From positions 1-64,000 of the forward strand of contig NZ_VOWY01000006.1 of assembly GCF_008014645.1 (NCBI RefSeq): a DNA stretch of 64,000 nucleotides. Direction: 5' to 3'. Origin of the DNA: Collinsella sp. BA40 (GTDB lineage: Bacteria; Actinomycetota; Coriobacteriia; Coriobacteriales; Coriobacteriaceae). Shown here in pieces: positions 1 to 64,000 of the stretch (its first letter is position 1; each line of letters begins with the position of its first letter). The notes under the pieces are model-generated. The model had not been told where the DNA came from. It was given only the letters and a program-made list of their open reading frames with translations, and did not search any database. The translations under genes were made by a program, and so were the position numbers.

Positions 1-28
1 GCCCAATCGTAATGCCTTGAAGGTGAAA

Positions 29-50
29 GAGCCGCCCTTACGGACGGCTC
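29..50. terminator. small hairpin near window start
   Basis: Arms at 29-37 and 42-50 (GAGCCGCCC / GGACGGCTC, one mismatch) enclose a TTAC loop. There is no clear T-tract. It may end a gene lying to the left of the window. Confidence 0.4.
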
Positions 51-119
51 AAACTGTAATGGGTACAGTGACTGCAAACCGGCACGTGAAAACCATTGGG
101 GCATGTACGGACCCATCTG

Positions 120-161
120 CGCTGCATGGACGAGAAGGGGCTGGTGGGCGAAGCGAAGTAG
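120..161 (+). pseudogene. relic of an SLH-like gene 3' end
   Basis: Positions 124-154 are identical over 31 bases to 2824-2854, the last codons of the surface gene at 408-2858. The reading RCMDEKGLVGEAK-stop ends at 161, and the same frame is closed upstream by a TGA at 87-89, so only this scrap of a module survives. The rest of 1-407 shows only the hairpin at 29-50 and the ribosome-binding site of the next gene; I see no other gene there. Confidence 0.6.
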
Positions 162-407
162 CTGGTAAGGCTCATTCAAGCCAATCCATGACCCATACAG
201 CCCGATTCGACTTCACAGGTTTCCAGGCAAGTGAACAACCAGCTATGCAGCGTCCCCGGTCGCGAGCGATCATGCCAAGCGGCCGGGGGCGCCTGGCACA
301 TTACGCGTTCGAACCGCTCCCCGACCCATCTCGGACGCCAAAGGGCGGCGGCGTACTATTGATGGTAAACCTCTTAAGCCAGAAAGCGCGGAAGGAGACC
401 GATACGC

Positions 408-2858
408 ATGAACGCACAGAGACGACAATCCGAGCAGGGGCGGCGACCCGGACGGGCATGGAAGGCGGCGCAACAACACGCGCCACGGCACCAGAAGCCG
501 GACCGCTATGGGCGTGAATCGGTACGCGGACCGCTCATGAGCATCCTGCTGGGCGCGATGGCCCTCATTGTGCTGTGCTTACCACCGCTCGCGGCCCAGG
601 CGGGCTCCTGGGGAGGGACTGTCCTTTCCAAAGGACTCGTCTACGACGACGTGTACGGCGTAGTGGGCGGCAACGCCATCATGACGAAGAAGGTCGATGA
701 GCAGGCCGGTCTCGACGTCATGCAGATGGACCTGGTAGGCTCCGACGGCACCGTAAAGTTCAGCACCGGATTCATCTTCAACGATGACCCATATCCGCAG
801 ATGCTACCGCATGAATCATACGCGTATCGACCAGCGAGCGGATGGGGCGGCAGGGGCCCTGGCTCGTCGTACGCGTTCAGGTCCGGTGACGGGAGCATCG
901 TCGTCCAGAGCAACGAGGACGATAGCTATAGTTATGTGACCCCGGCGGGAGAGACATTCGTCTCCGGAGCTGACGGCATTGCAACAGCCCCTGGCATCAG
1001 CCAAGCGATCGAGGCGCGGTTGAACGACGGCGCACTCGACCTCAAGCTGTGGGACACAGCATCGGGACGGCTTCTGGACCAGCAAAGAATGGGTGACGCC
1101 ATCCGCAGCATCAGCTTTTTCAACGGCTTCGACCCGCAATACGATGGCGACTGGAGCGTGTCTTGGTATGCCCAGACGTCTGACGATGAGCGCGCGCGGC
1201 ACAGCATCGAGATTATCGACAACAAGATGCATATCGATTACAGCGATCCGGATTCAAGACCTCCCCTGCCGCCCTACGATCCAGATAACGTGCACACGAG
1301 CAACGGCTACACCATCAAGCTCACGGAGGCGCGAGACCTCTCGTTCACCCTGCCCGATGGCACGTCCTTCATCATTCGCGGCCCGTTCCTGAATACAAGC
1401 TGTAGCTCCGACGGCATTATTACGACTTCAAAAGACAACGGCGGCGCATACGAAACGCACTTCTACACAATCGATGGCGCGGAGCTCTTTGCAGGCAGGG
1501 GCTTTAGCCGCATCGTACGTATCGAAAACGGCACCGAGTACCTTTGCAGTCGCAGCGTCGATGGCTGGCCTACTTACGAGATATGCCGCCCGGATGAAAG
1601 CGCGGGAACGCCATTGCATACGGCGGAACACGGCACCTGCGAGGTCGTGGGATCCTACATCACGGAAGTCATTGGGAACTACACAGGGGAACGGCGCCTC
1701 ACGCGCATTTTCGACCGCACGGGATCCGTGCGGCTGGCATTCGATCCTAGCGAGCAGTGCTTGTATTTCTGGAAGGTGTACTACAACGAGGAAGACTACC
1801 CCGCCCCCTCGCCGGAAATTTATCGTGTGCAAGAGCAACATGGTAAGAACGCCTATTACGATAAGGACCTGAATCTCATAACCGAGTTCGATGGGGACCT
1901 CGGCGTCGCCCAGGAAATCGATGGCGAGATGCTCGCCCATCTCCTTCCCAATACGGCGTCCCCCTACGGCAACAGGCCGCTCCCCCTCTTCGACAAGAAC
2001 ATCCAGCCCGCGCTCCTGAACGGCATGCAGCGCGTACGGGCGGCCGGTGCCGCAGGGCGCGGGGAGCTCAATTACGTCACCGATGGCAAGGGGCGCTACG
2101 GTGCTTTGGACGATCGGGGACGCGAGATGATTCCGATTGCATTCGAGAACATCTGCGACCTGGGCGAAAACCTGGACGACTCCACCATCCTGGTGAAGCG
2201 CGACGGCAAATGGTACTTCATGGACGTGACGGGGCGGGAGCCGCAGCCCCAGGCGCCCGCCTTCAGCGACGTGGTCGCCGGCGAGACGCCACATGCCGAG
2301 CACATCGCCTGGCTCGCGGCGAGCGGCGTGTCGAAGGGCTGGGGCAACGGCGACGGCACCTACTCCTTCCGCCCCTATGCCGAGGTCGCCCGCTGCGACA
2401 TGGCGGCGTTCCTCTACCGCATGGCGGGAGAGCCCGCCTTCGAGCCCACGGCGGAGCAGTGCGCCGCGTTTCGCGACGTGGACGAGGGGACGCCGCACGC
2501 CCGCGAGGTCTGGTGGCTCGCTGCGCAGGGCATCTCGGCCGGATGGGACGAGGCGGACGGCACCAGGACCTTCCGCCCCTACGACACGGTGAAGCGCTGC
2601 GACATGGCCGCGTTCCTCGACCGGCTCTCCGCCGCGACCAGGGCGGCGGCCCCCTCGGCGGGCAGCCCGTTCGCGGACGTCGGGAGCTCGACGCCGCACC
2701 GCGCCTCCATCCTCTGGCTCGCCTCCAACGAGATCTCCAAGGGCTGGACCGAGCCGGACGGCACGATGACCTTCCGCCCCTACGACACGGTGAAGCGCGC
2801 CGACATGGCCGCGTTCCTCCACCGCATGGACGAGAAGGGGCTGGTGGGCGAAGCCTAG
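408..2858 (+). CDS. secreted surface protein with three C-terminal SLH-like modules
   Basis: The protein has 816 residues. An N-terminal hydrophobic segment (about 44-62, ending AQA before GSWGG) acts as signal peptide after a long basic leader. An internal ATG at 537 would give a shorter, more usual leader, but GGAG stands well placed before 408. Residues about 65-550 form an unrecognised, probably beta-rich domain shared with the protein at 12973-15315; both begin the mature part with GSWGGTVLSKGLVYDD. Residues 556-608 resemble WG/KWG repeats (GKGRYGALDDRG, DGKWYFMD). SLH-like modules lie at about 619-670, 688-739 and 755-806. SLH modules anchor proteins to wall polysaccharide, so a wall-bound extracellular location is inferred. 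The function of the central domain is unknown. Confidence 0.85.
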   Translation: MNAQRRQSEQGRRPGRAWKAAQQHAPRHQKPDRYGRESVRGPLMSILLGAMALIVLCLPPLAAQAGSWGGTVLSKGLVYDDVYGVVGGNAIMTKKVDEQAGLDVMQMDLVGSDGTVKFSTGFIFNDDPYPQMLPHESYAYRPASGWGGRGPGSSYAFRSGDGSIVVQSNEDDSYSYVTPAGETFVSGADGIATAPGISQAIEARLNDGALDLKLWDTASGRLLDQQRMGDAIRSISFFNGFDPQYDGDWSVSWYAQTSDDERARHSIEIIDNKMHIDYSDPDSRPPLPPYDPDNVHTSNGYTIKLTEARDLSFTLPDGTSFIIRGPFLNTSCSSDGIITTSKDNGGAYETHFYTIDGAELFAGRGFSRIVRIENGTEYLCSRSVDGWPTYEICRPDESAGTPLHTAEHGTCEVVGSYITEVIGNYTGERRLTRIFDRTGSVRLAFDPSEQCLYFWKVYYNEEDYPAPSPEIYRVQEQHGKNAYYDKDLNLITEFDGDLGVAQEIDGEMLAHLLPNTASPYGNRPLPLFDKNIQPALLNGMQRVRAAGAAGRGELNYVTDGKGRYGALDDRGREMIPIAFENICDLGENLDDSTILVKRDGKWYFMDVTGREPQPQAPAFSDVVAGETPHAEHIAWLAASGVSKGWGNGDGTYSFRPYAEVARCDMAAFLYRMAGEPAFEPTAEQCAAFRDVDEGTPHAREVWWLAAQGISAGWDEADGTRTFRPYDTVKRCDMAAFLDRLSAATRAAAPSAGSPFADVGSSTPHRASILWLASNEISKGWTEPDGTMTFRPYDTVKRADMAAFLHRMDEKGLVGEA

Positions 2859-2995
2859 CCCACGCGAGCACCGACGAGCAGGCCCGTCTACAGCAATGCG
2901 CCCGTCACGGATGAGTTCCATGGCGGGCGCCACGTCAATCAAGGCAGCATGAGGTAGTTCAATCCAGCAATAGCTGCGATACACTCCGCTACACA

Positions 2996-3031
2996 AAAGG
3001 TGCCCGTCGGCTACAACCGACGGGCACCTTT
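2996..3031. terminator. bidirectional terminator between convergent surface genes
   Basis: A 15-bp perfect stem (AAAGGTGCCCGTCGG, arms 2996-3010 and 3017-3031) encloses a 6-nt loop, with A/T flanks on both sides. It lies between the stop at 2858 and the minus-strand stop at 3094. Confidence 0.85.
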
Positions 3032-3093
3032 ACGTTAAAGAGCCTGTGATCACGTGAAACTCAGCGCCACAAACTCAATCGGAACCGGCGCGG

Positions 3094-4747
3094 CTACTCC
3101 GCGGGCAGCAGGCCGTAGTCGGACATGCGATGCAGGAAAGCCGACATGTCGCAGCGAACGACGATGTTGTACGGACGGAACGTCTTGGATCCATCGGACT
3201 CATTCCAGCCCGTGGAAATGCCAGAGGAGGCGAGCCAGAAGATCTCGTTCGCATGCGGGGTGCTGGCGTTCACGTCGCGGAACGCCGCGCGCTCGGAAGC
3301 ATTGGGCTCGAACGCAGGCGAACCAGCAAGGCGATACAGGAACGCGGCCATGTCGCAACGCGTCACCTCAGCATAAGGACGGAACTCGTACACGCCGTTG
3401 CCCATGTTCCAACCAGCGCTGATGCCAGTGGAAGCAAGCCACCAGATCTCCTTGGCGTGCGGGGTGCTGGAATCGACATCGCGGAACTTCGCGCGCTCGG
3501 CTGCGGAAGGCGTGTACTCGGGCGAGCCAACGAGGCGATACAGGAAGGCCGCCATGTCGGCGCGAGCGACGTTGGCGAAGGGGCGGAACGTATAGCCGTT
3601 GGGCTCACGCCAACCCTTGGAAATGCCAGCGTTAGCAAGCCAGTTGATATGCTCGAGGTGCGGGGTGTTGGCGGTCACATCCATGAAGATGCTCGGAGTA
3701 ACCTCGTAGCCGACAATATAAGGAGATCCAGCCACGCGAGGCAGATCGCTCACAACTACGATGTAGTAGGTGCCAGCAGGAAGCACACCGGTCTCGAAGA
3801 AGGTGGCCGTTGTTTCATCCAACGAACCGCCATAATACGGCGTCTGACCAACCAGGGCATTCTCGTTTGGATCGAGACCAAAGTGCAGAATGTCGCCCCG
3901 CACGTTCTCGAGTGCATACATGATGCCAGGCAGGCCAGCAAGCATCACGCGAACGGAGCCCGGCTTGGAAAGCGTGAACTTGTAGTAATCAAGATCGGCG
4001 ATTTCCTGCGTAGTCCCACTCAAGGCAGCGTTATATAGGAAGCCCAGGGCGCCATTATGGGCAGCAAGGGGCGTGGCGTCCTCTATGCTGCCGTTATCCT
4101 CGTACTCGTACGCGTACTGATCGGCATATTTATCCATGCCGGGCACGGTCTCGTATACAAAGCCCAGGCTACCGGAATAATCAGTACTGATAAGCGCAGT
4201 TACCGTATAGGTACCAGCGGGAAGCGCGACGGGGAACGCTTCCATATCGAGGCCGTACTTAGCAAGACCAATAATACAGCCCTGATCATGCTCGTTCTGG
4301 ATCATAAATGAAGCCGAGCTGCGATACGACGTTGTACGAGCCGCAAATCGAACAACCGTCGATCGGCGGATCGTAAACGTAAAATCGGTAAAGAGCGTAT
4401 TGCGGTCTACGCTCACCCACTTCGTGACACCATCCTGAACGGGATAGCTGCCGCCCAAACGAGCATCGTTCTTAGAAAGCATCTTAGGCGCCGATACCGC
4501 CTCCGTATCAGCGATGTCGGCGTAAGAGTCCTTGAGTTGGTCAAGGGCCTTGGCCTCAACCTGCTCAGCTGGCTCCCATTGGTCAGACACGACCTCCTCG
4601 AGCCCCTCCAGTTCATGCGAGAGCCGCGCCATCGAGATTTACAGCCAAGCTCTCAACGGCATGCGCTGTCGTAGGCGCAACCAGGCAAGCGCATGCTAAC
4701 GCAAGCACTCCTACATGGCCAAGCGCGCGACTAACAGGTTTTAGCAT
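3094..4747 (-). CDS. SLH-like surface protein, apparently frameshifted after its signal peptide
   Basis: A ribosome-binding site (AAGGAG) and ATG at 4747 start a clear signal peptide (MLKPVSRALGHVGVLALACA, then ending near AHAVES), but that frame stops at 4613. The rest of the protein is in the +1 frame, open from 4632 to 3094 (512 codons), and its first ATG has no ribosome-binding site. The second frame holds two stalk-like stretches similar to the paralogue at 15650-17251 (for example VPGMDKYADQYAYEYE) and three SLH-like modules at about residues 316-366, 383-433 and 451-501. The intact paralogue reads signal peptide and body in one frame, so a one-base indel near 4613-4640 is the simplest explanation. 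Either the gene is broken or the sequence contains an error. If intact, it would be a wall-bound extracellular protein. Confidence 0.8.
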
Positions 4748-4795
4748 TTTGCTCCTTCCCCTAAATGAACAGAACCAACCACAATGGTCATTTTT

Positions 4796-4833
4796 ACTAT
4801 ATCGCCACGCAACAGCGGTTTGTTGCGCAACAA
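4796..4833 (-). promoter_or_regulatory. palindrome and -10 box upstream of the 4747 gene
   Basis: A perfect 14-bp palindrome TTGTTGCGCAACAA lies at 4820-4833. A minus-strand TATAGT lies at 4796-4801, centre to centre 28 bp away. The same arrangement occurs before the genes starting at 10748 and 17251. The palindrome occupies the -35 region, so an activator site, or an operator overlapping the promoter, is likely. Confidence 0.6.
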
Positions 4834-4881
4834 TTAGGAGCAGAATCAGTAAGCGGCAAGTCACCTATGAACCTAAATAAG

Positions 4882-4913
4882 AGGGCTCGTCGAATCGATA
4901 TTCGACGAGCCCT
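4882..4913 (-). terminator. terminator of the BspA-like gene
   Basis: A 14-bp perfect stem (AGGGCTCGTCGAAT, 4882-4895 with 4900-4913) has a 4-nt loop and is followed on the minus strand by a T-rich stretch. It lies 46 bases past the stop at 4959. Confidence 0.8.
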
Positions 4914-4958
4914 AATAGAGTTCACTCGGAAAGAAGTAAACCACCTGCAGCTATATCG

Positions 4959-7900
4959 CTACCCCTTATTCACCAGGCCGTTTTGCTCCATGCGGTGCAG
5001 GAAGGCGGCCATGTCGCAACGCGCGACCTCCAGGTAAGGTCGGAACGTCTTGGTGCCGTTCGGCTCGTCCCAGCCTTTGGATACGCCGGAGGACGCCAGC
5101 CACAGGATGGCGCGACGGTGCGGCGTGGAGGCGCTCACATCTGCAAAGCCGGGAACCGAAGATTCGTCGAATGCAGGCTCGCCGGCGAGGCGGTAGAGGA
5201 ACGCGGCCATGTCGGCGCGCACGACGTTGGCATACGGACGGAAACTGAAGGTGCCGTTGCCGTTGTTCCAGCCCTTGGAGATGCCGGTGGATGCTAGCCA
5301 CAGGATGGCGCGACGGTGCGGCGTCCAGGCATCGACATCGGTGAACTGAGGCGCCGAAGACTCGTCAAACGCGGGCTCGCCCGCGAGACGGTACAGGAAG
5401 GCGGCCATGTCGGCGCGGGCTACGATCGCATAGGGACGGAAACTGAAAGTACCGTTGCCGTTGTCCCAGCCCTTAGAGATTCCCTTACGAGCGAGCCATT
5501 GGATATGCTCGTTGTGCGGGGTCGAAGAGTACACATCGTTGAATACGTTCGGATACTCATATGAAACCGAAATCGATCCGAAGTTTCCGGAGTGCGAGGT
5601 GAAGTAAGAAACCTCGAGATAATAGTCTCCGGCCTCAAGATTAACCGTCTTGTCATCCCATACGAGCTCGTCGTCACGATATTGCCAATTGGCAATTTTC
5701 TGACCATCGTTGCCCCTGCAAGACATAAGCGATATCGAAATGCTCTGATGGGTGCAGTTGGGGAAGAAATCCAAGCTGAAATTCAACTTAACAGGGCCAG
5801 ACTCCTCGACCGTGAATTTGAATGCATGGAACCACCAGTCCTTGAACTGCGTCTCCGTGGAAAACTTACCGTACTCAAGCACTGTAGTTTCATTCGAGCT
5901 GATGTAGCCATCCTCAACCAAGTTGCCATCAGCACCAAGCGTAAACCACGTTACATTCTTTCCGAAGCTGAATTTGTCAGTCGTATCCCAGCTTGGATCA
6001 CCAGGCCGATGGGTGGCGATGGCCTCGGAATCGTTGAACGCCGAACTGAATGACGGCAGGGCGCCCTTGAAATCAAAACGCTTCACGGGGAACGAAAGCG
6101 CCCGTTGCCCGATCGAAGCAACATTTTCAGGAATCACAACGTTATCAACAGCGGCGCAACCGTAGAAAGCATATTCTCCGATCTCAATTAGACCGGCAGG
6201 CAGTATGGAGGGGGCAAATTGCTCGCAATCTCTAAATGCCCCATCACCAATCGAGGTCAGACTATCAGGGAGACTAATACTCGTCAGAATGGAACAATCC
6301 TCAAATGCCTCCGAGCCTATAGAGGTCAAGCCACTGGGCAAGTCGAAGCTCGCTAGTTTTGAGCAGCCCCTACAAAAGCGGGATGGTATGGACGTTATAC
6401 CCTGTGGAACGGCAATACGCTCGATGACATCGTTGTACGCAAACATACCGTCGGGGAGAACGCGCACCGAATTAGCAAAGGTGAATGACTTGAGATTGTT
6501 ATACGAATAATCGGAAAAAGAAACGTCACCAAATCCTGTGATGCCCTCACGAACAACCACCGATGTTGCCAGGCTCCCATCCTCGGTAAAGATGTCCTCA
6601 GAGACCTCCCCGGCGCCACAGATCTCCAACATGCCGTCTTCGTTTTGGACCCAGAAGGCACTCTCGCCACAAATTCCAATGTCGCGCATCGTTGCCCAAT
6701 TTATATCAAACATACTAGGAATCCAGGGTTTGTACTGCTTCCAAGAAGCGTCCCCGGGAGTGCGCAGAATTACGCTGTGATGGTTAATATCGAAGCCGTC
6801 CATAGCATCGTTATGGAATCGGTCGCGGGACCACGAGCCCTTGAACATCAATATCTGGCTGTTATGCAAGCCCCTAAATGCATCGCTGCAGATATATTCA
6901 ACTTTTTCACCAACAATTATTCCACGGATAGTTTCACCGTACTTCCTCACCCACGGACCCTCGTAGGAGCCCCGGAAGTCCATCTTACCCGCACCATCAA
7001 TGATCAGCAGGCCCGAGTCGTACACCTCCCACGTTACGCCTGTGCCGCACGAACCCTGATCAACAAGGCTGCCGTAGTTTTCAGGACGATCGGCTAAGCT
7101 GATTGAGAACGACAGATCCAAATGGCCAACGTAATTACCCATTCCGGTAACCCGAGCACGGCCCGTTCCAGGGCGATCGTTATTAAGATATTCAACAGAA
7201 TAGTCTTGTCCTAAGACCAACTTGATACCGTTAAACGATAAGCTGACACTGGGGCACAGAGGTAAACCGTCATATTCCTGACGCGGAATATCGTCAGCTA
7301 CGACACCCTCCCCAAGGTCAAGTGGCTTAATGGAAAACGGAATACGAAGCGAACCAGTATAATTACCCCTACCGGTAACAATGGCGACAGCAGCTCCAGC
7401 ATTAGCATTGGAGTCATACTCTACGATATAGTCAACATCTTTAACCAAAGAGATGCCGTTGTAGGACAAATCAGGTGTAGGCGTAATAGGACGCCCATTA
7501 AATATCTGTCCTGGAATCTCAGTGAAGCTAACACCCGCTAGCGTCCGCGGTGAAATTGCATAACTGATTTGCACATCCTCAGCCGACCCGTTTATCCAAC
7601 GAGTGTGCTCAGGATCCGCAAGATGGATACAAACGCTATACGAACCCGCATTGATACCGCCTGAATTTGAAACAACTACATAATCATCAGAAGACGGTAC
7701 CGATGCAACCTGGTGCTTGCCGCTATACACCAAGGGATCTATAGCAGGAAGTTCGATATACCTAGGATCAACAAACACCTCTATAGCTACGTCAGTTAAG
7801 GAATTATAGTTGTTCACGTCGGCTGGAGTGTAGTCCGCCAGAAAAGAATTCCAACCTAAATCGGAAGGTCTTGCCGACTGGTTCTGCCAGCTCCAACCAT

Positions 7901-10748
7901 CGGGGAGTTCAATATCTCCCAGAGACTCACCATAAGTTAAATGCAAGTCTTTAGGCACCGCGCACTCGGGATCAGCTTTCAATATCTCAAATTCATATTC
8001 CAAGGAACCGGCATAGGAACCTATTCCCTCAATACGAATTAAACCAATACCAGCATTTATATTGTTCTTATAGATCACTCGATAGTCTACTTCAGGCGTC
8101 AAATTGGAAGAAACCGAAGGACGGTGCTCGGCCCCGTTATATACAACATCCCTCACGTCGACCTTAAACATATCAACAGAAATAGATTTGTTAACAGTGA
8201 CGGTAACCGCAATGTCTTTAACAACCTCATAATTCAGAGAGTCATCTGGAGTAAACGAAACCATATACTCATGCACGCCCAGTGTGTTCAAGAGAGCATC
8301 GTCTTGCCACGCAAAACCATGAGGAAGACGTATATCACTTAGCAGCTGACCGTACGCGGCGACAAAACCATCAGGAGCAACGAAAGAAGGAACCGCTTTC
8401 TGAATTGTAAACGGGAATTTCAGCGATCCATCATATATACCGCAGCCATCAATTTTGATCCAAGCCTGTCCAGCATTGATATTATCGATATAAGACACTT
8501 CATAATCTTGATCTAGCATCAGCGAGGAAGTAACACGGGGTTCGATAGGCTTTCCCGTATACGTATATTCATTTACCTCCATTCTGAACATACCCTCATC
8601 CAGAGACTTCGTAACTTTCACAAGAACGGGAATGTCATTGACAACCATGTAGTTGTCCGTATCTTCAGGAGTAAAGCTCACAAGGAACCTCTGCCGCCCG
8701 GGCTCACCGACCTGGGTGGAATTTGGATCGTCTTGCCATGCAAATCCTGACGGCAGGCAAACCGCCGACAGCAGCTGCCCATACGTCGCCCTTAGCTCAC
8801 TAGGAACTGAATATGATGGAGTAGCTTTAAGAATCTTGAAATTGAAGTCCAGGGAACCGCGATACGCTCCACATCCCTCTATATGAATTGAACCTTGACC
8901 AGCGTCTATGTTATTTCCATATTTCACGATGTAGTCATCGTTTTCGCGCAAGCTAGATAAAACCTTCGGGTAGTGAGGCCTCGCGTTATATACGACATCC
9001 GTCAAATCAATATCGAACATCTCTGCAGCAAGATCACCCGAAACGTGAATAACAATAGGAATGTCATACACGACATTATAAATATCGGTATTTTCAGGTA
9101 TGAAATAAGCCAAATGAGTATGATCTCCAGGCCCCCCGACGGTGACCTGCTCCGATTGCTCCTGCCAGCCAAACCCGTTCGGAAGCACGATCTCTGAAAG
9201 CCGTTGGCCAGCATTGGCTACAAGATTGTCGGGAATATCGTAATTTGGATCAATTTTAAGAATATCAAACGAATAAGATGCATGACAGCCCAAATATTGG
9301 CCAATGCCATATATCTCAACGACACCAACGCCAGGATTTATGTTGTTCAAATACCTCACGCGATAATCCTCTTCAACCTTTAGGGAAGAGGAAATAGGAA
9401 CCGTCAAGGGCTTTCCAGTGTAGTCCTGAGGAGTCAAATCAACCATAATTAAAGAATTCTGAAATGCCCTTTCAGCATAATAGTCAGCAGCGACAAAGCT
9501 CGGAATATTATCCGAATCATACGTTGTCAGAGTAATGTAATCAAACCAATTGCCCGTCGCTCCATAATAAGAAGGAAGCTTGTCGGGCCTCGGAAGAGAA
9601 AAAGAGCAGTTATATGAAGGATTGAACGTTAAGTTATTGCCGGTTTTTACATGTCGAAGATTGAGCACCCCATCAAAGAGATTATTGGCAGAACGAACAT
9701 TCCTTGTATCGAAACCACTCAAGTCTAAGGACTCCAGGAGCGAGCAACCTGCAAACATGCCCGAGATATCGGTAGCCCTAGGGGTAACGAACGACGACAA
9801 ATCAGCAATTCTTAAACTGCTGCATTGGGAAAACATCCCAGAAAAATCCTCGCCAGATACGGTATTCATATCAAGTGAAAGGGCGCCAAGGCTTGTGCAC
9901 CCCCTAAACATATCAGCAAAGCTCCGCACCGAAGATGTATCCCCAAGGTACAGATTCACAGATTCCAAAGAGCTGCAATCAGCGAACATGCTATCAAGCG
10001 TTGTAGCAGAATTTATCGAAACAGGCCACACATCAAAACTAGTCAAACTACTACAGCCCTTGAATACATAACTCATGTTTTCAACAAGTGAAGTATCAAG
10101 TTGGCCAAAATTAATTGATACAAGGCTCTTGCAGTTCTCAAATAATCCCATTGCATACCTGAGCGAAGGCGTGTTCGCCATGGAGAATTCAACGTATTCA
10201 AGAGATTCGCAGCCTCTGAACATGCCCATAATCGTCTGCACGTTACCCATATAAACACTGTAGAGGCTCATTCTTAGTAAGCTCTTGCAACCGCTGAACA
10301 TGGAGCCCATATTAACCACAGACCGCGTGTTAAGTTGGTCAATTGACAACTCGCTCAAAGAGTCGCAGCCTGAAAACATCGATTGCATATCAGTTACATT
10401 CGCAGTGTCGAGCCCCCGGAGATCCACGTTAACGAGATTGGAGCAATCCCTAAACATCCCCTTTGCAGTAGCGACGGCTACGCTTCCCTCAAAGCCGACC
10501 TCTCTAATAAGGGAACGGTAGCCATCCCATGGATAGCTACCGTCATGGTTTTCCAAACGGCCTTCCTGCGCACCGCCAGCAGGACGAACATTTAAGCACC
10601 CGTCTGAGATAGACCATTCAATTGAATCAACAGCTCCGGAGAGTTCGGGGGCTACCGCATAACCTGACAATGGGAACCCCAGTGCTGAGGCAAATATCAC
10701 AACCCAAACAACAGCTAATAATCGAATTCTCGTGTTCAGCGCTTCCAT
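4959..10748 (-). CDS. giant BspA-like leucine-rich repeat surface protein with SLH-like modules
   Basis: The protein has 1929 residues. An N-terminal signal peptide (about 1-31) is followed at about 80-390 by repeats of the DUF285/BspA type (MFSGCDSLSEL-like units ending in N-V). Residues about 430-1240 hold seven or more copies of a roughly 85-110-residue beta repeat with the pattern Y-x-G...DY-x-V-x-Y-x-NN-I-NAG...G-x-Y-x-G. Residues about 1420-1560 carry leucine-rich repeats of the LRR_5 type (LTSIGSEAFEDCSILTSISL). A jelly-roll-like segment (about 1620-1725) resembling bacterial pre-peptidase domains precedes three SLH-like modules at about 1736, 1802 and 1868. BspA-type proteins are adhesins in other bacteria; an adhesin role here is inferred. 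By eye the gene is clearly more AT-rich than its flanks, which may indicate transfer. Confidence 0.88.
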   Translation of the reverse strand: MEALNTRIRLLAVVWVVIFASALGFPLSGYAVAPELSGAVDSIEWSISDGCLNVRPAGGAQEGRLENHDGSYPWDGYRSLIREVGFEGSVAVATAKGMFRDCSNLVNVDLRGLDTANVTDMQSMFSGCDSLSELSIDQLNTRSVVNMGSMFSGCKSLLRMSLYSVYMGNVQTIMGMFRGCESLEYVEFSMANTPSLRYAMGLFENCKSLVSINFGQLDTSLVENMSYVFKGCSSLTSFDVWPVSINSATTLDSMFADCSSLESVNLYLGDTSSVRSFADMFRGCTSLGALSLDMNTVSGEDFSGMFSQCSSLRIADLSSFVTPRATDISGMFAGCSLLESLDLSGFDTRNVRSANNLFDGVLNLRHVKTGNNLTFNPSYNCSFSLPRPDKLPSYYGATGNWFDYITLTTYDSDNIPSFVAADYYAERAFQNSLIMVDLTPQDYTGKPLTVPISSSLKVEEDYRVRYLNNINPGVGVVEIYGIGQYLGCHASYSFDILKIDPNYDIPDNLVANAGQRLSEIVLPNGFGWQEQSEQVTVGGPGDHTHLAYFIPENTDIYNVVYDIPIVIHVSGDLAAEMFDIDLTDVVYNARPHYPKVLSSLRENDDYIVKYGNNIDAGQGSIHIEGCGAYRGSLDFNFKILKATPSYSVPSELRATYGQLLSAVCLPSGFAWQDDPNSTQVGEPGRQRFLVSFTPEDTDNYMVVNDIPVLVKVTKSLDEGMFRMEVNEYTYTGKPIEPRVTSSLMLDQDYEVSYIDNINAGQAWIKIDGCGIYDGSLKFPFTIQKAVPSFVAPDGFVAAYGQLLSDIRLPHGFAWQDDALLNTLGVHEYMVSFTPDDSLNYEVVKDIAVTVTVNKSISVDMFKVDVRDVVYNGAEHRPSVSSNLTPEVDYRVIYKNNINAGIGLIRIEGIGSYAGSLEYEFEILKADPECAVPKDLHLTYGESLGDIELPDGWSWQNQSARPSDLGWNSFLADYTPADVNNYNSLTDVAIEVFVDPRYIELPAIDPLVYSGKHQVASVPSSDDYVVVSNSGGINAGSYSVCIHLADPEHTRWINGSAEDVQISYAISPRTLAGVSFTEIPGQIFNGRPITPTPDLSYNGISLVKDVDYIVEYDSNANAGAAVAIVTGRGNYTGSLRIPFSIKPLDLGEGVVADDIPRQEYDGLPLCPSVSLSFNGIKLVLGQDYSVEYLNNDRPGTGRARVTGMGNYVGHLDLSFSISLADRPENYGSLVDQGSCGTGVTWEVYDSGLLIIDGAGKMDFRGSYEGPWVRKYGETIRGIIVGEKVEYICSDAFRGLHNSQILMFKGSWSRDRFHNDAMDGFDINHHSVILRTPGDASWKQYKPWIPSMFDINWATMRDIGICGESAFWVQNEDGMLEICGAGEVSEDIFTEDGSLATSVVVREGITGFGDVSFSDYSYNNLKSFTFANSVRVLPDGMFAYNDVIERIAVPQGITSIPSRFCRGCSKLASFDLPSGLTSIGSEAFEDCSILTSISLPDSLTSIGDGAFRDCEQFAPSILPAGLIEIGEYAFYGCAAVDNVVIPENVASIGQRALSFPVKRFDFKGALPSFSSAFNDSEAIATHRPGDPSWDTTDKFSFGKNVTWFTLGADGNLVEDGYISSNETTVLEYGKFSTETQFKDWWFHAFKFTVEESGPVKLNFSLDFFPNCTHQSISISLMSCRGNDGQKIANWQYRDDELVWDDKTVNLEAGDYYLEVSYFTSHSGNFGSISVSYEYPNVFNDVYSSTPHNEHIQWLARKGISKGWDNGNGTFSFRPYAIVARADMAAFLYRLAGEPAFDESSAPQFTDVDAWTPHRRAILWLASTGISKGWNNGNGTFSFRPYANVVRADMAAFLYRLAGEPAFDESSVPGFADVSASTPHRRAILWLASSGVSKGWDEPNGTKTFRPYLEVARCDMAAFLHRMEQNGLVNKG

Positions 10749-10802
10749 TTACACCCCTCCATAAGAACAGAACCGCAAAATCTCATGGGATCATTAAGAC
10801 CA

Positions 10803-10840
10803 ACGCTAACACTGGTCTATCAACTATTGTTGTGCAACAT
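10803..10840 (-). promoter_or_regulatory. palindrome and -10-like box upstream of the BspA-like gene
   Basis: TTGTTGTGCAACAT at 10827-10840 matches the TTGTTGCGCAACAA palindrome at 12 of 14 positions. A minus-strand TAGCGT (10803-10808, pattern TAnnnT) is centred 28 bp away, as in the two related promoters. The gene start is 79 bases further on. Confidence 0.5.
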
Positions 10841-10988
10841 GATTGCTATCGACAAACGGCAAACAAATCTGTATGTGTCAATGGAAGCCCCCGTATTTCG
10901 TCAGGTAATACTTTAATAGCAGCCCCTTTAGCTTTAACACAGTTTCAGCCTTATCAGATATCCTGTATCCAAAGAAAGGGGATGGCAA

Positions 10989-12794
10989 ATGGCATACAGT
11001 TTCGGCGCGCGCAACGCTACCGTTTCGACCTCAACGCCAGTAGTAATAATTGCAGCACTTATCGCATTTCAAGGTGGATATTATCCAGCGTTGTGCGCTC
11101 TGGCGGTAATCGCTTTTTCGCTACTCGCTCTGGCGCGCGCTGTCGTGCGGCGCGGGAAATGGAAGGCGTTCGCCACAACAGGCGCGGGAGCATCTCGAAA
11201 CGAGAAAAGCGGCTGCACCCCGCCTCTCCTCGCCATATCGGCGGCAATTGCCATCTGCATGCTCGCGTGGTGCGCGGCACGGCCGCTCCTCGACGGGATC
11301 GCGAGCTACGAAACACTTGCGGCTATGGCGCGACCAGCCCTCGCCATAGCCACGGCAACGTACTGGCTGCAGCTCTCACAAGCCGAGAAGCGCTCCGCCA
11401 TCCAGTTGATCGCGTACGAGAGCGTGCTCTTCTCGGTCGTCGCGCTTCTCATGTTCGCCCGCGTGCTCCCCTATCCTGGCGCCGTCGTAGACGGACGCCT
11501 GCAGTTCACATTCCAGTACGCCAACACCGCGGGCGCCTACTTCGCCGTCATGAGCTGCCTCGTATGGTCACAGGCTCGCACCCGTGCAGCAAAGGCGCTC
11601 GTCACGGCCCCGATCATCTGCACCGCTCTGACGCAATCGATGGGAACGTTCACCGTCATCGCAATCGTTGGGTGCGCATGGGTGCTCAAAAACCTCAAGC
11701 TGACTCGACTGAAGCGGGACAACGCCACGCAAACGAAAGCGTCGACTAGCAAGATCGCCATCGCGGTCCTCGGTATCGGTGCACTGGCCGTGTTCGCCAT
11801 CTGCATCGGCGCCCCCGATCGCCTCGATTCGGCATTGCAAACGGGTATGGAACGGCTCATACAAACCATAGATGGAACGCGCGCTCTCGCCTCTGCGCCG
11901 CATATCGGCATCGGACCACAGCAATGGCGCGTCGTGCACCCCCGGGTGCAATCGGCGCAGTACACCGCGAACGTGATCCACAACAGCTACCTGGGGTTCA
12001 CCCTGTCCTATGGGCTGATCGGCACCACGCTGGCCGTGCTCTGCATGGTGACGCTATGGAAAGGCACGCTAAAGGCAACAGAAGACCGAATACCGGGCAC
12101 GCACGCTGCCGCAACGCTGCTACTTCTCCATGCGCTCGTCGACTTCGACCTAGCGTTCGGATCGATCATCATGCTGCTCGTGCTCGCCCTACTCTCCAAT
12201 AGAGAGCTCGCCTCGACCGCGTGTACGGCCAGCTCCACCCCCGATCAGCGCGCTCGGGCAAGATTCCTCTTACCCGCCGCCCTTGTCATCATCCTCCTCG
12301 CTTGCGGCGCAAGCGCGCTCACGTTCGACGTTCGCGAAAACCAGATTCTTACCGATATTCAAGCCTTGGGTCCTCATGCCGCTTCGCAGCAGATTGCCAA
12401 AGATCCGCTCGCCTGTCGTGACCAGACCGTGCGCACGCGCCTCTACCAATGCTGCACCAGACAAGACGAATGCGAAGCCGTTCTCAAGCTGCAGAGAAGA
12501 GACCCCATCACCGTTACGACGCCGGGCATGACGGCGCTTGCCCGCTGCCTCTACACCGCAGACCGCCCCGAAGAAGCGGAACTCGTGCTTCTGCGTGCAC
12601 TTCAAGATCAGCCATACAACGTAGCAGCCTACACCCAAGCCGCAGATTTATTCGCACGCTACGATGTAAGCGAGCAAACAGAGCAGCGCTACGAAACGCT
12701 GCGCACGCGCAGCCTGGATTACCTTGCGGCATGGCCCGCCAACTTGCTGAACAATCAGCAAGAACCCCCGCGGATCGAGGCGCAGCAACCCTAA
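10989..12794 (+). CDS. O-antigen-ligase-like polytopic membrane protein
   Basis: The protein has 601 residues with about a dozen hydrophobic segments. It carries the hallmark of the Wzy/O-antigen ligase family: a long extracytoplasmic loop (about 290-325, RALASAPHIGIGPQQWRVVH) leading to a conserved HNSYLGFTLSYGLIG segment. Members join or polymerise lipid-linked glycans outside the membrane. The C-terminal 110 residues are soluble and resemble tetratricopeptide helices (ALARCLYTADRPEEAELVLL), an arrangement known in Gram-positive members. GAAAGGGG precedes the ATG. It stands alone among surface-protein genes. A role in attaching or polymerising wall or surface glycan is inferred, possibly glycosylating the neighbouring proteins; the substrate is unknown. 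Confidence 0.75.
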   Translation: MAYSFGARNATVSTSTPVVIIAALIAFQGGYYPALCALAVIAFSLLALARAVVRRGKWKAFATTGAGASRNEKSGCTPPLLAISAAIAICMLAWCAARPLLDGIASYETLAAMARPALAIATATYWLQLSQAEKRSAIQLIAYESVLFSVVALLMFARVLPYPGAVVDGRLQFTFQYANTAGAYFAVMSCLVWSQARTRAAKALVTAPIICTALTQSMGTFTVIAIVGCAWVLKNLKLTRLKRDNATQTKASTSKIAIAVLGIGALAVFAICIGAPDRLDSALQTGMERLIQTIDGTRALASAPHIGIGPQQWRVVHPRVQSAQYTANVIHNSYLGFTLSYGLIGTTLAVLCMVTLWKGTLKATEDRIPGTHAAATLLLLHALVDFDLAFGSIIMLLVLALLSNRELASTACTASSTPDQRARARFLLPAALVIILLACGASALTFDVRENQILTDIQALGPHAASQQIAKDPLACRDQTVRTRLYQCCTRQDECEAVLKLQRRDPITVTTPGMTALARCLYTADRPEEAELVLLRALQDQPYNVAAYTQAADLFARYDVSEQTEQRYETLRTRSLDYLAAWPANLLNNQQEPPRIEAQQP

Positions 12795-12972
12795 GGCACC
12801 CGTTTCCAGCCCGACAACCGACCCGAAACGCAATCCCATCTCGCCATCAGGATACCGATGCGCATGATCGCATACCAACTACCAGCATCGACGCGCATGT
12901 GTCCGTGCAAACCGTTACGATATATGCAGCTAGCTAGGTCCCCGCGCTAGGGGTTCGAGGAAGGAGCAGATA

Positions 12973-15315
12973 GTGCAAAAGAACATCAAGGCAGTCCTCG
13001 CCGCAACCGTAGCGGCACTCTGCCTGTGCGCGCTGCCGTTTGCCGCACAAGCAGGCTCGTGGGGAGGCACCGTCCTGTCAAAGGGCCTCGTCTACGATGA
13101 CGTCTACGGCGTGGTAAACGGCAATGCGCAAATGGCAAAAACCGTACGCAAATCCGGCGAAACCACCGTCTACGAGCTCGATCTCGTTGCCTCCGACGGA
13201 ACCGTCCTCTTTAAAACGGGCTACCAAACCGATCAATACGGAGACGTAACGGCAAGCAAGGATTTCCGCTACAAGCCGTTCGAGCCGCTAAGCGACGGCC
13301 GTGCATCGATTAGCGGAGAATTCGCCCGTTCCCACGGTGGCATACGCGCGATCGATACGACCAACGACAAGGTCGTTGTGGTGAACGCTCAAGGACGTCT
13401 CGTGCTAACCGACTGCGATGGAGCGGCAATCCTCTACAGTGACAAGCTCGCCATCGGCGCATGGGTCCGCCAGAACGGTATCGAATTGAAGCTCGTCGAC
13501 CTCGATTCGGGAGAAACGCTCCACACCCTTCAGGGCTTCCAAGGGGCCACGGTGGTTGAAGGCGTCTACAACTCGGATGATGGAAAACAGATCGACATCT
13601 ATACGAACCTCAACAAGCACACCTACGTCACGGTTTCCAACAACCGCATGGAGCTTCATACCGAAGACTATCCCGGCATCGATTTTGATAACGAACTCGT
13701 GTATAAAGACCAGTTCTACACGGTGCGGCTACAACGGAACGGAAACCAAATCGCCAAGGTCATGATCACGCAGCCCGACGGTAGCGAGAAGGTGATCAGC
13801 GGTCCGTTCCGTTCCGTCTATGTGCAGACCAACGACGGCGAACTCCCGCTTTTGTGGGCGGAGGAAGGCGCGTTGACATACCGCTACTTCACGCTCGATG
13901 GCACGGAGCTGTTTTCCGGCAAGGGCTACGCTAGCGTGACCAGACTCGCCCACAGCGACGCATCGCTATGCTGGACCGACGACCACGGTACATACTCCTA
14001 TTATGTTGATCGACCTAACGGACAGGCAAAGCTACTCGAAACCGTCCAGAGTAACAACATCACCTATTCCGCACTCAACCAGTTCATCATTAAAAAGACC
14101 GACGTCTCCATTGGCGATTACTCCCTTGCGATGGTAACCGCCATCTTGGACTCTTCCGGACGTACGCTTCAGACGTTTGATCCAAACGAGCACTGGCTCA
14201 TCGAATCAACGAAGACATGGACCGATCAGGGTCCCGCATACTTGCTTGAGAATGCAGAGCTCCGACTCTTCCAATTCCCAGGTTTACACCTATTCAATGG
14301 TCCAAGTCGCTATCTCGACTCAAAACTCAACGTCATCAAGGAGCTTGACGGCCGCCTGGACCTCGACTCGCCCTATCTCATCAAGGGCAACCTCGCATTC
14401 CCGCTTCTAACCAACGAGCACAGCACGAAGCACCATCTCCCTAAGAAGCTCTACAGTGCGAACCTCGATCTCATGCAGACGGGCAAATACAACTATGTTG
14501 TTGCCGGCAACACCATATTCAACGGACAGCTCACCTATGTTGGAGATGGCGAGGGCCACTACGGCGCCATCAACACAAAGACGCAGGAACTGGCCATGCC
14601 TGCGATCTTCGACAGCATCTACGATATGGGAACGCTGGATTCCAAAGATATGCTCCTCGTCCACAAAGACGGAATGTGGTATTTCATGGATACGTCGGGC
14701 AAAGCACCCGAGAAGCCTTCTCCTGAAACACCTTCATTCAACGATGTAGACGCATCCACCCCGCACAAGGACCACATCGCATGGCTCGCCGCCGAGGGAA
14801 TCTCGAAGGGTTGGGATAACGAGGACGGCACCCACAGCTTCCGGCCGTACGACACGGTGAAGCGCTGCGACATGGCGGCCTTCCTCTACCGCTTGGCGGG
14901 CGAGCCGGAATTCGACGAGAACGCCGCCCCGCGCTTCTCCGATGTCAACCAGAACACGCCGCATCGACGCGCCATCCTCTGGCTGGCATATAAGGGCATT
15001 TCAAAGGGTTGGGACAACCATGACGGAACGTACAGCTTCCGGCCGTTCGAGATCGTGAAGCGCTGCGACATGGCCGCGTTCCTCTATCGCTTGGCTGGCA
15101 ACCCCACGATCGACGAGGGTGCGATTGCCTCCTTTGCCGATGTTGTCGCCGATACACCGCACCGCGAAGCCATCCTATGGCTTGCAGCCTCAGGAGTCTC
15201 GAAGGGCTGGGAGGAAAAAGACGGCACCAAGACGTTCCGCCCCTACCTTGACGTATCCCGCTGCGATATGGCGGCCTTCCTGCACCGCATGGATGAGAAC
15301 GGATTGGTGAAGTAA
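12973..15315 (+). CDS. secreted surface protein, paralogue of the 408-2858 product
   Basis: GTG start with GGAAGGAG 7 bases upstream; 780 residues. The signal peptide is 1-27 (ALPFAAQA, then GSWGG). Residues 28-590 align by eye with the 408-2858 protein throughout, including GSWGGTVLSKGLVYDD, LDGTELFSGKGYA and the WG-like end (DGEGHYGAINTKTQE, KDGMWYFMDTSGKAP). SLH-like modules start at about 589, 655 and 721. The predicted location is the outer wall surface. The unknown domain may be a beta-propeller, but I cannot count blades with confidence. A weak GC hairpin (12939-12951) sits just before the ribosome-binding site. Confidence 0.87.
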   Translation: MQKNIKAVLAATVAALCLCALPFAAQAGSWGGTVLSKGLVYDDVYGVVNGNAQMAKTVRKSGETTVYELDLVASDGTVLFKTGYQTDQYGDVTASKDFRYKPFEPLSDGRASISGEFARSHGGIRAIDTTNDKVVVVNAQGRLVLTDCDGAAILYSDKLAIGAWVRQNGIELKLVDLDSGETLHTLQGFQGATVVEGVYNSDDGKQIDIYTNLNKHTYVTVSNNRMELHTEDYPGIDFDNELVYKDQFYTVRLQRNGNQIAKVMITQPDGSEKVISGPFRSVYVQTNDGELPLLWAEEGALTYRYFTLDGTELFSGKGYASVTRLAHSDASLCWTDDHGTYSYYVDRPNGQAKLLETVQSNNITYSALNQFIIKKTDVSIGDYSLAMVTAILDSSGRTLQTFDPNEHWLIESTKTWTDQGPAYLLENAELRLFQFPGLHLFNGPSRYLDSKLNVIKELDGRLDLDSPYLIKGNLAFPLLTNEHSTKHHLPKKLYSANLDLMQTGKYNYVVAGNTIFNGQLTYVGDGEGHYGAINTKTQELAMPAIFDSIYDMGTLDSKDMLLVHKDGMWYFMDTSGKAPEKPSPETPSFNDVDASTPHKDHIAWLAAEGISKGWDNEDGTHSFRPYDTVKRCDMAAFLYRLAGEPEFDENAAPRFSDVNQNTPHRRAILWLAYKGISKGWDNHDGTYSFRPFEIVKRCDMAAFLYRLAGNPTIDEGAIASFADVVADTPHREAILWLAASGVSKGWEEKDGTKTFRPYLDVSRCDMAAFLHRMDENGLVK

Positions 15316-15361
15316 TCCGAACCGTCCCGCACGGCACCGATCGTTGAACAAGGCCGCATGC

Positions 15362-15393
15362 ATTCAGGTGCACATAGATTCAGGTGCACATAG
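15362..15393. repeat. perfect 16-bp tandem duplication
   Basis: ATTCAGGTGCACATAG is present twice without a gap (15362-15377, 15378-15393) and is flanked by the inverted hexamers GCATTC and GAATGC. It lies in the 334-base gap between convergent genes, which otherwise holds only the terminator at 15411-15447. Confidence 0.9.
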
Positions 15394-15410
15394 CCGAATG
15401 CTCCAACGAA

Positions 15411-15447
15411 GCGAGGCCTCTCCTCTCATCACGAAGAGGGGCCTCGC
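15411..15447 (+). terminator. terminator of the 12973-15315 gene
   Basis: A GC-rich stem (GCGAGGC with GCCTCGC, extended by partly paired CT/AG tracts) is followed by CTAGCATTTTT on the plus strand. Confidence 0.8.
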
Positions 15448-15649
15448 CTAGCATTTTTATAGAGAGCCAGCGACGGATCTGAGACCTGTCAAACCACGCT
15501 CAACCATATATTGGTGCCCGTTTATCACAAGGAAGACGGGACATGGTTCGATGCGCCGGCTTCCCATATAACACACAATTCCCTACCATATCCAGCCCAC
15601 AAGCCCGAATAAAAGCATAAAGCGGCAGAGAATGTATACTACACGCTAG

Positions 15650-17251
15650 CTATTCAGAAGGTAGCAAGCCGATATTTGACATACGGTGCAGAAATGCAGC
15701 CATATCGGCACGAGCAACCGTCCAATACGGACGGAAGGTATGAGACCCGTCACCTTCGGTCCAACCTTTCGAAATTCCAGCAGAGGCAAGCCAATAGACT
15801 TCATTGGCATGCGACGTTTCATTATTCACATCCCGAAACGCCTTTAACTCGGACTCAGACGGCTTATATTCTGGGGAACCAGCCAAACGGTAAAGGAAGG
15901 CAGCCATATCCGCGCGCGCGACGCTCGCATAAGGACGGAATTCTTGCCTATCACCCATATCCCAACCTGTTGTGATTCCTGTCGAGGCAAGCCACCAAAT
16001 CTCCTTTGCATGCGGAGTATTGTCATCCACATCCACAAAACGAGCCTTCTCTTCAGCTGAAGGGACATACATCGGGGATCCAACCAAGCGGTAAAGGAAG
16101 GCAGCCATATCGGCTCGAGCAACATCGCTGATCGGTCGGAATGAATAACCGTTCCACTCGCGCCAACCCTTAGATATCCCGGTATTCGTTAACCACATAA
16201 TGTCATCTTTATGAGGCGTGTTATTTTGAACATCCATATATTGAGTATCACGGAGCTCATATTCAGCCATATACAATGATTTGACATTTGACGGCTGATC
16301 GTTCCACACCTTGATGAAATATTTCCCGGCCTTCAACAGCCCGCAATCAAAGAAGCCTGACGGCGTATCCCCTTGTCCGTATGGAACGGTGGCCTGGAGC
16401 AGATTTTCATCTGAATTCAGGTTGTATCGCAATGTGTTGCCAGAAGCATCCACCAACGCCACATGTACCCCTGGCTTTGCAGCATACTTTATCCTTGTAT
16501 AAGCATCCTCAGCGAGTTCAAATGAAAAGAAGTCCGTATCAACGTGTGCATGCGAGGTATATGCAGCCCCAAGGTCGTACATAAATCCCAAGCACGATGA
16601 CCGCCCATACAGCGCATTCGCATGAGCCGTAACATTATTATTCTCGTACTCATACACATGAGTACGAGAATAGGCATCCATTCCTGGTACGGTGATATAT
16701 CCGATATTCATCAAACCGGGATTAGACAGATGGAAATAGAGCTTTAACGTGTAATTACCTGCAGGAACCGATACGGGGTATGAGCGCAAATGAGTTGCTG
16801 ACCACACGGTACCGAGAAATTGATCGACGCCCTTAAAATTCTCGATATACACATCAACGGAACCACCGGGCGCCGAGAGGGCAACGTCAAACTGGGCTAC
16901 CGTGGAACTAGAAATAGATACCGTGAATGGCACATATCCAAGGTCGGTCGAGACCTTATAGCGTTTTGTAACCCCGTTCTTCAATGGGATTCCGAAAGCC
17001 CTACCAGAACGTTCAGACTCCTGCTGACCTTCCAGGTTTTCCTCAGTGAGGATTGAATCATCAAACTGATCAACGCTGCCATCATATTCCACGGCCGGTG
17101 AGAAATCATTCAAAATCATTTCCGCATTACGACAGCCGGACTCAAAACTCTGAGAATTCACATCCATAGCAATTGACGTCGAAGGAATCCAGGGGCTTAT
17201 CAACAAAGCCCCAGCCATTCCAGATAGCAAAATACGTTTCGATATGGCCAT
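15650..17251 (-). CDS. secreted stalk-like protein with three SLH-like modules
   Basis: The start is the ATG at 17251, preceded by GGAAAGAAG; an upstream in-frame start at 17314 lacks a signal-peptide layout and overlaps the predicted promoter. The 533-residue product has a signal peptide (ILLSGMAGALLISPWIPS) and two beta-sandwich-like segments (about 85-195 and 210-325) with motifs such as VPAGNYTLKLYF and LLKAGKYFIKVWND. These resemble bacterial pre-peptidase C-terminal domains. SLH-like modules follow at about 338, 405 and 472. It is the intact paralogue of the gene at 3094-4747. A passive cell-surface role is likely and no catalytic motif is visible. Its codon use is AT-richer than that of nearby housekeeping genes. 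Confidence 0.85.
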   Translation of the reverse strand: MAISKRILLSGMAGALLISPWIPSTSIAMDVNSQSFESGCRNAEMILNDFSPAVEYDGSVDQFDDSILTEENLEGQQESERSGRAFGIPLKNGVTKRYKVSTDLGYVPFTVSISSSTVAQFDVALSAPGGSVDVYIENFKGVDQFLGTVWSATHLRSYPVSVPAGNYTLKLYFHLSNPGLMNIGYITVPGMDAYSRTHVYEYENNNVTAHANALYGRSSCLGFMYDLGAAYTSHAHVDTDFFSFELAEDAYTRIKYAAKPGVHVALVDASGNTLRYNLNSDENLLQATVPYGQGDTPSGFFDCGLLKAGKYFIKVWNDQPSNVKSLYMAEYELRDTQYMDVQNNTPHKDDIMWLTNTGISKGWREWNGYSFRPISDVARADMAAFLYRLVGSPMYVPSAEEKARFVDVDDNTPHAKEIWWLASTGITTGWDMGDRQEFRPYASVARADMAAFLYRLAGSPEYKPSESELKAFRDVNNETSHANEVYWLASAGISKGWTEGDGSHTFRPYWTVARADMAAFLHRMSNIGLLPSE

Positions 17252-17318
17252 CTTCTTTCCAACTCCATTCCGGTAACACCGCATCATTACTGACGACGGA
17301 TTGGATAATGCCATCTCT

Positions 17319-17357
17319 AGCCTAAAAGCAATTCAGATAGATTTGTTGCGCAACAAA
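17319..17357 (-). promoter_or_regulatory. palindrome and -10-like box upstream of the 17251 gene
   Basis: A perfect 16-bp palindrome TTTGTTGCGCAACAAA lies at 17342-17357. A minus-strand TAGGCT (17319-17324) is centred 28 bp downstream, the same spacing as at 4796-4833 and 10803-10840. Confidence 0.55.
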
Positions 17358-17456
17358 CCAATTAAAATGGAATGCAGCGCAAATAGCTGATCGCATATAG
17401 CGTCGCCGTCATCAACTCAGAACTGTCAAAGTTTGAAATACAGCGGCATAGCAAAA

Positions 17457-17483
17457 GGGCCAGGGCAACTCGCGCCCTGGCCC
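17457..17483 (-). terminator. terminator of the CAP-domain gene
   Basis: A 10-bp perfect stem (GGGCCAGGGC, 17457-17466 with 17474-17483) is followed on the minus strand by TTTTGC. Confidence 0.8.
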
Positions 17484-17546
17484 TCAATCGCAATCCAGCC
17501 GTTAGCCATCAGCGTCATTCAGTACAGAACGACGACCCCAAGCGCG

Positions 17547-19166
17547 CTACGCAGGCAGCTCGGACACGCGCTTCAGGAACGCGGCCATGTCGCAGCGCTT
17601 CACAATGGCATACGGAGCGAAGGTGCCGTCCGGGAAGCCCGTCGAGACGCCGCAGTGCGCGAGCCACAGGATGTCATCGCGATGAGGCGTCGTAGCAGCA
17701 ACGTCGGGGAACGCGGCGTAATCGCCGGCGCTCGGCGTCCAGGAAAGCGCGCTCTCGATACCCGCCACCTTACCGAATCGACGCAGGAACGCAGCCATGT
17801 CGCAGCGGGTCACGCTCGCGAACGGACGAAACGTCGCGTCGTCGAAACCGGTGGAGATACCCGCATGCGCAAGCCACAGGATGTCCTGGGCATGCGGCGT
17901 ATCCTGATGCACGTCCGAGAACCTATTCCAATCGGCCTGGGAAGGCTGCCAGCTATCGGCTCCTTCCACGCCGGAGGCGATAGCAAAACGGCGCAGGAAC
18001 GCGGCCATGTCGGCACGCGCAACATCAACATAGGGCTTGAACGACCCGTCGGCGTAACCGGCCGTCACGCCCAGGGAGGACATGAATAGCACGGCATCAC
18101 GATGAGGCGTGTTCGCGTCGACATCGATGAATGCGCCCTCACGCGTGACGATCACGGGAACATCCTTGTTCAGACGCGAGGAAGACGGAAACTCGGCATG
18201 CAGCGTGGTCCTACCCGGAGCGACGCCGATGCAGCACCGGCTCCCTATGTGCTCGCCGACGCCGGCGATGCGCTCGTCATCCGTCCTCCACGAGAACATC
18301 TCGTTGCCATAGGTTGCGGAACCGTTGATCCGCCTGTTTCCAACCACGCCGTTAAACGCAAAGGTCACCGTAGGCAAAACGCGCAGCGCACCGACGCCCG
18401 GCGTGAGCGCCGAGGCGCTCGTGTAGCTCGCCGTAATGATTGAGTCTGGCAGGGGTACGGCGAACGAGGCCGCGCCGTCATAGAGCGAGGCGGTCGTGTT
18501 GCTCGACCCGCCAGCACCGAGGCACTGGACCCAGTAGACGCCATCGGGTCCCCTAAAGCATGCGATGCCCACCTTGGTAAAGCCCGTATGAGTCATGTTG
18601 GCGTAGTGACCCGGCGAGTTATACCACATGTTATAAGCGTTATCCGCGTTGCCGAACGAAGCCATGGCGATGTTCTCGCCATACATACTGAGCCCGCTAG
18701 GGAACGCGGTGAAGCACGAGCTTCCATCGGGTCGATCGTGGCTGAACATGATGAAGGTCTCCGCAGCACGCTGCATGGCTGACTGCTCAAGTTCGTAATC
18801 CCATTGAAGCGCGGGCACGCCCAGGCGAGCGCGCTCATTGTTCACCATCGCGAGCATCCTGTGCGCTTCGGACTGCCACACCGCGCCATCCATGGAGGCG
18901 TAGAACGTACCGCCCGCACGCGTCGCATGCAGCGGCATTGCCGCAGATTCGCCCGAGGCCGCAGGATTCCCGATAGCCTCCGTCACATCCGCGCTGCCCA
19001 CCGCCAATGAACCCGAGATACCCTCGATACCCGGAATCTCATCGACACCGGCTCCCATGAGCGGAGCTTCCGCCCAGGCAGACGCCGTGGGAGCAAAGAA
19101 TGCAAGCGCGCAGGCTGCAGCTGCACATGCCTGCCGAATGCGAACGACACCCGTTCCATATCCCAT
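17547..19166 (-). CDS. secreted CAP-domain protein with three SLH-like modules
   Basis: The start is the ATG at 19166 with AAGGAGAA four bases upstream; 539 residues. The signal peptide is about 1-32. Residues 103-217 are a CAP/SCP domain (the family of plant PR-1 and bacterial YkwD-like proteins) with the expected His143 (FSHDRPDG), Glu164 (YGENIA) and His187 (NSPGH). Residues about 240-360 look like an Ig-like domain ending VPVIVTREG. Three SLH-like modules fill the C-terminus; two are longer than usual, with inserts before the next F-x-DV. Bacterial CAP proteins are extracellular and of uncertain activity, with proposals including sterol or lipid binding. Wall anchoring through the modules is inferred. 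Confidence 0.87.
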   Translation of the reverse strand: MGYGTGVVRIRQACAAAACALAFFAPTASAWAEAPLMGAGVDEIPGIEGISGSLAVGSADVTEAIGNPAASGESAAMPLHATRAGGTFYASMDGAVWQSEAHRMLAMVNNERARLGVPALQWDYELEQSAMQRAAETFIMFSHDRPDGSSCFTAFPSGLSMYGENIAMASFGNADNAYNMWYNSPGHYANMTHTGFTKVGIACFRGPDGVYWVQCLGAGGSSNTTASLYDGAASFAVPLPDSIITASYTSASALTPGVGALRVLPTVTFAFNGVVGNRRINGSATYGNEMFSWRTDDERIAGVGEHIGSRCCIGVAPGRTTLHAEFPSSSRLNKDVPVIVTREGAFIDVDANTPHRDAVLFMSSLGVTAGYADGSFKPYVDVARADMAAFLRRFAIASGVEGADSWQPSQADWNRFSDVHQDTPHAQDILWLAHAGISTGFDDATFRPFASVTRCDMAAFLRRFGKVAGIESALSWTPSAGDYAAFPDVAATTPHRDDILWLAHCGVSTGFPDGTFAPYAIVKRCDMAAFLKRVSELPA

Positions 19167-19480
19167 AGAATTCTCCTTACAGACGCATTGACGCAAGTCG
19201 CTGCGATTATCGCATCGCAGGCCATGCGCACAGTCGTGCAATCCGCAAAACCACCAGTATGGACGGCGAACAACATCGCATGCATCTCGCGCGATGCACC
19301 CGCTCGGCAACGCTGCCTCTTCACCATCAATCTATTTAGCCCTAGTAGCCTATTCCACAATCGACTCGATAGGAATAGTCTACTTCTAAGGCAGTATTAG
19401 CCCCCTAGACCCGGGCCGAGCAACTGCCGAAAACGGATACGTGCGGCAGGCGCCGCACGGACAGGAAGGAGAACGACACG

Positions 19481-22087
19481 ATGGCGAAATCGAAGCGGAG
19501 GCTACAAGCCATATTGGGCATGGCCTCCATGTTCCTGCTGGTGCTCTCATGCGCCACGCCGGCTCTGGCCGCATCGTTTACCGATGTACGCGCCGACACG
19601 CCGCATGCGGAGCACATCACCTGGCTTGCGGACGAGGGCATCTCCAAAGGCTGGCCCAATGGCGACGGCACCAGCAGCTTCCATCCATTCGAAACGGTCA
19701 AGCGCTGCGATATGGCAGCGTTCCTCTACCGTCTGACTGGAGAGCCGCAATTCAACGAAGACGATGCTCCCGCTTTCTCGGACGTCGATGCTTCCACGCC
19801 GCATCGCCGTGCCATCCTATGGCTCGCCCATCAGGGCATCTCCAGCGGTTGGGACAATCACGATGGAACGTTCAGCTTCCGCCCGTACGAAATCGTGAAG
19901 CGCTGCGACATGGCGGCGTTCCTCTACCGCCTTGCCGGAGAGCCGCAGGTAAACGAGAATGAAGCGAACGGGTTCGCGGACGTTGATTCGGCCACGCCGC
20001 ACAAGCGCGCCATCCTATGGCTTGCAGATGCCAAAATCTCAACGGGCTGGAACGAGAAAGATGGAACTAAGACCTTCCGCCCCTACCTCGACATCGTCCG
20101 TTGCGATATGGCGGCGTTTCTCCATCGCTTGGATACCTACCTCGATTCCCAGCAACCCCCTGCGGAAAAGCCCTACGAGCTTGGGACGTATAACGGATTC
20201 TCCTATGTGAACATCAAGGATGGCAGCGGGTTCAACGATTACGACCAAGTTGTTGAAGTCCCCGGAAAGGACTATACGACAACGATCTTTTACCGCGGTG
20301 AGGGCATCTATCTCTACGACTACGAGGGCTCTGCCACCACGCTGAAGCTGCCCGCCACCATAAAGGGCACGCCCGTTATCTCGGCTGAGTTCCAAAAGCC
20401 TTTCGTAGCGCCCGAGCAGGCGCCCAACCTGCAAGGTATCGATGCCACGGCCGCCCGCAACCTGGTGTTCCTGCAGGCCGATATGGACAGGCTCACGTCC
20501 ATCGCGGCGCACGGGTTGCCCGAGCTGCGCGGCCTGCATAGCACATCGCAAGCGCTTGTCAGCCTCACCTGCCACGACAACCCGAGCCTCACGACGCTCT
20601 ATGTGAAGGACACCCAGCTGGCGTCCATCGATTTGAGCAACCTGCCGATGCTGGTATTCCTCACGATCAGCTACAACCAGCTTGCATCGCTCGACATCAG
20701 CGACTCCCCCATGCTAAGCGAGCTCGAATGCGAGATGAACAACATCCAGGACCTAGCGCCCCTCAAGCAGTGGCTGGAGCACCCCGGTCGCACAGGCACG
20801 CTCGAACCGCAGCGCCAGACAGCAGCCAAGCCCGTCCCCGGCACCTGGAATGATTGCACGTACCTCTACGTGAGCGAGGCATGCGGCTATAAGAAGTACG
20901 ACGTCATCACGACAACCGAAAGCGGCGCCCCCATCCAGTACTACGGCCCGGGCGCCTACATCACGTCCATTCCGCAAAACGCCAAGTCCCTTACGCTGCC
21001 CCGCACCATCGACAACCACCCGCTGGTATACGCGCACATCGCCTGCGGCTATCAGAAAACCGAACTCGCAAGCATCAATGTGGATGCGGCGAGCGAGCTG
21101 CGCGTACTCACGGTTTCGAATTCCAATCTTTCCGGGCTCACCATCGCTCCCGACACGCTTACCAAGCTCGAACAGCTCACGGTGAGCAACTGCAATCTTA
21201 CGCAGCTCGACCTCCAGGGATGCCGCAACCTGAACGTGCTGAGTATCTATGACACCAAGCTCTCCAGCATCGACCTGCGTCACGTTTCCAAGCTGCATAA
21301 CCTCCTCGTGAGCAACAACATGCTCACGCAGCTTGACATCAGTCCCTGCCCCGACCTCTTCCAGATGGACTGCTCGCGCAATCTGATTGCAGACACCAGC
21401 GCCCTCGAAGGATGGCTGAAGCAACCGGGCCATACGGGCAGCGTGCTGCCGCAGAAGGACCCCAGCTCCCCCACGAAGCATACGAAAGACGGCTTCACCT
21501 ATATCAAGGTGAACCAGAACACAACGCTCACCTGGGGCGATGTCGTTGGCCAGGATGCCGAGGGGAACGATATCACGTTCCGCGGCTCGGGCATCTACAT
21601 CGTAAACACGAGCAAGTCGGGCGCGGCCACACTCCCCGCCTCGATCGACGGGCTACCGGTGGTCCTTGTTACCATCCCGAAGGCTGCCACAGGCATCACC
21701 TCTATAGATGCGCGCGGCTGCAAAGACCTTACGGACATCACCGTATTTGCACCCAATCTCACCGCGCTCAACTTCTCCGGCGTAAGCAGCCTGCTCAACC
21801 TGCACGTCGCCAACACCAAGCTGCAGTCGCTCGACTGTTCCGGCTGCACCTCGCTCTTTAGCTGCTATGCGGGCTTTAACAAGCTGCACAGCATCAACCT
21901 GAGCGGCTGCACCAAGCTGGACAACCTCTTCCTGCAATCAAACGAGCTCACATCGTTCGACGTAAGCCCCTTCACGAGCCTGACGATGCTCTATATCCAA
22001 GACAATCGAATTGCCGATACAAGCGCCCTCGAAGCTTGGCTGGCGCAACCCGGTCACAGCGGCATGGCAACGCCGCAGCGAGTCTAA
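19481..22087 (+). CDS. leucine-rich repeat surface protein with N-terminal SLH-like modules
   Basis: The protein has 868 residues; AAGGAG stands before the ATG. The signal peptide (about 1-31, CATPALAA) is followed at once by three SLH-like modules (starting at 33, 99 and 165), so anchoring is N-terminal, unlike the other six proteins here. Three related blocks then start near 236, 455 and 669. Each has a short beta part (for example FSYVNIKDGSGFNDYD, or GSGIYIVNTSKSG), then leucine-rich repeats (LTSIAAHGLPELRGL; LHNLLVSNNMLTQLDI), then a closing ALEGWLKQPGHTG-like helix. Leucine-rich repeats in surface proteins usually bind protein or glycan partners, so a binding or adhesin role is inferred. 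The gene is divergent from the CAP gene across a 314-base gap in which no clear promoter was found. Confidence 0.87.
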   Translation: MAKSKRRLQAILGMASMFLLVLSCATPALAASFTDVRADTPHAEHITWLADEGISKGWPNGDGTSSFHPFETVKRCDMAAFLYRLTGEPQFNEDDAPAFSDVDASTPHRRAILWLAHQGISSGWDNHDGTFSFRPYEIVKRCDMAAFLYRLAGEPQVNENEANGFADVDSATPHKRAILWLADAKISTGWNEKDGTKTFRPYLDIVRCDMAAFLHRLDTYLDSQQPPAEKPYELGTYNGFSYVNIKDGSGFNDYDQVVEVPGKDYTTTIFYRGEGIYLYDYEGSATTLKLPATIKGTPVISAEFQKPFVAPEQAPNLQGIDATAARNLVFLQADMDRLTSIAAHGLPELRGLHSTSQALVSLTCHDNPSLTTLYVKDTQLASIDLSNLPMLVFLTISYNQLASLDISDSPMLSELECEMNNIQDLAPLKQWLEHPGRTGTLEPQRQTAAKPVPGTWNDCTYLYVSEACGYKKYDVITTTESGAPIQYYGPGAYITSIPQNAKSLTLPRTIDNHPLVYAHIACGYQKTELASINVDAASELRVLTVSNSNLSGLTIAPDTLTKLEQLTVSNCNLTQLDLQGCRNLNVLSIYDTKLSSIDLRHVSKLHNLLVSNNMLTQLDISPCPDLFQMDCSRNLIADTSALEGWLKQPGHTGSVLPQKDPSSPTKHTKDGFTYIKVNQNTTLTWGDVVGQDAEGNDITFRGSGIYIVNTSKSGAATLPASIDGLPVVLVTIPKAATGITSIDARGCKDLTDITVFAPNLTALNFSGVSSLLNLHVANTKLQSLDCSGCTSLFSCYAGFNKLHSINLSGCTKLDNLFLQSNELTSFDVSPFTSLTMLYIQDNRIADTSALEAWLAQPGHSGMATPQRV

Positions 22088-22104
22088 TCGGCCCCGTACA
22101 TGAC

Positions 22105-22143
22105 GGCGCCCCACATCCGATGATGCATCGACCGCGGGGCGCC
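22105..22143 (+). terminator. terminator of the 19481-22087 gene
   Basis: GGCGCCCC (22105-22112) pairs with GGGGCGCC (22136-22143) around a 23-nt loop. The T-tract is poor. Confidence 0.55.
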
Positions 22144-22186
22144 TGATGGCAACGCCGCGCGGTTATTACGTCGCCTCGCACAAGAA

Positions 22187-22229
22187 AAGCGCTCCCACAT
22201 CCCAGATGGTTCCGGATGCGGGAGCGCTT
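22187..22229 (-). terminator. terminator of the glycosyltransferase operon
   Basis: AAGCGCTCCC (22187-22196) pairs with GGGAGCGCTT (22220-22229). It is followed on the minus strand by TTCTTG and lies 51 bases past the stop at 22281. Confidence 0.7.
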
Positions 22230-22280
22230 GCATGCAGCAGCTTGTAGCAACTCAAAGGTACATGAATGCCGCTTTTGAGC

Positions 22281-23318
22281 CTACCTGCGAATCTTATGCC
22301 AGATGCGACGCAGGAAGAAGTAGAGGCGATCGTACAGACGCGAGAAGAACGTCGAGCTCGAGATATGCTCGTAGAATGCGTAGTCATCCGAGTCGAAGAA
22401 GTACTCAGCATCATGGCGCGTGATATCGAACAAATCGAACACGCGGGTGCGCAGGTCGTCGGCAAAGGTCTGGCGACCCTGCTCGTCAAGCACCGTGTAC
22501 TTCCAGTGGCACATGTGGAGGGCATAGTTCACGAAGTTGCGCTCGCACGCACCCCACAAGCCGTGCTCCTTAAGGCCATCGCGGAAAGCCTCGAGCGCAT
22601 CGAGCATATAGCGGTAGTCGTCGTTGGTGCCATCGCTAAGGCTACCCTCGCGGGCGCGGCGGTAATAGTACAGCGTTTCATCTAGATAGTACAGGCGCGG
22701 CGCCGCCGTAAGGGCGATGTACGTGAAGGGCATATCCTCGTGCGCACCCACCTTGGGGAACTTGAGGTTGATATCCTTTAGGCAGGAGGTACGATACAGC
22801 TTGTTGACCGTAAAGCCCACCACGCGCTTGTAAAAGTTATCGATATCGGTAGTTCCAAACACCGTGCGCGCGGGGACGAACTCCTTGAAGACGGCGTTGG
22901 TGGGAGCCGTCTCCCCCGTCTTGTCGTCGAAGTTGTCCATATCGAAGATCACAGCATCGGTATCATGCTCGAGCGCGACCGCGACGAGCTGTTCGAGCGC
23001 CGTGGGCACCACGTAGTCATCGGAATCGACGAAGCACAGGTAATCGCCGGTCGCGCGGTCGATACCAACGTTACGCGTAGAAGCTGCCCCGGAATTAACC
23101 TTATCGATCACCACGAGGCGCGGGTCGTCTTGCGCGCGCTGCTGCAGAATAGCAAGGCTGCCATCCTTGGATCCGTCGTTCACGCAGATGATCTGCAGAT
23201 TGCGATACGTCTGGTTCTGCAGGGAATCGAGAAGCGTGGGCAGGTAGCGCTCGGAGTTATACACCGGCACCACGATGGAAACGAGCGGCTGGGAAGCGTT
23301 GGGGCTATCTACATTCAT
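22281..23318 (-). CDS. GT2 family glycosyltransferase
   Basis: About 345 residues counted from the ATG at 23318; an in-frame TTG at 23336 is a possible earlier start. The N-terminal GT-A fold has VSIVVPVYNSERYLPTLLDS, NDGSKDGS, then GDYLCFVDSDDYV with the metal-binding D-x-D. The C-terminal third is a family-specific helical region. Members move a sugar from a nucleotide donor to a lipid-linked glycan on the inner face of the membrane. It is the last gene of a minus-strand operon with the GT2 at 23343 and the pyruvyl transferase at 24464; the spacing to the upstream GT2 is only a few bases. Its job is probably extension of the wall polymer; donor and acceptor are unknown. Confidence 0.85.
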   Translation of the reverse strand: MNVDSPNASQPLVSIVVPVYNSERYLPTLLDSLQNQTYRNLQIICVNDGSKDGSLAILQQRAQDDPRLVVIDKVNSGAASTRNVGIDRATGDYLCFVDSDDYVVPTALEQLVAVALEHDTDAVIFDMDNFDDKTGETAPTNAVFKEFVPARTVFGTTDIDNFYKRVVGFTVNKLYRTSCLKDINLKFPKVGAHEDMPFTYIALTAAPRLYYLDETLYYYRRAREGSLSDGTNDDYRYMLDALEAFRDGLKEHGLWGACERNFVNYALHMCHWKYTVLDEQGRQTFADDLRTRVFDLFDITRHDAEYFFDSDDYAFYEHISSSTFFSRLYDRLYFFLRRIWHKIRR

Positions 23319-23342
23319 ACATACGGCTTTCGTCAAACGATA

Positions 23343-24422
23343 TTACAGAGCGTGCTTGATGAACGAAGCGTACATGCGAAGACGCGAGATGAGACCGTTC
23401 GCACAGCACGTGCGACGATGCTCCTTGAAATCCTGGGGAGGATACTGCACCGTAAGGGCGCGGTTGCTAAACGCCGCGGGATTCTCGATAAGCTCGTTGA
23501 GCTCGAGCCACTCGACGTCCTGGAAGGCGGATTGCTTGAGGTTGCCAGCGGCCTTGGCCTCGGCAAACTCGCGCGACATGCGCTCCATGAACTCGGGCTT
23601 GAGGGAATCATCCAGACGGTTGTAGTTCCACACGTACGTCTCGTACTTCTTGGAAGGAATAACGTAGCGGAACGCTTCAGCGCGCTGCGGATTGCGGGCC
23701 AGATGCTCCTCGAAGGAGTCGTACTCGTCGCACACGCAGAACATCTTGGCGCCGGACTTCACCGAGGAGCCAGCGTTATCCACGCGATAGTTGAGGAACG
23801 CCTTGCGCGTGATAACCATGCGCTGAGCAGACGTAAGGACCTTCAAGGCGAAGCCGGTATCCTGGAAGGAGGCACCCGGGGTCTCGAGGAACTCGATGCC
23901 GTTGTTCTTGAGGAACGAGGCTTTGTAAATGGCCGTCCAGATGGCCGGGCTGCCGCGCAGGATATCGGGGTGGTTTACGGTGTCGAACGCCGAATCGTAC
24001 GGCGCATCGCAGAGATTGAGGACGTCGACCAGATCGAACTTGGTGCCGTTCTCAGACATATTCCAGTAATTGGAGCGCACGACGTCGGCATCGTTTTGAA
24101 CGGCAAGGTTGTACAGGGTCTCGAACATCTCGGGACGCGCGCAGTCATCGGACTCGACGATGCCGATGTACTCGCCCCGGGCATGGGAGAAGCCGAGGTT
24201 CATGGTGTGGCCGTAGCCGCGGTTCTCCTTGGTAAGCACCTTGACGCGATCGTCCTTGGCGGCATACTCCTGCGCGATCTCGAGCGAGTTATCGGTCGAA
24301 CCGTCGTTCACCACGATGATCTCGATATCCTTGAGCGTCTGGGCGCAAATGGAATCGAGACAGGCGGGAAGGAAGGCGGCGACGTTGTAAACGGGCACGA
24401 CAACAGAAACTTTGGGTGACAT
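23343..24422 (-). CDS. GT2 family glycosyltransferase
   Basis: The ATG at 24422 has CAGGAG 10 bases upstream; a TTG three codons earlier is less likely. The protein has 359 residues. The GT-A motifs are VSVVVPVYNVAAFLPACLDS, NDGSTDNS, ENRGYGHTMNLG and the acidic VESDDC. The C-terminal half contains LETPGASFQDTGF, which resembles the region seen in capsule and teichoic-acid glycosyltransferases. It lies in an operon between the pyruvyl transferase and the GT2 at 22281. It is a cytoplasmic enzyme acting at the membrane; the sugar is not predictable. Confidence 0.86.
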   Translation of the reverse strand: MSPKVSVVVPVYNVAAFLPACLDSICAQTLKDIEIIVVNDGSTDNSLEIAQEYAAKDDRVKVLTKENRGYGHTMNLGFSHARGEYIGIVESDDCARPEMFETLYNLAVQNDADVVRSNYWNMSENGTKFDLVDVLNLCDAPYDSAFDTVNHPDILRGSPAIWTAIYKASFLKNNGIEFLETPGASFQDTGFALKVLTSAQRMVITRKAFLNYRVDNAGSSVKSGAKMFCVCDEYDSFEEHLARNPQRAEAFRYVIPSKKYETYVWNYNRLDDSLKPEFMERMSREFAEAKAAGNLKQSAFQDVEWLELNELIENPAAFSNRALTVQYPPQDFKEHRRTCCANGLISRLRMYASFIKHAL

Positions 24423-24463
24423 AACGGCCAATCTCCTGAACTACACAACGGGTACCAGTATAA

Positions 24464-25876
24464 CTAAGCGCGCGGCTCTACAATCGAACTGCAAATACGC
24501 TCCAGGAAATCGAAGCTCTCCTGGAACAGCCCCGCGGGCACGAGGGGGATGGCGGGCTCGGACAGCATCTCGCCGAAGCGGGCATCGAAGGACCCGTCGT
24601 CTAAGCACGTGCTGGCCATGAGCAGATTGTTCGACATGCCGAATACCTCGGCGATACGACGCATCTTGTTTCGGTAATGCGGATGGTCGTCAACGCACAT
24701 GAACAGCGTGGGAATGCCGGCTGCTGCGGACACGAGGCACGCGTGGTAGCGATACGCCACCACCACATCGCAATCGAGAAAAGCGAGCTCGCGCAAATCG
24801 TCGGTATACGGAGCGACCTCGACGCGATCGGCCACACCGAGCTCCTCAACCAGCTGGCCCAGAAGCGTGGTGTCGAACTTCCAGAAGTTGTAGAACGGAA
24901 TGAGCCTGATACGGCAGGCATCTCCGAAGCGTTCACGCATCCGATCGAGGATGCGCGGAAGGGCCAGACGGTTGTGCGCGTTGGTGACGTCGCCCGTCAT
25001 AAAGACGATGCCCACGGTGAAGGGAGCATCATCATCGCGCGGCGAGCGCGAGCCGACGGCGCGGTTGCCGAAAACGATGTCCTCGCACAGCTCGACATGG
25101 GACACGTCGACGCCGGCACGGCGCAGCGTTTCAAGGGAGTAGCCGTCGCGAAGCGATACGTGCGAGCACCGCGAAACAACACCGCCCAGACGACGCGAGA
25201 ACTCCGTGTTGGGCTCGAGAGACTCGTTCGCCGAAAGGCCGACGGCGTAGACGTCCTTGTCGCGCTTGAGCATCTCCTCGCTCAGCCAGATAAACAGGTT
25301 TCCCGTGTTGATGTTCTTGGGATCGTGGTTGAACTGGCGCTCATCGATGATGGCGCCGCCGCCCCATACGAGAACATCGAAGTACTCGGCCAGCTGGCGG
25401 AGCTCCCAGATGGAACGCGGATAGTGTATCTGGTCGGCGCACGCGGGCAGGAGGCTGAAATCGTAGTCGGGATCGTCCCACAGCAGCACGGACACGCGGA
25501 CGCCGCGGCCCTCGAGATGCTGCAGCATGGTGCGCATCATGAGCTCGTCGCCGCAGTTGCTCGCACCATACCAGCCGGCAAGAAGGATGCGGCGGCCGGT
25601 GTACTCGCGGTTGAGTCCAAGATATTCCAGGTTGCAATAACTGGGTTTGTCGCGCGCCGCCTCGAAGGCCGAAAGGCGGTCGCCCATCTCGCGCAACGAC
25701 CCGTAAACGGGGTCGAACAAGGGGCGCAGCGCATCGATCTTTTGCAGGGATTCCTCGTGCAGCCCGCGCGCCTCGTCGCGCACCTCGGCGATCTGCCCGA
25801 CGACCTCGGAGACGCGCTGCTCGAAATACCGGTTGCTGGCGGGCAGCACCGAGCGAACATCCGACTTGACACTCAT
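24464..25876 (-). CDS. CsaB-like polysaccharide pyruvyl transferase
   Basis: The start chosen is the ATG at 25876 (MSVKSDVRSVLPAS), with GCGGGGT upstream; the frame is open to 26041 but that would overlap the divergent exporter gene. The protein has about 470 residues. An N-terminal coiled-coil-like stretch (about 15-70) precedes a polysaccharide pyruvyl transferase domain: GWYGASNCGDELMM, VWGGGAIIDE, VGLSANES, SLRDGYS and a late YRYHACLVSAAAGIPT. The family includes CsaB, which adds ketal pyruvate to secondary wall polysaccharide and so creates the ligand of SLH domains. Standing next to an exporter with SLH-like modules and close to seven SLH-like proteins, the same role is inferred here. 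It is the first gene of the operon with the two GT2 genes downstream. Confidence 0.85.
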   Translation of the reverse strand: MSVKSDVRSVLPASNRYFEQRVSEVVGQIAEVRDEARGLHEESLQKIDALRPLFDPVYGSLREMGDRLSAFEAARDKPSYCNLEYLGLNREYTGRRILLAGWYGASNCGDELMMRTMLQHLEGRGVRVSVLLWDDPDYDFSLLPACADQIHYPRSIWELRQLAEYFDVLVWGGGAIIDERQFNHDPKNINTGNLFIWLSEEMLKRDKDVYAVGLSANESLEPNTEFSRRLGGVVSRCSHVSLRDGYSLETLRRAGVDVSHVELCEDIVFGNRAVGSRSPRDDDAPFTVGIVFMTGDVTNAHNRLALPRILDRMRERFGDACRIRLIPFYNFWKFDTTLLGQLVEELGVADRVEVAPYTDDLRELAFLDCDVVVAYRYHACLVSAAAGIPTLFMCVDDHPHYRNKMRRIAEVFGMSNNLLMASTCLDDGSFDARFGEMLSEPAIPLVPAGLFQESFDFLERICSSIVEPRA

Positions 25877-25926
25877 ATATAAGTACCCCGCATTCACGAA
25901 GAGGACGTACGGAACGGCTGGAGAGA

Positions 25927-25945
25927 CGAAAGCGAACCGCTTTCG
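25927..25945. promoter_or_regulatory. perfect inverted repeat in the divergent intergenic region
   Basis: CGAAAGCG-AAC-CGCTTTCG lies between the pyruvyl transferase start (25876) and the exporter start. It may be an operator controlling both directions, or a hairpin in the leader. A possible -10 for the exporter is TAATAT at 25982-25987. Confidence 0.4.
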
Positions 25946-26027
25946 CATCGCGCAGATTCTATGACTCAGAAACCTTAATGCTAATATAGCCCATTGTAAA
26001 ATGTCTGCGTATGAAGGTGGTCGACCC

Positions 26028-26852
26028 GTGGATTCAACCAACCAAAATACTGTTCCCGTCCATCATGAGAACGACTTGAAGAAGGATATCTATATCCTCA
26101 AGCAGCTCGTGGGCAAGGACTTCAAGCTCAAATACCGCCGCAGCTTCCTGGGCGTGCTTTGGAGCGTGCTCAACCCGCTGCTCATGATGATCGTCATGTC
26201 CGCTGTGTTCAGCACGTTCTTCGTGGGCCTGCGCGGTGAGAACATCGTGAACTACCCGCTCTACCTCATCCTGGGCAACATCACCTTCGGCCTCATGAAC
26301 GACGCCACCAGCTCGTCGCTCATGTCCATCATCGGGTCGTCGTCGCTGCTCAAGAAGGTCAAGATCCGCCGCTTCGTGTTCCCGGTGCAGAAGGTTCTCT
26401 TCGCGCTGGTCAACTTCTTCTTCTCGCTCATCGCCGTAGCCATCGTCATGCTCTGGTTCCGCATCATGCCCACCGTGCATATCCTGTGGCTGCCCGTGGG
26501 CCTGCTGCTGCTCATGCTCTTCTGCATGGGCGTGGGCCTGGCGCTCTCGGCCCTATCCGTATTCTTCCGCGACGTCATCCATCTGTGGAGCGTCGTCATG
26601 ACCGCATGGACCTACGCCACCCCCCTCTTCTGGGACTTCGCCATGATCGACGGCATGAACCCGATCATGCAGGTCATCCTCAAGGCCAATCCCATGTACG
26701 CCTACGTCATGTTCATGCGCGACATCTTCCTGTATCAGACGAGCCCCAGCGCCGCCGTGCTCATCAGCTGCACCGCCTGGGCGGTCATCGCCATGGCGAT
26801 CGGCTACCTGATCTTCCATAAGACCGAGCACAAGTTCATCCTCTACATTTAG
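26028..26852 (+). CDS. ABC-2 type polysaccharide exporter, permease subunit
   Basis: The GTG at 26028 (AAGGTGG upstream) is preferred over the ATG at 26001, because the likely -10 (25982-25987) would leave the latter a leader of only about 7 bases. The product of about 274 residues has a short cytoplasmic N-terminus with the ABC-2 hallmark VGKDFKLKYRRSFLGVLWS, then six hydrophobic spans. It belongs to the Wzm/TagG/RfbA group, which exports finished lipid-linked polysaccharide across the membrane. The ATPase partner starts 8 bases downstream. The cargo is inferred to be the wall polymer made by the surrounding glycosyltransferases. Confidence 0.88.
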   Translation: MDSTNQNTVPVHHENDLKKDIYILKQLVGKDFKLKYRRSFLGVLWSVLNPLLMMIVMSAVFSTFFVGLRGENIVNYPLYLILGNITFGLMNDATSSSLMSIIGSSSLLKKVKIRRFVFPVQKVLFALVNFFFSLIAVAIVMLWFRIMPTVHILWLPVGLLLLMLFCMGVGLALSALSVFFRDVIHLWSVVMTAWTYATPLFWDFAMIDGMNPIMQVILKANPMYAYVMFMRDIFLYQTSPSAAVLISCTAWAVIAMAIGYLIFHKTEHKFILYI

Positions 26853-26860
26853 GAGCATCC

Positions 26861-28216
26861 ATGTCTTCCGACATCAAGAAGGACGAAGAATACGCAATCG
26901 AGGTCAACGATGTCACCATGGTGTTCAACATGGCATCGGAGCAGCTCAACAGCTTGAAAGAGTATTTCATCAAGATCATGAAGCACGAGCTCTTCTTTGA
27001 GGAGTTCAAAGCTCTCAAGAACATCTCGTTCAAGATCAGGCGCGGTGAGACGGTCGGCCTCGTCGGTACCAACGGCTCGGGCAAGTCCACCATGCTCAAG
27101 GTTATCGCCGGCGTGCTCGAACCCACCTCGGGCAACTGCATCGTCCGCGGCAACATCGCACCCCTTATCGAGCTGGGCGCGGGCTTCGACTACGAGCTCA
27201 CCGCACGCGAGAACATCTACCTCAACGGCGCGTTGCTGGGCTATACGCGCGAGTTCATCGACAGCAAGATGGACGACATCATCGAGTTCGCCGAACTCGA
27301 GGACTTCATGGACATGCCGCTGAAGAACTACTCCTCCGGTATGACCGCGCGCATCGCATTCGCCATCGCCACCATCACGGAGCCCGACGTGCTCATCGTC
27401 GACGAAACGCTCTCCGTAGGCGACGTATTCTTCCAGCGCAAGTGCGAGAAGCGCATCAAGCACTTCGTCGACTCGGGCGATGTAACCGTTCTGCTGGTCA
27501 GCCACTCCATGGACCAGGTCGAGCGCATCTGCGAGCGCGCCATCTGGATCGAGAAGGGCGACATGCGCATGGACGGCCCCGTCGAGGACGTGTGCCAGGC
27601 GTACCGCGAGCAGTTCGCCTTTACCGACATCGCCGAGGACACGCCGCATGCCAAGGAGATCTGGTGGCTCGCCCGCCAGAAGATTTCCAAGGGCTACCCC
27701 GATAACACCTTCCGCCCCGATGTGCTGGTGGCGCGGTGCGATGTCGCCGCCATGCTCTACCGCTACTCCGATGCAGTCGACTACGCTCCTTCGGACGAGG
27801 ATCGCACCCTGTTCAAGGATGTTGACGACAAGACGCCGCACGCAGAGTCCATCATGTGGCTGGGTCATGCCGGAATCGCGCAGATCATGGCCGGCGACGA
27901 ATTCCGCCCGCACGACCAGGTGAAGCGCTACGAACTCGCCAGGATGCTCTATCTGCTCGACGGTAAGCCCGCATTCGAGCCCACCGAGCGCCTGCGCGAC
28001 ATGTATCCAGACGTTACGGATGAGACCCCGGGCGCCAAGGAGATCTGGTGGCTTGCCTCCTCCGGCGTGAAGTATGGCACTCCCGAGGGCATGTACGCGC
28101 CCAACGACGTGATCACCCGCCGCGATGTGGCCATCATGTTCTACAGCGTTCACAAGATTCGCGTGAAGCGCATCCAGGAGGAGCAAAAGCGCAAAGAAGC
28201 CAAGCGTAAGTTCTAG
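26861..28216 (+). CDS. polysaccharide exporter ATPase fused to three SLH-like modules
   Basis: The protein has 451 residues. Residues 1-250 are a Wzt/TagH-type ATPase with Walker A at 69-77 (GTNGSGKST), the signature at 157-161 (YSSGM), Walker B at 177-182 (VLIVDE) and the switch His215. Residues 254-303, 318-366 and 382-430 are SLH-like modules (FTDIAEDTPHAKEIWWLARQ; FKDVDDKTPHAESIMWLG; YPDVTDETPGAKEIWWLA). Modules 2 and 3 are the most diverged (RYELARML and RRDVAIMF in place of RCDMAAFL). The protein has no signal peptide, ends in a lysine-rich tail (KRKEAKRKF) and must be cytoplasmic, which is unexpected for a wall-binding module. In Wzt proteins the C-terminal domain binds the polysaccharide end before export. 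I infer that these modules do the same for a polymer that also anchors surface proteins. Confidence 0.9.
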   Translation: MSSDIKKDEEYAIEVNDVTMVFNMASEQLNSLKEYFIKIMKHELFFEEFKALKNISFKIRRGETVGLVGTNGSGKSTMLKVIAGVLEPTSGNCIVRGNIAPLIELGAGFDYELTARENIYLNGALLGYTREFIDSKMDDIIEFAELEDFMDMPLKNYSSGMTARIAFAIATITEPDVLIVDETLSVGDVFFQRKCEKRIKHFVDSGDVTVLLVSHSMDQVERICERAIWIEKGDMRMDGPVEDVCQAYREQFAFTDIAEDTPHAKEIWWLARQKISKGYPDNTFRPDVLVARCDVAAMLYRYSDAVDYAPSDEDRTLFKDVDDKTPHAESIMWLGHAGIAQIMAGDEFRPHDQVKRYELARMLYLLDGKPAFEPTERLRDMYPDVTDETPGAKEIWWLASSGVKYGTPEGMYAPNDVITRRDVAIMFYSVHKIRVKRIQEEQKRKEAKRKF

Positions 28217-28250
28217 AAACGCGTTGCAGCCTTAAGCAGCGCGCGACGAA

Positions 28251-28289
28251 GGGGCCCGAAGCAGTTCACACAGACCTGCTTCGGGCCCC
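28251..28289. terminator. terminator after the exporter operon
   Basis: A 14-bp perfect stem (GGGGCCCGAAGCAG, 28251-28264 with 28276-28289) is followed by TCTTTT. It lies between convergent genes and may serve both. Confidence 0.85.
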
Positions 28290-28340
28290 TCTTTTCGCAT
28301 TCGGCAGCACGTAGACAAACGATCGCGTGACGATCATTCG

Positions 28341-30077
28341 CTACGCACGCATGTGTGCCGGGACATACGCGGAGTCGGACGCAGCGGACGCCCCGACAAG
28401 GTCGGCCATCATGACGAGCAGCAAAGGCAGGCTCGTGAACAACGGGCTGGCATACCTATACAGCGACCCCGGACCAAGGAAGAGCGTTAAACAATACGCA
28501 AGCAGGACGGCGGCAGGTATCATGCGGCTCGCTGGGATGCGCAGGGCTATGCATGCAAACACGTAGGCCATGGCGAGCCAGAACCACGTCGAAGCCTTGA
28601 AGAGCAGATTCAAAACGGGGACGTTCGCCTCGAATCGAGATGCCAGAGCAGAGTCGACCGCGTCGCTCAAGGGCGGCACGGGACGCTCGAAGGGAACCGC
28701 GAGGTATTGCGGCAAGGCGCCGCGCACCGCGTCATACGGGCACATGAGCGATAGCTGGACCGCATCCGCCTCGTTGGCATAGGATACCGACTGACTCCAG
28801 TACCCTGCAGAAAGCAGCGCCCACGCATTGATGAAATTGCCAGGATAGCGAAGCGCGAGCCCGAGATAGAGACGAGCAAACCGCAGCGGATCAGAGGAGA
28901 CGAGACCGGTGTTGAAGTGCTCCTTCGTGGCATCGGCGAGCGTGTTGCGGTCGTATTTGCGCCAATCGGGAACAAGTTGCTCGATATAGGCGCGGTCGGC
29001 AGGATCGAGTTCGGCTCCATGGTCAACCAAGACGCTCGCAAGCTGCACCGAAGGAACGCTCATGATCTCTTTAGATGGACCCGGCTTGATATCAAGAGCC
29101 CTATACACTGGACCGGTGATAACGAGCGACAGCGCGATAGCAGAGACGAGTGCAACGAGCAGGCGGCGCGCATCGAACGCCCGACCAGCATGAAGCGCGA
29201 GCGCAAGCAGCACCACGACCAGGAACGCATGGAGCGCGTTGTTGCGCATGAGCATGGACAGCAGGAAGAGAAAGAAGCCGTACACCAGCCAGCTGCGTAT
29301 ACCCGTAGACGGAATATCGTCGCGTACCGTACGGTAGACCCACAGCGCCACCAGCGCTAATAGACCCGAGAACACAACGTCCTTGGTGGTCATGGTTGCA
29401 TAGACCGAGAAGCCCGGGAATAGCGCGGCGAACGCGAGGGCAGCCACGTAGATACGAAGGTGCCCCGACTCGTACGCATAAGAGACGACGCGCGCGAGGC
29501 ACAGCGAGAAGATGAGCGTCTGGCTTACGGTATAGACCGCCAATCCAGCACCGTAGGAGCCAAACAGCGTCTGGCCGAAAACGAGCGAGCCACCGAGCCA
29601 GAGGGAGTGCAGCGGCGGATGCCACGCGTTGAGATGGGACCAATACTCGGAGATATTGGTTGTATCCGGCGCGACGAACGCCGTCTGCCACATGGCATCG
29701 AAACAGAAATCGCCAGGCCAGCGCGCAATAAGCACGGGCAGCCACGCAAGGCAGATAACGCTCCAGGCCAGTAAGAACGGATGGCGCACGCGCATGCGAA
29801 GACCTTCGGATGCCGCCACGCGATGACGGGAGGAGGCCCGCGAGAGCATCGCGTATCCCGCGATAGACAAGGGTGCGGCCAACACGAGCACCGTCACCCA
29901 TGTAGCCATTGACCCAAGGTCGCACGTACCCGTACGGGCGAGGTTGCGGCCGATCGCCAACGAGGCGGCATAGAGCAACGAAAAGAGCACGGACACCACG
30001 GCGAACCGAGCATCGATGCGCCCAGCGGACGCACCTCGACCGGATCCGAATCGTTCGACCTGCTTCGTATCGTTCAA
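28341..30077 (-). CDS. large polytopic membrane protein, DUF6020-like
   Basis: TTG start with AGGGGGA upstream; 578 residues with about 12-14 hydrophobic spans. An extracytoplasmic loop after the third or fourth span carries WPGDFCFDAMWQT and WSHLNAWHPPLHSLWLGG, reminiscent of the first loop of GT-C glycosyltransferases, in which acidic residues are catalytic. A second large loop near 330-450 is soluble. The protein at 32313-34073 is a paralogue. It lies downstream of the acyltransferase gene (61-base gap), probably in one operon. A role as a lipid-linked-sugar-dependent transferase is an inference; the family itself is uncharacterised. Confidence 0.72.
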   Translation of the reverse strand: MNDTKQVERFGSGRGASAGRIDARFAVVSVLFSLLYAASLAIGRNLARTGTCDLGSMATWVTVLVLAAPLSIAGYAMLSRASSRHRVAASEGLRMRVRHPFLLAWSVICLAWLPVLIARWPGDFCFDAMWQTAFVAPDTTNISEYWSHLNAWHPPLHSLWLGGSLVFGQTLFGSYGAGLAVYTVSQTLIFSLCLARVVSYAYESGHLRIYVAALAFAALFPGFSVYATMTTKDVVFSGLLALVALWVYRTVRDDIPSTGIRSWLVYGFFLFLLSMLMRNNALHAFLVVVLLALALHAGRAFDARRLLVALVSAIALSLVITGPVYRALDIKPGPSKEIMSVPSVQLASVLVDHGAELDPADRAYIEQLVPDWRKYDRNTLADATKEHFNTGLVSSDPLRFARLYLGLALRYPGNFINAWALLSAGYWSQSVSYANEADAVQLSLMCPYDAVRGALPQYLAVPFERPVPPLSDAVDSALASRFEANVPVLNLLFKASTWFWLAMAYVFACIALRIPASRMIPAAVLLAYCLTLFLGPGSLYRYASPLFTSLPLLLVMMADLVGASAASDSAYVPAHMRA

Positions 30078-30138
30078 GCTATCCCCCTGCGAATCGCTGC
30101 AATCTCACCCATGGTCGCGCCTGCACCAGAAGGCGCCC

Positions 30139-31206
30139 CTATCGCCAACCGCCTACGATACCACGTACGAACGGGATGCGGTTGAGCGCATAGGAGCATG
30201 CCAGGCAAAGGGCGAAGATCACCCAGGGCAATCCGAGGCGCACGACATGGGACGTCATATCCATACCGAGGCGCGAGATGAAGATCTCGTTGAGCACGAA
30301 ATAATGCATGAGGTAGACACCGAAGGTGAGGCCTGCGACCTGCTTGACCAGCTTCGCGCTGACATGGATCCGTGCCAGCAACCCATCCCAATCAACCTGC
30401 TTGAAGAAGATGAATACCGCAACGGAGGGCAAGATGGCGGTAAGGTAGTTGTAGTCGAACAGCGCGTTGTCGAGCACGCCCGCCTGCTGGGAAGAGATCC
30501 AGGTGTAGCCATAACGGACCGCCAGGCCCAGGGCGCCGAGGCCGTAGAGCGCCAGACGCCGCCCGCGGACAGCGAATATCTTCGTATCCTGGGAGAGCAG
30601 GTATCCCAACACGGTATACATGATGTAGCCGCCGGCAACGCTGATGGCGATGCCGCCGTTCCACGGCAGCCCCAGCACCTTGAAGAGCGGCGCGATGGTT
30701 CCCGACAGCAGCACGTAGGCCCCCACCAGGTACCACATCGTATCCGCATGGTCTTTCAGGCGCGAGAGCACCGGCATCGACAGCGTGACGCCGAGCATGG
30801 AAAAGAAGAACCAGTACGTGCCGTCGATCTGGCCGTTCATAAACACGTTGAAGAAATGGCCGAGCGATGGCGTCCAACCCTCGGGAACGGGGTTGAGCAG
30901 GCCGCTCGTCCGCACAAGGTACTGGATTATGCACCAGGCCACGAACGGCACGAAGATGCCCTTCATACGCGACACCAGGAAGGCCTTGGTATCCTTCCGG
31001 TCGCGATACGCCAGCGTCTTAGCACCCGAGCACATGAAGAAAATGGGGACCGCCCAATAGAACGCGACCTCGACCGCCAGCGCCTGCGACCAATGGGGCG
31101 TTGCGGGCCCCCAGTGCACGATGCCGTTGCAGTGCAAGAAAATGACGGCAAGGCTGGCGACGATCGACAGGATGTCGAAGTAGATGTAGCGAGGCTTCGT
31201 GCCCAT
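30139..31206 (-). CDS. acyltransferase 3 family membrane protein
   Basis: ATG at 31206 with GGAAGGGAAG upstream; an open extension to 31251 has no ribosome-binding site. The protein has 355 residues with about ten spans. It starts with the family's RYIYFDILSIVASLAVIFLH segment, whose histidine is the usual catalytic one, and has a later FFMCSGA. Members (OafA, WecH) add acetyl or other acyl groups to surface sugars at the membrane. Its position in the polysaccharide locus suggests decoration of the wall polymer; the acyl group is unknown. The start faces the divergent GtrB-like gene at 31332. Confidence 0.85.
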   Translation of the reverse strand: MGTKPRYIYFDILSIVASLAVIFLHCNGIVHWGPATPHWSQALAVEVAFYWAVPIFFMCSGAKTLAYRDRKDTKAFLVSRMKGIFVPFVAWCIIQYLVRTSGLLNPVPEGWTPSLGHFFNVFMNGQIDGTYWFFFSMLGVTLSMPVLSRLKDHADTMWYLVGAYVLLSGTIAPLFKVLGLPWNGGIAISVAGGYIMYTVLGYLLSQDTKIFAVRGRRLALYGLGALGLAVRYGYTWISSQQAGVLDNALFDYNYLTAILPSVAVFIFFKQVDWDGLLARIHVSAKLVKQVAGLTFGVYLMHYFVLNEIFISRLGMDMTSHVVRLGLPWVIFALCLACSYALNRIPFVRGIVGGWR

Positions 31207-31281
31207 TCGTTCGCTTCCCTTCCAATTGATCGCAAACGCTAGAAGATTCAAGGAGAATCATAGCCTGTTTGGGAACCGATA

Positions 31282-31287
31282 TATACT
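31282..31287 (+). promoter_or_regulatory. -10 box for the GtrB-like gene
   Basis: TATACT (5 of 6 to consensus) lies 45 bases before the ATG at 31332. No good -35 was found. Its position argues against a more upstream start for the gene. Confidence 0.45.
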
Positions 31288-31331
31288 GGAAAGCTAGCTT
31301 GCATTCAGAGCAACCAGGAGAGATGCACCCT

Positions 31332-32276
31332 ATGAAAACCGTTGACACTTCACGTATAGCCGTTTTGATTCCCTGCTATAACGAAGAGGTCACCATCGAG
31401 AAGGTCGTCTCCGATTTCCGCCGCGAGCTGCCCGGCGCGCCCGTCTACGTCTACGACAACAACTCGAGCGACCGCACGGCCGACAAGGCACGTGCCGCCG
31501 GTGCGATCGTGCGCCACGAACCCCGCCAGGGCAAAGGCAACGTATGCCGTCAGATGTTCCGCGACATCGAAGCGGATTGCTACCTCATGGTCGACGGCGA
31601 CGACACCTACCCTGCCGAACAGGCCGCCGAGCTCTGCGCACCCATCTTGGACAACAAGGCCGACATGGTCGTTGGCGACCGCCTTTCCAACGGCACATAC
31701 GCCAAAGAGAACAAGCGCGCGTTCCACGGCTTTGGCAACAACCTGGTGCGCCGTATGATCAAATGGATCTACGGCTACACGTTTGACGACGTCATGACCG
31801 GCTACCGGGCCTTCTCCCGCCCGTTCGTCAAAACGTTTCCCGTGCTCTCCACGGGATTCCAGATCGAAACCGAGCTATCGATCCACGCGGTAGACCGGCG
31901 CTGGCGCATAGCCGACGTCCCCATCGTCTACCGCGATCGCCCCGAGGGCAGCGAATCGAAGCTTGATACCGTAAGCGACGGCATCAAGGTCATCTTGATG
32001 ATCGGCACGCTCTTCAAGAACTACCGGCCGCTCGCCTGCTTCGGCAGCATAGCGACGCTCTTCCTCGCCCTCGGCCTTATCTGCGGCATTCCCGTCATCG
32101 TCGAGTTCATACAGACCGGACTCGTGCCGAGGCTTCCAACGGCGGTGCTTGCCGTGGGCTTCGTCTTCCTCTCGGGTCTTTCCCTGGCAACCGGACTCAT
32201 TCTCGATACGGTCGCCCGCAACGAGCGCAAGCAATGGGAGCTCAACGTATACCGCGTCATGGAACAAGATCGATAG
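31332..32276 (+). CDS. GtrB/DPM-like polyprenyl-phosphate glycosyltransferase
   Basis: The start is the ATG at 31332 with AGGAG 11 bases upstream; 31323 is another in-frame ATG but too close to it. The protein has 314 residues. The N-terminal GT2 domain (IAVLIPCYNEEVTIEKVVSD, YDNNSSDRT, MVDGDDTYPAEQA, VVGDRLSNGTY) is typical of dolichol-phosphate-mannose synthase and GtrB-type enzymes, which load a sugar onto undecaprenyl phosphate. Two C-terminal spans (about 238-260 and 270-295) anchor it. It is followed after 36 bases by the DUF6020-like gene. With the GtrA-like proteins at 37617 and 38202 it can form a flip-and-transfer glycosylation set. Confidence 0.88.
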   Translation: MKTVDTSRIAVLIPCYNEEVTIEKVVSDFRRELPGAPVYVYDNNSSDRTADKARAAGAIVRHEPRQGKGNVCRQMFRDIEADCYLMVDGDDTYPAEQAAELCAPILDNKADMVVGDRLSNGTYAKENKRAFHGFGNNLVRRMIKWIYGYTFDDVMTGYRAFSRPFVKTFPVLSTGFQIETELSIHAVDRRWRIADVPIVYRDRPEGSESKLDTVSDGIKVILMIGTLFKNYRPLACFGSIATLFLALGLICGIPVIVEFIQTGLVPRLPTAVLAVGFVFLSGLSLATGLILDTVARNERKQWELNVYRVMEQDR

Positions 32277-32312
32277 CATCTCGCGAAGAACCTCTTCCCA
32301 CTAGGAGCCCCC

Positions 32313-34073
32313 TTGGATACCCCGCAACAACCATCCCGGATTATACGGGGATGCAACAGGGTGCGCGGCTACGCCGGCTACCTCCTCGTCTTGGCAGCGT
32401 TATCTCTCCTCTGCACGATGGCGGAGTCGACGAATGCCGCCTTTTCATTCGACGAGGGCGCCGTGCGCTTCGGCGCCTACCTCGCTGCGTTCGCAGTCGT
32501 GTTCCTTGGTTGCGAGCACCTGGCCTCGCGCATGCCGTCGCGAAACGCAGGCGCGCTTTCGCGCGTCAGGATTCCCCACATCCTCGCTTTCGCCGCCATC
32601 ATCTTTATATGCTGGATGCCCCTCTTGGACACGCTGTATCCAGGCGTCACGTTCTCCGATACGTCAAGCCAGCTTTGCCAGTTTTTCGGCAATCCACCCG
32701 AATTCGGACCATACTGCATCGTGCCCGACAGCGCGTTTAGCGACCATCATCCCATTCTCGACACGCTCATCATGGGCTCCCTGGTGAAGATCGGGATGGA
32801 GCACGGCTCGGCCAACGACGGCTTCATGCTGCTCGTGATCGTGCAAAGCGTGCTGCTCGCCCTGAGCATCAGCCGAACGATCTGCCATGTCGCGGTCCGA
32901 TTCTCATGGCGACCGCCATCCCTTGCAATCGCCATCGCCTTCTTCTCGCTCTTTCCCGTCTTCCCCTTCATGGCGGCCTCGCCGGTGAAAGACACGCTTT
33001 TCATAATCGTTTTCCTGGCCTTTATCGTCGAGTTCTCGCGGATAGCCCTGTCGAACTCGCCACGTCTTCCTTGGCTCGCCGGCCTGTTCTGCTGCACGGT
33101 GCTGCTGGCGCTTACGAAGCGTACGGGATTATATGTGGCTGCGCTCTGCCTGCTGGGGGCGCTCGTCCTCAAGCGCGCGCTACGGAAGCAGCTGCTCGCC
33201 TGCATGGCGCCCGCCATCGTGCTCGCCGCCGTGGTGTTCCCCGCCGTGGTGTTCCCCCTGCTCGATGTATCCCCCGGGTCGAAAAACGAGATGCTCGGGT
33301 TCTTCTACCAGCAGACCGCCCGCTATGTGCGCGAGTATCCCGAAGAGGTCGCTCCCGATGAGCGCGAGGTCATAGACCGGTTGTTGAACTACGAAACGCT
33401 GGCCAAGCGCTATCGGAAAGACATCGTCGATATGGTGAACCACGGAAAAGGCGTCGATATCGACCCGTCTACCGAAATGGTTCGCGCCTACGCTCAGGTA
33501 TTTGCCACCCAGCTCCTGCGCCACCCCGAGAACAACGTGCAGGCCATCTTGGATCTTGAGTCGGGATGGTTCGATCTGAGCCTGCGCTATCAGGTGGCGA
33601 TCAACTACGGCATGGCAGATACCCCGGAAAACGGCGTCCCCGACATCTCGCGGCCCGAATCGATGCGCGCACGAGCCGAGCACGCCGTCGAAGCCCTCAA
33701 CCGGACTGCAACAGACCGGCTGTTGGGGCCTCTTTTCACGCCGGCGCTCTACACCACCCTGATCCCCGCATTCTGCCTTCTTCTTAGCTTCCGGATACGC
33801 CGCTTGACCAAGGAGCGCCTGGTAGCGCTGCTCCCCGTGCTCGCATCCCTGCCGTTGCTATGGGTGTCTCCGGTCTCGGACGCCTCGAGCAATCTCGAAG
33901 CGCTTCGCTATACGCTCCCCTTCCTCTATACCGCGCCCTTCACCCTCGCGTTCGCACTTGGACGCATCAACGAAAACGCGGACGGACCGCTTGACCGATC
34001 CATCCGCGAACACGTTGAAGAAGCTGTCAATAGCGAGCCGGGTGCCAATCCCCCTAGCGTGACGAGCGCGTAA
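32313..34073 (+). CDS. large polytopic membrane protein, DUF6020-like paralogue
   Basis: TTG start with AGGAG five bases upstream; 586 residues with about 13 hydrophobic spans. The first large loop carries YPGVTFSDTSSQLCQFFG and FSDHHPILDTLIMGS, matching in position the WPGDFCFDAM and NAWHPPLHSLW motifs of the 28341-30077 protein. The mid-protein loop (DVSPGSKNEMLGFFYQQTAR) matches that protein's DIKPGPSKEIMSVPSVQLAS. It probably works with the GtrB-like enzyme encoded just upstream, as the membrane transferase using its lipid-linked sugar; this is inferred. Its 3' end overlaps the convergent GT4 gene by 20 bases. Confidence 0.72.
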   Translation: MDTPQQPSRIIRGCNRVRGYAGYLLVLAALSLLCTMAESTNAAFSFDEGAVRFGAYLAAFAVVFLGCEHLASRMPSRNAGALSRVRIPHILAFAAIIFICWMPLLDTLYPGVTFSDTSSQLCQFFGNPPEFGPYCIVPDSAFSDHHPILDTLIMGSLVKIGMEHGSANDGFMLLVIVQSVLLALSISRTICHVAVRFSWRPPSLAIAIAFFSLFPVFPFMAASPVKDTLFIIVFLAFIVEFSRIALSNSPRLPWLAGLFCCTVLLALTKRTGLYVAALCLLGALVLKRALRKQLLACMAPAIVLAAVVFPAVVFPLLDVSPGSKNEMLGFFYQQTARYVREYPEEVAPDEREVIDRLLNYETLAKRYRKDIVDMVNHGKGVDIDPSTEMVRAYAQVFATQLLRHPENNVQAILDLESGWFDLSLRYQVAINYGMADTPENGVPDISRPESMRARAEHAVEALNRTATDRLLGPLFTPALYTTLIPAFCLLLSFRIRRLTKERLVALLPVLASLPLLWVSPVSDASSNLEALRYTLPFLYTAPFTLAFALGRINENADGPLDRSIREHVEEAVNSEPGANPPSVTSA

Positions 34074-35283
34074 GCTGCTCGACCAGCTCGACGAGCTGGC
34101 GATACGAGTGCTTGCGATCGAATTGGTCCTCGGCGATGGCGCGGGCGGCAGCGCCCATGCGCTCGCGCGCCGAAGCGTCGGCCTCCAAGCGCTCCAAAGC
34201 CGCAGCCAGGCCCTCGACGTCCCCGGGGCGCACGTTCACGCCGAATCCGTCCCGCTCGACCTTCGCGCGGAATTCCGGGCTCATAGAGGTGCTGAGCATA
34301 GGCTTGCCGGCGGCGAGGTAGTCGCCGATTTTTGTGGGAACGCTCTGCGGCGCGTTCTCGACCAAGGAATTCACCAGCACGTCCGAGGCAACCAGATAGG
34401 CGGCCATCTGGGGATACGGCATGTAGCCCAAGAAATCGACGTTGCAGCCCGTCTCGGCGACAAGCGCCTCCAGCTCCTCGCGGATGGTGCCATCGCCCAT
34501 GAGCTTGAGCTTCATGAAAGGGTGCGAGCGCTGCAGGCGCGACATCGCGTACACGAGGGTGCGCAGGTCGTAGCAGTTGCTCATCGCGCCCGCATACGAG
34601 ACCCAGAACTCGCCGGAGGGCTTTGCCACCTGAGAGCCATATGCCAGCGCCCCGGAGTCGAACGCGGCCAGGTCATTGCCCACATAGGCAACGACCTTGG
34701 GAATGTCCTCCGCGCGATCGCGAAAACCGCGCGCAGCGTACTCGTCGGACGTGCCCACGATGGCGTCGGCCAACGCATACGTGCGCCGAGCCTGTCGGTA
34801 GAACGGCGCAAACGCGATATCGGAAACGATAGGGACATCGAGCGCGATGCGAAACGCTTCGGGCCACAGGTCGTTCACGTCGACCACGAAGGGGATGCCG
34901 TAGCGCTTCGCCGACTGACCGACGGCCAGGGCAACGTCGTTCGGTGGAATCTGGCAATAGATAAGATCGTAATCGTGATGCTCTTCGAAATATGCGCGCA
35001 TGTTCTTTGCCATCACGTGATGGGCCCAGATGCGCTGCGGGCACATGTTCTTCGGGTAGCCGGGCTCCTCGATGAAGCGCACGTTGAACGAGTGCACGCT
35101 TGCATCGAACGACTCGACGTCGCGCTGGCGCTTCTCCCAGTGCTGGAAGCGAGAGGTGAGGAAATCGACCTCGTAGCCCTCGGCGGCGAGCGTCTCGGCA
35201 AGATAGACGTAGCGCGTGGCGCCCTTGACCTCGTGGCCGAGCTTGGCGTCGATACTAAAGATGGCAATGCGCTTCTTGCTCAT
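34054..35283 (-). CDS. GT4 family glycosyltransferase
   Basis: The protein has 409 residues; GGGAAGGAT stands before the ATG. It has a GT-B fold with an N-terminal domain (IAIFSIDAKLGHEVKGATRY) and a C-terminal donor site (VSYAGAMSNCYDLRTLVYAM, FLGYMPYPQMAAYLVASDV, then the E-x7-E-like region VPTKIGDYLAAGKPML). GT4 enzymes are retaining glycosyltransferases of wall, capsule and lipid glycans. It is the last gene of a minus-strand run after two GT2 genes. The substrate is not predictable. Confidence 0.86.
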   Translation of the reverse strand: MSKKRIAIFSIDAKLGHEVKGATRYVYLAETLAAEGYEVDFLTSRFQHWEKRQRDVESFDASVHSFNVRFIEEPGYPKNMCPQRIWAHHVMAKNMRAYFEEHHDYDLIYCQIPPNDVALAVGQSAKRYGIPFVVDVNDLWPEAFRIALDVPIVSDIAFAPFYRQARRTYALADAIVGTSDEYAARGFRDRAEDIPKVVAYVGNDLAAFDSGALAYGSQVAKPSGEFWVSYAGAMSNCYDLRTLVYAMSRLQRSHPFMKLKLMGDGTIREELEALVAETGCNVDFLGYMPYPQMAAYLVASDVLVNSLVENAPQSVPTKIGDYLAAGKPMLSTSMSPEFRAKVERDGFGVNVRPGDVEGLAAALERLEADASARERMGAAARAIAEDQFDRKHSYRQLVELVEQLTRSSR

Positions 35284-35313
35284 ATCCTATCCCTTCCCAG
35301 GCGAATCCCGTGC

Positions 35314-36387
35314 CTAGCGGCCGAGCTTCGCACGCATCTGCTGCATACGAGTATACGAAATGCCCAGGCGATTCAGCAGCAGCGCCGTCCTATAGCGCTC
35401 CTCGCCCATCTTCCACTGATCCTCGTTCGCGCGTTTGAGCTCGTCGCGAAACGCTTTGGCGCGAGCGCGGCCGCGGGCCCGATCATCATCGAACAGCAAG
35501 GCGATATTGTAGTGCGTATCAACGATGAGATGCACCTTATGCCGCAGGTACGCAAGCGCCCAGGGCTCCAAGGATTCGGCAAGGTGGCCGGATTCCGCAT
35601 CCGATAGGTAGCGCAGCATCTCATCGACCACGCGCGAGTGGTCGGCCCAGCGCTTGACGTAATTTGCCTGGCTCACGCTCTGGCCGGCATTACCCACCAG
35701 ATACTGGTAGACCTCGATATCGAGGAACGCGATCGAGTGCGCGGGAGCGCTCGCTTTAACGATGTACTCGTAATCCTCGTAGAAGGTGTGTTCAAGCAGA
35801 TGGAGACCCATGCGGCGCAGGTAATCCGTACGCGCCGTGAGCGTGTGGATCATGATCTGCGCGGCGGCCGCGTCGTTGGCGCACACCTGCTCGAACGGCA
35901 GCACCGCGTCGCGCTCCACGCCGTCGGCCAGCTCGAAGAGCTCGGTGGCACCCGTTACCATATGGACCTCGCGCTTCTTGTCGACCACGAGCTCGCAGCC
36001 AAGCGCACGGAGGCGACCGATGAGCGCCACCAGCCCGTCGGTGTCCACCCAGTCATCGCCGTCGACCACGCGGAAATAGGTGCCGCGCGCGGCGGCGAGG
36101 CCCGCGTTGATGGCCGAGCCGTGCCCGCCGTTCTCCTTGGAGAGGACGCGGAAGATGCGCGGCTCGCGCTGCGCGAACGCTTCGGCGATAGCGCGCGTGC
36201 CATCGGTAGAGCCATCGTCCACCACGATCACCTCGAGCACGCCGGCCAGGCGCTCGTCGCAAAAGGACGCGAGGCCGTGGGCAAGATAGCGCTCGACGTT
36301 GTACGACGGCATGGCGATGGTGAGCACCGGCGATTCCGCGCAAGCGCTCCCATGGCAAGCAGGGGAAACGTTATGTGCCATATCCAT
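35314..36387 (-). CDS. GT2 family glycosyltransferase
   Basis: The ATG at 36387 directly follows the stop of the upstream gene; GGAGAGG lies 4 bases away, and a second ATG two codons on is equally possible. The protein has 357 residues with LTIAMPSYNVERYLAHGLAS, DDGSTDGT, ENGGHGSAINAG and FRVVDGDDWVDT. The C-terminal helical region is typical of GT2 enzymes of wall polysaccharide clusters. Its direct abutment to the upstream GT2 points to translational coupling. Confidence 0.87.
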   Translation of the reverse strand: MDMAHNVSPACHGSACAESPVLTIAMPSYNVERYLAHGLASFCDERLAGVLEVIVVDDGSTDGTRAIAEAFAQREPRIFRVLSKENGGHGSAINAGLAAARGTYFRVVDGDDWVDTDGLVALIGRLRALGCELVVDKKREVHMVTGATELFELADGVERDAVLPFEQVCANDAAAAQIMIHTLTARTDYLRRMGLHLLEHTFYEDYEYIVKASAPAHSIAFLDIEVYQYLVGNAGQSVSQANYVKRWADHSRVVDEMLRYLSDAESGHLAESLEPWALAYLRHKVHLIVDTHYNIALLFDDDRARGRARAKAFRDELKRANEDQWKMGEERYRTALLLNRLGISYTRMQQMRAKLGR

Positions 36388-37473
36388 CTACCTCTCCATC
36401 TTAAGCTTCGCGTAGCTGGCTCCCATGCCATGGCGCACCAGATGTATCACACGCCCCAGCGCGCACGCGACGAAGGGCGACCGCAGCGAGATAAGCTTGA
36501 TACCGGCCGATAGCGCTCGCCCGCCGCGCGAGACAGCGCCCGGAACGAGCGTGCGGAACAGCTCGTCATCGAACACGGTGCGGCACCACGCAACGCGATC
36601 GGCATGCGACATGTGCGCGCGCGGATCGCAGTTGCGCTCGAGCGCGCTCATGATGTAGCGCACGTAGAGCGAACCCAAGCGCGAGCGAACCTCCGGCGTA
36701 TCGGCACCCCAGCGCTGTTGCTGGCAATAGAGCTCCTCGATGCGCCTGCGGTGCACGTCGTAGTAACGCGGCTCGAACCTATTGGTAAGGTTGCTTGCCT
36801 GGCGCTTGGCGTACTCGTAGAGGGGCTCCTGCAGGAAGACGGCGGCATCCGCGCGGTCGAATGCGGCGATGCTGAAGAGGATGTCCTCGATGAGCGGGAC
36901 GTTTTCGAATCGCAGCCCCTCCAGGACGCGGCGCGCATACACTTTGTTCCAGGGATAGCCGTAGAGCGTGGACTCTTCGAGCGGCAAAACCTGTTCACGC
37001 AGACCCTGGCCAGAGAAATACCCCTGTACGGGCGGCAACACCTCGCGCTTCAGCGAGACCTCGCCCGCTGCATCGACGTACACCTCCGTGCAGCCGAACA
37101 CGACGCAATCGACATCCGGGGTTTCAAGGGCGGCGGCAACGTGCTCGAGCAGGCGCGCATCGCAGCGGTCATCGGGATCGGCCATCCACACATAGGAGCC
37201 GCGCACGTGCGCAAGACCCGTATTGCGTGCGGCGGCGACGCCCCGATTGACCTCGTGCGCTACCACGCGAATACGCGGATCGGCCTGCGCACGGGCGTCG
37301 AGCAGGGCGGCCTCGTCCGGCGCCGAGCCATCATCGACCAAGATGAGTTCCCAGTTCTCGCACGTCTGCGCCTGAACGGCATCGATCGCGGCGTCGAGAT
37401 AGGACGCGACGTTATAACAGGGCATGATAATGGAGAAGAGCGGGTCTTCCGTTAGCGCAGCGCGATCCACCAT
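36388..37473 (-). CDS. GT2 family glycosyltransferase
   Basis: The ATG at 37473 with GAGGGGG just upstream is the likeliest start; an in-frame TTG lies at 37488. The protein has about 361 residues with FSIIMPCYNVASYLDAAIDA, DDGSAPDEAA and VWMADPDDRCD. It is the first gene of a three-gene minus operon with the GT2 at 35314 and the GT4 at 34054, and is divergent from the GtrA gene at 37617. It probably adds one residue of the repeating unit. Confidence 0.86.
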   Translation of the reverse strand: MVDRAALTEDPLFSIIMPCYNVASYLDAAIDAVQAQTCENWELILVDDGSAPDEAALLDARAQADPRIRVVAHEVNRGVAAARNTGLAHVRGSYVWMADPDDRCDARLLEHVAAALETPDVDCVVFGCTEVYVDAAGEVSLKREVLPPVQGYFSGQGLREQVLPLEESTLYGYPWNKVYARRVLEGLRFENVPLIEDILFSIAAFDRADAAVFLQEPLYEYAKRQASNLTNRFEPRYYDVHRRRIEELYCQQQRWGADTPEVRSRLGSLYVRYIMSALERNCDPRAHMSHADRVAWCRTVFDDELFRTLVPGAVSRGGRALSAGIKLISLRSPFVACALGRVIHLVRHGMGASYAKLKMER

Positions 37474-37616
37474 GCCCCCTCTATACAATCGAACAGAAAC
37501 GCAATCGATGGTAACACAGCGCCCATGCAGCTCGGTTACATAGGGCGGCTTCTACCCACGAACGCCAAAGAACCCGCGACACGGCCGACGCCCGGCCACG
37601 TAAGGAGCAAAACCGC

Positions 37617-38018
37617 ATGCAGCGCCTCATCCAGCAGATCATGAAATTCGGCATCGTGGGCGTGCTCGCCTTCGTCATCGACTACGGCCTCATGGTGGCC
37701 CTCACCGAACTGGTCGGCCTCGCCCCCGTCGCGTCGGCGACCGTATCGTTCATCGTATCCGTGGTGTTTAACTACGTAGCCAGCATGCGGTTCGTGTTCT
37801 CGCACAAAGAGGGCATGTCGAAGCAGCGAGAGTTCGTCATTTTCGTCGTGCTCTCCGTGATCGGCCTGCTTATCAACGATGGACTCATGTGGGCGGGAAC
37901 CGAGCTCGTCGCAATCGACTACCGCATCGTGAAGATCGGCGCGACGGCGGTGGTTATGGTATGGAACTTCGTTACGCGCAAGCTGTTCCTGGATGGCGGC
38001 GAGCAGCAGGCGTCTTAA
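37617..38018 (+). CDS. GtrA-like membrane protein
   Basis: The protein has 133 residues with four predicted spans; AAGGAG stands 10 bases before the ATG. The family pattern is clear: MKFGIVGVLAFVIDYGLMVA, FIVSVVFNYVASMRFVFSH and a C-terminal RIVKIGATAVVMVWNFVTRK. GtrA proteins are thought to flip undecaprenyl-phosphate-linked sugars to the outer face of the membrane. It is followed by a second GtrA-like gene. Confidence 0.9.
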   Translation: MQRLIQQIMKFGIVGVLAFVIDYGLMVALTELVGLAPVASATVSFIVSVVFNYVASMRFVFSHKEGMSKQREFVIFVVLSVIGLLINDGLMWAGTELVAIDYRIVKIGATAVVMVWNFVTRKLFLDGGEQQAS

Positions 38019-38201
38019 CGCGATATGGCGCAACGGCCGCAGTCGCCCGCCGTCCTACCCGCGGCGCTCGCGCACCACGCAGCGCAGGCGGCCCCGTTTC
38101 CTACATCAACGTGCAGAAACGGTAGATTTGCACGAAACCTGATGCGCGCCCTGCACAAAGCTCGTATAGTTCATCTCGCGTTAGTCGAAGGCGAAAGGAC
38201 C

Positions 38202-38612
38202 ATGCGGGTGCACGCGCTCATTGCAAAAGATTCCACCAAGCAATTCGGCAAGTTTGCCGTCGTGGGGCTTATATCGCTCGCCGTCGAATACACGGCCCTG
38301 CTCTACCTCGTCGAAGTCGTTCACCTCGGTGTGCTGCCCAGCACCACCATCAGCTTCATCGCCTCGATCATCGTGAACTACGTGCTCAGCATGCGCTTCG
38401 TATTCGAACATCGCGACGATATCAGCCGCAAGCGCGAGTTCACCATCTTCGCGATCCTCTCCGCCATCGGCCTGGCGCTCAACGACTTCTACATGTTCGT
38501 GGGCGTCAGCATGCTCAACATCGGCTACCAAGCCATGAAGCTCATCTCCACGTTCTTGGTTACCTGGTACAACTTCTTCTCGCGTCGCAAGTTCCTAAGC
38601 AATCAGTCGTAG
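38202..38612 (+). CDS. second GtrA-like membrane protein
   Basis: The ATG at 38202 has GAAAGG 4 bases upstream; the frame is open to 38025 but that stretch is not GtrA-like. The protein has 136 residues with four spans: KFAVVGLISLAVEYTALLYL, SFIASIIVNYVLSMRFVFEH and TWYNFFSRRKF. It is a paralogue of the protein at 37617; tandem GtrA genes could serve two different sugars or form a heterodimer. The 183-base gap between them contains a TATAGT but no well-spaced -35. Confidence 0.88.
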   Translation: MRVHALIAKDSTKQFGKFAVVGLISLAVEYTALLYLVEVVHLGVLPSTTISFIASIIVNYVLSMRFVFEHRDDISRKREFTIFAILSAIGLALNDFYMFVGVSMLNIGYQAMKLISTFLVTWYNFFSRRKFLSNQS

Positions 38613-38635
38613 CGCGCGTACTCAACGAATGCATC

Positions 38636-38667
38636 GAGGGCGGCCCGTTCTTCAACGGACCGCCCTC
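38636..38667. terminator. terminator between convergent genes
   Basis: GAGGGCGGcCCGTT (38636-38649) pairs with AACGGaCCGCCCTC (38654-38667), with one mismatch and a CTTC loop. It can stop transcription from either side. Confidence 0.8.
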
Positions 38668-38685
38668 GTCGTATATCTACGCCCG

Positions 38686-39507
38686 CTAGAGGGACGTGAC
38701 GTAGACCCATTTCACCACGTCGCCGTCGTGCAGGGTATGCACGCTGCACGAATGACCGGGGAAGCTTCCGTTCACGCTGTACTTCCAGCCGCTCTCACCG
38801 CCGAAATCAAACTCCGCCAGTCCGCCGATACCCGCGACGTACACGCCGAAGCCGGAATTGCGCGCGTTGACGGAGAGGCCGGTAGCGCACAGGGCGTCGT
38901 ACACCGTAGCCCCCTCCTCGAACGTAAGCGTGGTATCAGCGCTCACCGAGCCATTGGCTGCCGAGGAATCGACCAGCACGCGCACGCTGATGGTAGAAGG
39001 CGCCTGAGGAGCTGGCGCAGCGTCGCCCGCGGCGCCCGAAGAGCCCGACAGCCCGGATGCGGCCGAGGAATCCGGAGCCGAGGCGCCAGACCCGCTCGGT
39101 GCCCCTGCAGCCGGTGCCGTCTGAGCGGCCGTATCGCTTTGCGCGGCCGCGGCATCGTCGGCCACCTGCGCATCGCCTGTGGCCGCGGCTCCATCCGCGC
39201 CCGACGCCCCGCCATCGGCTGCAGCCGTCTGCGGTTCCTCGTCCGCCGTGGTCTGCAGGAACGACGCATCATCGTGAGCCATCTCGCTCGAAGGCGGGTT
39301 GAACACGAAATACGCCGCCGCCAACACCACCATAACGAGTGAGATGGCGAAGAGCGCTCGCACGATCCGCGGCGCCCCCGCCGGACGGTCCCCGTCGGAC
39401 CCGTCTACGGTGGCACCGGGATACACGCGCCCATCCTCCTCCGGCGCCGTCCCGCCTATTGCAGACGCCGTCTCGATCTGCTCGGTTTCTTCCTGTACGT
39501 CGGTCAC
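38686..39507 (-). CDS. membrane-anchored DUF4430 protein, putative corrinoid binder
   Basis: GTG start with GAGGGGAG upstream; 273 residues. A single span (about 47-69, ALFAISLVMVVLAAAYFVF) anchors the protein with its C-terminus outside. An Ala/Asp/Ser-rich linker (about 75-165) leads to a DUF4430 domain at 172-273 (FEEGATVYDALCATGL, GESGWKYSVNG, LHDGDVVKWVYV). DUF4430 is related to the cobalamin-binding beta domain of transcobalamin and intrinsic factor. The gene follows the 1704-residue gene by 15 bases and is therefore under the same cobalamin-riboswitch-like leader. Corrinoid binding is inferred, not shown. Confidence 0.82.
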   Translation of the reverse strand: MTDVQEETEQIETASAIGGTAPEEDGRVYPGATVDGSDGDRPAGAPRIVRALFAISLVMVVLAAAYFVFNPPSSEMAHDDASFLQTTADEEPQTAAADGGASGADGAAATGDAQVADDAAAAQSDTAAQTAPAAGAPSGSGASAPDSSAASGLSGSSGAAGDAAPAPQAPSTISVRVLVDSSAANGSVSADTTLTFEEGATVYDALCATGLSVNARNSGFGVYVAGIGGLAEFDFGGESGWKYSVNGSFPGHSCSVHTLHDGDVVKWVYVTSL

Positions 39508-39522
39508 GACGCTCCCCTCTCT

Positions 39523-42500
39523 CTACTTGCGCTTTCGAGCTGCTGCGATCAGCAGCCATGCGCCGGTGACGACCAGGCCCACCAGGCCGGCAAAACCGAT
39601 AGCGACCATCACGATCGACATTCCCGAGGGCGATACATCCCCCTCGGCGTTTCGGCCGCCGGTGGACGCGGGCGCCCCGGCCTCGGACTCAGACGCAGCC
39701 TCGTCCTGCGGGCGGACGGCCGCAGATGTCGACGCAGCGGTTTTCCGCTGGCCGCCAACCGGGCGCCCGACCGGCGCCACGGTACCGCTCGCCTGCGGAC
39801 GAACCGCAGGGGCAACCGGGGCCGGCGAGCCCGAAGCGCCGGTGCCCCCGTTGCTGCCGGACGGCGCATCCCCAGGCTCGATCGGGCGCTCCGGTACGGG
39901 CGGCTGGGTCTGCACCTGGCGTTCGATCCACTTCGCATACAGCGTCATATCGGCACGTACGGGAGCGTCGAAATCCCATGCCGTGCTACAAGCGGGATCG
40001 ATGTACCAACCGTCGAAATCGTACCCCGCGCGCACGGGATCGGCGGGCCTGGTCACGGCGGCACCGCGCTTCACGTATACGCTTGTCGCGGACGTCCCGT
40101 TAGCCGCATCGAAGCTCACGCGCCACGACGGCGCGCCCTTGAGGGCGAATAACGCGCCGGAGTCGTTGATGTAATACAGAGAGCCATCGGCGCCCGCCAC
40201 CACGGAGCTCATGCAATACTCCTGGTTGGCTTCGGCGGGCGTATACAGCACGTCCACGGCGTCATCGCCCACACGATAGCGATAGAGGCCGCTCGGATTC
40301 CAGTTAACCGTGAAATAGACGAACGCGTCACCGTCCTGGACCGATACGAGGGGCGAGGACTGCGAGTACATCGTGGGAAGCGCACCGCCGTCGGTGGTCT
40401 TGCAGACCTCGTGCTCGACCGTCATGGTCTCGGCATCGATCACGAATACGGCTGCGTATTTCATGTATTTGCTCGGCCCCTGCGTAGCGGACTGGCCGCA
40501 CAACACGATCTTCCCGTTCACGATGCTCGGCGTGGACGTGCAATACTTGCCAAACGTCACGCGGGCTACCTCGGAGAGGGTGCCGTCGGCATCCATTGCA
40601 AGCTTATGAAGCGTGCCCTTATAGTCGGCGGCATACAGGTAGCCGCCCTCCGCGACGATGGTGGAACGGACCTGCGCGCCAAGTGCAAGCGGCGTGCCGA
40701 CGGTCGCGCCCGTGACGGGGTCGAACGCGTAGACGTTGCCCGCGTCGTCGCCAACAACCAGATAGTCACCCATCGGCACGGCACCGGCCCAGTAGTAGCC
40801 GCCTGCCATCGGTCGCGTAAAGCGCACCGCGCCCGTCGCGATATTCACGCTCAAAAGATAGCCCGTACCCGAACCATCATAGCTGCCGTCGCTCGTGCCG
40901 GCGTACACGTAGCCGTCGCGAACAGTGAGCGTGCCGAGCGATTGCTGCTCGACCGTCGAGCCGGACGGCGTCGTAGCGGCGGGCAGGGGCTCGGTCAACC
41001 AAGTGGTCGTGAGGGTGTCGACCGTGAGCGCCTGCAAGCGGCCGCCGTGAAGCGGCACGATGACGACGCCCTCGGCATAAACCATGCGCGCGGTGGAATC
41101 GATCGACGAGGCGAGCTTGGCTTCGCGCACCGTTGTCCCGGTTGCCGCATCCACCATCAGCAAGCGGTCGGTCGAGGCGATGTAGAGGTAGTCGCCCGCC
41201 AAGATGGGGTCGGACAGGTTCTCGCGGGCGCCGCCTATCTGCACGACCCACTTCTCCTGAGCGGCCTCGACGGGCGTAAGGGACGAGGTGGGTTTATTCG
41301 AAGTGGTGAAGCTCGGCCACTCGCTGCCCCAATCGGGACGAGCCGCGCCCGCATCGATGACGATGTCGTTCTCGGGCAACGCGGTGCCGGAGCCGTCCAC
41401 GTAGACGAGCTCGATGGTGTCGCCGTCGGCAACCACGACGTTGTTCGCGTAGTCGCTCGCGTATTCACCGTTGTACAGGAAGCTCCAGTACGACCAGGGA
41501 GCCGTATCGGACATGGCAAGGGTGCGCGACCCATCGGGCGTTGTGACGGAATACGGCACGCCGCCGTCCAGGCTATAGCTATAGCCGGCCTCGTCCAAAA
41601 GCCGAGCGAAGACATCCCATGCCGTAGCGGGCTCGTCGCCGGGGACGACGACCTCGCGCAACGGGACCCACGTCTGAGCATGGAAGGAACCCTGGGCATC
41701 GTGCTCGCTCACGCCCACGATGCGGGCGGTGACGGTCTTCGCTGCGGGGGCATCCGGGTCATCCAGGCCGCTGGTGCCGCGCACGATGAAGGATGCGGAC
41801 ACCTCCTGGCGGCTGAGCGCACGGTACTTCTCGAGAACGACAGGGTCGATCGCGGGATCATCCTTGTAGCGCGCGTAGTAATCGCCGAACCGCTCGCTCG
41901 ACAAGCAGCTCGTAATGGTGACGCGCGTGTTGTATTGGGGCTGCTTGACCAGGCGCAGCGTCTCAGATTCCACGATAGCGGGCTTGCTGGACTTGAAGCG
42001 ATCCCACTGCTCGCTTGGACGAGATGGGTCGATCGACACGGCCGCGATACCCGAGGGAACAGTGCCGCCTGCGGAGCGAACCCACGTCAGCGAGCCGTCA
42101 TCGGCGGCGTGGACGGAGATGAAGCTCTTCAGGTCGACGGTGACGGCGTCAGCGGATGCATTCTCCCCCAGAAGCGCACCGGCGTACGCCTCCTTCACGC
42201 GCGCCATCAAGGCGAGCTCGGCGTCGATCTCCTCGGTACCCAAAGCCTTCACGGCTATGTCGAACGAGGCGGAGCGGGCGACGCCGTTCTTGGAAACGGT
42301 TACGATCAGCGTATCGTGCGCATCGGGCATGCCGGGCGCGGGGCGGGCAACCACCAGGCGGGCGCCGTTGACGCGGCAGGCCTGGGAGCCGCTCGGGTCC
42401 ACGGCAAACGCCAGGGCATACCCGGAACCCGTGATGCCCAGGTCGCGACGGGTGGGGAGCTGGATATCTGCCACGACGCACGATGGGTCGACCGGCTGCT

Positions 42501-44637
42501 TCGAAGCGAAGTCCTTCAGCTGCACGCGGCCGAGGGCGGCGTCGAGCACCTCTTCGAGCGTGGGATCGGAATCGATGGACTTCACCGTGACGGTGAAGTC
42601 CTTGGTGGCAACGGGAACCCGCTCGCCATCGGCTCCCTTGTTGAAACGAACCGTCGCGGTGAGCGAAGCCTCTCCATCCGCAGATTGCCGGCGTACCAGG
42701 GTGCCATCGGATTTGAGCACGTCCTCGTTGCTAGACGACCAGGAGATGTCGGCCCAGGTCGCAATCCAGTCGTCCAGCACCAGGTCGCGGCGCGCCTCGA
42801 TGGTATCAAGCTCGTTGTTCGCCGAACCGCCTTCGTAGGCCACGAGAGACGAGGCGCGCAGCTCATCGGCGACGAGCTGCTCCAAGCGCTGCTGGACGCG
42901 GTCCATATCCCAACGAACCGTGATGAAGCGCGTCCACGTGGCCGCGCTGCCGCCGCTCTCGATCCTGAAATCGACCTTGACGCTCGCCATACCGGCGGGC
43001 TCTTCAACGGACTCGGGATCCTCGTAATAAAACCGAACGGCGCCGTTGCGCTCGCCGGGAGCGGACGAGACGGTCGCACCGCCGGCGCCCTCGGTAGCCG
43101 CGATAACGCTCACCGTTGCCGCAGGATAGCCCAAGCGAGCAAGCTCCCGTTCGACCAGATCGCGGACGTTCTCGCTTTCACCGAAAACGGGCGCGGGCAC
43201 GAAACGGGCGCTATCGAGCGCGGCGGCCGCCGCGGCGGCCGAAGCTCCGGGTAGAATGGGGCCGGCGGTCGCACGCACCTCGTTGTATCCGCCAGCGGAA
43301 GCCGTAACCTGCAGCCGCGCGCCGATCATCGTCGCATCGACATGCAGCGTCGCGTCCGTAGCGCCCTCGATGGGCTCGAACTCGCCGGCGGCTGCGCGCG
43401 ATATCCACCACTGATAGCTTACGGAGCCCGTGGGCGGCACCTTGCCTGCAGTAAGAACGGGCTTCGCGGTGAGGGTCGCACCCTCGACAGTCGTTCCATC
43501 GCCGCTCGCGACGATGGAGATGTTCGCCAGGCGCAGCGCTCCGGCGCGGCAGATGGGGCCCATCGTGTAAGAGACGGTGTTCACGCCGGCAGTAGCCTTG
43601 ACGTTAAGATAGCGGCCCAGGACGGCATCGCCCGCAGGGATGACCGCAGACGGCGCGGTGCCCAGCGCCTGCCCGGTCGCAGCGTCCTTGGACTCAAGAA
43701 GCGTCCAGGCAAACGACACCTTGTCGGAGTCGACCGTGGAGCCGTTGGTGGCCGTATCCGCAGGCGATCCACCTGTGATGGCCACCGCCTCCACCGCATC
43801 GCCCGGAGCGAGGATGGCGTCGATATCGCCGCTGATCTTGGCTCCGGAACGACGCAGCTCGACACGCGACAAGTTGATAGCGTCCACCGCGTTCACGGGA
43901 CCAGGCAGGTCGAACGAAGAGAGCGAGCCGTAGCTGCGAGCAGGGCCCCATAGCTCGACATCGCCCGCATTGACCTTCACCGCTATATAGCCGCCCGCGA
44001 TCTTGGAGGCGAGCTCGTCGGTAAGGAGGAGGCTCTGCTTGGTCTCGCCCTCTATGGGAGCGAACGCGCCCGTATCGGCGGTCTTGGTAGGCGACCACAT
44101 CCACTGGTATGTCCAACCGGACTCGGCGGGAACGACCCAGTCGTCCCAGTCGTACGCGTTGGCCCACAGCACGGCGCCCGCATCGAGCGCACCGGTGAGC
44201 TTGGAATAGCTGTCGTCCTTATCCTTCTCGTCCTGCACCATGATGTAGCAGTCGTCGTCGAGCGCGCGCTCATCCCGCGCGTCCGGCTGCGCGGGCGCCG
44301 ACGGCACGGCGGCGTCGGAGTCCGCAGCACCAACGGAGGGCGCGGGACTCTCGAGCGACGGAGCCGCAGGCGACTCGTCGGCCCCCTCGTCCACCGGCGC
44401 CGAGGGCTCATCTTGCAAAGACGGGCTCCCGTCACGCGGCGTGACGAGTTCCTGGTCGAGAGCCTGGGTGGCAGCGTCCTCGTCCGCAAGGCCGTTCGCC
44501 CACAGGACCGCCGGGGTCTGGCCCAGAACCAACGATGAAATAAGTACAGCGGTTATACACCGATGCAGCACCAGGCGCCTGCGGCGCGCCGCATCGGAGC
44601 CCGAATCGCCCAAACGAGCGTCGTGCCATCCGAACAT
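39523..44637 (-). CDS. giant surface protein: DUF4430-like, beta-propeller and InlB repeat
   Basis: The protein has 1704 residues; AAGGGA lies 8 bases before the ATG. A signal peptide (about 22-47) leads to an acidic region, then Ig-like or bacterial-cap repeats (about 130-480; GYIAVKVNAGDVELWGPARS, GARLQVTASAGGYNEVRATA) and further beta domains to about 980. A DUF4430-like domain follows at about 982-1084 (PATAWDVFARLLDEAG, WSYWSFLYNGEYA, VADGDTIELVYV). Residues about 1129-1499 are a PQQ-type beta-propeller (DPILAGDYLYIASTDRLLMV; MGDYLVVGDDAGNVYAFDPV). An InlB-type repeat follows (about 1504-1570, YDFDGWYIDPACSTAWDFDA), then a proline-rich linker and a C-terminal span with an RKRK tail. No sortase LPXTG is present. 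It lies directly downstream of a cobalamin-riboswitch-like sequence, so a corrinoid capture role is inferred. Confidence 0.85.
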   Translation of the reverse strand: MFGWHDARLGDSGSDAARRRRLVLHRCITAVLISSLVLGQTPAVLWANGLADEDAATQALDQELVTPRDGSPSLQDEPSAPVDEGADESPAAPSLESPAPSVGAADSDAAVPSAPAQPDARDERALDDDCYIMVQDEKDKDDSYSKLTGALDAGAVLWANAYDWDDWVVPAESGWTYQWMWSPTKTADTGAFAPIEGETKQSLLLTDELASKIAGGYIAVKVNAGDVELWGPARSYGSLSSFDLPGPVNAVDAINLSRVELRRSGAKISGDIDAILAPGDAVEAVAITGGSPADTATNGSTVDSDKVSFAWTLLESKDAATGQALGTAPSAVIPAGDAVLGRYLNVKATAGVNTVSYTMGPICRAGALRLANISIVASGDGTTVEGATLTAKPVLTAGKVPPTGSVSYQWWISRAAAGEFEPIEGATDATLHVDATMIGARLQVTASAGGYNEVRATAGPILPGASAAAAAAALDSARFVPAPVFGESENVRDLVERELARLGYPAATVSVIAATEGAGGATVSSAPGERNGAVRFYYEDPESVEEPAGMASVKVDFRIESGGSAATWTRFITVRWDMDRVQQRLEQLVADELRASSLVAYEGGSANNELDTIEARRDLVLDDWIATWADISWSSSNEDVLKSDGTLVRRQSADGEASLTATVRFNKGADGERVPVATKDFTVTVKSIDSDPTLEEVLDAALGRVQLKDFASKQPVDPSCVVADIQLPTRRDLGITGSGYALAFAVDPSGSQACRVNGARLVVARPAPGMPDAHDTLIVTVSKNGVARSASFDIAVKALGTEEIDAELALMARVKEAYAGALLGENASADAVTVDLKSFISVHAADDGSLTWVRSAGGTVPSGIAAVSIDPSRPSEQWDRFKSSKPAIVESETLRLVKQPQYNTRVTITSCLSSERFGDYYARYKDDPAIDPVVLEKYRALSRQEVSASFIVRGTSGLDDPDAPAAKTVTARIVGVSEHDAQGSFHAQTWVPLREVVVPGDEPATAWDVFARLLDEAGYSYSLDGGVPYSVTTPDGSRTLAMSDTAPWSYWSFLYNGEYASDYANNVVVADGDTIELVYVDGSGTALPENDIVIDAGAARPDWGSEWPSFTTSNKPTSSLTPVEAAQEKWVVQIGGARENLSDPILAGDYLYIASTDRLLMVDAATGTTVREAKLASSIDSTARMVYAEGVVIVPLHGGRLQALTVDTLTTTWLTEPLPAATTPSGSTVEQQSLGTLTVRDGYVYAGTSDGSYDGSGTGYLLSVNIATGAVRFTRPMAGGYYWAGAVPMGDYLVVGDDAGNVYAFDPVTGATVGTPLALGAQVRSTIVAEGGYLYAADYKGTLHKLAMDADGTLSEVARVTFGKYCTSTPSIVNGKIVLCGQSATQGPSKYMKYAAVFVIDAETMTVEHEVCKTTDGGALPTMYSQSSPLVSVQDGDAFVYFTVNWNPSGLYRYRVGDDAVDVLYTPAEANQEYCMSSVVAGADGSLYYINDSGALFALKGAPSWRVSFDAANGTSATSVYVKRGAAVTRPADPVRAGYDFDGWYIDPACSTAWDFDAPVRADMTLYAKWIERQVQTQPPVPERPIEPGDAPSGSNGGTGASGSPAPVAPAVRPQASGTVAPVGRPVGGQRKTAASTSAAVRPQDEAASESEAGAPASTGGRNAEGDVSPSGMSIVMVAIGFAGLVGLVVTGAWLLIAAARKRK

Positions 44638-44674
44638 AGCGGATCCCTTCTATCCAGAGCCACGCGCCTGCGCG

Positions 44675-44853
44675 CGCAGATGGGAGGCGATCCGGCTGAG
44701 CAATTCGCCCCCATGAACGCCGCCCGATCTACGACGTTTACACCATGGACGCTTGCATCACGGTTACTGGTACAGCTGGGGATTCACACCCCTATTCTCC
44801 CAAGCCAGCCCCATCGGGAGGCGAGCTCGTGCGTCTCCGCACCACCATCTTGG
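44675..44853 (-). promoter_or_regulatory. probable cobalamin riboswitch
   Basis: On the minus strand the core reads GGGGTGTGAATCCCCAGCTG followed by TACCAGTAACCGTGATG. This matches the B12-element consensus GGTG-n-aAatCC-n-AGCtG-n-CCCGcAACtGTgA. A second conserved part, AGCCGGATCGCCTCCCATCT, stands near the 3' end (about 44678-44697) and matches the downstream B12-box region. A closing helix of AGATGG (44845-44850) with CCATCT (44678-44683) is possible. The element lies 38 bases before the ATG at 44637. A small GGAT/ATCC hairpin around the ribosome-binding site would suit translational control. Confidence 0.75.
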
Positions 44854-44929
44854 CCATAAGTTCATTCATCCTAACATAGCGCCGATGCGATCTTGTGCGC
44901 ACCGCTACGCGATATCGCAGCTGTAAGCC

Positions 44930-45067
44930 TAACCTTAAAGATGAACTTGAAACTCTACAGCTGCTCCACATTTCAACAGACGCGCAGGTACAACCTATCC
45001 TAAACCTTCAACTTGACCCTTAAACATTGTCTAAGGTTCAAGTTCAACTCTAAACTTGCGCTATACT
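44930..45067 (+). promoter_or_regulatory. promoter region with repeated AACTTGA motifs
   Basis: TATACT at 45062-45067 is a good -10 for the gene at 45107. Upstream, AT-rich motifs of the form CTAAAC/ACCTT...AACTTGA recur (about 44932-44958, 45000-45025 and, inverted, 45030-45057, AAGGTTCAAGTT). A TTCAAG at 45037-45042 is a possible -35 with 19-bp spacing. The repeats look like multiple sites for one regulator. With the riboswitch they fill most of the 469-base gap between divergent genes. Confidence 0.45.
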
Positions 45068-45106
45068 GCAGCAAGGACGACACGTTGCGATATCAAGGGA
45101 TGATAT

Positions 45107-46144
45107 ATGCACGATTTTGGACACGCTCGCCGGGCGCTCGTTGTGGGCGCGGCCCTTACCGTGGCCCTCTCGGGCACCGCGCTGGCCCCGCATGGAGCAT
45201 ATGCCGCCACCCAGGCCACCGAGGCCAAGCTCAGCGAAACACAGAAGAAGGTCGAGCAATCCGCAGCCGCGTACGACGAGGCGTCGAAGAACGCCAGCGC
45301 GCTGCAGGCGAAGATCGATGAGACCGCCGCACGCATAGCCGAGCTCGAGGACCGGCTTCCCGCCCTTCAGAAAAAGGCCGGTATCGCCATGCGCGATATG
45401 TATAAATCAAACCATGCCGGCAACAGCTTCATGAGCTTCCTCTTCGGGTCGCAGACGCTTGACGACCTCATCACCACGATGGCCTACCGCGACCACGTGC
45501 AAGAGTCCAACCTGGACGCTCTGAAGGCGTTGGACGCCGCGCAGGGCAACCTTGAAAAGCAGAAAATCGAGCTCGAGCAGGCCAAGGCCAAGGCCGAAAG
45601 CGAAACCAGGATCGCCGAGCAGGCGCTACAGGAGGCCCAGGCCCTGCGCGAGCAGGCGCAGCAGCAGGCCGACGCCGAAGCGGCCGCCGAGCTCGCCGAG
45701 CTTCAGCGGGCTGCTCAGAGCGCGCCCGCGGATGCCCCCCTGCCCGCCGCCCCCGGTGCCGACGGCGTAGACTGGGGCTCCGATCAGGCCGCGTTCGTAG
45801 CCGAGTGGTCGGCGCGTATCGATGCCTACCTTGCCGGCTCACCGCTCGAGGGCCAGGGTGCCACCTTCGCCGCCGCCGCGTGGAAGTACGGCGTCGACCC
45901 CCGTTGGTCCCCCGCCATCTCCAACACCGAGAGTTCAAAAGGCCGCTACTGCTTCCGCGATTTCAACGCCTGGGGCTGGGGTTCCATGGATTTCGACAGC
46001 TGGGAACAGGCTATCGACACGCACGTGCGCGGACTGGCGCGCGGCTACGGCTACACCATCAGCGTCGAGGCGGCGAAGAAGTACTGCCCGCCCAACTGGT
46101 ACCACTGGTACACCACGACGCTCTCCGAGATGAACCGCATCTAA
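45107..46144 (+). CDS. secreted peptidoglycan hydrolase, PcsB-like coiled coil plus lysozyme-like domain
   Basis: The protein has 345 residues; GGGATG stands before the ATG. The signal peptide is about 1-34 (LAPHGAYA). Residues 36-205 form a long coiled coil like that of PcsB/CwlO proteins (KLSETQKKVEQSAAAYDEAS; MYKSNHAGNSFMSFLFGSQT). In such proteins this region controls the enzyme, often through FtsEX. After an Ala/Pro linker, residues about 235-345 resemble a lysozyme/glucosaminidase-type domain (AAAWKYGVDPRWSPAISNTE with a catalytic-type Glu; CFRDFNAWGWGSM). It probably cleaves peptidoglycan glycan strands during growth or division. The coiled coil is certain, the enzyme class less so. 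Confidence 0.82.
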   Translation: MHDFGHARRALVVGAALTVALSGTALAPHGAYAATQATEAKLSETQKKVEQSAAAYDEASKNASALQAKIDETAARIAELEDRLPALQKKAGIAMRDMYKSNHAGNSFMSFLFGSQTLDDLITTMAYRDHVQESNLDALKALDAAQGNLEKQKIELEQAKAKAESETRIAEQALQEAQALREQAQQQADAEAAAELAELQRAAQSAPADAPLPAAPGADGVDWGSDQAAFVAEWSARIDAYLAGSPLEGQGATFAAAAWKYGVDPRWSPAISNTESSKGRYCFRDFNAWGWGSMDFDSWEQAIDTHVRGLARGYGYTISVEAAKKYCPPNWYHWYTTTLSEMNRI

Positions 46145-46152
46145 GATTCAAG

Positions 46153-46182
46153 AAAACGCCCCCTCGACCGAGGGGGCGTTTT
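46153..46182. terminator. bidirectional terminator
   Basis: AAAACGCCCCCTCG pairs with CGAGGGGGCGTTTT with a very short loop; A- and T-tracts allow stopping on both strands between the convergent genes ending at 46144 and 46222. Confidence 0.9.
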
Positions 46183-46221
46183 CTCAAGCGCGCGCATCCA
46201 TTCGCATGAGCGGACATGCCG

Positions 46222-47226
46222 TCAGCGGTTCTCGATGCTCCCGATATTCTTCAGTGCAAGCGTGATCAAACCATTGGGCTCGTTCACGAACTCGATGTAC
46301 TCGGGGTTGTTGCCCATCTCCGCCGGGAAGCTGATCTCGATACCCGTGTCGGTACGGATCTTGTGGTTGCGCACGGCCGCGCGCTCTACCTGGGCGCGCT
46401 CGACGGGTACCCGCTCGGGGAGCTTCTCCTCGCGCAACGTAGCCTTGATGGCATCGCGGATAACCGGTTCGTCCTCGAAGGCCTCGTCGACGATGTCCCA
46501 GGGCGGAAGCTCCTCATCCTCTTCAACGGCCTCGGCAACGGCGGCTTTAGCCTTAGCAAGCGCCACCGCGGTGTTTGCACCATGCTCCTCGGCAACCTGC
46601 TCGACGACGCGCGTCACCGTATCGATGACTTCCTTGCCCGACACACCCGTCTCGCACTGCAACAGGCCATCGGGAATCAAATAGACGTCCTCGCCGGCGA
46701 TCTTACGCTTCTTCTCCTGATAGAACACCTCGAGCGTGCTCGCGCGCACCAACGCGTAGGACGCCACCTTCTGCGAGGGGCTCGGCAGGATGGCATAGTG
46801 GCGCGCGATATCGTTGCGCACCTCTCCCCCCTCGCGCGCCACCTCATGCATGAACGCCATGCGGCTGCCCATGAGCATCACGGCAAACCAGCGCACGTCG
46901 TCGTCATCCTCGAAATCAGCCACGAACACATCCGTGGACTCCGCCTTCTCGGCCTTGGCGAGTTCGCCGGAAACGAACTCGGCGATCTGCAGCGATAGGT
47001 CGATAAAATCGTGCTCGCCAAAGAAGTACGACTTCAGCTCGGAGGCAAACCCGCTATTCTCCGCAAAGGAGCCGCGCCTGTTGTCTCCCGACGTTCTCGC
47101 GCGACGCAGATGCGAGGTGACGAACGAGCGCACCGTGCGCGCATCCAGGTCGAGCTCGCGCTGCGAGAACACGTTGACCGCCGACTCGAAGTCAAGAATG
47201 TGCAAGATAGCGTGATTGACCTTCAT
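46222..47226 (-). CDS. nucleoid-associated protein, NdpA/YejK family
   Basis: ATG at 47226 with GAAAGG 7 bases upstream; the open extension to 47376 has no ribosome-binding site. The protein has 334 residues. It begins MKVNHAILHILDFESAV, and the middle has WFAVMLMGSRMAFMHEV and the DVYLIPDGLLQ region, as in the 37-kDa nucleoid-associated family. Members bind the nucleoid; their function is poorly known, and related proteins are sometimes found in defence or phage contexts. There are no phage genes here. Confidence 0.75.
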   Translation of the reverse strand: MKVNHAILHILDFESAVNVFSQRELDLDARTVRSFVTSHLRRARTSGDNRRGSFAENSGFASELKSYFFGEHDFIDLSLQIAEFVSGELAKAEKAESTDVFVADFEDDDDVRWFAVMLMGSRMAFMHEVAREGGEVRNDIARHYAILPSPSQKVASYALVRASTLEVFYQEKKRKIAGEDVYLIPDGLLQCETGVSGKEVIDTVTRVVEQVAEEHGANTAVALAKAKAAVAEAVEEDEELPPWDIVDEAFEDEPVIRDAIKATLREEKLPERVPVERAQVERAAVRNHKIRTDTGIEISFPAEMGNNPEYIEFVNEPNGLITLALKNIGSIENR

Positions 47227-47390
47227 GGGCGCCTTTCTGATGAACAGCGCTGCCGCGCGAAGGCACGGCAGCGCAACGGAGGGTGAATGCAAGGGGGCGA
47301 GACGGTGAACAGCGGGACGGACGGCATCCGAAGGCCGACCATAAGCCTGGAAAGCGGGTTCGCGCGCGCTGCGCACACGCTGGAAAGCGC

Positions 47391-47951
47391 CTATTCCTTC
47401 ACGATGACCAGCGGATCGCCGACCTTGACAAGCGGATGGCCGGCAAACAGCGTGTTGGACTGTCCGACAAGCTTTACCTTATCGAGCAGCGAGGGGCTCG
47501 TAACGATAACGGTGATCACGTCATCGTACCCCGCGGCCTTGATGGCCTCGTCGTCGAACACGAGGATGGGCTCGCCGGCGGCGACGCGCTGCTCGGACTC
47601 GACGAGGCGTTTGAAGCCCTTGCCCTCGAGCTTCACGGTACCGATGCCCACGTGGATGATGAGCTCGATACCCGAGTCGGTGCGAATGCCGATGGAATGG
47701 TTGCTCACCGTGGTGGCGGCGATGCGGCCCGAAGCGGGCGCGTAGATGACGTTGCCCACGGGAACGATACCGTAACCGCGACCGAAGAGACCGGACGAGA
47801 TGGTCTCATCGCCTATCTCGGACAGCTCGACCAGTACGCCGTTGATGGGTGCGTACAGCGAATCGGGCCTGGTGGCAAACGTCGCGCTGGGATAATCCCG
47901 CTCCTCGGTGGAAAGGCCGAGCGTTTTCTTGATCTTTTCAAACAGCACCAT
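47391..47951 (-). CDS. crr: PTS glucose-type EIIA component
   Basis: ATG at 47951 with AGGAGG upstream; 186 residues. It is a complete single-domain EIIA of the glucose family: YAPINGVLVELSEIGDETIS, GRGYGIVPVG, YAPASGRI, His85 (NHSIGIRT) and the phosphorylated His100 (LIIHVGIGTVKLEGKGF). It takes phosphate from HPr and passes it to an EIIB/C elsewhere; no partner is encoded beside it. Free EIIA-Glc proteins can also regulate other transporters. The gene appears to be a single transcription unit. Confidence 0.92.
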   Translation of the reverse strand: MVLFEKIKKTLGLSTEERDYPSATFATRPDSLYAPINGVLVELSEIGDETISSGLFGRGYGIVPVGNVIYAPASGRIAATTVSNHSIGIRTDSGIELIIHVGIGTVKLEGKGFKRLVESEQRVAAGEPILVFDDEAIKAAGYDDVITVIVTSPSLLDKVKLVGQSNTLFAGHPLVKVGDPLVIVKE

Positions 47952-48070
47952 ACTACCTCCTGCAGCGTACATAAGCCGCCCGCCCGGGCGCGCTCGCCAT
48001 TGGATACATGGTACCCAAGCACCGCGCAGGAAAAGGCCAGAATGCCGTACAAGCGCCGAACAAAAGAATA

Positions 48071-48147
48071 AGCGGACGGCCCGTCGCGCCGGCGACTCCT
48101 CACTCCTTCCGTTGGGGATTTCGTCGCCGACGCGATGGCCGTCCGCT
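48071..48147 (-). terminator. very long hairpin after ldh
   Basis: Arms 48071-48096 and 48123-48147 (AGCGGACGGCC...CGGCGAC with GTCGCCG...GGCCGTCCGCT) form a stem of about 25 bp with one bulge and one mismatch and a 26-nt loop. The minus strand then reads TATTCTTTTG. It starts 26 bases after the ldh stop. Confidence 0.8.
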
Positions 48148-48173
48148 CAGCAGACCGCTTGGTAACGAAGCGC

Positions 48174-49124
48174 CTACGCCTCGAAATCAACCTGCTCGAT
48201 GACGTTCTTGAGCGCGGCAGCCGAGCGATGGAGCTCAGCGAGCTCGCCCTCATCAAGAGAAACGGGCACGCGGCACTCGACACCGTTGCGGCCGACGATG
48301 GTCGGCATGGAGATGGCGATATCCTCGAGGCCGTACTCGCCAACCATGAGGCTGGAGACCGGCAGGATGTGCTTCTCATCGCGCATGATGGCGGTGCACA
48401 GGCGCTTCACGGACATAGCGATGCCGTAGTAGGTGGCATGCTTCTTGGAGATGATCTCGTATGCAGCGTTCTTCACCTCGTCGGCGATGCGCTCCTGCGC
48501 GGCCTCGTGGTCGAAGTGGCCGCGCATCTCGCAGAAATCGTGCAGGGGCACGCCGGAGACGTTAGCGCTGGACCAGACGGCCAGCTCGGAATCGCCGTGC
48601 TCGCCGATGATATAGGCATGGACGTTGCGCGGGTCGACGCCCAGGTGCGCGCCGAGCGCGTCCTTGAGGCGCGCGGAATCGAGGACGGTGCCGGAACCGA
48701 TGACGTGGCTCTCGGGCAGGCCTGACATCTTGATGGCGGCGTAGGTAAGCACGTCGACCGGGTTGGAAACGATGAGCAGGATGCCCTCGAAGCCCACCTC
48801 GCGGATCTGCGGGATGATGGACTTGAAGATGTTGACGTTCTTGTTCACGAGGTCGAGACGGGTCTCGCCGGGCTTCTGGGCGGCGCCGGCAGTCACGACG
48901 ATGATGGCGGCGTCGGCGGCGTCCTTGTAGTCGCCGGCATAGATCTTCATGGGGCTGGCAAACGGGGCACCATGGCTGATGTCGAGCGCCTCGCCCTCAG
49001 CGCGATCGCGATCGACGTCGATGAGGACCATCTCGCTGAACAGGCCGCTCTGCATCAGGGCGAACGCGGAGGAAGAACCAACGAAACCGCAACCGACGAT
49101 AGCGACTTTCCTGTCATTAACCAT
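48174..49124 (-). CDS. ldh: L-lactate dehydrogenase
   Basis: The protein has 316 residues; GGAAGGAAA stands before the ATG. It has the NAD-binding GCGFVGSS near 11-18, the adenine-side acidic IDVD (35-38), active-loop Arg89 (GETR), NPVDV at 121-125, Arg152 (LDSARL) and catalytic His176 in GEHGDSE. It reduces pyruvate to L-lactate with NADH in the cytoplasm and regenerates NAD+ in fermentation. Malate dehydrogenase is less likely because the substrate-loop residue pattern AQKPGETR is of the lactate type (Gln83). A TACAAT at 49207-49212 on the minus strand is a possible -10. Confidence 0.95.
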   Translation of the reverse strand: MVNDRKVAIVGCGFVGSSSAFALMQSGLFSEMVLIDVDRDRAEGEALDISHGAPFASPMKIYAGDYKDAADAAIIVVTAGAAQKPGETRLDLVNKNVNIFKSIIPQIREVGFEGILLIVSNPVDVLTYAAIKMSGLPESHVIGSGTVLDSARLKDALGAHLGVDPRNVHAYIIGEHGDSELAVWSSANVSGVPLHDFCEMRGHFDHEAAQERIADEVKNAAYEIISKKHATYYGIAMSVKRLCTAIMRDEKHILPVSSLMVGEYGLEDIAISMPTIVGRNGVECRVPVSLDEGELAELHRSAAALKNVIEQVDFEA

Positions 49125-49286
49125 GGGTGTTTCCTTCCCTATCGAGACGCGGGGGCAAGGGCGTCGAACCAGCCCGCACCGCTCCTCATATCGAATAACA
49201 ATTCCGATTGTAGCGCTCGGCCACTGAAAATAAAGAGCCGTATACCGATTTTTTATTGACAGTTTTATCGGTTTCTGAAAGCGGTT

Positions 49287-50453
49287 CTATCCAGTGATAC
49301 CAGCTTCGCGAATCGCTTCGACCGCGGCGCGCAGCCCGTCGGGAGGCAGCACGAGCGCCATGCGCACATAGCCCTCGCCATGCGGTCCGAAGCTCGCACC
49401 GGGCGTGACGATGACGCCGGCGCGCTCCATGAGCTCCTCGCAAAACGCCATCGAATCCGTCCGGCCGCCCGGCAGCTTGCACCAGATGAACATGGAGCCG
49501 TGTGCGTTGGGCCGCTCCCAACCCAGCGACTCGAGTCCCGAGCACAGAGCGTCGCGGCGCTCCTGGTATGCCAGGCGCTGCGCCTCGACCTCGTCGAGAG
49601 GACCCTCGAGCGCGGCGATGGCCGCCTTCTGGATGGGCAGGAACATGCCGAAATCGATCTGGCTGCGCAGCTTGGAGAACGCGGCCACCACATCGGCGCG
49701 ACCCACGATGAAGCCGATGCGCGCGCCGGTGACGTTAAACGATTTGGAAAGGGAGAAAAACTCCACGCCCACCTCGAGCGCGCCGGGATAGGACAGGAAG
49801 CTGCCGCCGCGCGGGCCGTCATAGGTGATGTCGGAATACGCGTTATCGTGCACGATCAGCAGGTCGTGCTCGCGCGCGAACGCGATGATCTCCTCGTACA
49901 GCTCCGGCGTGCCCACGGAGCCCACGGGATTCGCGGGCAACGATACGATCATGTACTTGGCGCGATCGGCCAGAGCCGGGTCGATGCCGGCAACGTAGGG
50001 CAGGAAGTCATGCTCGGCGTTGAGCGGGTAGTATGCCAGCTGAGCGCCGGCGATCTTGGCGCCGGCCTCGAAAACGGGGTAGCAGGGGTCGGGAACCAGA
50101 ATGGTATCGCCGGGATCGAGCAGCGCCAAGCCCAGATGGCCCACCCCCTCCTGCGTGCCGTTGCAGGAGGCGACCATGTCGGGCGTGATGGCCTCCACGC
50201 CGAAACGGCGGGCGTAGTAATCGCACACGGCCTGCTTCATCTCGGGCAGGTCGCGCAGGCTGTACTTCCACATCTCGGGATCGGAGGCCGCGCTGGTAAG
50301 CGCATCCACCACATGATGGTACGGCGCGAAATCGGGCGTTCCCACGGACAGGTTGAAGATGGTACGGCCCTCCGCCTCGAGTTTGAGGCGCTTGTGGTTG
50401 AGCGAGGCGAAGACCTCTTCGCCGAAGAGGTCGAGCTTATCTGCGAACTGCAT
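49287..50453 (-). CDS. PLP-dependent class I/II aminotransferase
   Basis: The protein has 388 residues; GGAGGGA lies 6 bases before the ATG. It has the fold-type I layout: NLSVGTPDFAP near the N-terminus, CNGTQEGVGHLGLAL, NPVGS at 175-179, HDNAYSDITYDG at 202-213 and the PLP lysine Lys237 (FFSLSKSFNVTGARIGF), with the conserved Arg near FGPHGEGYVRMAL. It resembles the LL-diaminopimelate/aspartate-type group. The amino donor cannot be fixed from sequence. It stands between ldh and the fru operon and is separated from the latter by a terminator. Confidence 0.9.
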   Translation of the reverse strand: MQFADKLDLFGEEVFASLNHKRLKLEAEGRTIFNLSVGTPDFAPYHHVVDALTSAASDPEMWKYSLRDLPEMKQAVCDYYARRFGVEAITPDMVASCNGTQEGVGHLGLALLDPGDTILVPDPCYPVFEAGAKIAGAQLAYYPLNAEHDFLPYVAGIDPALADRAKYMIVSLPANPVGSVGTPELYEEIIAFAREHDLLIVHDNAYSDITYDGPRGGSFLSYPGALEVGVEFFSLSKSFNVTGARIGFIVGRADVVAAFSKLRSQIDFGMFLPIQKAAIAALEGPLDEVEAQRLAYQERRDALCSGLESLGWERPNAHGSMFIWCKLPGGRTDSMAFCEELMERAGVIVTPGASFGPHGEGYVRMALVLPPDGLRAAVEAIREAGITG

Positions 50454-50585
50454 GGGAATCCCTCCTATATTCGAATCCTACCGAACCGACCGATAAGACA
50501 GCCCATATCGATGAGCGCCGCGGAATGCCCGGAACAGCGAAGCACCTCGGAGCATGCGGCACATCCCCATTATGCGCCAGTTCAC

Positions 50586-50620
50586 GCAAAAGCGCCGCCG
50601 AGGAACGACGGCGCTTTTGC
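50586..50620 (-). terminator. terminator of the fru operon
   Basis: GCAAAAGCGCCG (50586-50597) pairs with CGGCGCTTTTGC (50609-50620), a 12-bp perfect stem 45 bases past the fruK stop. Confidence 0.8.
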
Positions 50621-50664
50621 GGACATCTTGAAAGCAAGGCGCATGCGAACGCCACGGCGGGGCG

Positions 50665-51597
50665 CTACCGCACCCGGCGGACGAGGATACGGGGCTCGTA
50701 CGCGTCCACGTGGGCGAAGTCGCCGAGGCCGGCGCATTCGACGACGTTGGCGCCGGTGGCCATGGATCGCCGCAGGGCATCCTCGACGCGCGCGGGCTCG
50801 GCGGCCCAAACGGACAGGAAGGCCGCGAGCGAGGAATCGCCGGCGCACACCGTGGAGAGGACCTGGACGTCGAACGTGCGGTTCGCGAACCACAGGTGCT
50901 CCCCATTCGAGAAATAGGCACCGTCGCCACCGAGCGTGAGCAGCACGTTCTTGACTCCGCGCCCGTGGAGCTCGCGCATGGCCGCCTCGACGGACGCGTC
51001 GTCTCCGCCGGACACCTCGATGCCGAAGATGTCGCGAAGCTCGTCGTCGTTGGGCTTGATGAGCAGCGGGCGCAACGCGAGCAGATCGGCGAGCTGGGGG
51101 CTGGAGATATCGAGCACGAATTCGGCGCCCCGTGCGCGAACCCGCTCGATCACCCCGTGCAGGAAGCCTTCCGAGGTATTCGGGGGCAGCGAGCCGGAGA
51201 TGACGAGGCAATCGAGCCCCTCGAGCCCGTCGATCAGCTCGAACATGGCCCGCTCGTCCGAAGCATCGATGGCCGCGCCGGCGTTCACCATGTTGTACTC
51301 GGTATCGTCGCCGGCGTTCAGGAACACGTTGACGCGCGTGATGCCCTCGGTCCACACGGGATGGACCTCGACGCCGCGCTCCCGCGCGCCCTCGACGATG
51401 AAGCGCCCGGAGAAGCCTGCGAAGAACCCGAGGATGGCCGTGGGGATCCCGAAATGGTCGAGCGTGAACGAGACGTTGAGACCCTTGCCGTTGGGCGTGT
51501 AGACAGCATCCCTCGTGCGCGTGACGGTGTTGGGCGAAAGCCCGTCGGACGAAACGTTGTAATCGATCGCGGGGTTTGCCGTAAGCGTATAGATCAT
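50665..51597 (-). CDS. fruK: 1-phosphofructokinase
   Basis: The protein has 310 residues; GGAGGAG lies before the ATG. It is a PfkB-family sugar kinase with ALTxNPAID-type start (LTANPAIDYNV), NGKGLNVSFTL at 36-46, SGSLPPN at 134-140, KPND at 181-184, TLGGDGAYF at 221-229 and the catalytic C-A-G-D motif at 251-254 (Asp254 as base). It phosphorylates fructose-1-phosphate, the product of the fructose PTS encoded just upstream, to fructose-1,6-bisphosphate. The first residue of the usual GAGD signature is Cys, which is known in some members. Confidence 0.93.
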   Translation of the reverse strand: MIYTLTANPAIDYNVSSDGLSPNTVTRTRDAVYTPNGKGLNVSFTLDHFGIPTAILGFFAGFSGRFIVEGARERGVEVHPVWTEGITRVNVFLNAGDDTEYNMVNAGAAIDASDERAMFELIDGLEGLDCLVISGSLPPNTSEGFLHGVIERVRARGAEFVLDISSPQLADLLALRPLLIKPNDDELRDIFGIEVSGGDDASVEAAMRELHGRGVKNVLLTLGGDGAYFSNGEHLWFANRTFDVQVLSTVCAGDSSLAAFLSVWAAEPARVEDALRRSMATGANVVECAGLGDFAHVDAYEPRILVRRVR

Positions 51598-51620
51598 GAA
51601 CTCCTCCTGACAAACAGTCC

Positions 51621-51682
51621 GCTTCCATGATCGGAAGCTCTAGGGGCATGCCCGCCGCGGCAGCGAAACCGGGCGGGCATGC
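51621..51682 (-). other. two hairpins between fruA and fruK
   Basis: GCATGCCCGCC (51646-51656) pairs perfectly with GGCGGGCATGC (51672-51682). A second small hairpin GCTTCC-ATGATC-GGAAGC lies at 51621-51638. No T-tract follows, so mRNA processing or stability control is more likely than full termination. Confidence 0.6.
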
Positions 51683-51698
51683 GGTACGGCTCAGCGTG

Positions 51699-53723
51699 CT
51701 AATCGAGGCGGGCGTTGATCAGCTCGGCGAGGCGAGCCGGGTCGGACTCGGCCTTGAAGGCGGCGCGGAAGGAGTCGTCGGTGAGGGCGGTCGCCACCTT
51801 GGAAAGGATCTGAAGGTGGGAGGTTCCCGCCTCGGACTCGGGAACGAGCAGGGCGATGGCGCAGGTGACGGGGGCGCCGTCGAGGGTCTCCCAGGAGGCG
51901 ACGGGGCCATCGGCCTTGAGAACGAGCACGGAGGCGCGCTTCACGGCATCCGTCTTGGCATGGGGAATGGCATATCCGTCTACCATGCCCGTGGTGCCCT
52001 CGGCCTCGCGTTTAAGGAAGGCGGCACGCAGGGCAGCGGCGTCGTCGACGATCCCCTGATCGACGGCTGCGGCGACGATCGCATCGAGCGCCGCGTCTCG
52101 ATCGAGGTCGCTCGAGGCGAAGAGGACGTTCTCGGCGGAGACGAAACCATCGGCAGCTGCCTTGGGAGCGACCGCGACGGCCGTTTCCGCGGCGTTCCCA
52201 GCGACGACGGCGTCGTCAGTGGCGGAAGCGGAGCGCTGCTGCTGGGCACGCGTCCACTCGCGCTTCTTGAAGATGGTGAACAGGATGCCGCCCACGACGG
52301 TGCCGGCGAGGATGGCGAGCACCCACTGGATGCCGCCGTCGACGACGGGCAGGACCAGGAAGCCACCGTGGGGGGCGGGGACGTGGACGCCGAGCAGCAG
52401 GGTAAGGACGGAGGCGATCGCGGCGGACAGCATCATGATCGGCATGACGGGCCAGATGTTCTTGGTCATGAACGGAATGGCGCCCTCGGTGATGTGCGTG
52501 CAGCCAAGGATGATGTTGACGATGCCAGCGTCGTGGTCCTCCTGGGAGAAATACTTCTTGCCCGCGATGACGGCGAAGCTCGTGACCAGGGGCGGAACGA
52601 TGCAGGCGGCGGAAACGGCGGCCATGAACGCGGTGCCGTCGGCGTAGGCGTCGGTGCCGACGCCCGCTTCGAGGCCGGCACCGAGCAGCATGGTGCCGGT
52701 GACGTAGGCGGCCTTGTTGACCGGACCGCCCATATCGACCGCGCACATGCAGCCGATGGCGATGCCCAGCGGGATGGCGCCGGCGTGCTGCAGGCTGCGC
52801 AGGAAGTCCATCATGGCGTTGTTGATCGTGACCATGGGGCCGGAGATGCCGAGCATCACGAGGCCGACGATGAGTGTGGAGAACAACGGATAGAGGAAGA
52901 TCGCCTTGAGGCCGTTGAGGTTGGCGGGGAGCCTGGAGAAGACCTTCTCGAGCAGCACAATCACGTAGCCGGACAGGAAACCGCCGACGATGCCGCCGAG
53001 GAAGCCGAAGCCCACACCGGAGCCGCCCGCATCGATCATGCCGGTCGCGGCGTTGACGGGCAGGCCCTGGATGGCGATCATACCGGCCACGAAGCCGGGC
53101 ACGAGCGCGGGACGCTTGCCGATGGACTCGGCGATATAGGCGGACAGAACGGGAACCATGAGGTTCATCGCGATGCCGCCGATGATCTTGAGCATGGCGG
53201 CGAAGGAGTTGTAGTCGGCCGCCGTCGAATCGAACGAGGTGATACCCCACAGGAACGACAGCGCCGTGAGAACGCCGCCCGCGACGACGAACACCAGCAT
53301 GTGGGACACGCCGTTCATAAGATGCTTGTAGAGCTGGTGGCCCAGGGACTCCTTCTCGGCAGCCTCCTCGACCGCGACCGCCGCGGCCGCGGCAGCCGGA
53401 TCCGCCTTCGCGGCAAGCGCCGCGTCGATCAACTTGCCCGCGGCCTCGACGTCGATAGCCTTCGACACGCCGACGGACACCATCGGCTTGCCCGCGAAGC
53501 GCTGGGCCTGCACGTCCTTGTCCGCCGCGACCACGACGGCGCGCGCGCCGGCGATCTCGACCGGCGTCAGCGCGTTCTCGACGCCGACCTGGCCATGGGT
53601 CTCGACCTTGATGGTAAGGCCGCGCTCGGCCGCGGCCTTCTCGAGCGCCTCCTTCGCCATGAAGGTGTGGGCGATGCCTGTGGGGCAGCCCGTGGCAGCA
53701 ATGATGTCGAACGTTTCTGCCAT
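51699..53723 (-). CDS. fruA: fructose PTS transporter, fused EIIB-EIIC-EIIA
   Basis: The protein has 674 residues; GGGAGGGA lies before the ATG. Residues 1-100 are EIIB-Fru with the phosphocysteine in ATGCPTGIAHTFMA (Cys13). Residues about 120-480 are the membrane EIIC with about nine or ten spans (PGFVAGMIAIQGLP, MDFLRSLQHAGAIPLGIAIG, TEGAIPFMTKN). Residues about 530-674 are EIIA with the phosphohistidine in GYAIPHAKTDAV (His588). It imports fructose and releases fructose-1-phosphate, the substrate of fruK downstream. The B-C-A order is less common than A-B-C. It is transcribed away from the RpiR-type regulator gene. Confidence 0.94.
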   Translation of the reverse strand: MAETFDIIAATGCPTGIAHTFMAKEALEKAAAERGLTIKVETHGQVGVENALTPVEIAGARAVVVAADKDVQAQRFAGKPMVSVGVSKAIDVEAAGKLIDAALAAKADPAAAAAAVAVEEAAEKESLGHQLYKHLMNGVSHMLVFVVAGGVLTALSFLWGITSFDSTAADYNSFAAMLKIIGGIAMNLMVPVLSAYIAESIGKRPALVPGFVAGMIAIQGLPVNAATGMIDAGGSGVGFGFLGGIVGGFLSGYVIVLLEKVFSRLPANLNGLKAIFLYPLFSTLIVGLVMLGISGPMVTINNAMMDFLRSLQHAGAIPLGIAIGCMCAVDMGGPVNKAAYVTGTMLLGAGLEAGVGTDAYADGTAFMAAVSAACIVPPLVTSFAVIAGKKYFSQEDHDAGIVNIILGCTHITEGAIPFMTKNIWPVMPIMMLSAAIASVLTLLLGVHVPAPHGGFLVLPVVDGGIQWVLAILAGTVVGGILFTIFKKREWTRAQQQRSASATDDAVVAGNAAETAVAVAPKAAADGFVSAENVLFASSDLDRDAALDAIVAAAVDQGIVDDAAALRAAFLKREAEGTTGMVDGYAIPHAKTDAVKRASVLVLKADGPVASWETLDGAPVTCAIALLVPESEAGTSHLQILSKVATALTDDSFRAAFKAESDPARLAELINARLD

Positions 53724-53828
53724 GTTCCCTCCCTATACTCGTGCGCCCCGATCGGAGCGCTCCTTCGTCCCATATGGGGCGTTTATCGACAACCCGAATG
53801 TAGCATGACGTATTTGACGGGTTTCTTT

Positions 53829-53930
53829 CATGTTCCTCATCAATTGTGAAAGGTACTTTTGAGTCGGTGAACGGTATGAAACTTCCATTCATTGGTTTAT
53901 TGATGAAAGTCATTCGTCAAATGGAACATG
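53829..53930. promoter_or_regulatory. fru divergent control region with an inverted 8-9-bp repeat
   Basis: TCATGTTCC (53828-53836) and GGAACATGA (53923-53931) form inverted sites at the two ends of the region between fruA and the regulator gene, and several TGAAA/TTTCA half-sites lie between. This would suit one operator per divergent promoter. Exact -10 boxes are not clear. Confidence 0.4.
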
Positions 53931-53978
53931 ATTCGCTATGCTTCTTATTGGAGAAACAAGATGTCAAAAGGAGCCGTC

Positions 53979-54863
53979 ATGTCGGGAGCAACCCAACAAG
54001 CACGTACCCACGAGCAGCCGAGCGCCCTGCCGCTGATCACCTCGTCCCGCGATTTCCTCGGCAGCGAGCAGCGCATCGTCGACTTCATCCTCGGCAACAC
54101 CGACCATGCCCCCCATATGACGAGCGCGCAGCTCGCCCGCGCCAGCAAGACCTCGGAAGCCTCCGTATCGCGTTTCTGCAAGAAGCTCGGCTTCAAAAAC
54201 TATCGTGCGTTCCAGTTCTCGCTCGCTCACGACCTCGCCACGCAGGCGGACGACGTGCAGATCACCCGCGAAGTCTCGATCGACGATATCGCGCAGTCGA
54301 TCGCCAACATCAAGAACGCGAAAAACCGCGAGATCGAGTCCACCCTCGAAGCGCTCGACGAAAGCACGCTTCGCCGGGTCGTCAACCTCTTCGCCGAAGC
54401 GGGGACGATCCTATTCGCCGCCGTCGGCAACACCACGGCGGTCGCCATCGACGCCTCGATCAAATTCGGCCAGCTCGGCCTTAGGAGCATCGCCAACACC
54501 ATCACCGAGAGCTCGACCTCGCTGGCGCTCACCCTGGGCGCCGGAGACCTTCTGGTGCTCATCTCGAATTCGGGAAAATCCCAGCGCCTCCAGCGGGTCT
54601 TGCACGCCGCCCGCAACGGCGCGTGCACCGTCATCCTCATCACGGGCAATACCGCGTCGCCGCTTGCGCGGCAGGCTGATATCGTGCTGCAGACCGTAAA
54701 CTACGAGGCGCTCCTCACCACGGCCGACTTCACGTTCTCTAAAATCCCCGCCACGCTCGTCATCGAGGTGATCTACAACTTTCTCCTGCCGCTCATGCCG
54801 GAGGCGCGCGACGCAATTAGCGGATACGAGGAACTCATCCAACCCGATAAGGAGATGGAGTAG
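53979..54863 (+). CDS. RpiR/MurR family transcriptional regulator
   Basis: The ATG at 53979 has AAAGGAG 5 bases upstream; the ATG at 53961 also has a fair site (GGAGAAAC), so six more residues are possible. The protein has about 294 residues. The N-terminal helix-turn-helix is at about 25-80 (TSAQLARASKTSEASVSRFC). A SIS sugar-phosphate-binding domain is at about 120-250 (ILFAAVGNTTAVAIDAS, LVLISNSGKSQR, VILITGNTASPLA). Members sense sugar phosphates. It is divergent from fruA-fruK, so control of fructose use by fructose-1-phosphate is inferred. Confidence 0.88.
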   Translation: MSGATQQARTHEQPSALPLITSSRDFLGSEQRIVDFILGNTDHAPHMTSAQLARASKTSEASVSRFCKKLGFKNYRAFQFSLAHDLATQADDVQITREVSIDDIAQSIANIKNAKNREIESTLEALDESTLRRVVNLFAEAGTILFAAVGNTTAVAIDASIKFGQLGLRSIANTITESSTSLALTLGAGDLLVLISNSGKSQRLQRVLHAARNGACTVILITGNTASPLARQADIVLQTVNYEALLTTADFTFSKIPATLVIEVIYNFLLPLMPEARDAISGYEELIQPDKEME

Positions 54864-54973
54864 CAAGGCGGCGCGCTCGAAGCGCGCGATAGGCCCCGCC
54901 ATGGCAGCGGCGGCAATTCCCCACGGGAAGAGGGCGGCGCCGGCGGAAGGTTCGTCGTTCTCAAGATGGAAGA

Positions 54974-55008
54974 GGCGCCCGCACGAGCCAAGCGGCCCTG
55001 CGGGCGCT
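54974..55008. terminator. terminator between the regulator and nadE
   Basis: GCGCCCGCA pairs with TGCGGGCGC (stem edges near 54975 and 55007) between convergent stops at 54863 and 55017. Confidence 0.65.
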
Positions 55009-55016
55009 CCATTTCC

Positions 55017-57182
55017 CTACGCCAGCGCGTCGACCTCGGCGAGCCATAGCGCCGCGGAGGCGTCGCTGGGCATGCGCAGGTCGCCGCGCGGGCTCACGCT
55101 CACCGAGCCCACCTTGGGACCGTCGGGCAGACAGCTGCGCTTGAACTGCTGGGCGAAGAAACGGCGGTAGAACGTGCGGAGCCAGGCCAGGATGACCGCG
55201 GGCTCGTAGGAGGGCTCGCCGTCGGCGGGGGGCTCGGCGAACGTGCGGCGGGCCATGCGGTAGATCTTGGAAGGCGAGAAGCCGAAGCGCAGCATGTGGA
55301 ACAAAAAGAAGTCGTGCAGCTCGTAGGGCCCCACGAGCTCCTCGGTGCACTGGGCGATCCGCCCGTCGCCCGTGGGCGGCAGCAGCTCCGGGGAGACCGG
55401 GGTGTCCAGGATGTCGCGCAGGGTCTCGGCGGTATCGCCGCCGAAGACGTCAGCCGCATGGGCGACCAGATGTCGCACGAGGGTCTTGGGCACGCTGGCG
55501 TTCACGCCGTACATGCTCATATGGTCGGCGTTGTAGGTAGCCCAGCCCAGCGCGAGCTCGGAAAGGTCGCCCGTGCCGATCACGAAGCCGCCAAGCTCGT
55601 TGGAGAGGTCCATGAGAATCTGGGTTCGCTCGCGCGCCTGCGCGTTCTCGTAGGTGACGTCCGTGACAGCCGGGTCGTGCCCGATGTCGGCGAAATGGCC
55701 GCGCACGGCATCGGCGATGGGGATCGTGCGGAAGTCGACGCCCAGGTGCTCGGCGAGTCGCTCGGCATTGGACTTGGTGCGGCTCGTCGTGCCGAAGCCG
55801 GGCATGGACACGGCGTGGATGCCCGTGCGCGGCAGCCCGAGCGCGTCGAAGGCGCGAACCGTGACGAGCAGGGCGAGCGTGGAGTCGAGACCGCCCGAAA
55901 GGCCGATGACGGCCGAGCGGGTGGACGTGTGCGCAAGGCGGGTCTTCAGGCCCGCGGCCTGCAGGTTGAAGATGGTCTCGCAGCGATCGGCCAGGTCGTC
56001 GGCGCCAGCGGGCACGAAGGGCTTGCGTGGTGCGACGCGGGAGGTCTCAAGCGCGGAATACAGCAGCGGGTAGCCGCCGAACAGGCGCGCGGCGCCCTCG
56101 GAATCGGGATCGACGGACGCCTCGAGCGCAGGCGCGCAAGCGGCATCGGCCGCGTCCCCAGCATTGCCGGGAGATTCCGCGTCCGCCGTGCCGCCCTCGC
56201 ACGGGCAGCCAGCGCAGGAGGCCGCGCCCGCGAACGAGAACGACACCGCCTGGCCGCACGAGGGGCCAAGGGCGGACGGGCCCCACGTGGTGGAGCGCCG
56301 GCGCTCGGCCATCAGGCGGTCGAGGTCGACATCGGCCACGACCATATCGCAGGTGAACAGATCGGTGGAGGCGAGCAGCGAACCGTTCTCGGCGATTAGG
56401 TTTTGACCGGAGAAGACAAGGTCCGTGGTGGACTCGCCCTCCCCCGCGTTCGCGTAGGCATACGCGCAGTACAGGCGCGCCGACTGGCCGCATACCAGGT
56501 CGCGACGGTAAGCTGCCTTGCCGATGACCTCGCTCGAGGCGCTCGCGTTGAGGATGACGGTCGCGCCCTGGCCCGTGGCCATGTCGGTCGACGGCGGAGC
56601 GGGAACCCACAGGTCCTCGCACACCTCGACACCGATGGCGATGTCGCCCAGCCCCGTATCGGAGCAGCGATAGACGATGTTCGAGCCGAGGGGCACGCTC
56701 GCGCCGAGGAACGGCACCCAGGTCACGTTGAGGGGCGCGGGGGCGAACCAGCGGCGCTCGTAGAACTCACCGTAGTTGGGAAGGTGCTGCTTGACCGTGA
56801 GGCCCAGCAGTTCGCCGGCGCAGCACGCGGCGACGCAGTTGTAGACCGCGGAGCCGACGGCCACGGGAAGGCCCACGGTGAAGAGCATGGGCACGTCGGC
56901 GGTATCCTCGAGCAAACCCGCCAGCGCGACCTCGCTCGCGCGGATCAAGGTGCGGTCATGGAACAGATCTGCACACGTATAGCCCGTAAGGCAGAGCTCT
57001 GGTAGAACCAGCGCGCCCACGCCCTCGCGCGCGGCAGCGTAGACGCACTCGAGAATCGCCGCGGCGTTGCCGGCGACATCCGCGACGCGGATCTTGGGCG
57101 TCGCGGCGGCGATACGGAAGAATCCGTCGCCGGCGCCCACGCCCGCCTGGCCGCACGGCCCGTAGAAGAACAGCTCGTCCAT
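55017..57182 (-). CDS. nadE: glutamine-dependent NAD+ synthetase
   Basis: ATG at 57182 with GGGAG 6 bases upstream; an ATG four codons earlier (57194) is possible. The protein has 721 residues. The N-terminal nitrilase-type glutaminase has the triad Glu (LPELCLTGY), Lys (TVKQHLPNYGEFYE) and Cys (GVEVCEDLW). The C-terminal NAD synthetase carries the PP-loop SGGLDSTLALLV, plus FGTTSRTKSNAERLA, GTGDLSELALGW and MYGVNASVPKTLV. The product hydrolyses glutamine and passes ammonia to deamido-NAD+ with ATP. An insert of about 60 residues rich in Ala, Asp and Cys (CAGCPCEGGTADAES) between the domains is unusual. It is monocistronic. Confidence 0.94.
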   Translation of the reverse strand: MDELFFYGPCGQAGVGAGDGFFRIAAATPKIRVADVAGNAAAILECVYAAAREGVGALVLPELCLTGYTCADLFHDRTLIRASEVALAGLLEDTADVPMLFTVGLPVAVGSAVYNCVAACCAGELLGLTVKQHLPNYGEFYERRWFAPAPLNVTWVPFLGASVPLGSNIVYRCSDTGLGDIAIGVEVCEDLWVPAPPSTDMATGQGATVILNASASSEVIGKAAYRRDLVCGQSARLYCAYAYANAGEGESTTDLVFSGQNLIAENGSLLASTDLFTCDMVVADVDLDRLMAERRRSTTWGPSALGPSCGQAVSFSFAGAASCAGCPCEGGTADAESPGNAGDAADAACAPALEASVDPDSEGAARLFGGYPLLYSALETSRVAPRKPFVPAGADDLADRCETIFNLQAAGLKTRLAHTSTRSAVIGLSGGLDSTLALLVTVRAFDALGLPRTGIHAVSMPGFGTTSRTKSNAERLAEHLGVDFRTIPIADAVRGHFADIGHDPAVTDVTYENAQARERTQILMDLSNELGGFVIGTGDLSELALGWATYNADHMSMYGVNASVPKTLVRHLVAHAADVFGGDTAETLRDILDTPVSPELLPPTGDGRIAQCTEELVGPYELHDFFLFHMLRFGFSPSKIYRMARRTFAEPPADGEPSYEPAVILAWLRTFYRRFFAQQFKRSCLPDGPKVGSVSVSPRGDLRMPSDASAALWLAEVDALA

Positions 57183-57423
57183 GAAGGCTCCCATCTAGAT
57201 AGTCAGCTTCTCTCATTATACGCGCGGGCACCCCGTGGCGCGCAGGGCAGCCGTGCGCCGGTGCAAGACCGCATCCGCCATTCTCCACACGCTCTCCTTG
57301 TGTGTTGCTTCTTTCTGTTAACGCGTACATTCGCGTTCCACCGGGCGCCCACGGGTACCAAAATAGCGAGACCAAAACCAATTTGCATCGGACGGCCCCG
57401 CCGCCCCAACCATAGGAGCACAC

Positions 57424-58320
57424 ATGGCATCGGAATTCCCCAAGTACACCGACCAACAGCGCACGCGCGTCGTAGCGCAGGGCAGCGTATACACGCGCCC
57501 GCGTGAAAACGCATCGATCGGAAGCACGCAGCCCATCATGAAGCAAGAGGGCCTATTCGCCGGCATTTCGGTGCCCCAGGTCCTGGCAAGCGCTGCGGCG
57601 GCGGCCACCTCGATGCTGCTGGCCTCGAAGATCGGCATCGCCGGCTCGGTGATCGGAGCCGCCGTAAGCTCGGCGGTCACCATCGTGGCAACCCAACTGT
57701 ACCGTCGCGCGCTCACCGCGGGGGCCCGCAAGCTCCATACCGTTTCCGCCGGCTCCGCCGAGCGGGCACCGCAGGCCACAAGCGCCGCGCCCGCGTCGCA
57801 AAACCCCTATCTGCGCAACTCCGCGCAAGGCGCGCGCCTCGCGCCAACCAAGCTTCAGGCACGGGCCGCGGCGCAACGCGCGGCGACCCAACGAAAGATC
57901 GCGGTCGCCTCGATACTGGTAGCCGCGCTCACCGTCGGCCTGGTTTTTGCCGCCATCATGCTGGGGACCGCGGGAGAAGGCCTGGGAACCAAGCCCGCGC
58001 CGTTGCTCGCGCAGCATGAAGCCACGCAACAGGCCAGCGGTGACGATCAGGCGTCCATCGATCCCCCGGCACCGGACGCCGCCCCGCAGCCATCGACGCC
58101 CTCGACGGACGCCCCGACTGCGCCCGATGCCGATAGCGACCAAGCAGCAGAGGCAGCTCCCGACGACGGCGCGGCCGACGGTTCGGCTGACAGCGCACCG
58201 CAATCCGGATCATCCGCCACCGACACCGGGTCGACCGACGCGGTCCCCCCATCGAATACCGCGGCGGACGGGTCGTCCGAGCAGGCGGCGCAGCCGACGG
58301 ATGGCGGCGTCACCCGGTAA
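57424..58320 (+). CDS. hypothetical membrane protein with an acidic Ala/Pro/Ser tail
   Basis: The protein has 298 residues; AGGAG lies before the ATG. I do not recognise the family. The cytoplasmic N-terminus is basic (YTDQQRTRVVAQGSVYTRPR). A Gly/Ala-rich amphipathic or membrane region lies at about 44-90 (GISVPQVLASAAAAATSMLL, IGAAVSSAVTIVATQLY). A clear span lies at about 160-182 (IAVASILVAALTVGLVFAAI). The last 110 residues are disordered and acidic, probably outside. The next gene on the same strand is also unknown and starts 90 bases later. Confidence 0.75.
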   Translation: MASEFPKYTDQQRTRVVAQGSVYTRPRENASIGSTQPIMKQEGLFAGISVPQVLASAAAAATSMLLASKIGIAGSVIGAAVSSAVTIVATQLYRRALTAGARKLHTVSAGSAERAPQATSAAPASQNPYLRNSAQGARLAPTKLQARAAAQRAATQRKIAVASILVAALTVGLVFAAIMLGTAGEGLGTKPAPLLAQHEATQQASGDDQASIDPPAPDAAPQPSTPSTDAPTAPDADSDQAAEAAPDDGAADGSADSAPQSGSSATDTGSTDAVPPSNTAADGSSEQAAQPTDGGVTR

Positions 58321-58410
58321 GCGGTTTGGCAGCGCGTCGTAGGGCGCGGAGCCACGTGTCTGCATGCGATGGTACTATTCGTATAGACCAAATCTACGAA
58401 GGAACAGACC

Positions 58411-59940
58411 ATGGCACGCAATCAAACCAACAAGCCCGGCCTCACGCCCGGCAACGTCGTATTCCTCTATGGAGTCCTGCGCGATGCGCTCGGCACGGGC
58501 AAGCAGACGTTCATCACGCATGTGGAAACGGCCCTGGCCGACAAGCGCCTAACCGCCGCCGACCTCGGCTTCGATTCCACCCAGGAACTCCTGGAGAGCC
58601 TTGGCGATGGCATCAAGCTCACCATATTCAAAGGCGGGCGCCTGTACGCCACGGTCGTCGAGCACCCGGAATGGGATGCCGCGCTCGCCGGAGCAAGCAA
58701 AAAAGAAGAGCGCAAGCCGGGCGCGAAGGGCAACAAGCCCTGGAAACGCAAGAAGGGCGACAAGGCCATCAAACCCAGCTGCCCCAAGCGCGTCAAGCGC
58801 GAACCCGAGCCGAAGGCCGAAGCCCATACGGCGGTCGCGCCCGCATCCAGCGCTTCCGTAGCCGATACATGCGGCGACGCCGTCGAAGTCGCCGCGGCCG
58901 CGCAGGCGACGGTGGAATCGCCCGGTGCCGACGCGCACGCCGGCACCGTCACCTCTAGTCGTGCTGCAGAAACCGCGGCGACGCACGACGGCCAGCCGCA
59001 TCGGCTTCGAAACGCCAATTTCTCGCTCGAAGACGAGGAGCAAAGCGGCAAGCCCGACGACACCGAATCCTCTGATGCGGTCGACTCGACGGGCACGCCC
59101 GAATCAGATGCCGCATCCGGTACCGAGCCGTCCATCGAGGCCCAGCCGGAGCCGAGCATCGCGGTAACCATTGTCTACGACCCTTATACCGGCATCGACG
59201 AAGAAACCGTCATCAAGCCCACGCCCGGCGCATATGTCCCCGCTCAGCCCGATATCTTCATCGGACAAGCCGCCATGTGCCCGCCCCCCGCGCCCGAACC
59301 CGCGCAGGACCGCCCATCCACCCCTGAAGCCGCCCGCGCGGCAACAAAGGGAGCGTCGCCCGCTCCGGAAACCATGCACGCCCGGGCTTCGCGTACGCCG
59401 GCAGGCACCGCTTCGGCCGCGATGGCGGCACCCGCTCCCGCAGCAAGCTCAATCGACCCATCGACCGCCGCGCCGCTGCCGCACGAAGATCCCCAAGCAG
59501 CCAAATCGGAATCGCATCACGACGCGCCCTCCAATACCATGCCCGCCGACGCACTGGCTCGTCCCGACGCCAGCCGAGAGCTGGAAACATCGACCGCGCG
59601 AATCGGTGCGATGGAGGAACGTGCCGCCGATCGACCGCCGCTACCCGACGATTTTCCCGTCGATTTCGCAACCGACGTCTATTGCCCCGGACCGCAGCTC
59701 CATCAGCTCACGCTGCTGTATCCCTTCGGCGCCGACGTCCTGGGCATCGTGGGCGAGTACTTCCACCTCTCCTGCGAGCGCGGCGATATCGTCGCGAACC
59801 GCCGGCGCGCCTCGTTTAGCATCCGCTACCTCGATAACCGAGAGCGCAAGGAGGCGTTCGTCCGCATAACGCATCGGACCCAGGCCGGCACCGGCCCTCT
59901 CTGGTCAATCAGCGCCGTAGAGATCCCAGAGGAAGCCTAG
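58411..59940 (+). CDS. hypothetical protein with conserved ends and a long disordered middle
   Basis: The protein has 509 residues; GAAGGAAC lies before the ATG. It has no signal peptide or spans. Residues about 10-85 form a compact basic helical domain (LYGVLRDALGTGKQTFITHV, STQELLESLGDGIKL, GGRLYATVV) reminiscent of OST-HTH/LOTUS RNA-binding domains, though this is unproven. A lysine-rich stretch (about 95-135) follows, then about 270 Ala/Pro/Glu-rich residues of low complexity. The last roughly 110 residues are ordered again (PVDFATDVYCPGPQLHQLTL, RRASFSIRYLDNRERKEAF). A cytoplasmic nucleic-acid-binding role is a guess. No catalytic motif is visible. Confidence 0.8.
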   Translation: MARNQTNKPGLTPGNVVFLYGVLRDALGTGKQTFITHVETALADKRLTAADLGFDSTQELLESLGDGIKLTIFKGGRLYATVVEHPEWDAALAGASKKEERKPGAKGNKPWKRKKGDKAIKPSCPKRVKREPEPKAEAHTAVAPASSASVADTCGDAVEVAAAAQATVESPGADAHAGTVTSSRAAETAATHDGQPHRLRNANFSLEDEEQSGKPDDTESSDAVDSTGTPESDAASGTEPSIEAQPEPSIAVTIVYDPYTGIDEETVIKPTPGAYVPAQPDIFIGQAAMCPPPAPEPAQDRPSTPEAARAATKGASPAPETMHARASRTPAGTASAAMAAPAPAASSIDPSTAAPLPHEDPQAAKSESHHDAPSNTMPADALARPDASRELETSTARIGAMEERAADRPPLPDDFPVDFATDVYCPGPQLHQLTLLYPFGADVLGIVGEYFHLSCERGDIVANRRRASFSIRYLDNRERKEAFVRITHRTQAGTGPLWSISAVEIPEEA

Positions 59941-60028
59941 CAGCACCTCCCGCGATGCGCATCTTCGCAGCAGGGATTCCCCAGACGACCATTGCACGCA
60001 CGCGGCGGCGCTGCGCGCACAAACGCAC

Positions 60029-60066
60029 AAGCCCCGAATCGGATCGCCCGCACCGATTCGGGGCTT
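60029..60066 (+). terminator. terminator after the 58411-59940 gene
   Basis: AAGCCCCGAATCGG (60029-60042) pairs with CCGATTCGGGGCTT (60053-60066), a 14-bp perfect stem followed by GATCTATTCTG. The rest of the 310-base gap to 60251 shows nothing recognisable. Confidence 0.8.
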
Positions 60067-60250
60067 GATCTATTCTGTCTGAAATTCCATGGGCAGCACC
60101 GTCGAAAGCGCGTTCGAAGCAACGGTTCCCGCAAAATCGAAGCGGTGCCGGGCGGATGCATGCGCACGCGCGAACGGCTGCCGTGCATCGACCCTTCCCC
60201 AAGGCCGAGCGCGTGCGAGCAGTGTGCACGCACGCGCCCATTCCATACGC

Positions 60251-61930
60251 CTAGTCTCGCGTGAGCTTGCGGCGGATGCGGTGCGGCTTGGCGGCATCCT
60301 CGCCCAGACGTTCGATACGGTTCTCCTGATAGGACTCGAAGTTGCCTTCGAACCAATGCCAATTGCCGGGATTCTCGTCCGTGCCCTCCCACGCAAGGAT
60401 GTGGGTGGCCACACGGTCAAGGAACATGCGGTCGTGGCTGATCACGACGGAGCAACCGGGGAACTCGAGCAGAGCCGACTCGAGCGACGACAAGGTTTCG
60501 ACGTCGAGGTCGTTCGTAGGCTCGTCGAGCAGCAGCAGGTTGCCGCCCTGCTTGAGCGTGAGCGCGAGGTTCAGACGGTTGCGCTCGCCACCGGACAGCA
60601 CCCCCGCGCGCTTCTGCTGGTCGGAGCCCTTGAAGCCGAAGCTGGCCACATAGGCGCGGCTGGGCACCTCGGACTCGCCGACCTGCATGATATCGAGGCC
60701 GTCGGACACGACCTCCCACAGATTCTTATCCGGGTCGATGCCCGCGCGGTTCTGGTCGACATAGGAGATCTTGACGGTCTCGCCGATCTCGAGGTTACCG
60801 CTCGTGAGCTCCTCCAGGCCGCAGATGCACTTGAAGAGCGTGGACTTACCTACGCCGTTGGGGCCGATGACGCCCACGATGCCGTTGCGCGGCAGCGTGA
60901 AGGAGAGGTCGTCGATGAGCACGCGACCGTCGAACTCCTTGTGCAGGTGCTCGGCAACCAGGACCTTGGCGCCCAGACGAGGTCCCACGGGGATGCGGAT
61001 ATCGGTGTAGTCGAGCTTCTGGCTCGCGCGAGCCTCGGCCTCCATCTCCTCGTAGCGAGCCAGACGAGCCTTGTTCTTGGCCTGTCGGGCCTTCGGAGAA
61101 GAGCGAACCCAGTCGAGCTCGGCCGCCATGCGCTTGGCAAGACGCTCGTCGCGCTGACCCTGCGCGGCGATACGTGCCGCCTTGGTTTCCAGATAGGTAG
61201 AGTAGTTGCCCTTGTAGGGATACAGGTGGCCGCGGTCGACCTCGCAGATCCATTCGGCAACGTGATCGAGGAAGTAGCGGTCGTGCGTGACGGCGAGCAC
61301 GGCGCCGGGATAGGTGCCGAGGAAGTGCTCGAGCCACAGGACGGACTCGGCATCGAGATGGTTGGTGGGCTCGTCGAGCAGGAGCAGGTCGGGCGCCTCG
61401 AGCAGCAGCTTGCACAGGGCGACGCGACGGCGCTCGCCACCGGAGAGCACGTTGACCGGCGTATCGGAATCGGGAAGCTGCAGGGCGTCCATGGCCACGC
61501 CGAGCTTCGAATCGATATCCCAGCCGTCGGCCGTATCGATCTCATCCTGCAGACGACCCATCTCGGCCATCAGCGCATCCATGTCCGCATCGGGGTCGCA
61601 CATCTCCTCGCTGATCTTGTTGAAGCGGTCGACCTTGGCAAGAATGTCGCCAAACGCCATGCGAACGTTCTCGATGACCGTCTTGTCGTCATCCAGCGGC
61701 GGCTCCTGCTGCAGGATGCCCACGGTGTAGCCGGGCGTGAGGCGAGCGTCGCCATTGGAAACCTCCTCCAGGCCAGCCATGATCTTGAGAAGGGTGGACT
61801 TGCCCATGCCGTTGGGGCCCACGACGCCGATCTTGGCACCGGGATAGAACGACAGCGTCACGTCATCCAGGATGACCTTGTCACCATGTGCCTTGCGCGC
61901 CTGGTACATCTGGTAGATGAATTCCGCCAT
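60251..61930 (-). CDS. ettA: ABC-F protein, energy-dependent translational throttle EttA
   Basis: ATG at 61930 with AAGGAG 5 bases upstream; the frame is open to 62035 without a site. The protein has 559 residues with two ABC domains and no membrane spans: Walker A GPNGMGKST and GPNGVGKST, signatures LSGGERRRVALC and LSGGERNRLNLA, Walker B LLLLDEPTNHLD and LLLLDEPTNDLD. The Arm insert (about 90-140) and the basic linker (DWVRSSPKARQAKNKARLAR) match EttA. EttA binds the ribosomal E site and gates the first elongation step by energy state. It is monocistronic and divergent from tcdA. Confidence 0.93.
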   Translation of the reverse strand: MAEFIYQMYQARKAHGDKVILDDVTLSFYPGAKIGVVGPNGMGKSTLLKIMAGLEEVSNGDARLTPGYTVGILQQEPPLDDDKTVIENVRMAFGDILAKVDRFNKISEEMCDPDADMDALMAEMGRLQDEIDTADGWDIDSKLGVAMDALQLPDSDTPVNVLSGGERRRVALCKLLLEAPDLLLLDEPTNHLDAESVLWLEHFLGTYPGAVLAVTHDRYFLDHVAEWICEVDRGHLYPYKGNYSTYLETKAARIAAQGQRDERLAKRMAAELDWVRSSPKARQAKNKARLARYEEMEAEARASQKLDYTDIRIPVGPRLGAKVLVAEHLHKEFDGRVLIDDLSFTLPRNGIVGVIGPNGVGKSTLFKCICGLEELTSGNLEIGETVKISYVDQNRAGIDPDKNLWEVVSDGLDIMQVGESEVPSRAYVASFGFKGSDQQKRAGVLSGGERNRLNLALTLKQGGNLLLLDEPTNDLDVETLSSLESALLEFPGCSVVISHDRMFLDRVATHILAWEGTDENPGNWHWFEGNFESYQENRIERLGEDAAKPHRIRRKLTRD

Positions 61931-62100
61931 TATGCTCCTTTTACCTTGTGCGAACACATCTGAACGTGCCCATTGTCGCATGGACTGCGCTGATCGCGCA
62001 GCAGGCGCACGGTAAAACCATGGGCGCCGCGGCACGGCATACCTATAATGGTTTCAACCGCGATCAACGGACCGCAGCGACCGCGAACGAAAGGATGCCC

Positions 62101-62994
62101 GTGACCACTCCCCGCGAAGACGACCAGAGCACCATCCCATCGGCTCCCTCCACGGGCGCGACCGCGCCCGAAACCGCCAAGACCAAACTCGAGGTCATCT
62201 TGGGAGCCGACGGCGTATCGCGCCTCGAGCAGGCGCGCGTGGCGGTCTTCGGGTGCGGCGGCGTGGGATCAAACTGCATCGAGGCGCTCGCCCGTGGCGG
62301 CGTGGGCACGATCGCCATCGTGGATAAGGATGTCGTCGCGCCCAGCAACATCAACCGCCAGGCCATCGCCTACCACAGCACCGTCGGACGGCGCAAAATC
62401 GATGTCACCCAGGCCATGATCGCCGACATCAATCCAGATTGCCGCGTCATCGCGCGCCACGCCTTCGTGCTCGCCGAGAACATCGAGGAGCTGCTTGCCG
62501 AGCTTGAAGATGCTTGCGGGGGCCCGTTGGATTACATCGTCGACGCCATCGACACCGTATCAACCAAGCTCGCCATCGCCAAGCTCGCCGAGGAGCGCGG
62601 ACTGGCGCTCATCAGCTCGATGGGAGGCGCGAATAAACTGCATCCCGAATGCCTGCGCATCGCCGACGTGCATAAGACGGTCAACGACTCGCTATCGCGC
62701 ATCATGCGCAAGGAATGTCGCAAGCGCGGCATCAAGCACCTGCGCGTCCTCTATTCCTGCGAAGAACCCATGCATCTGAAGGCCCGCGAAGGCGCGGCGC
62801 GCAGCGAGCGCAGCGATCTTGGCACCGCGAGCTTCATGCCGCCCATCATGGGGCAGATGATCGCCGGCGAGGTTATTCGGCAGATCTCCGGCGTCGGCGT
62901 CTCATCCGACACCGCCTCCGCCCTCGCCATGCACGATGCCGCGCAGCGCGGCGTGCTCGGCGGCCGCAAGGGCGGCAGCAAGAAGAGCTCTTAG
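62101..62994 (+). CDS. tcdA: tRNA threonylcarbamoyladenosine dehydratase (E1-like)
   Basis: The GTG at 62101 lies 6 bases after GAAAGG; the in-frame ATG at 62095 touches that site and is less likely. The protein has about 297 residues. After a short polar leader it has the ThiF/E1 fold: VAVFGCGGVGSNCIEALARG for ATP, VDKDVVAPSNINRQ, VDAIDTVSTKLA, SSMGGANKLHPE and VLYSCEEPM. TcdA (CsdL) cyclises t6A37 of tRNA to ct6A using ATP. The TatD-type gene follows after 10 bases, so an operon is likely. Confidence 0.9.
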   Translation: MTTPREDDQSTIPSAPSTGATAPETAKTKLEVILGADGVSRLEQARVAVFGCGGVGSNCIEALARGGVGTIAIVDKDVVAPSNINRQAIAYHSTVGRRKIDVTQAMIADINPDCRVIARHAFVLAENIEELLAELEDACGGPLDYIVDAIDTVSTKLAIAKLAEERGLALISSMGGANKLHPECLRIADVHKTVNDSLSRIMRKECRKRGIKHLRVLYSCEEPMHLKAREGAARSERSDLGTASFMPPIMGQMIAGEVIRQISGVGVSSDTASALAMHDAAQRGVLGGRKGGSKKSS

Positions 62995-63004
62995 GGAACC
63001 GCGC

Positions 63005-63763
63005 ATGCAACGGCTCTTCGACATGCACTGCCACCTATCCGCCATGGCCAACGCCGACGAGGTGGCGCTCGATGCGGCGAGGCTCGGTATATCCCTGATC
63101 AACATGTCGGTCTCCCCCGCCGATGCACGCGCGGCGGAACGTCTTGCCGCCCATGGGAACGTCCGCCTTGCCCGGGGCCTGCATCCTTGGTGGGTGGCGG
63201 ACGGCGCGGTCGAGCTCGACGAGATAGAGCTCGCAGCCGACGCATGCGCCGCTTCAAGGTTCGTCGGGGAGGTCGGCCTCGACTTCTCGAGGGCGCGCGA
63301 GAAGAGCGCCGAGGCCCAGATCGAGGCGTTCGAGAAAATCGCCCGGGCTTGCGAGGCCCGCGCTGCCGAGGGCAGGGTCCTATCGATCCACGCGGTTCGG
63401 TCCGCGGGGGCCGTCCTCGATATCCTCGAGGCCCATGGCATGGCGGGAGGGGCCGCCTGCATCATGCACTGGTTCTCAGGCACGAGCGACGAGCTCGCCC
63501 GGGCACGAGACCTGGGCTGCTACTTCTCCGTCGGAGACCGCATGCTCGCGACGAGGCGGGGCAGGGAGTACGCCAGGCAGGTACCCGCCGACAGACTCCT
63601 CCTCGAGACCGACGCCCCGACATCGTTCGGCGAGGACGGCGCCGCCGGGGAGATCGAGGCGCGCCTCCTCGCAACCGCTGCGGCCCTGGCCGATCTGCGC
63701 GGAGAAAAAAGGGAGCCCCTCCTCGACCGCATGGCGCGGACGAGCGAGGAGCTCCTCGGGTAG
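63005..63763 (+). CDS. TatD family metal-dependent hydrolase
   Basis: ATG at 63005 with AGGGA 7 bases upstream; an upstream extension would overlap tcdA. The protein has 252 residues. It is a TIM-barrel amidohydrolase with FDMHCHLS (metal ligands His8 and His10), RGLHPWWV, a Glu in FVGEVGLDFS, SIHAV, IMHWFSGT and LLETDAPTSF. TatD proteins are 3'-5' exonucleases or DNases acting in DNA repair and turnover, and possibly RNA quality control. The C-terminal YcfH-type layout is complete but a little short. Confidence 0.9.
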   Translation: MQRLFDMHCHLSAMANADEVALDAARLGISLINMSVSPADARAAERLAAHGNVRLARGLHPWWVADGAVELDEIELAADACAASRFVGEVGLDFSRAREKSAEAQIEAFEKIARACEARAAEGRVLSIHAVRSAGAVLDILEAHGMAGGAACIMHWFSGTSDELARARDLGCYFSVGDRMLATRRGREYARQVPADRLLLETDAPTSFGEDGAAGEIEARLLATAAALADLRGEKREPLLDRMARTSEELLG

Positions 63764-63785
63764 AAAACGATCGCGGACGCAGTCC

Positions 63786-64000
63786 CTATTGCCCCGCAAG
63801 GGAGACGACGACGTCGGCGAGGGCCCGCGCGAGCGCGCCATGGCCCTCGGGCGACAGATGGATATGGTCCACCGGACTCGGCTCGCATATCTCAGACGCG
63901 TCCAGGAACGCACACCCCTGCTCGTCCGCGATGACGCGGTACGCCGTCGCGACCTCATGCGACACCGCCACCGAGCGCATGTCGAAGGAGGATAGGACCA
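63786..64000 (-). CDS. SGNH/GDSL hydrolase, 3' end only
   Basis: The frame is open from the window edge to the stop at 63786 (71 codons). The internal ATG at 63980 is probably not the start, because the reading VLSSFDMRSVAVSHEVATAY runs smoothly through it. The end (PVDHIHLSPEGHGALARALA) carries the D-x-x-H pair of the SGNH hydrolase catalytic site. Such enzymes are esterases or lipases, often acting on acylated surface glycans. The N-terminal block with the catalytic Ser lies outside the window. Confidence 0.8.
   Translation of the reverse strand, partial: VLSSFDMRSVAVSHEVATAYRVIADEQGCAFLDASEICEPSPVDHIHLSPEGHGALARALADVVVSLAGQ

Follow-up and report, generated by a model that had tools for sequence, protein, structure and literature searches.

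The window analyzed here is a stretch of 64,000 nucleotides from Collinsella sp. BA40 (contig NZ_VOWY01000006.1, positions 1 to 64,000). On its minus strand, a conserved leader precedes two genes for putative surface proteins with DUF4430 or DUF4430-like domains. This locus raises the question of whether the leader is a cobalamin riboswitch and whether the two proteins capture corrinoids. DUF4430 is still catalogued without a function, despite a prediction of B12 scavenging made in 2007. That work described transcobalamin-like SLBB surface proteins of Gram-positive bacteria, with propeller fusions, paired paralogues, and CbiO/CbiQ operons (PMC1796856). The preferred reading, given a probability of roughly 85%, takes the leader for a divergent Coriobacteriales riboswitch of the cobalamin (corrinoid) type that controls two transcobalamin-type surface proteins for corrinoid capture.

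Location and sequence of the leader

The leader and the elements between it and the first gene are as follows.

44856-44676, minus strand: cobalamin-riboswitch-like aptamer, conserved element of 181 nt (alignment of 32 relatives with covariation, leave-out model)
44850-44845, minus strand: P1 5′ arm AGATGG, pairing with CCATCT; two-sided changes at 6/6 pairs, 99.5% paired
44829..44842, minus strand: extra hairpin GTGCG-GAGA-CGCAC in the P1-P3 interval; two-sided changes at 3/5 pairs, 98.1% paired
44802..44828, minus strand: second variable hairpin 5′ of P3; two-sided changes at 5/5 pairs, 92.8% paired
44799..44801, minus strand: P3 5′ strand GGG, pairing with CCT at 44687-44685; two-sided changes at 2/3 pairs
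44777..44793, minus strand: P5 hairpin AGGGGTGTGAATCCCCA with L5 (covariation), resembling RF00174 GGUGcaAauCC and the RF01689 P5 region
44765..44774, minus strand: P4-like hairpin TGTACCAGTA; middle pair A-U, G-U, or G-C across relatives
44761..44763, minus strand: P6 5′ strand CCG, pairing with CGG at 44694-44692; invariant in 32/32
44700..44756, minus strand: peripheral arm with closing helix P7 (GCA/TGC); two-sided changes at 3/3 P7 pairs
44697-44686, minus strand: B12-box equivalent AGCCGGATCGCC, 3′ of the peripheral arm, aligning with RF00174 AGCCAGGAGACC in relatives
44692..44694, minus strand: P6 3′ strand CGG (alignment and sequence)
44683-44678, minus strand: P1 3′ arm CCATCT (covariation and sequence)
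44651-44645, minus strand: Shine-Dalgarno AGAAGGG (sequence)
44628..44644, minus strand: start-codon hairpin ATCCG-CTATGTT-CGGAT, the codon being part of the loop (half-swap test among leaders)

The core sequence of the leader is CAGTAACC. The strings on which the initial annotation had based its riboswitch call were found as quoted on the minus strand, with GGTGTGAATCC at 44790-44780, CAGTAACCGTGA at 44769-44758, and AGCCGGATCGCC at 44697-44686. GGTGTGAATCC and CAGTAACCGTGA have one exact match each within the window. Taken alone, with two mismatches allowed, they are not above chance in the window, whereas the whole element is. The leader was also described as lying 38 bases before a giant surface-protein gene. 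It does lie closely before that gene, but the gap between the end of P1 (44678) and the gene 1 ATG (44637) measures 40 bases.

Upstream, between the leader and a divergent gene at 45107, window positions 44926-45062 are low in GC and contain three imperfect 23-nt repeats. An inverted repeat of 20+20 nt lies at 45007-45047 inside this low-GC stretch.

Covariation and common fold

Thirty-two distinct leaders from the same family (Collinsella, Enorma, and allies) were aligned without the use of structure. Helices were drawn from this alignment together with the RF01689 and RF00174 alignments, from sequences known beforehand and with relatedness uncorrected; on this basis, 97.1% of cells are paired in the common fold, and two-sided changes occur at 21 of 33 pairs (131 cells). 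None of the shuffle controls attained the observed pairing or two-sided-change values. When partners were slid by 1–3 columns, pairing fell to 37–46% and two-sided cells to 10–18. Helices P1, P3, P4, P5, and P7 have two-sided changes among the 32 sequences, and P6 is paired and invariant. P1 variants include AGAUGG/CCAUCU, GACAGA/UCUGUC, GGCAGA/UCUGCC, and CGAGAG/CUCUCG. The minus-strand leader at 44856-44676 is a genuine structured RNA.

Two covariance models were built from these leaders, R1 with the window copy included and R2 with the window copy and its nearest relative left out. R1 found no second copy in the genome, and the remaining matches, at 12.7 and 10.5 bits, are noise. A partial leader-like DNA match at G000:C4:80214 was considered and is no riboswitch according to R1.

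Relation to known riboswitches

At gathering thresholds, Rfam gave no match anywhere in the window. A permissive search matched AdoCbl-II (RF01689) to the window copy at 27.6 bits (E 3.1e-4; cut-off 36.5) and gave no RF00174 match to that copy. The RF01689 cut-off is passed by 7 of the 67 family genomes and by nine matches in loci of the wider order outside the family. No family copy at the leader locus exceeds the RF00174 cut-off, the best reaching 30.7 of the 31.5 bits needed. The significant covariance hit that the initial annotation had proposed as a check was therefore obtained with relatives and with R2, but not with the window copy against the curated threshold. Neither of the signs named there as counting against a riboswitch, no covariance hit and an unpaired P3-P6 core, was seen; the core pairs and covaries, and relatives pass the AdoCbl-II threshold.

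In the RF01689 search across the family, the window copy scored lowest of 58 matches (15.9 bits), as might a decayed riboswitch that has lost its function. Such decay is highly improbable, since the copy retains 32 of the 33 consensus pairs (the exception being the outermost P5 pair, A-A), all invariant columns, the ribosome-binding site, and the start-codon hairpin. It also scores 150.9 bits (E 3e-34) under R2, from which it was excluded; the next-best match in the window scores 6.2 bits.

The leader resembles AdoCbl-II in hairpins P5, P4, and P6 and in the 3′ closing segment, and differs in two added hairpins 5′ of P3 and a long P7-closed arm. The Rfam alignment mis-registers P1 here, placing it 35 bases too late; covariation puts P1 at 44850-44845 with 44683-44678. 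Relatives align over their full length with the cobalamin riboswitch RF00174, P3 and the AGCC...CC box included, although the family's leader copies all score below its cut-off. In this alignment the leader P3 GGG/CCT is a near-equivalent of the RF00174 GGG/CCU, and the AGYCGGAUCGCC box of the leaders is equivalent to AGCCAGGAGACC. The core shared with the cobalamin clan comprises a GG-rich strand before AAU, P5 with GGUG..AA..CC, U-R-U ACCA G-Y-A, and ACCGU. Other cobalamin riboswitches have an L5-L13 kissing interaction; inspection of 50 leaders by eye revealed no complementary loop for it, though a CCAG/CUGG match is present and invariant.

Judged by homology and architecture, the leader is assigned to the cobalamin riboswitch clan, of which it is a non-member by Rfam threshold. 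It is called divergent because the window copy misses the Rfam cut-off and only 7 of the 67 family genomes pass. A protein-bound structured RNA that is no riboswitch, with a convergent likeness to cobalamin riboswitches, could also account for so few family genomes passing the threshold, and ligand binding is a prediction. This reading is given very little credence, since relatives beyond the family pass RF01689, the core sequence belongs to the cobalamin clan, and the target genes are B12-carrier-like. With assignment to the clan preferred, a large block of riboswitches mostly escapes standard RNA models.

Two other arrangements were recorded. Three close relatives have a second, canonical RF00174 riboswitch (47–48 bits) on a different contig (G036:C13:46020-46146, G037:C19:16298-16424, and G039:C2:31112-31238). 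A genome of another family has two tandem AdoCbl-II-type riboswitches before one gene region (L159:11543-11979, minus strand).

Expression platform

A hairpin whose loop carries the start codon is present in the window and in most relatives. Its stem sequence varies by species, being AUCCG-CUAUGUU-CGGAU here and UCCGAU-AUG-AUCGGA, GAGCC-GGCAU-GGCUC, CACCU-AUGA-AGGUG, or AUCUG-CAUGCU-CAGAU elsewhere. It was evaluated on deduplicated leaders with start codons placed by hand. The stem score averaged 10.3 with the native halves and 7.8 (sd 0.7) once 3′ halves were swapped among leaders, and 0 of 2,000 swaps attained the observed mean. Stem scores of leaders also exceeded those of control start codons (p 0.002). 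Because the start codon lies inside this second covarying hairpin, translational control is suggested. No terminator-like site was found in the interval between aptamer and ATG.

Counting against the preferred reading, folding of the window leader alone with the aptamer enforced gave no clear change in how accessible the ribosome-binding site is. The GGRG of the J3/4 strand and a CYCU(GG) upstream of the Shine-Dalgarno agree as purine to pyrimidine in 47 of 50 leaders, a count that is dominated by near-identical C. aerofaciens copies and includes exceptions. These two segments could pair with each other as an alternative state of the expression platform.

Cobalamin riboswitches are usually OFF switches, and by analogy the ligand-favored state here would be OFF. 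When corrinoid is plentiful in the cell, the aptamer would fold around it, and structures hiding the ribosome-binding site and start codon would be favored. When corrinoid is scarce, translation of both surface proteins would rise. On the cell exterior these proteins would present beta-grasp domains of the transcobalamin type, in one case next to a beta-propeller, and with them capture corrinoids to be imported.

Downstream genes

The two genes and the gene 1 domains are as follows.

39523..44637, minus strand: gene 1, 1704-aa surface protein (domain and structure analyses)
41380..41745, minus strand: gene 1 DUF4430-like domain, residues 965-1086 (Pfam and profile comparison)
40132..41274, minus strand: gene 1 PQQ/BamB-type beta-propeller (predicted model and structural matches)
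38686..39507, minus strand: gene 2, 273-aa protein with GTG start (Pfam and predicted structure)

Genes 1 and 2 are on the same strand and 15 bases apart, and co-transcription is therefore likely. Both had been annotated as encoding DUF4430 or DUF4430-like domains. For gene 2 the assignment is clear, with a Pfam PF14478 match of 46 bits (E 7e-12) above the cut-off of 23.8. Gene 1 falls just below that cut-off, at 18.7 bits for the whole protein and 23.3 for the isolated domain, but profile comparison of its domain with that of gene 2 confirmed the assignment (98.1% probability, E 6.7e-14).

Gene 2 has one predicted membrane helix (residues 47-69 in the model) and a C-terminal DUF4430 domain. 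Its sequence alone found no match in the PDB, and a profile search found 3u7z (E 3e-5). The predicted fold of residues 166-273 best matches haptocorrin, transcobalamin, and intrinsic factor (Z 14–16); the next matches, of other folds, reach 8.4. The gene 2 model superimposes on the beta domain of these carriers at an rmsd of 1.5–2.3 over 96–104 residues, whereas identity is 12–20% and the alpha toroid of the animal carriers was not found here. The proposed kinship of DUF4430 with transcobalamin thus agrees with the predicted fold. The suggestion that RNA control and protein fold independently point to corrinoids is likewise supported, on the RNA side by the covariation of the aptamer core and the Rfam-passing relatives.

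An RNA of cobalamin-clan architecture might instead sense mainly another ligand (a corrinoid precursor, e.g., cobinamide, or another tetrapyrrole), with the surface proteins capturing the same ligand. The distance of the window copy from the Rfam consensus fits this, as does an argument, in a reviewer exchange in PMC1796856, that the transcobalamin-like SLBB clade binds beyond B12. It is considered unlikely, since the GGUG-AA-CC and ACCAG-AACCGU core and the B12 box are preserved and the predicted fold of the gene 2 domain resembles B12 carriers above all else. A corrinoid precursor would, moreover, be a variant of the preferred reading and not its opposite.

Gene 1 encodes a signal-peptide-like N terminus, Ig-like/aBig domains, the DUF4430-like domain, the propeller, a List_Bact repeat, and a C-terminal membrane anchor. 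The model of residues 965-1507 has a pLDDT of 90.9 and a pTM of 0.90, and the predicted propeller matches YxaL (Z 39.8) and BamB (Z 33–36). BtuG fell outside the propeller's 50 best structural matches, a result still compatible with kinship. BtuG2 of Bacteroides (PMC10404256) is likewise a surface-exposed beta-propeller for corrinoid capture, a functional analogy only: BtuG2 is a seven-bladed outer-membrane lipoprotein, whereas the gene 1 propeller is BamB/YxaL-like and putative in corrinoid capture. More tentatively, and at odds clearly below even, the beta-grasp domain and propeller of gene 1 could jointly hold the corrinoid, with the propeller replacing the alpha toroid of the animal carriers. 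Gene 1 would then be a riboswitch-controlled Gram-positive corrinoid receptor of new architecture.

The surface proteins of PMC1796856 share with this locus the Ig-like and beta-propeller fusions, the second paralogue in the operon, and CbiO/CbiQ-type neighbors. In the part of that paper available, riboswitch control and Coriobacteria are not described. The open-access literature on DUF4430 and cobalamin, and on cobalamin riboswitches in Collinsella or Eggerthella, contained no report tying such proteins to a riboswitch; subscription papers were mostly outside reach. Since the proteins were described in 2007 and the riboswitch link is unreported in the literature searched, what is new here is the combination of a divergent riboswitch subfamily with a predicted B12-capture system.

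Occurrence across Coriobacteriales

By DNA similarity, the leader is present in 58 of the 67 family genomes. A pattern scan identified its carriers as Collinsella, Enorma, and unclassified Coriobacteriaceae. Of the genes lying first downstream of the leader in relatives, 29 were compared; 26 encode DUF4430 and 22 a propeller. In several relatives, genes for ECF-transporter ATPases and an S component come after one for a short DUF4430 protein.

The RNA and DUF4430 were sampled together in 63 family genomes: both are present in 55 and both absent in 7, 1 has just DUF4430, and 0 have just the RNA (Fisher p 1.4e-8, uncorrected for kinship). Outside the family, 42 genomes have both listed; in 35 of them DUF4430 follows the RNA on its own strand at a distance of no more than 10 kb, and one pair is arranged otherwise. 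Against the preferred reading, a second family of the order (f2) has DUF4430 without the leader RNA. The BA40 genome has just two DUF4430 matches and one riboswitch, all adjacent.

The recurrence of this pairing across the order makes a B12-scavenging system likely. A cobalamin-type riboswitch directly 5′ of DUF4430 genes, order-wide in gut bacteria, provides independent evidence for a B12 role of the domain. It also suggests how Collinsella and its relatives compete for gut B12.

Corrinoid economy of the host

A MetH-like protein is the only PF02310 match in the genome. CbiB/CobD had no match there, in a search for this single enzyme and not a full pathway survey. Because a MetH-like corrinoid enzyme is present and CbiB/CobD is absent, the host resembles a B12 scavenger. 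A B12 requirement has been reported for C. aerofaciens (PMC6593275). On contig C1 of the host genome (G000), at ~186.4-189.5 kb (L149:3387-6488), a FecCD permease, an ABC ATPase, and a substrate-binding lipoprotein are encoded in a row; this importer with no riboswitch nearby counts against the preferred reading. The weak best matches of this FecCD-type importer are iron/heme and corrinoid importers.
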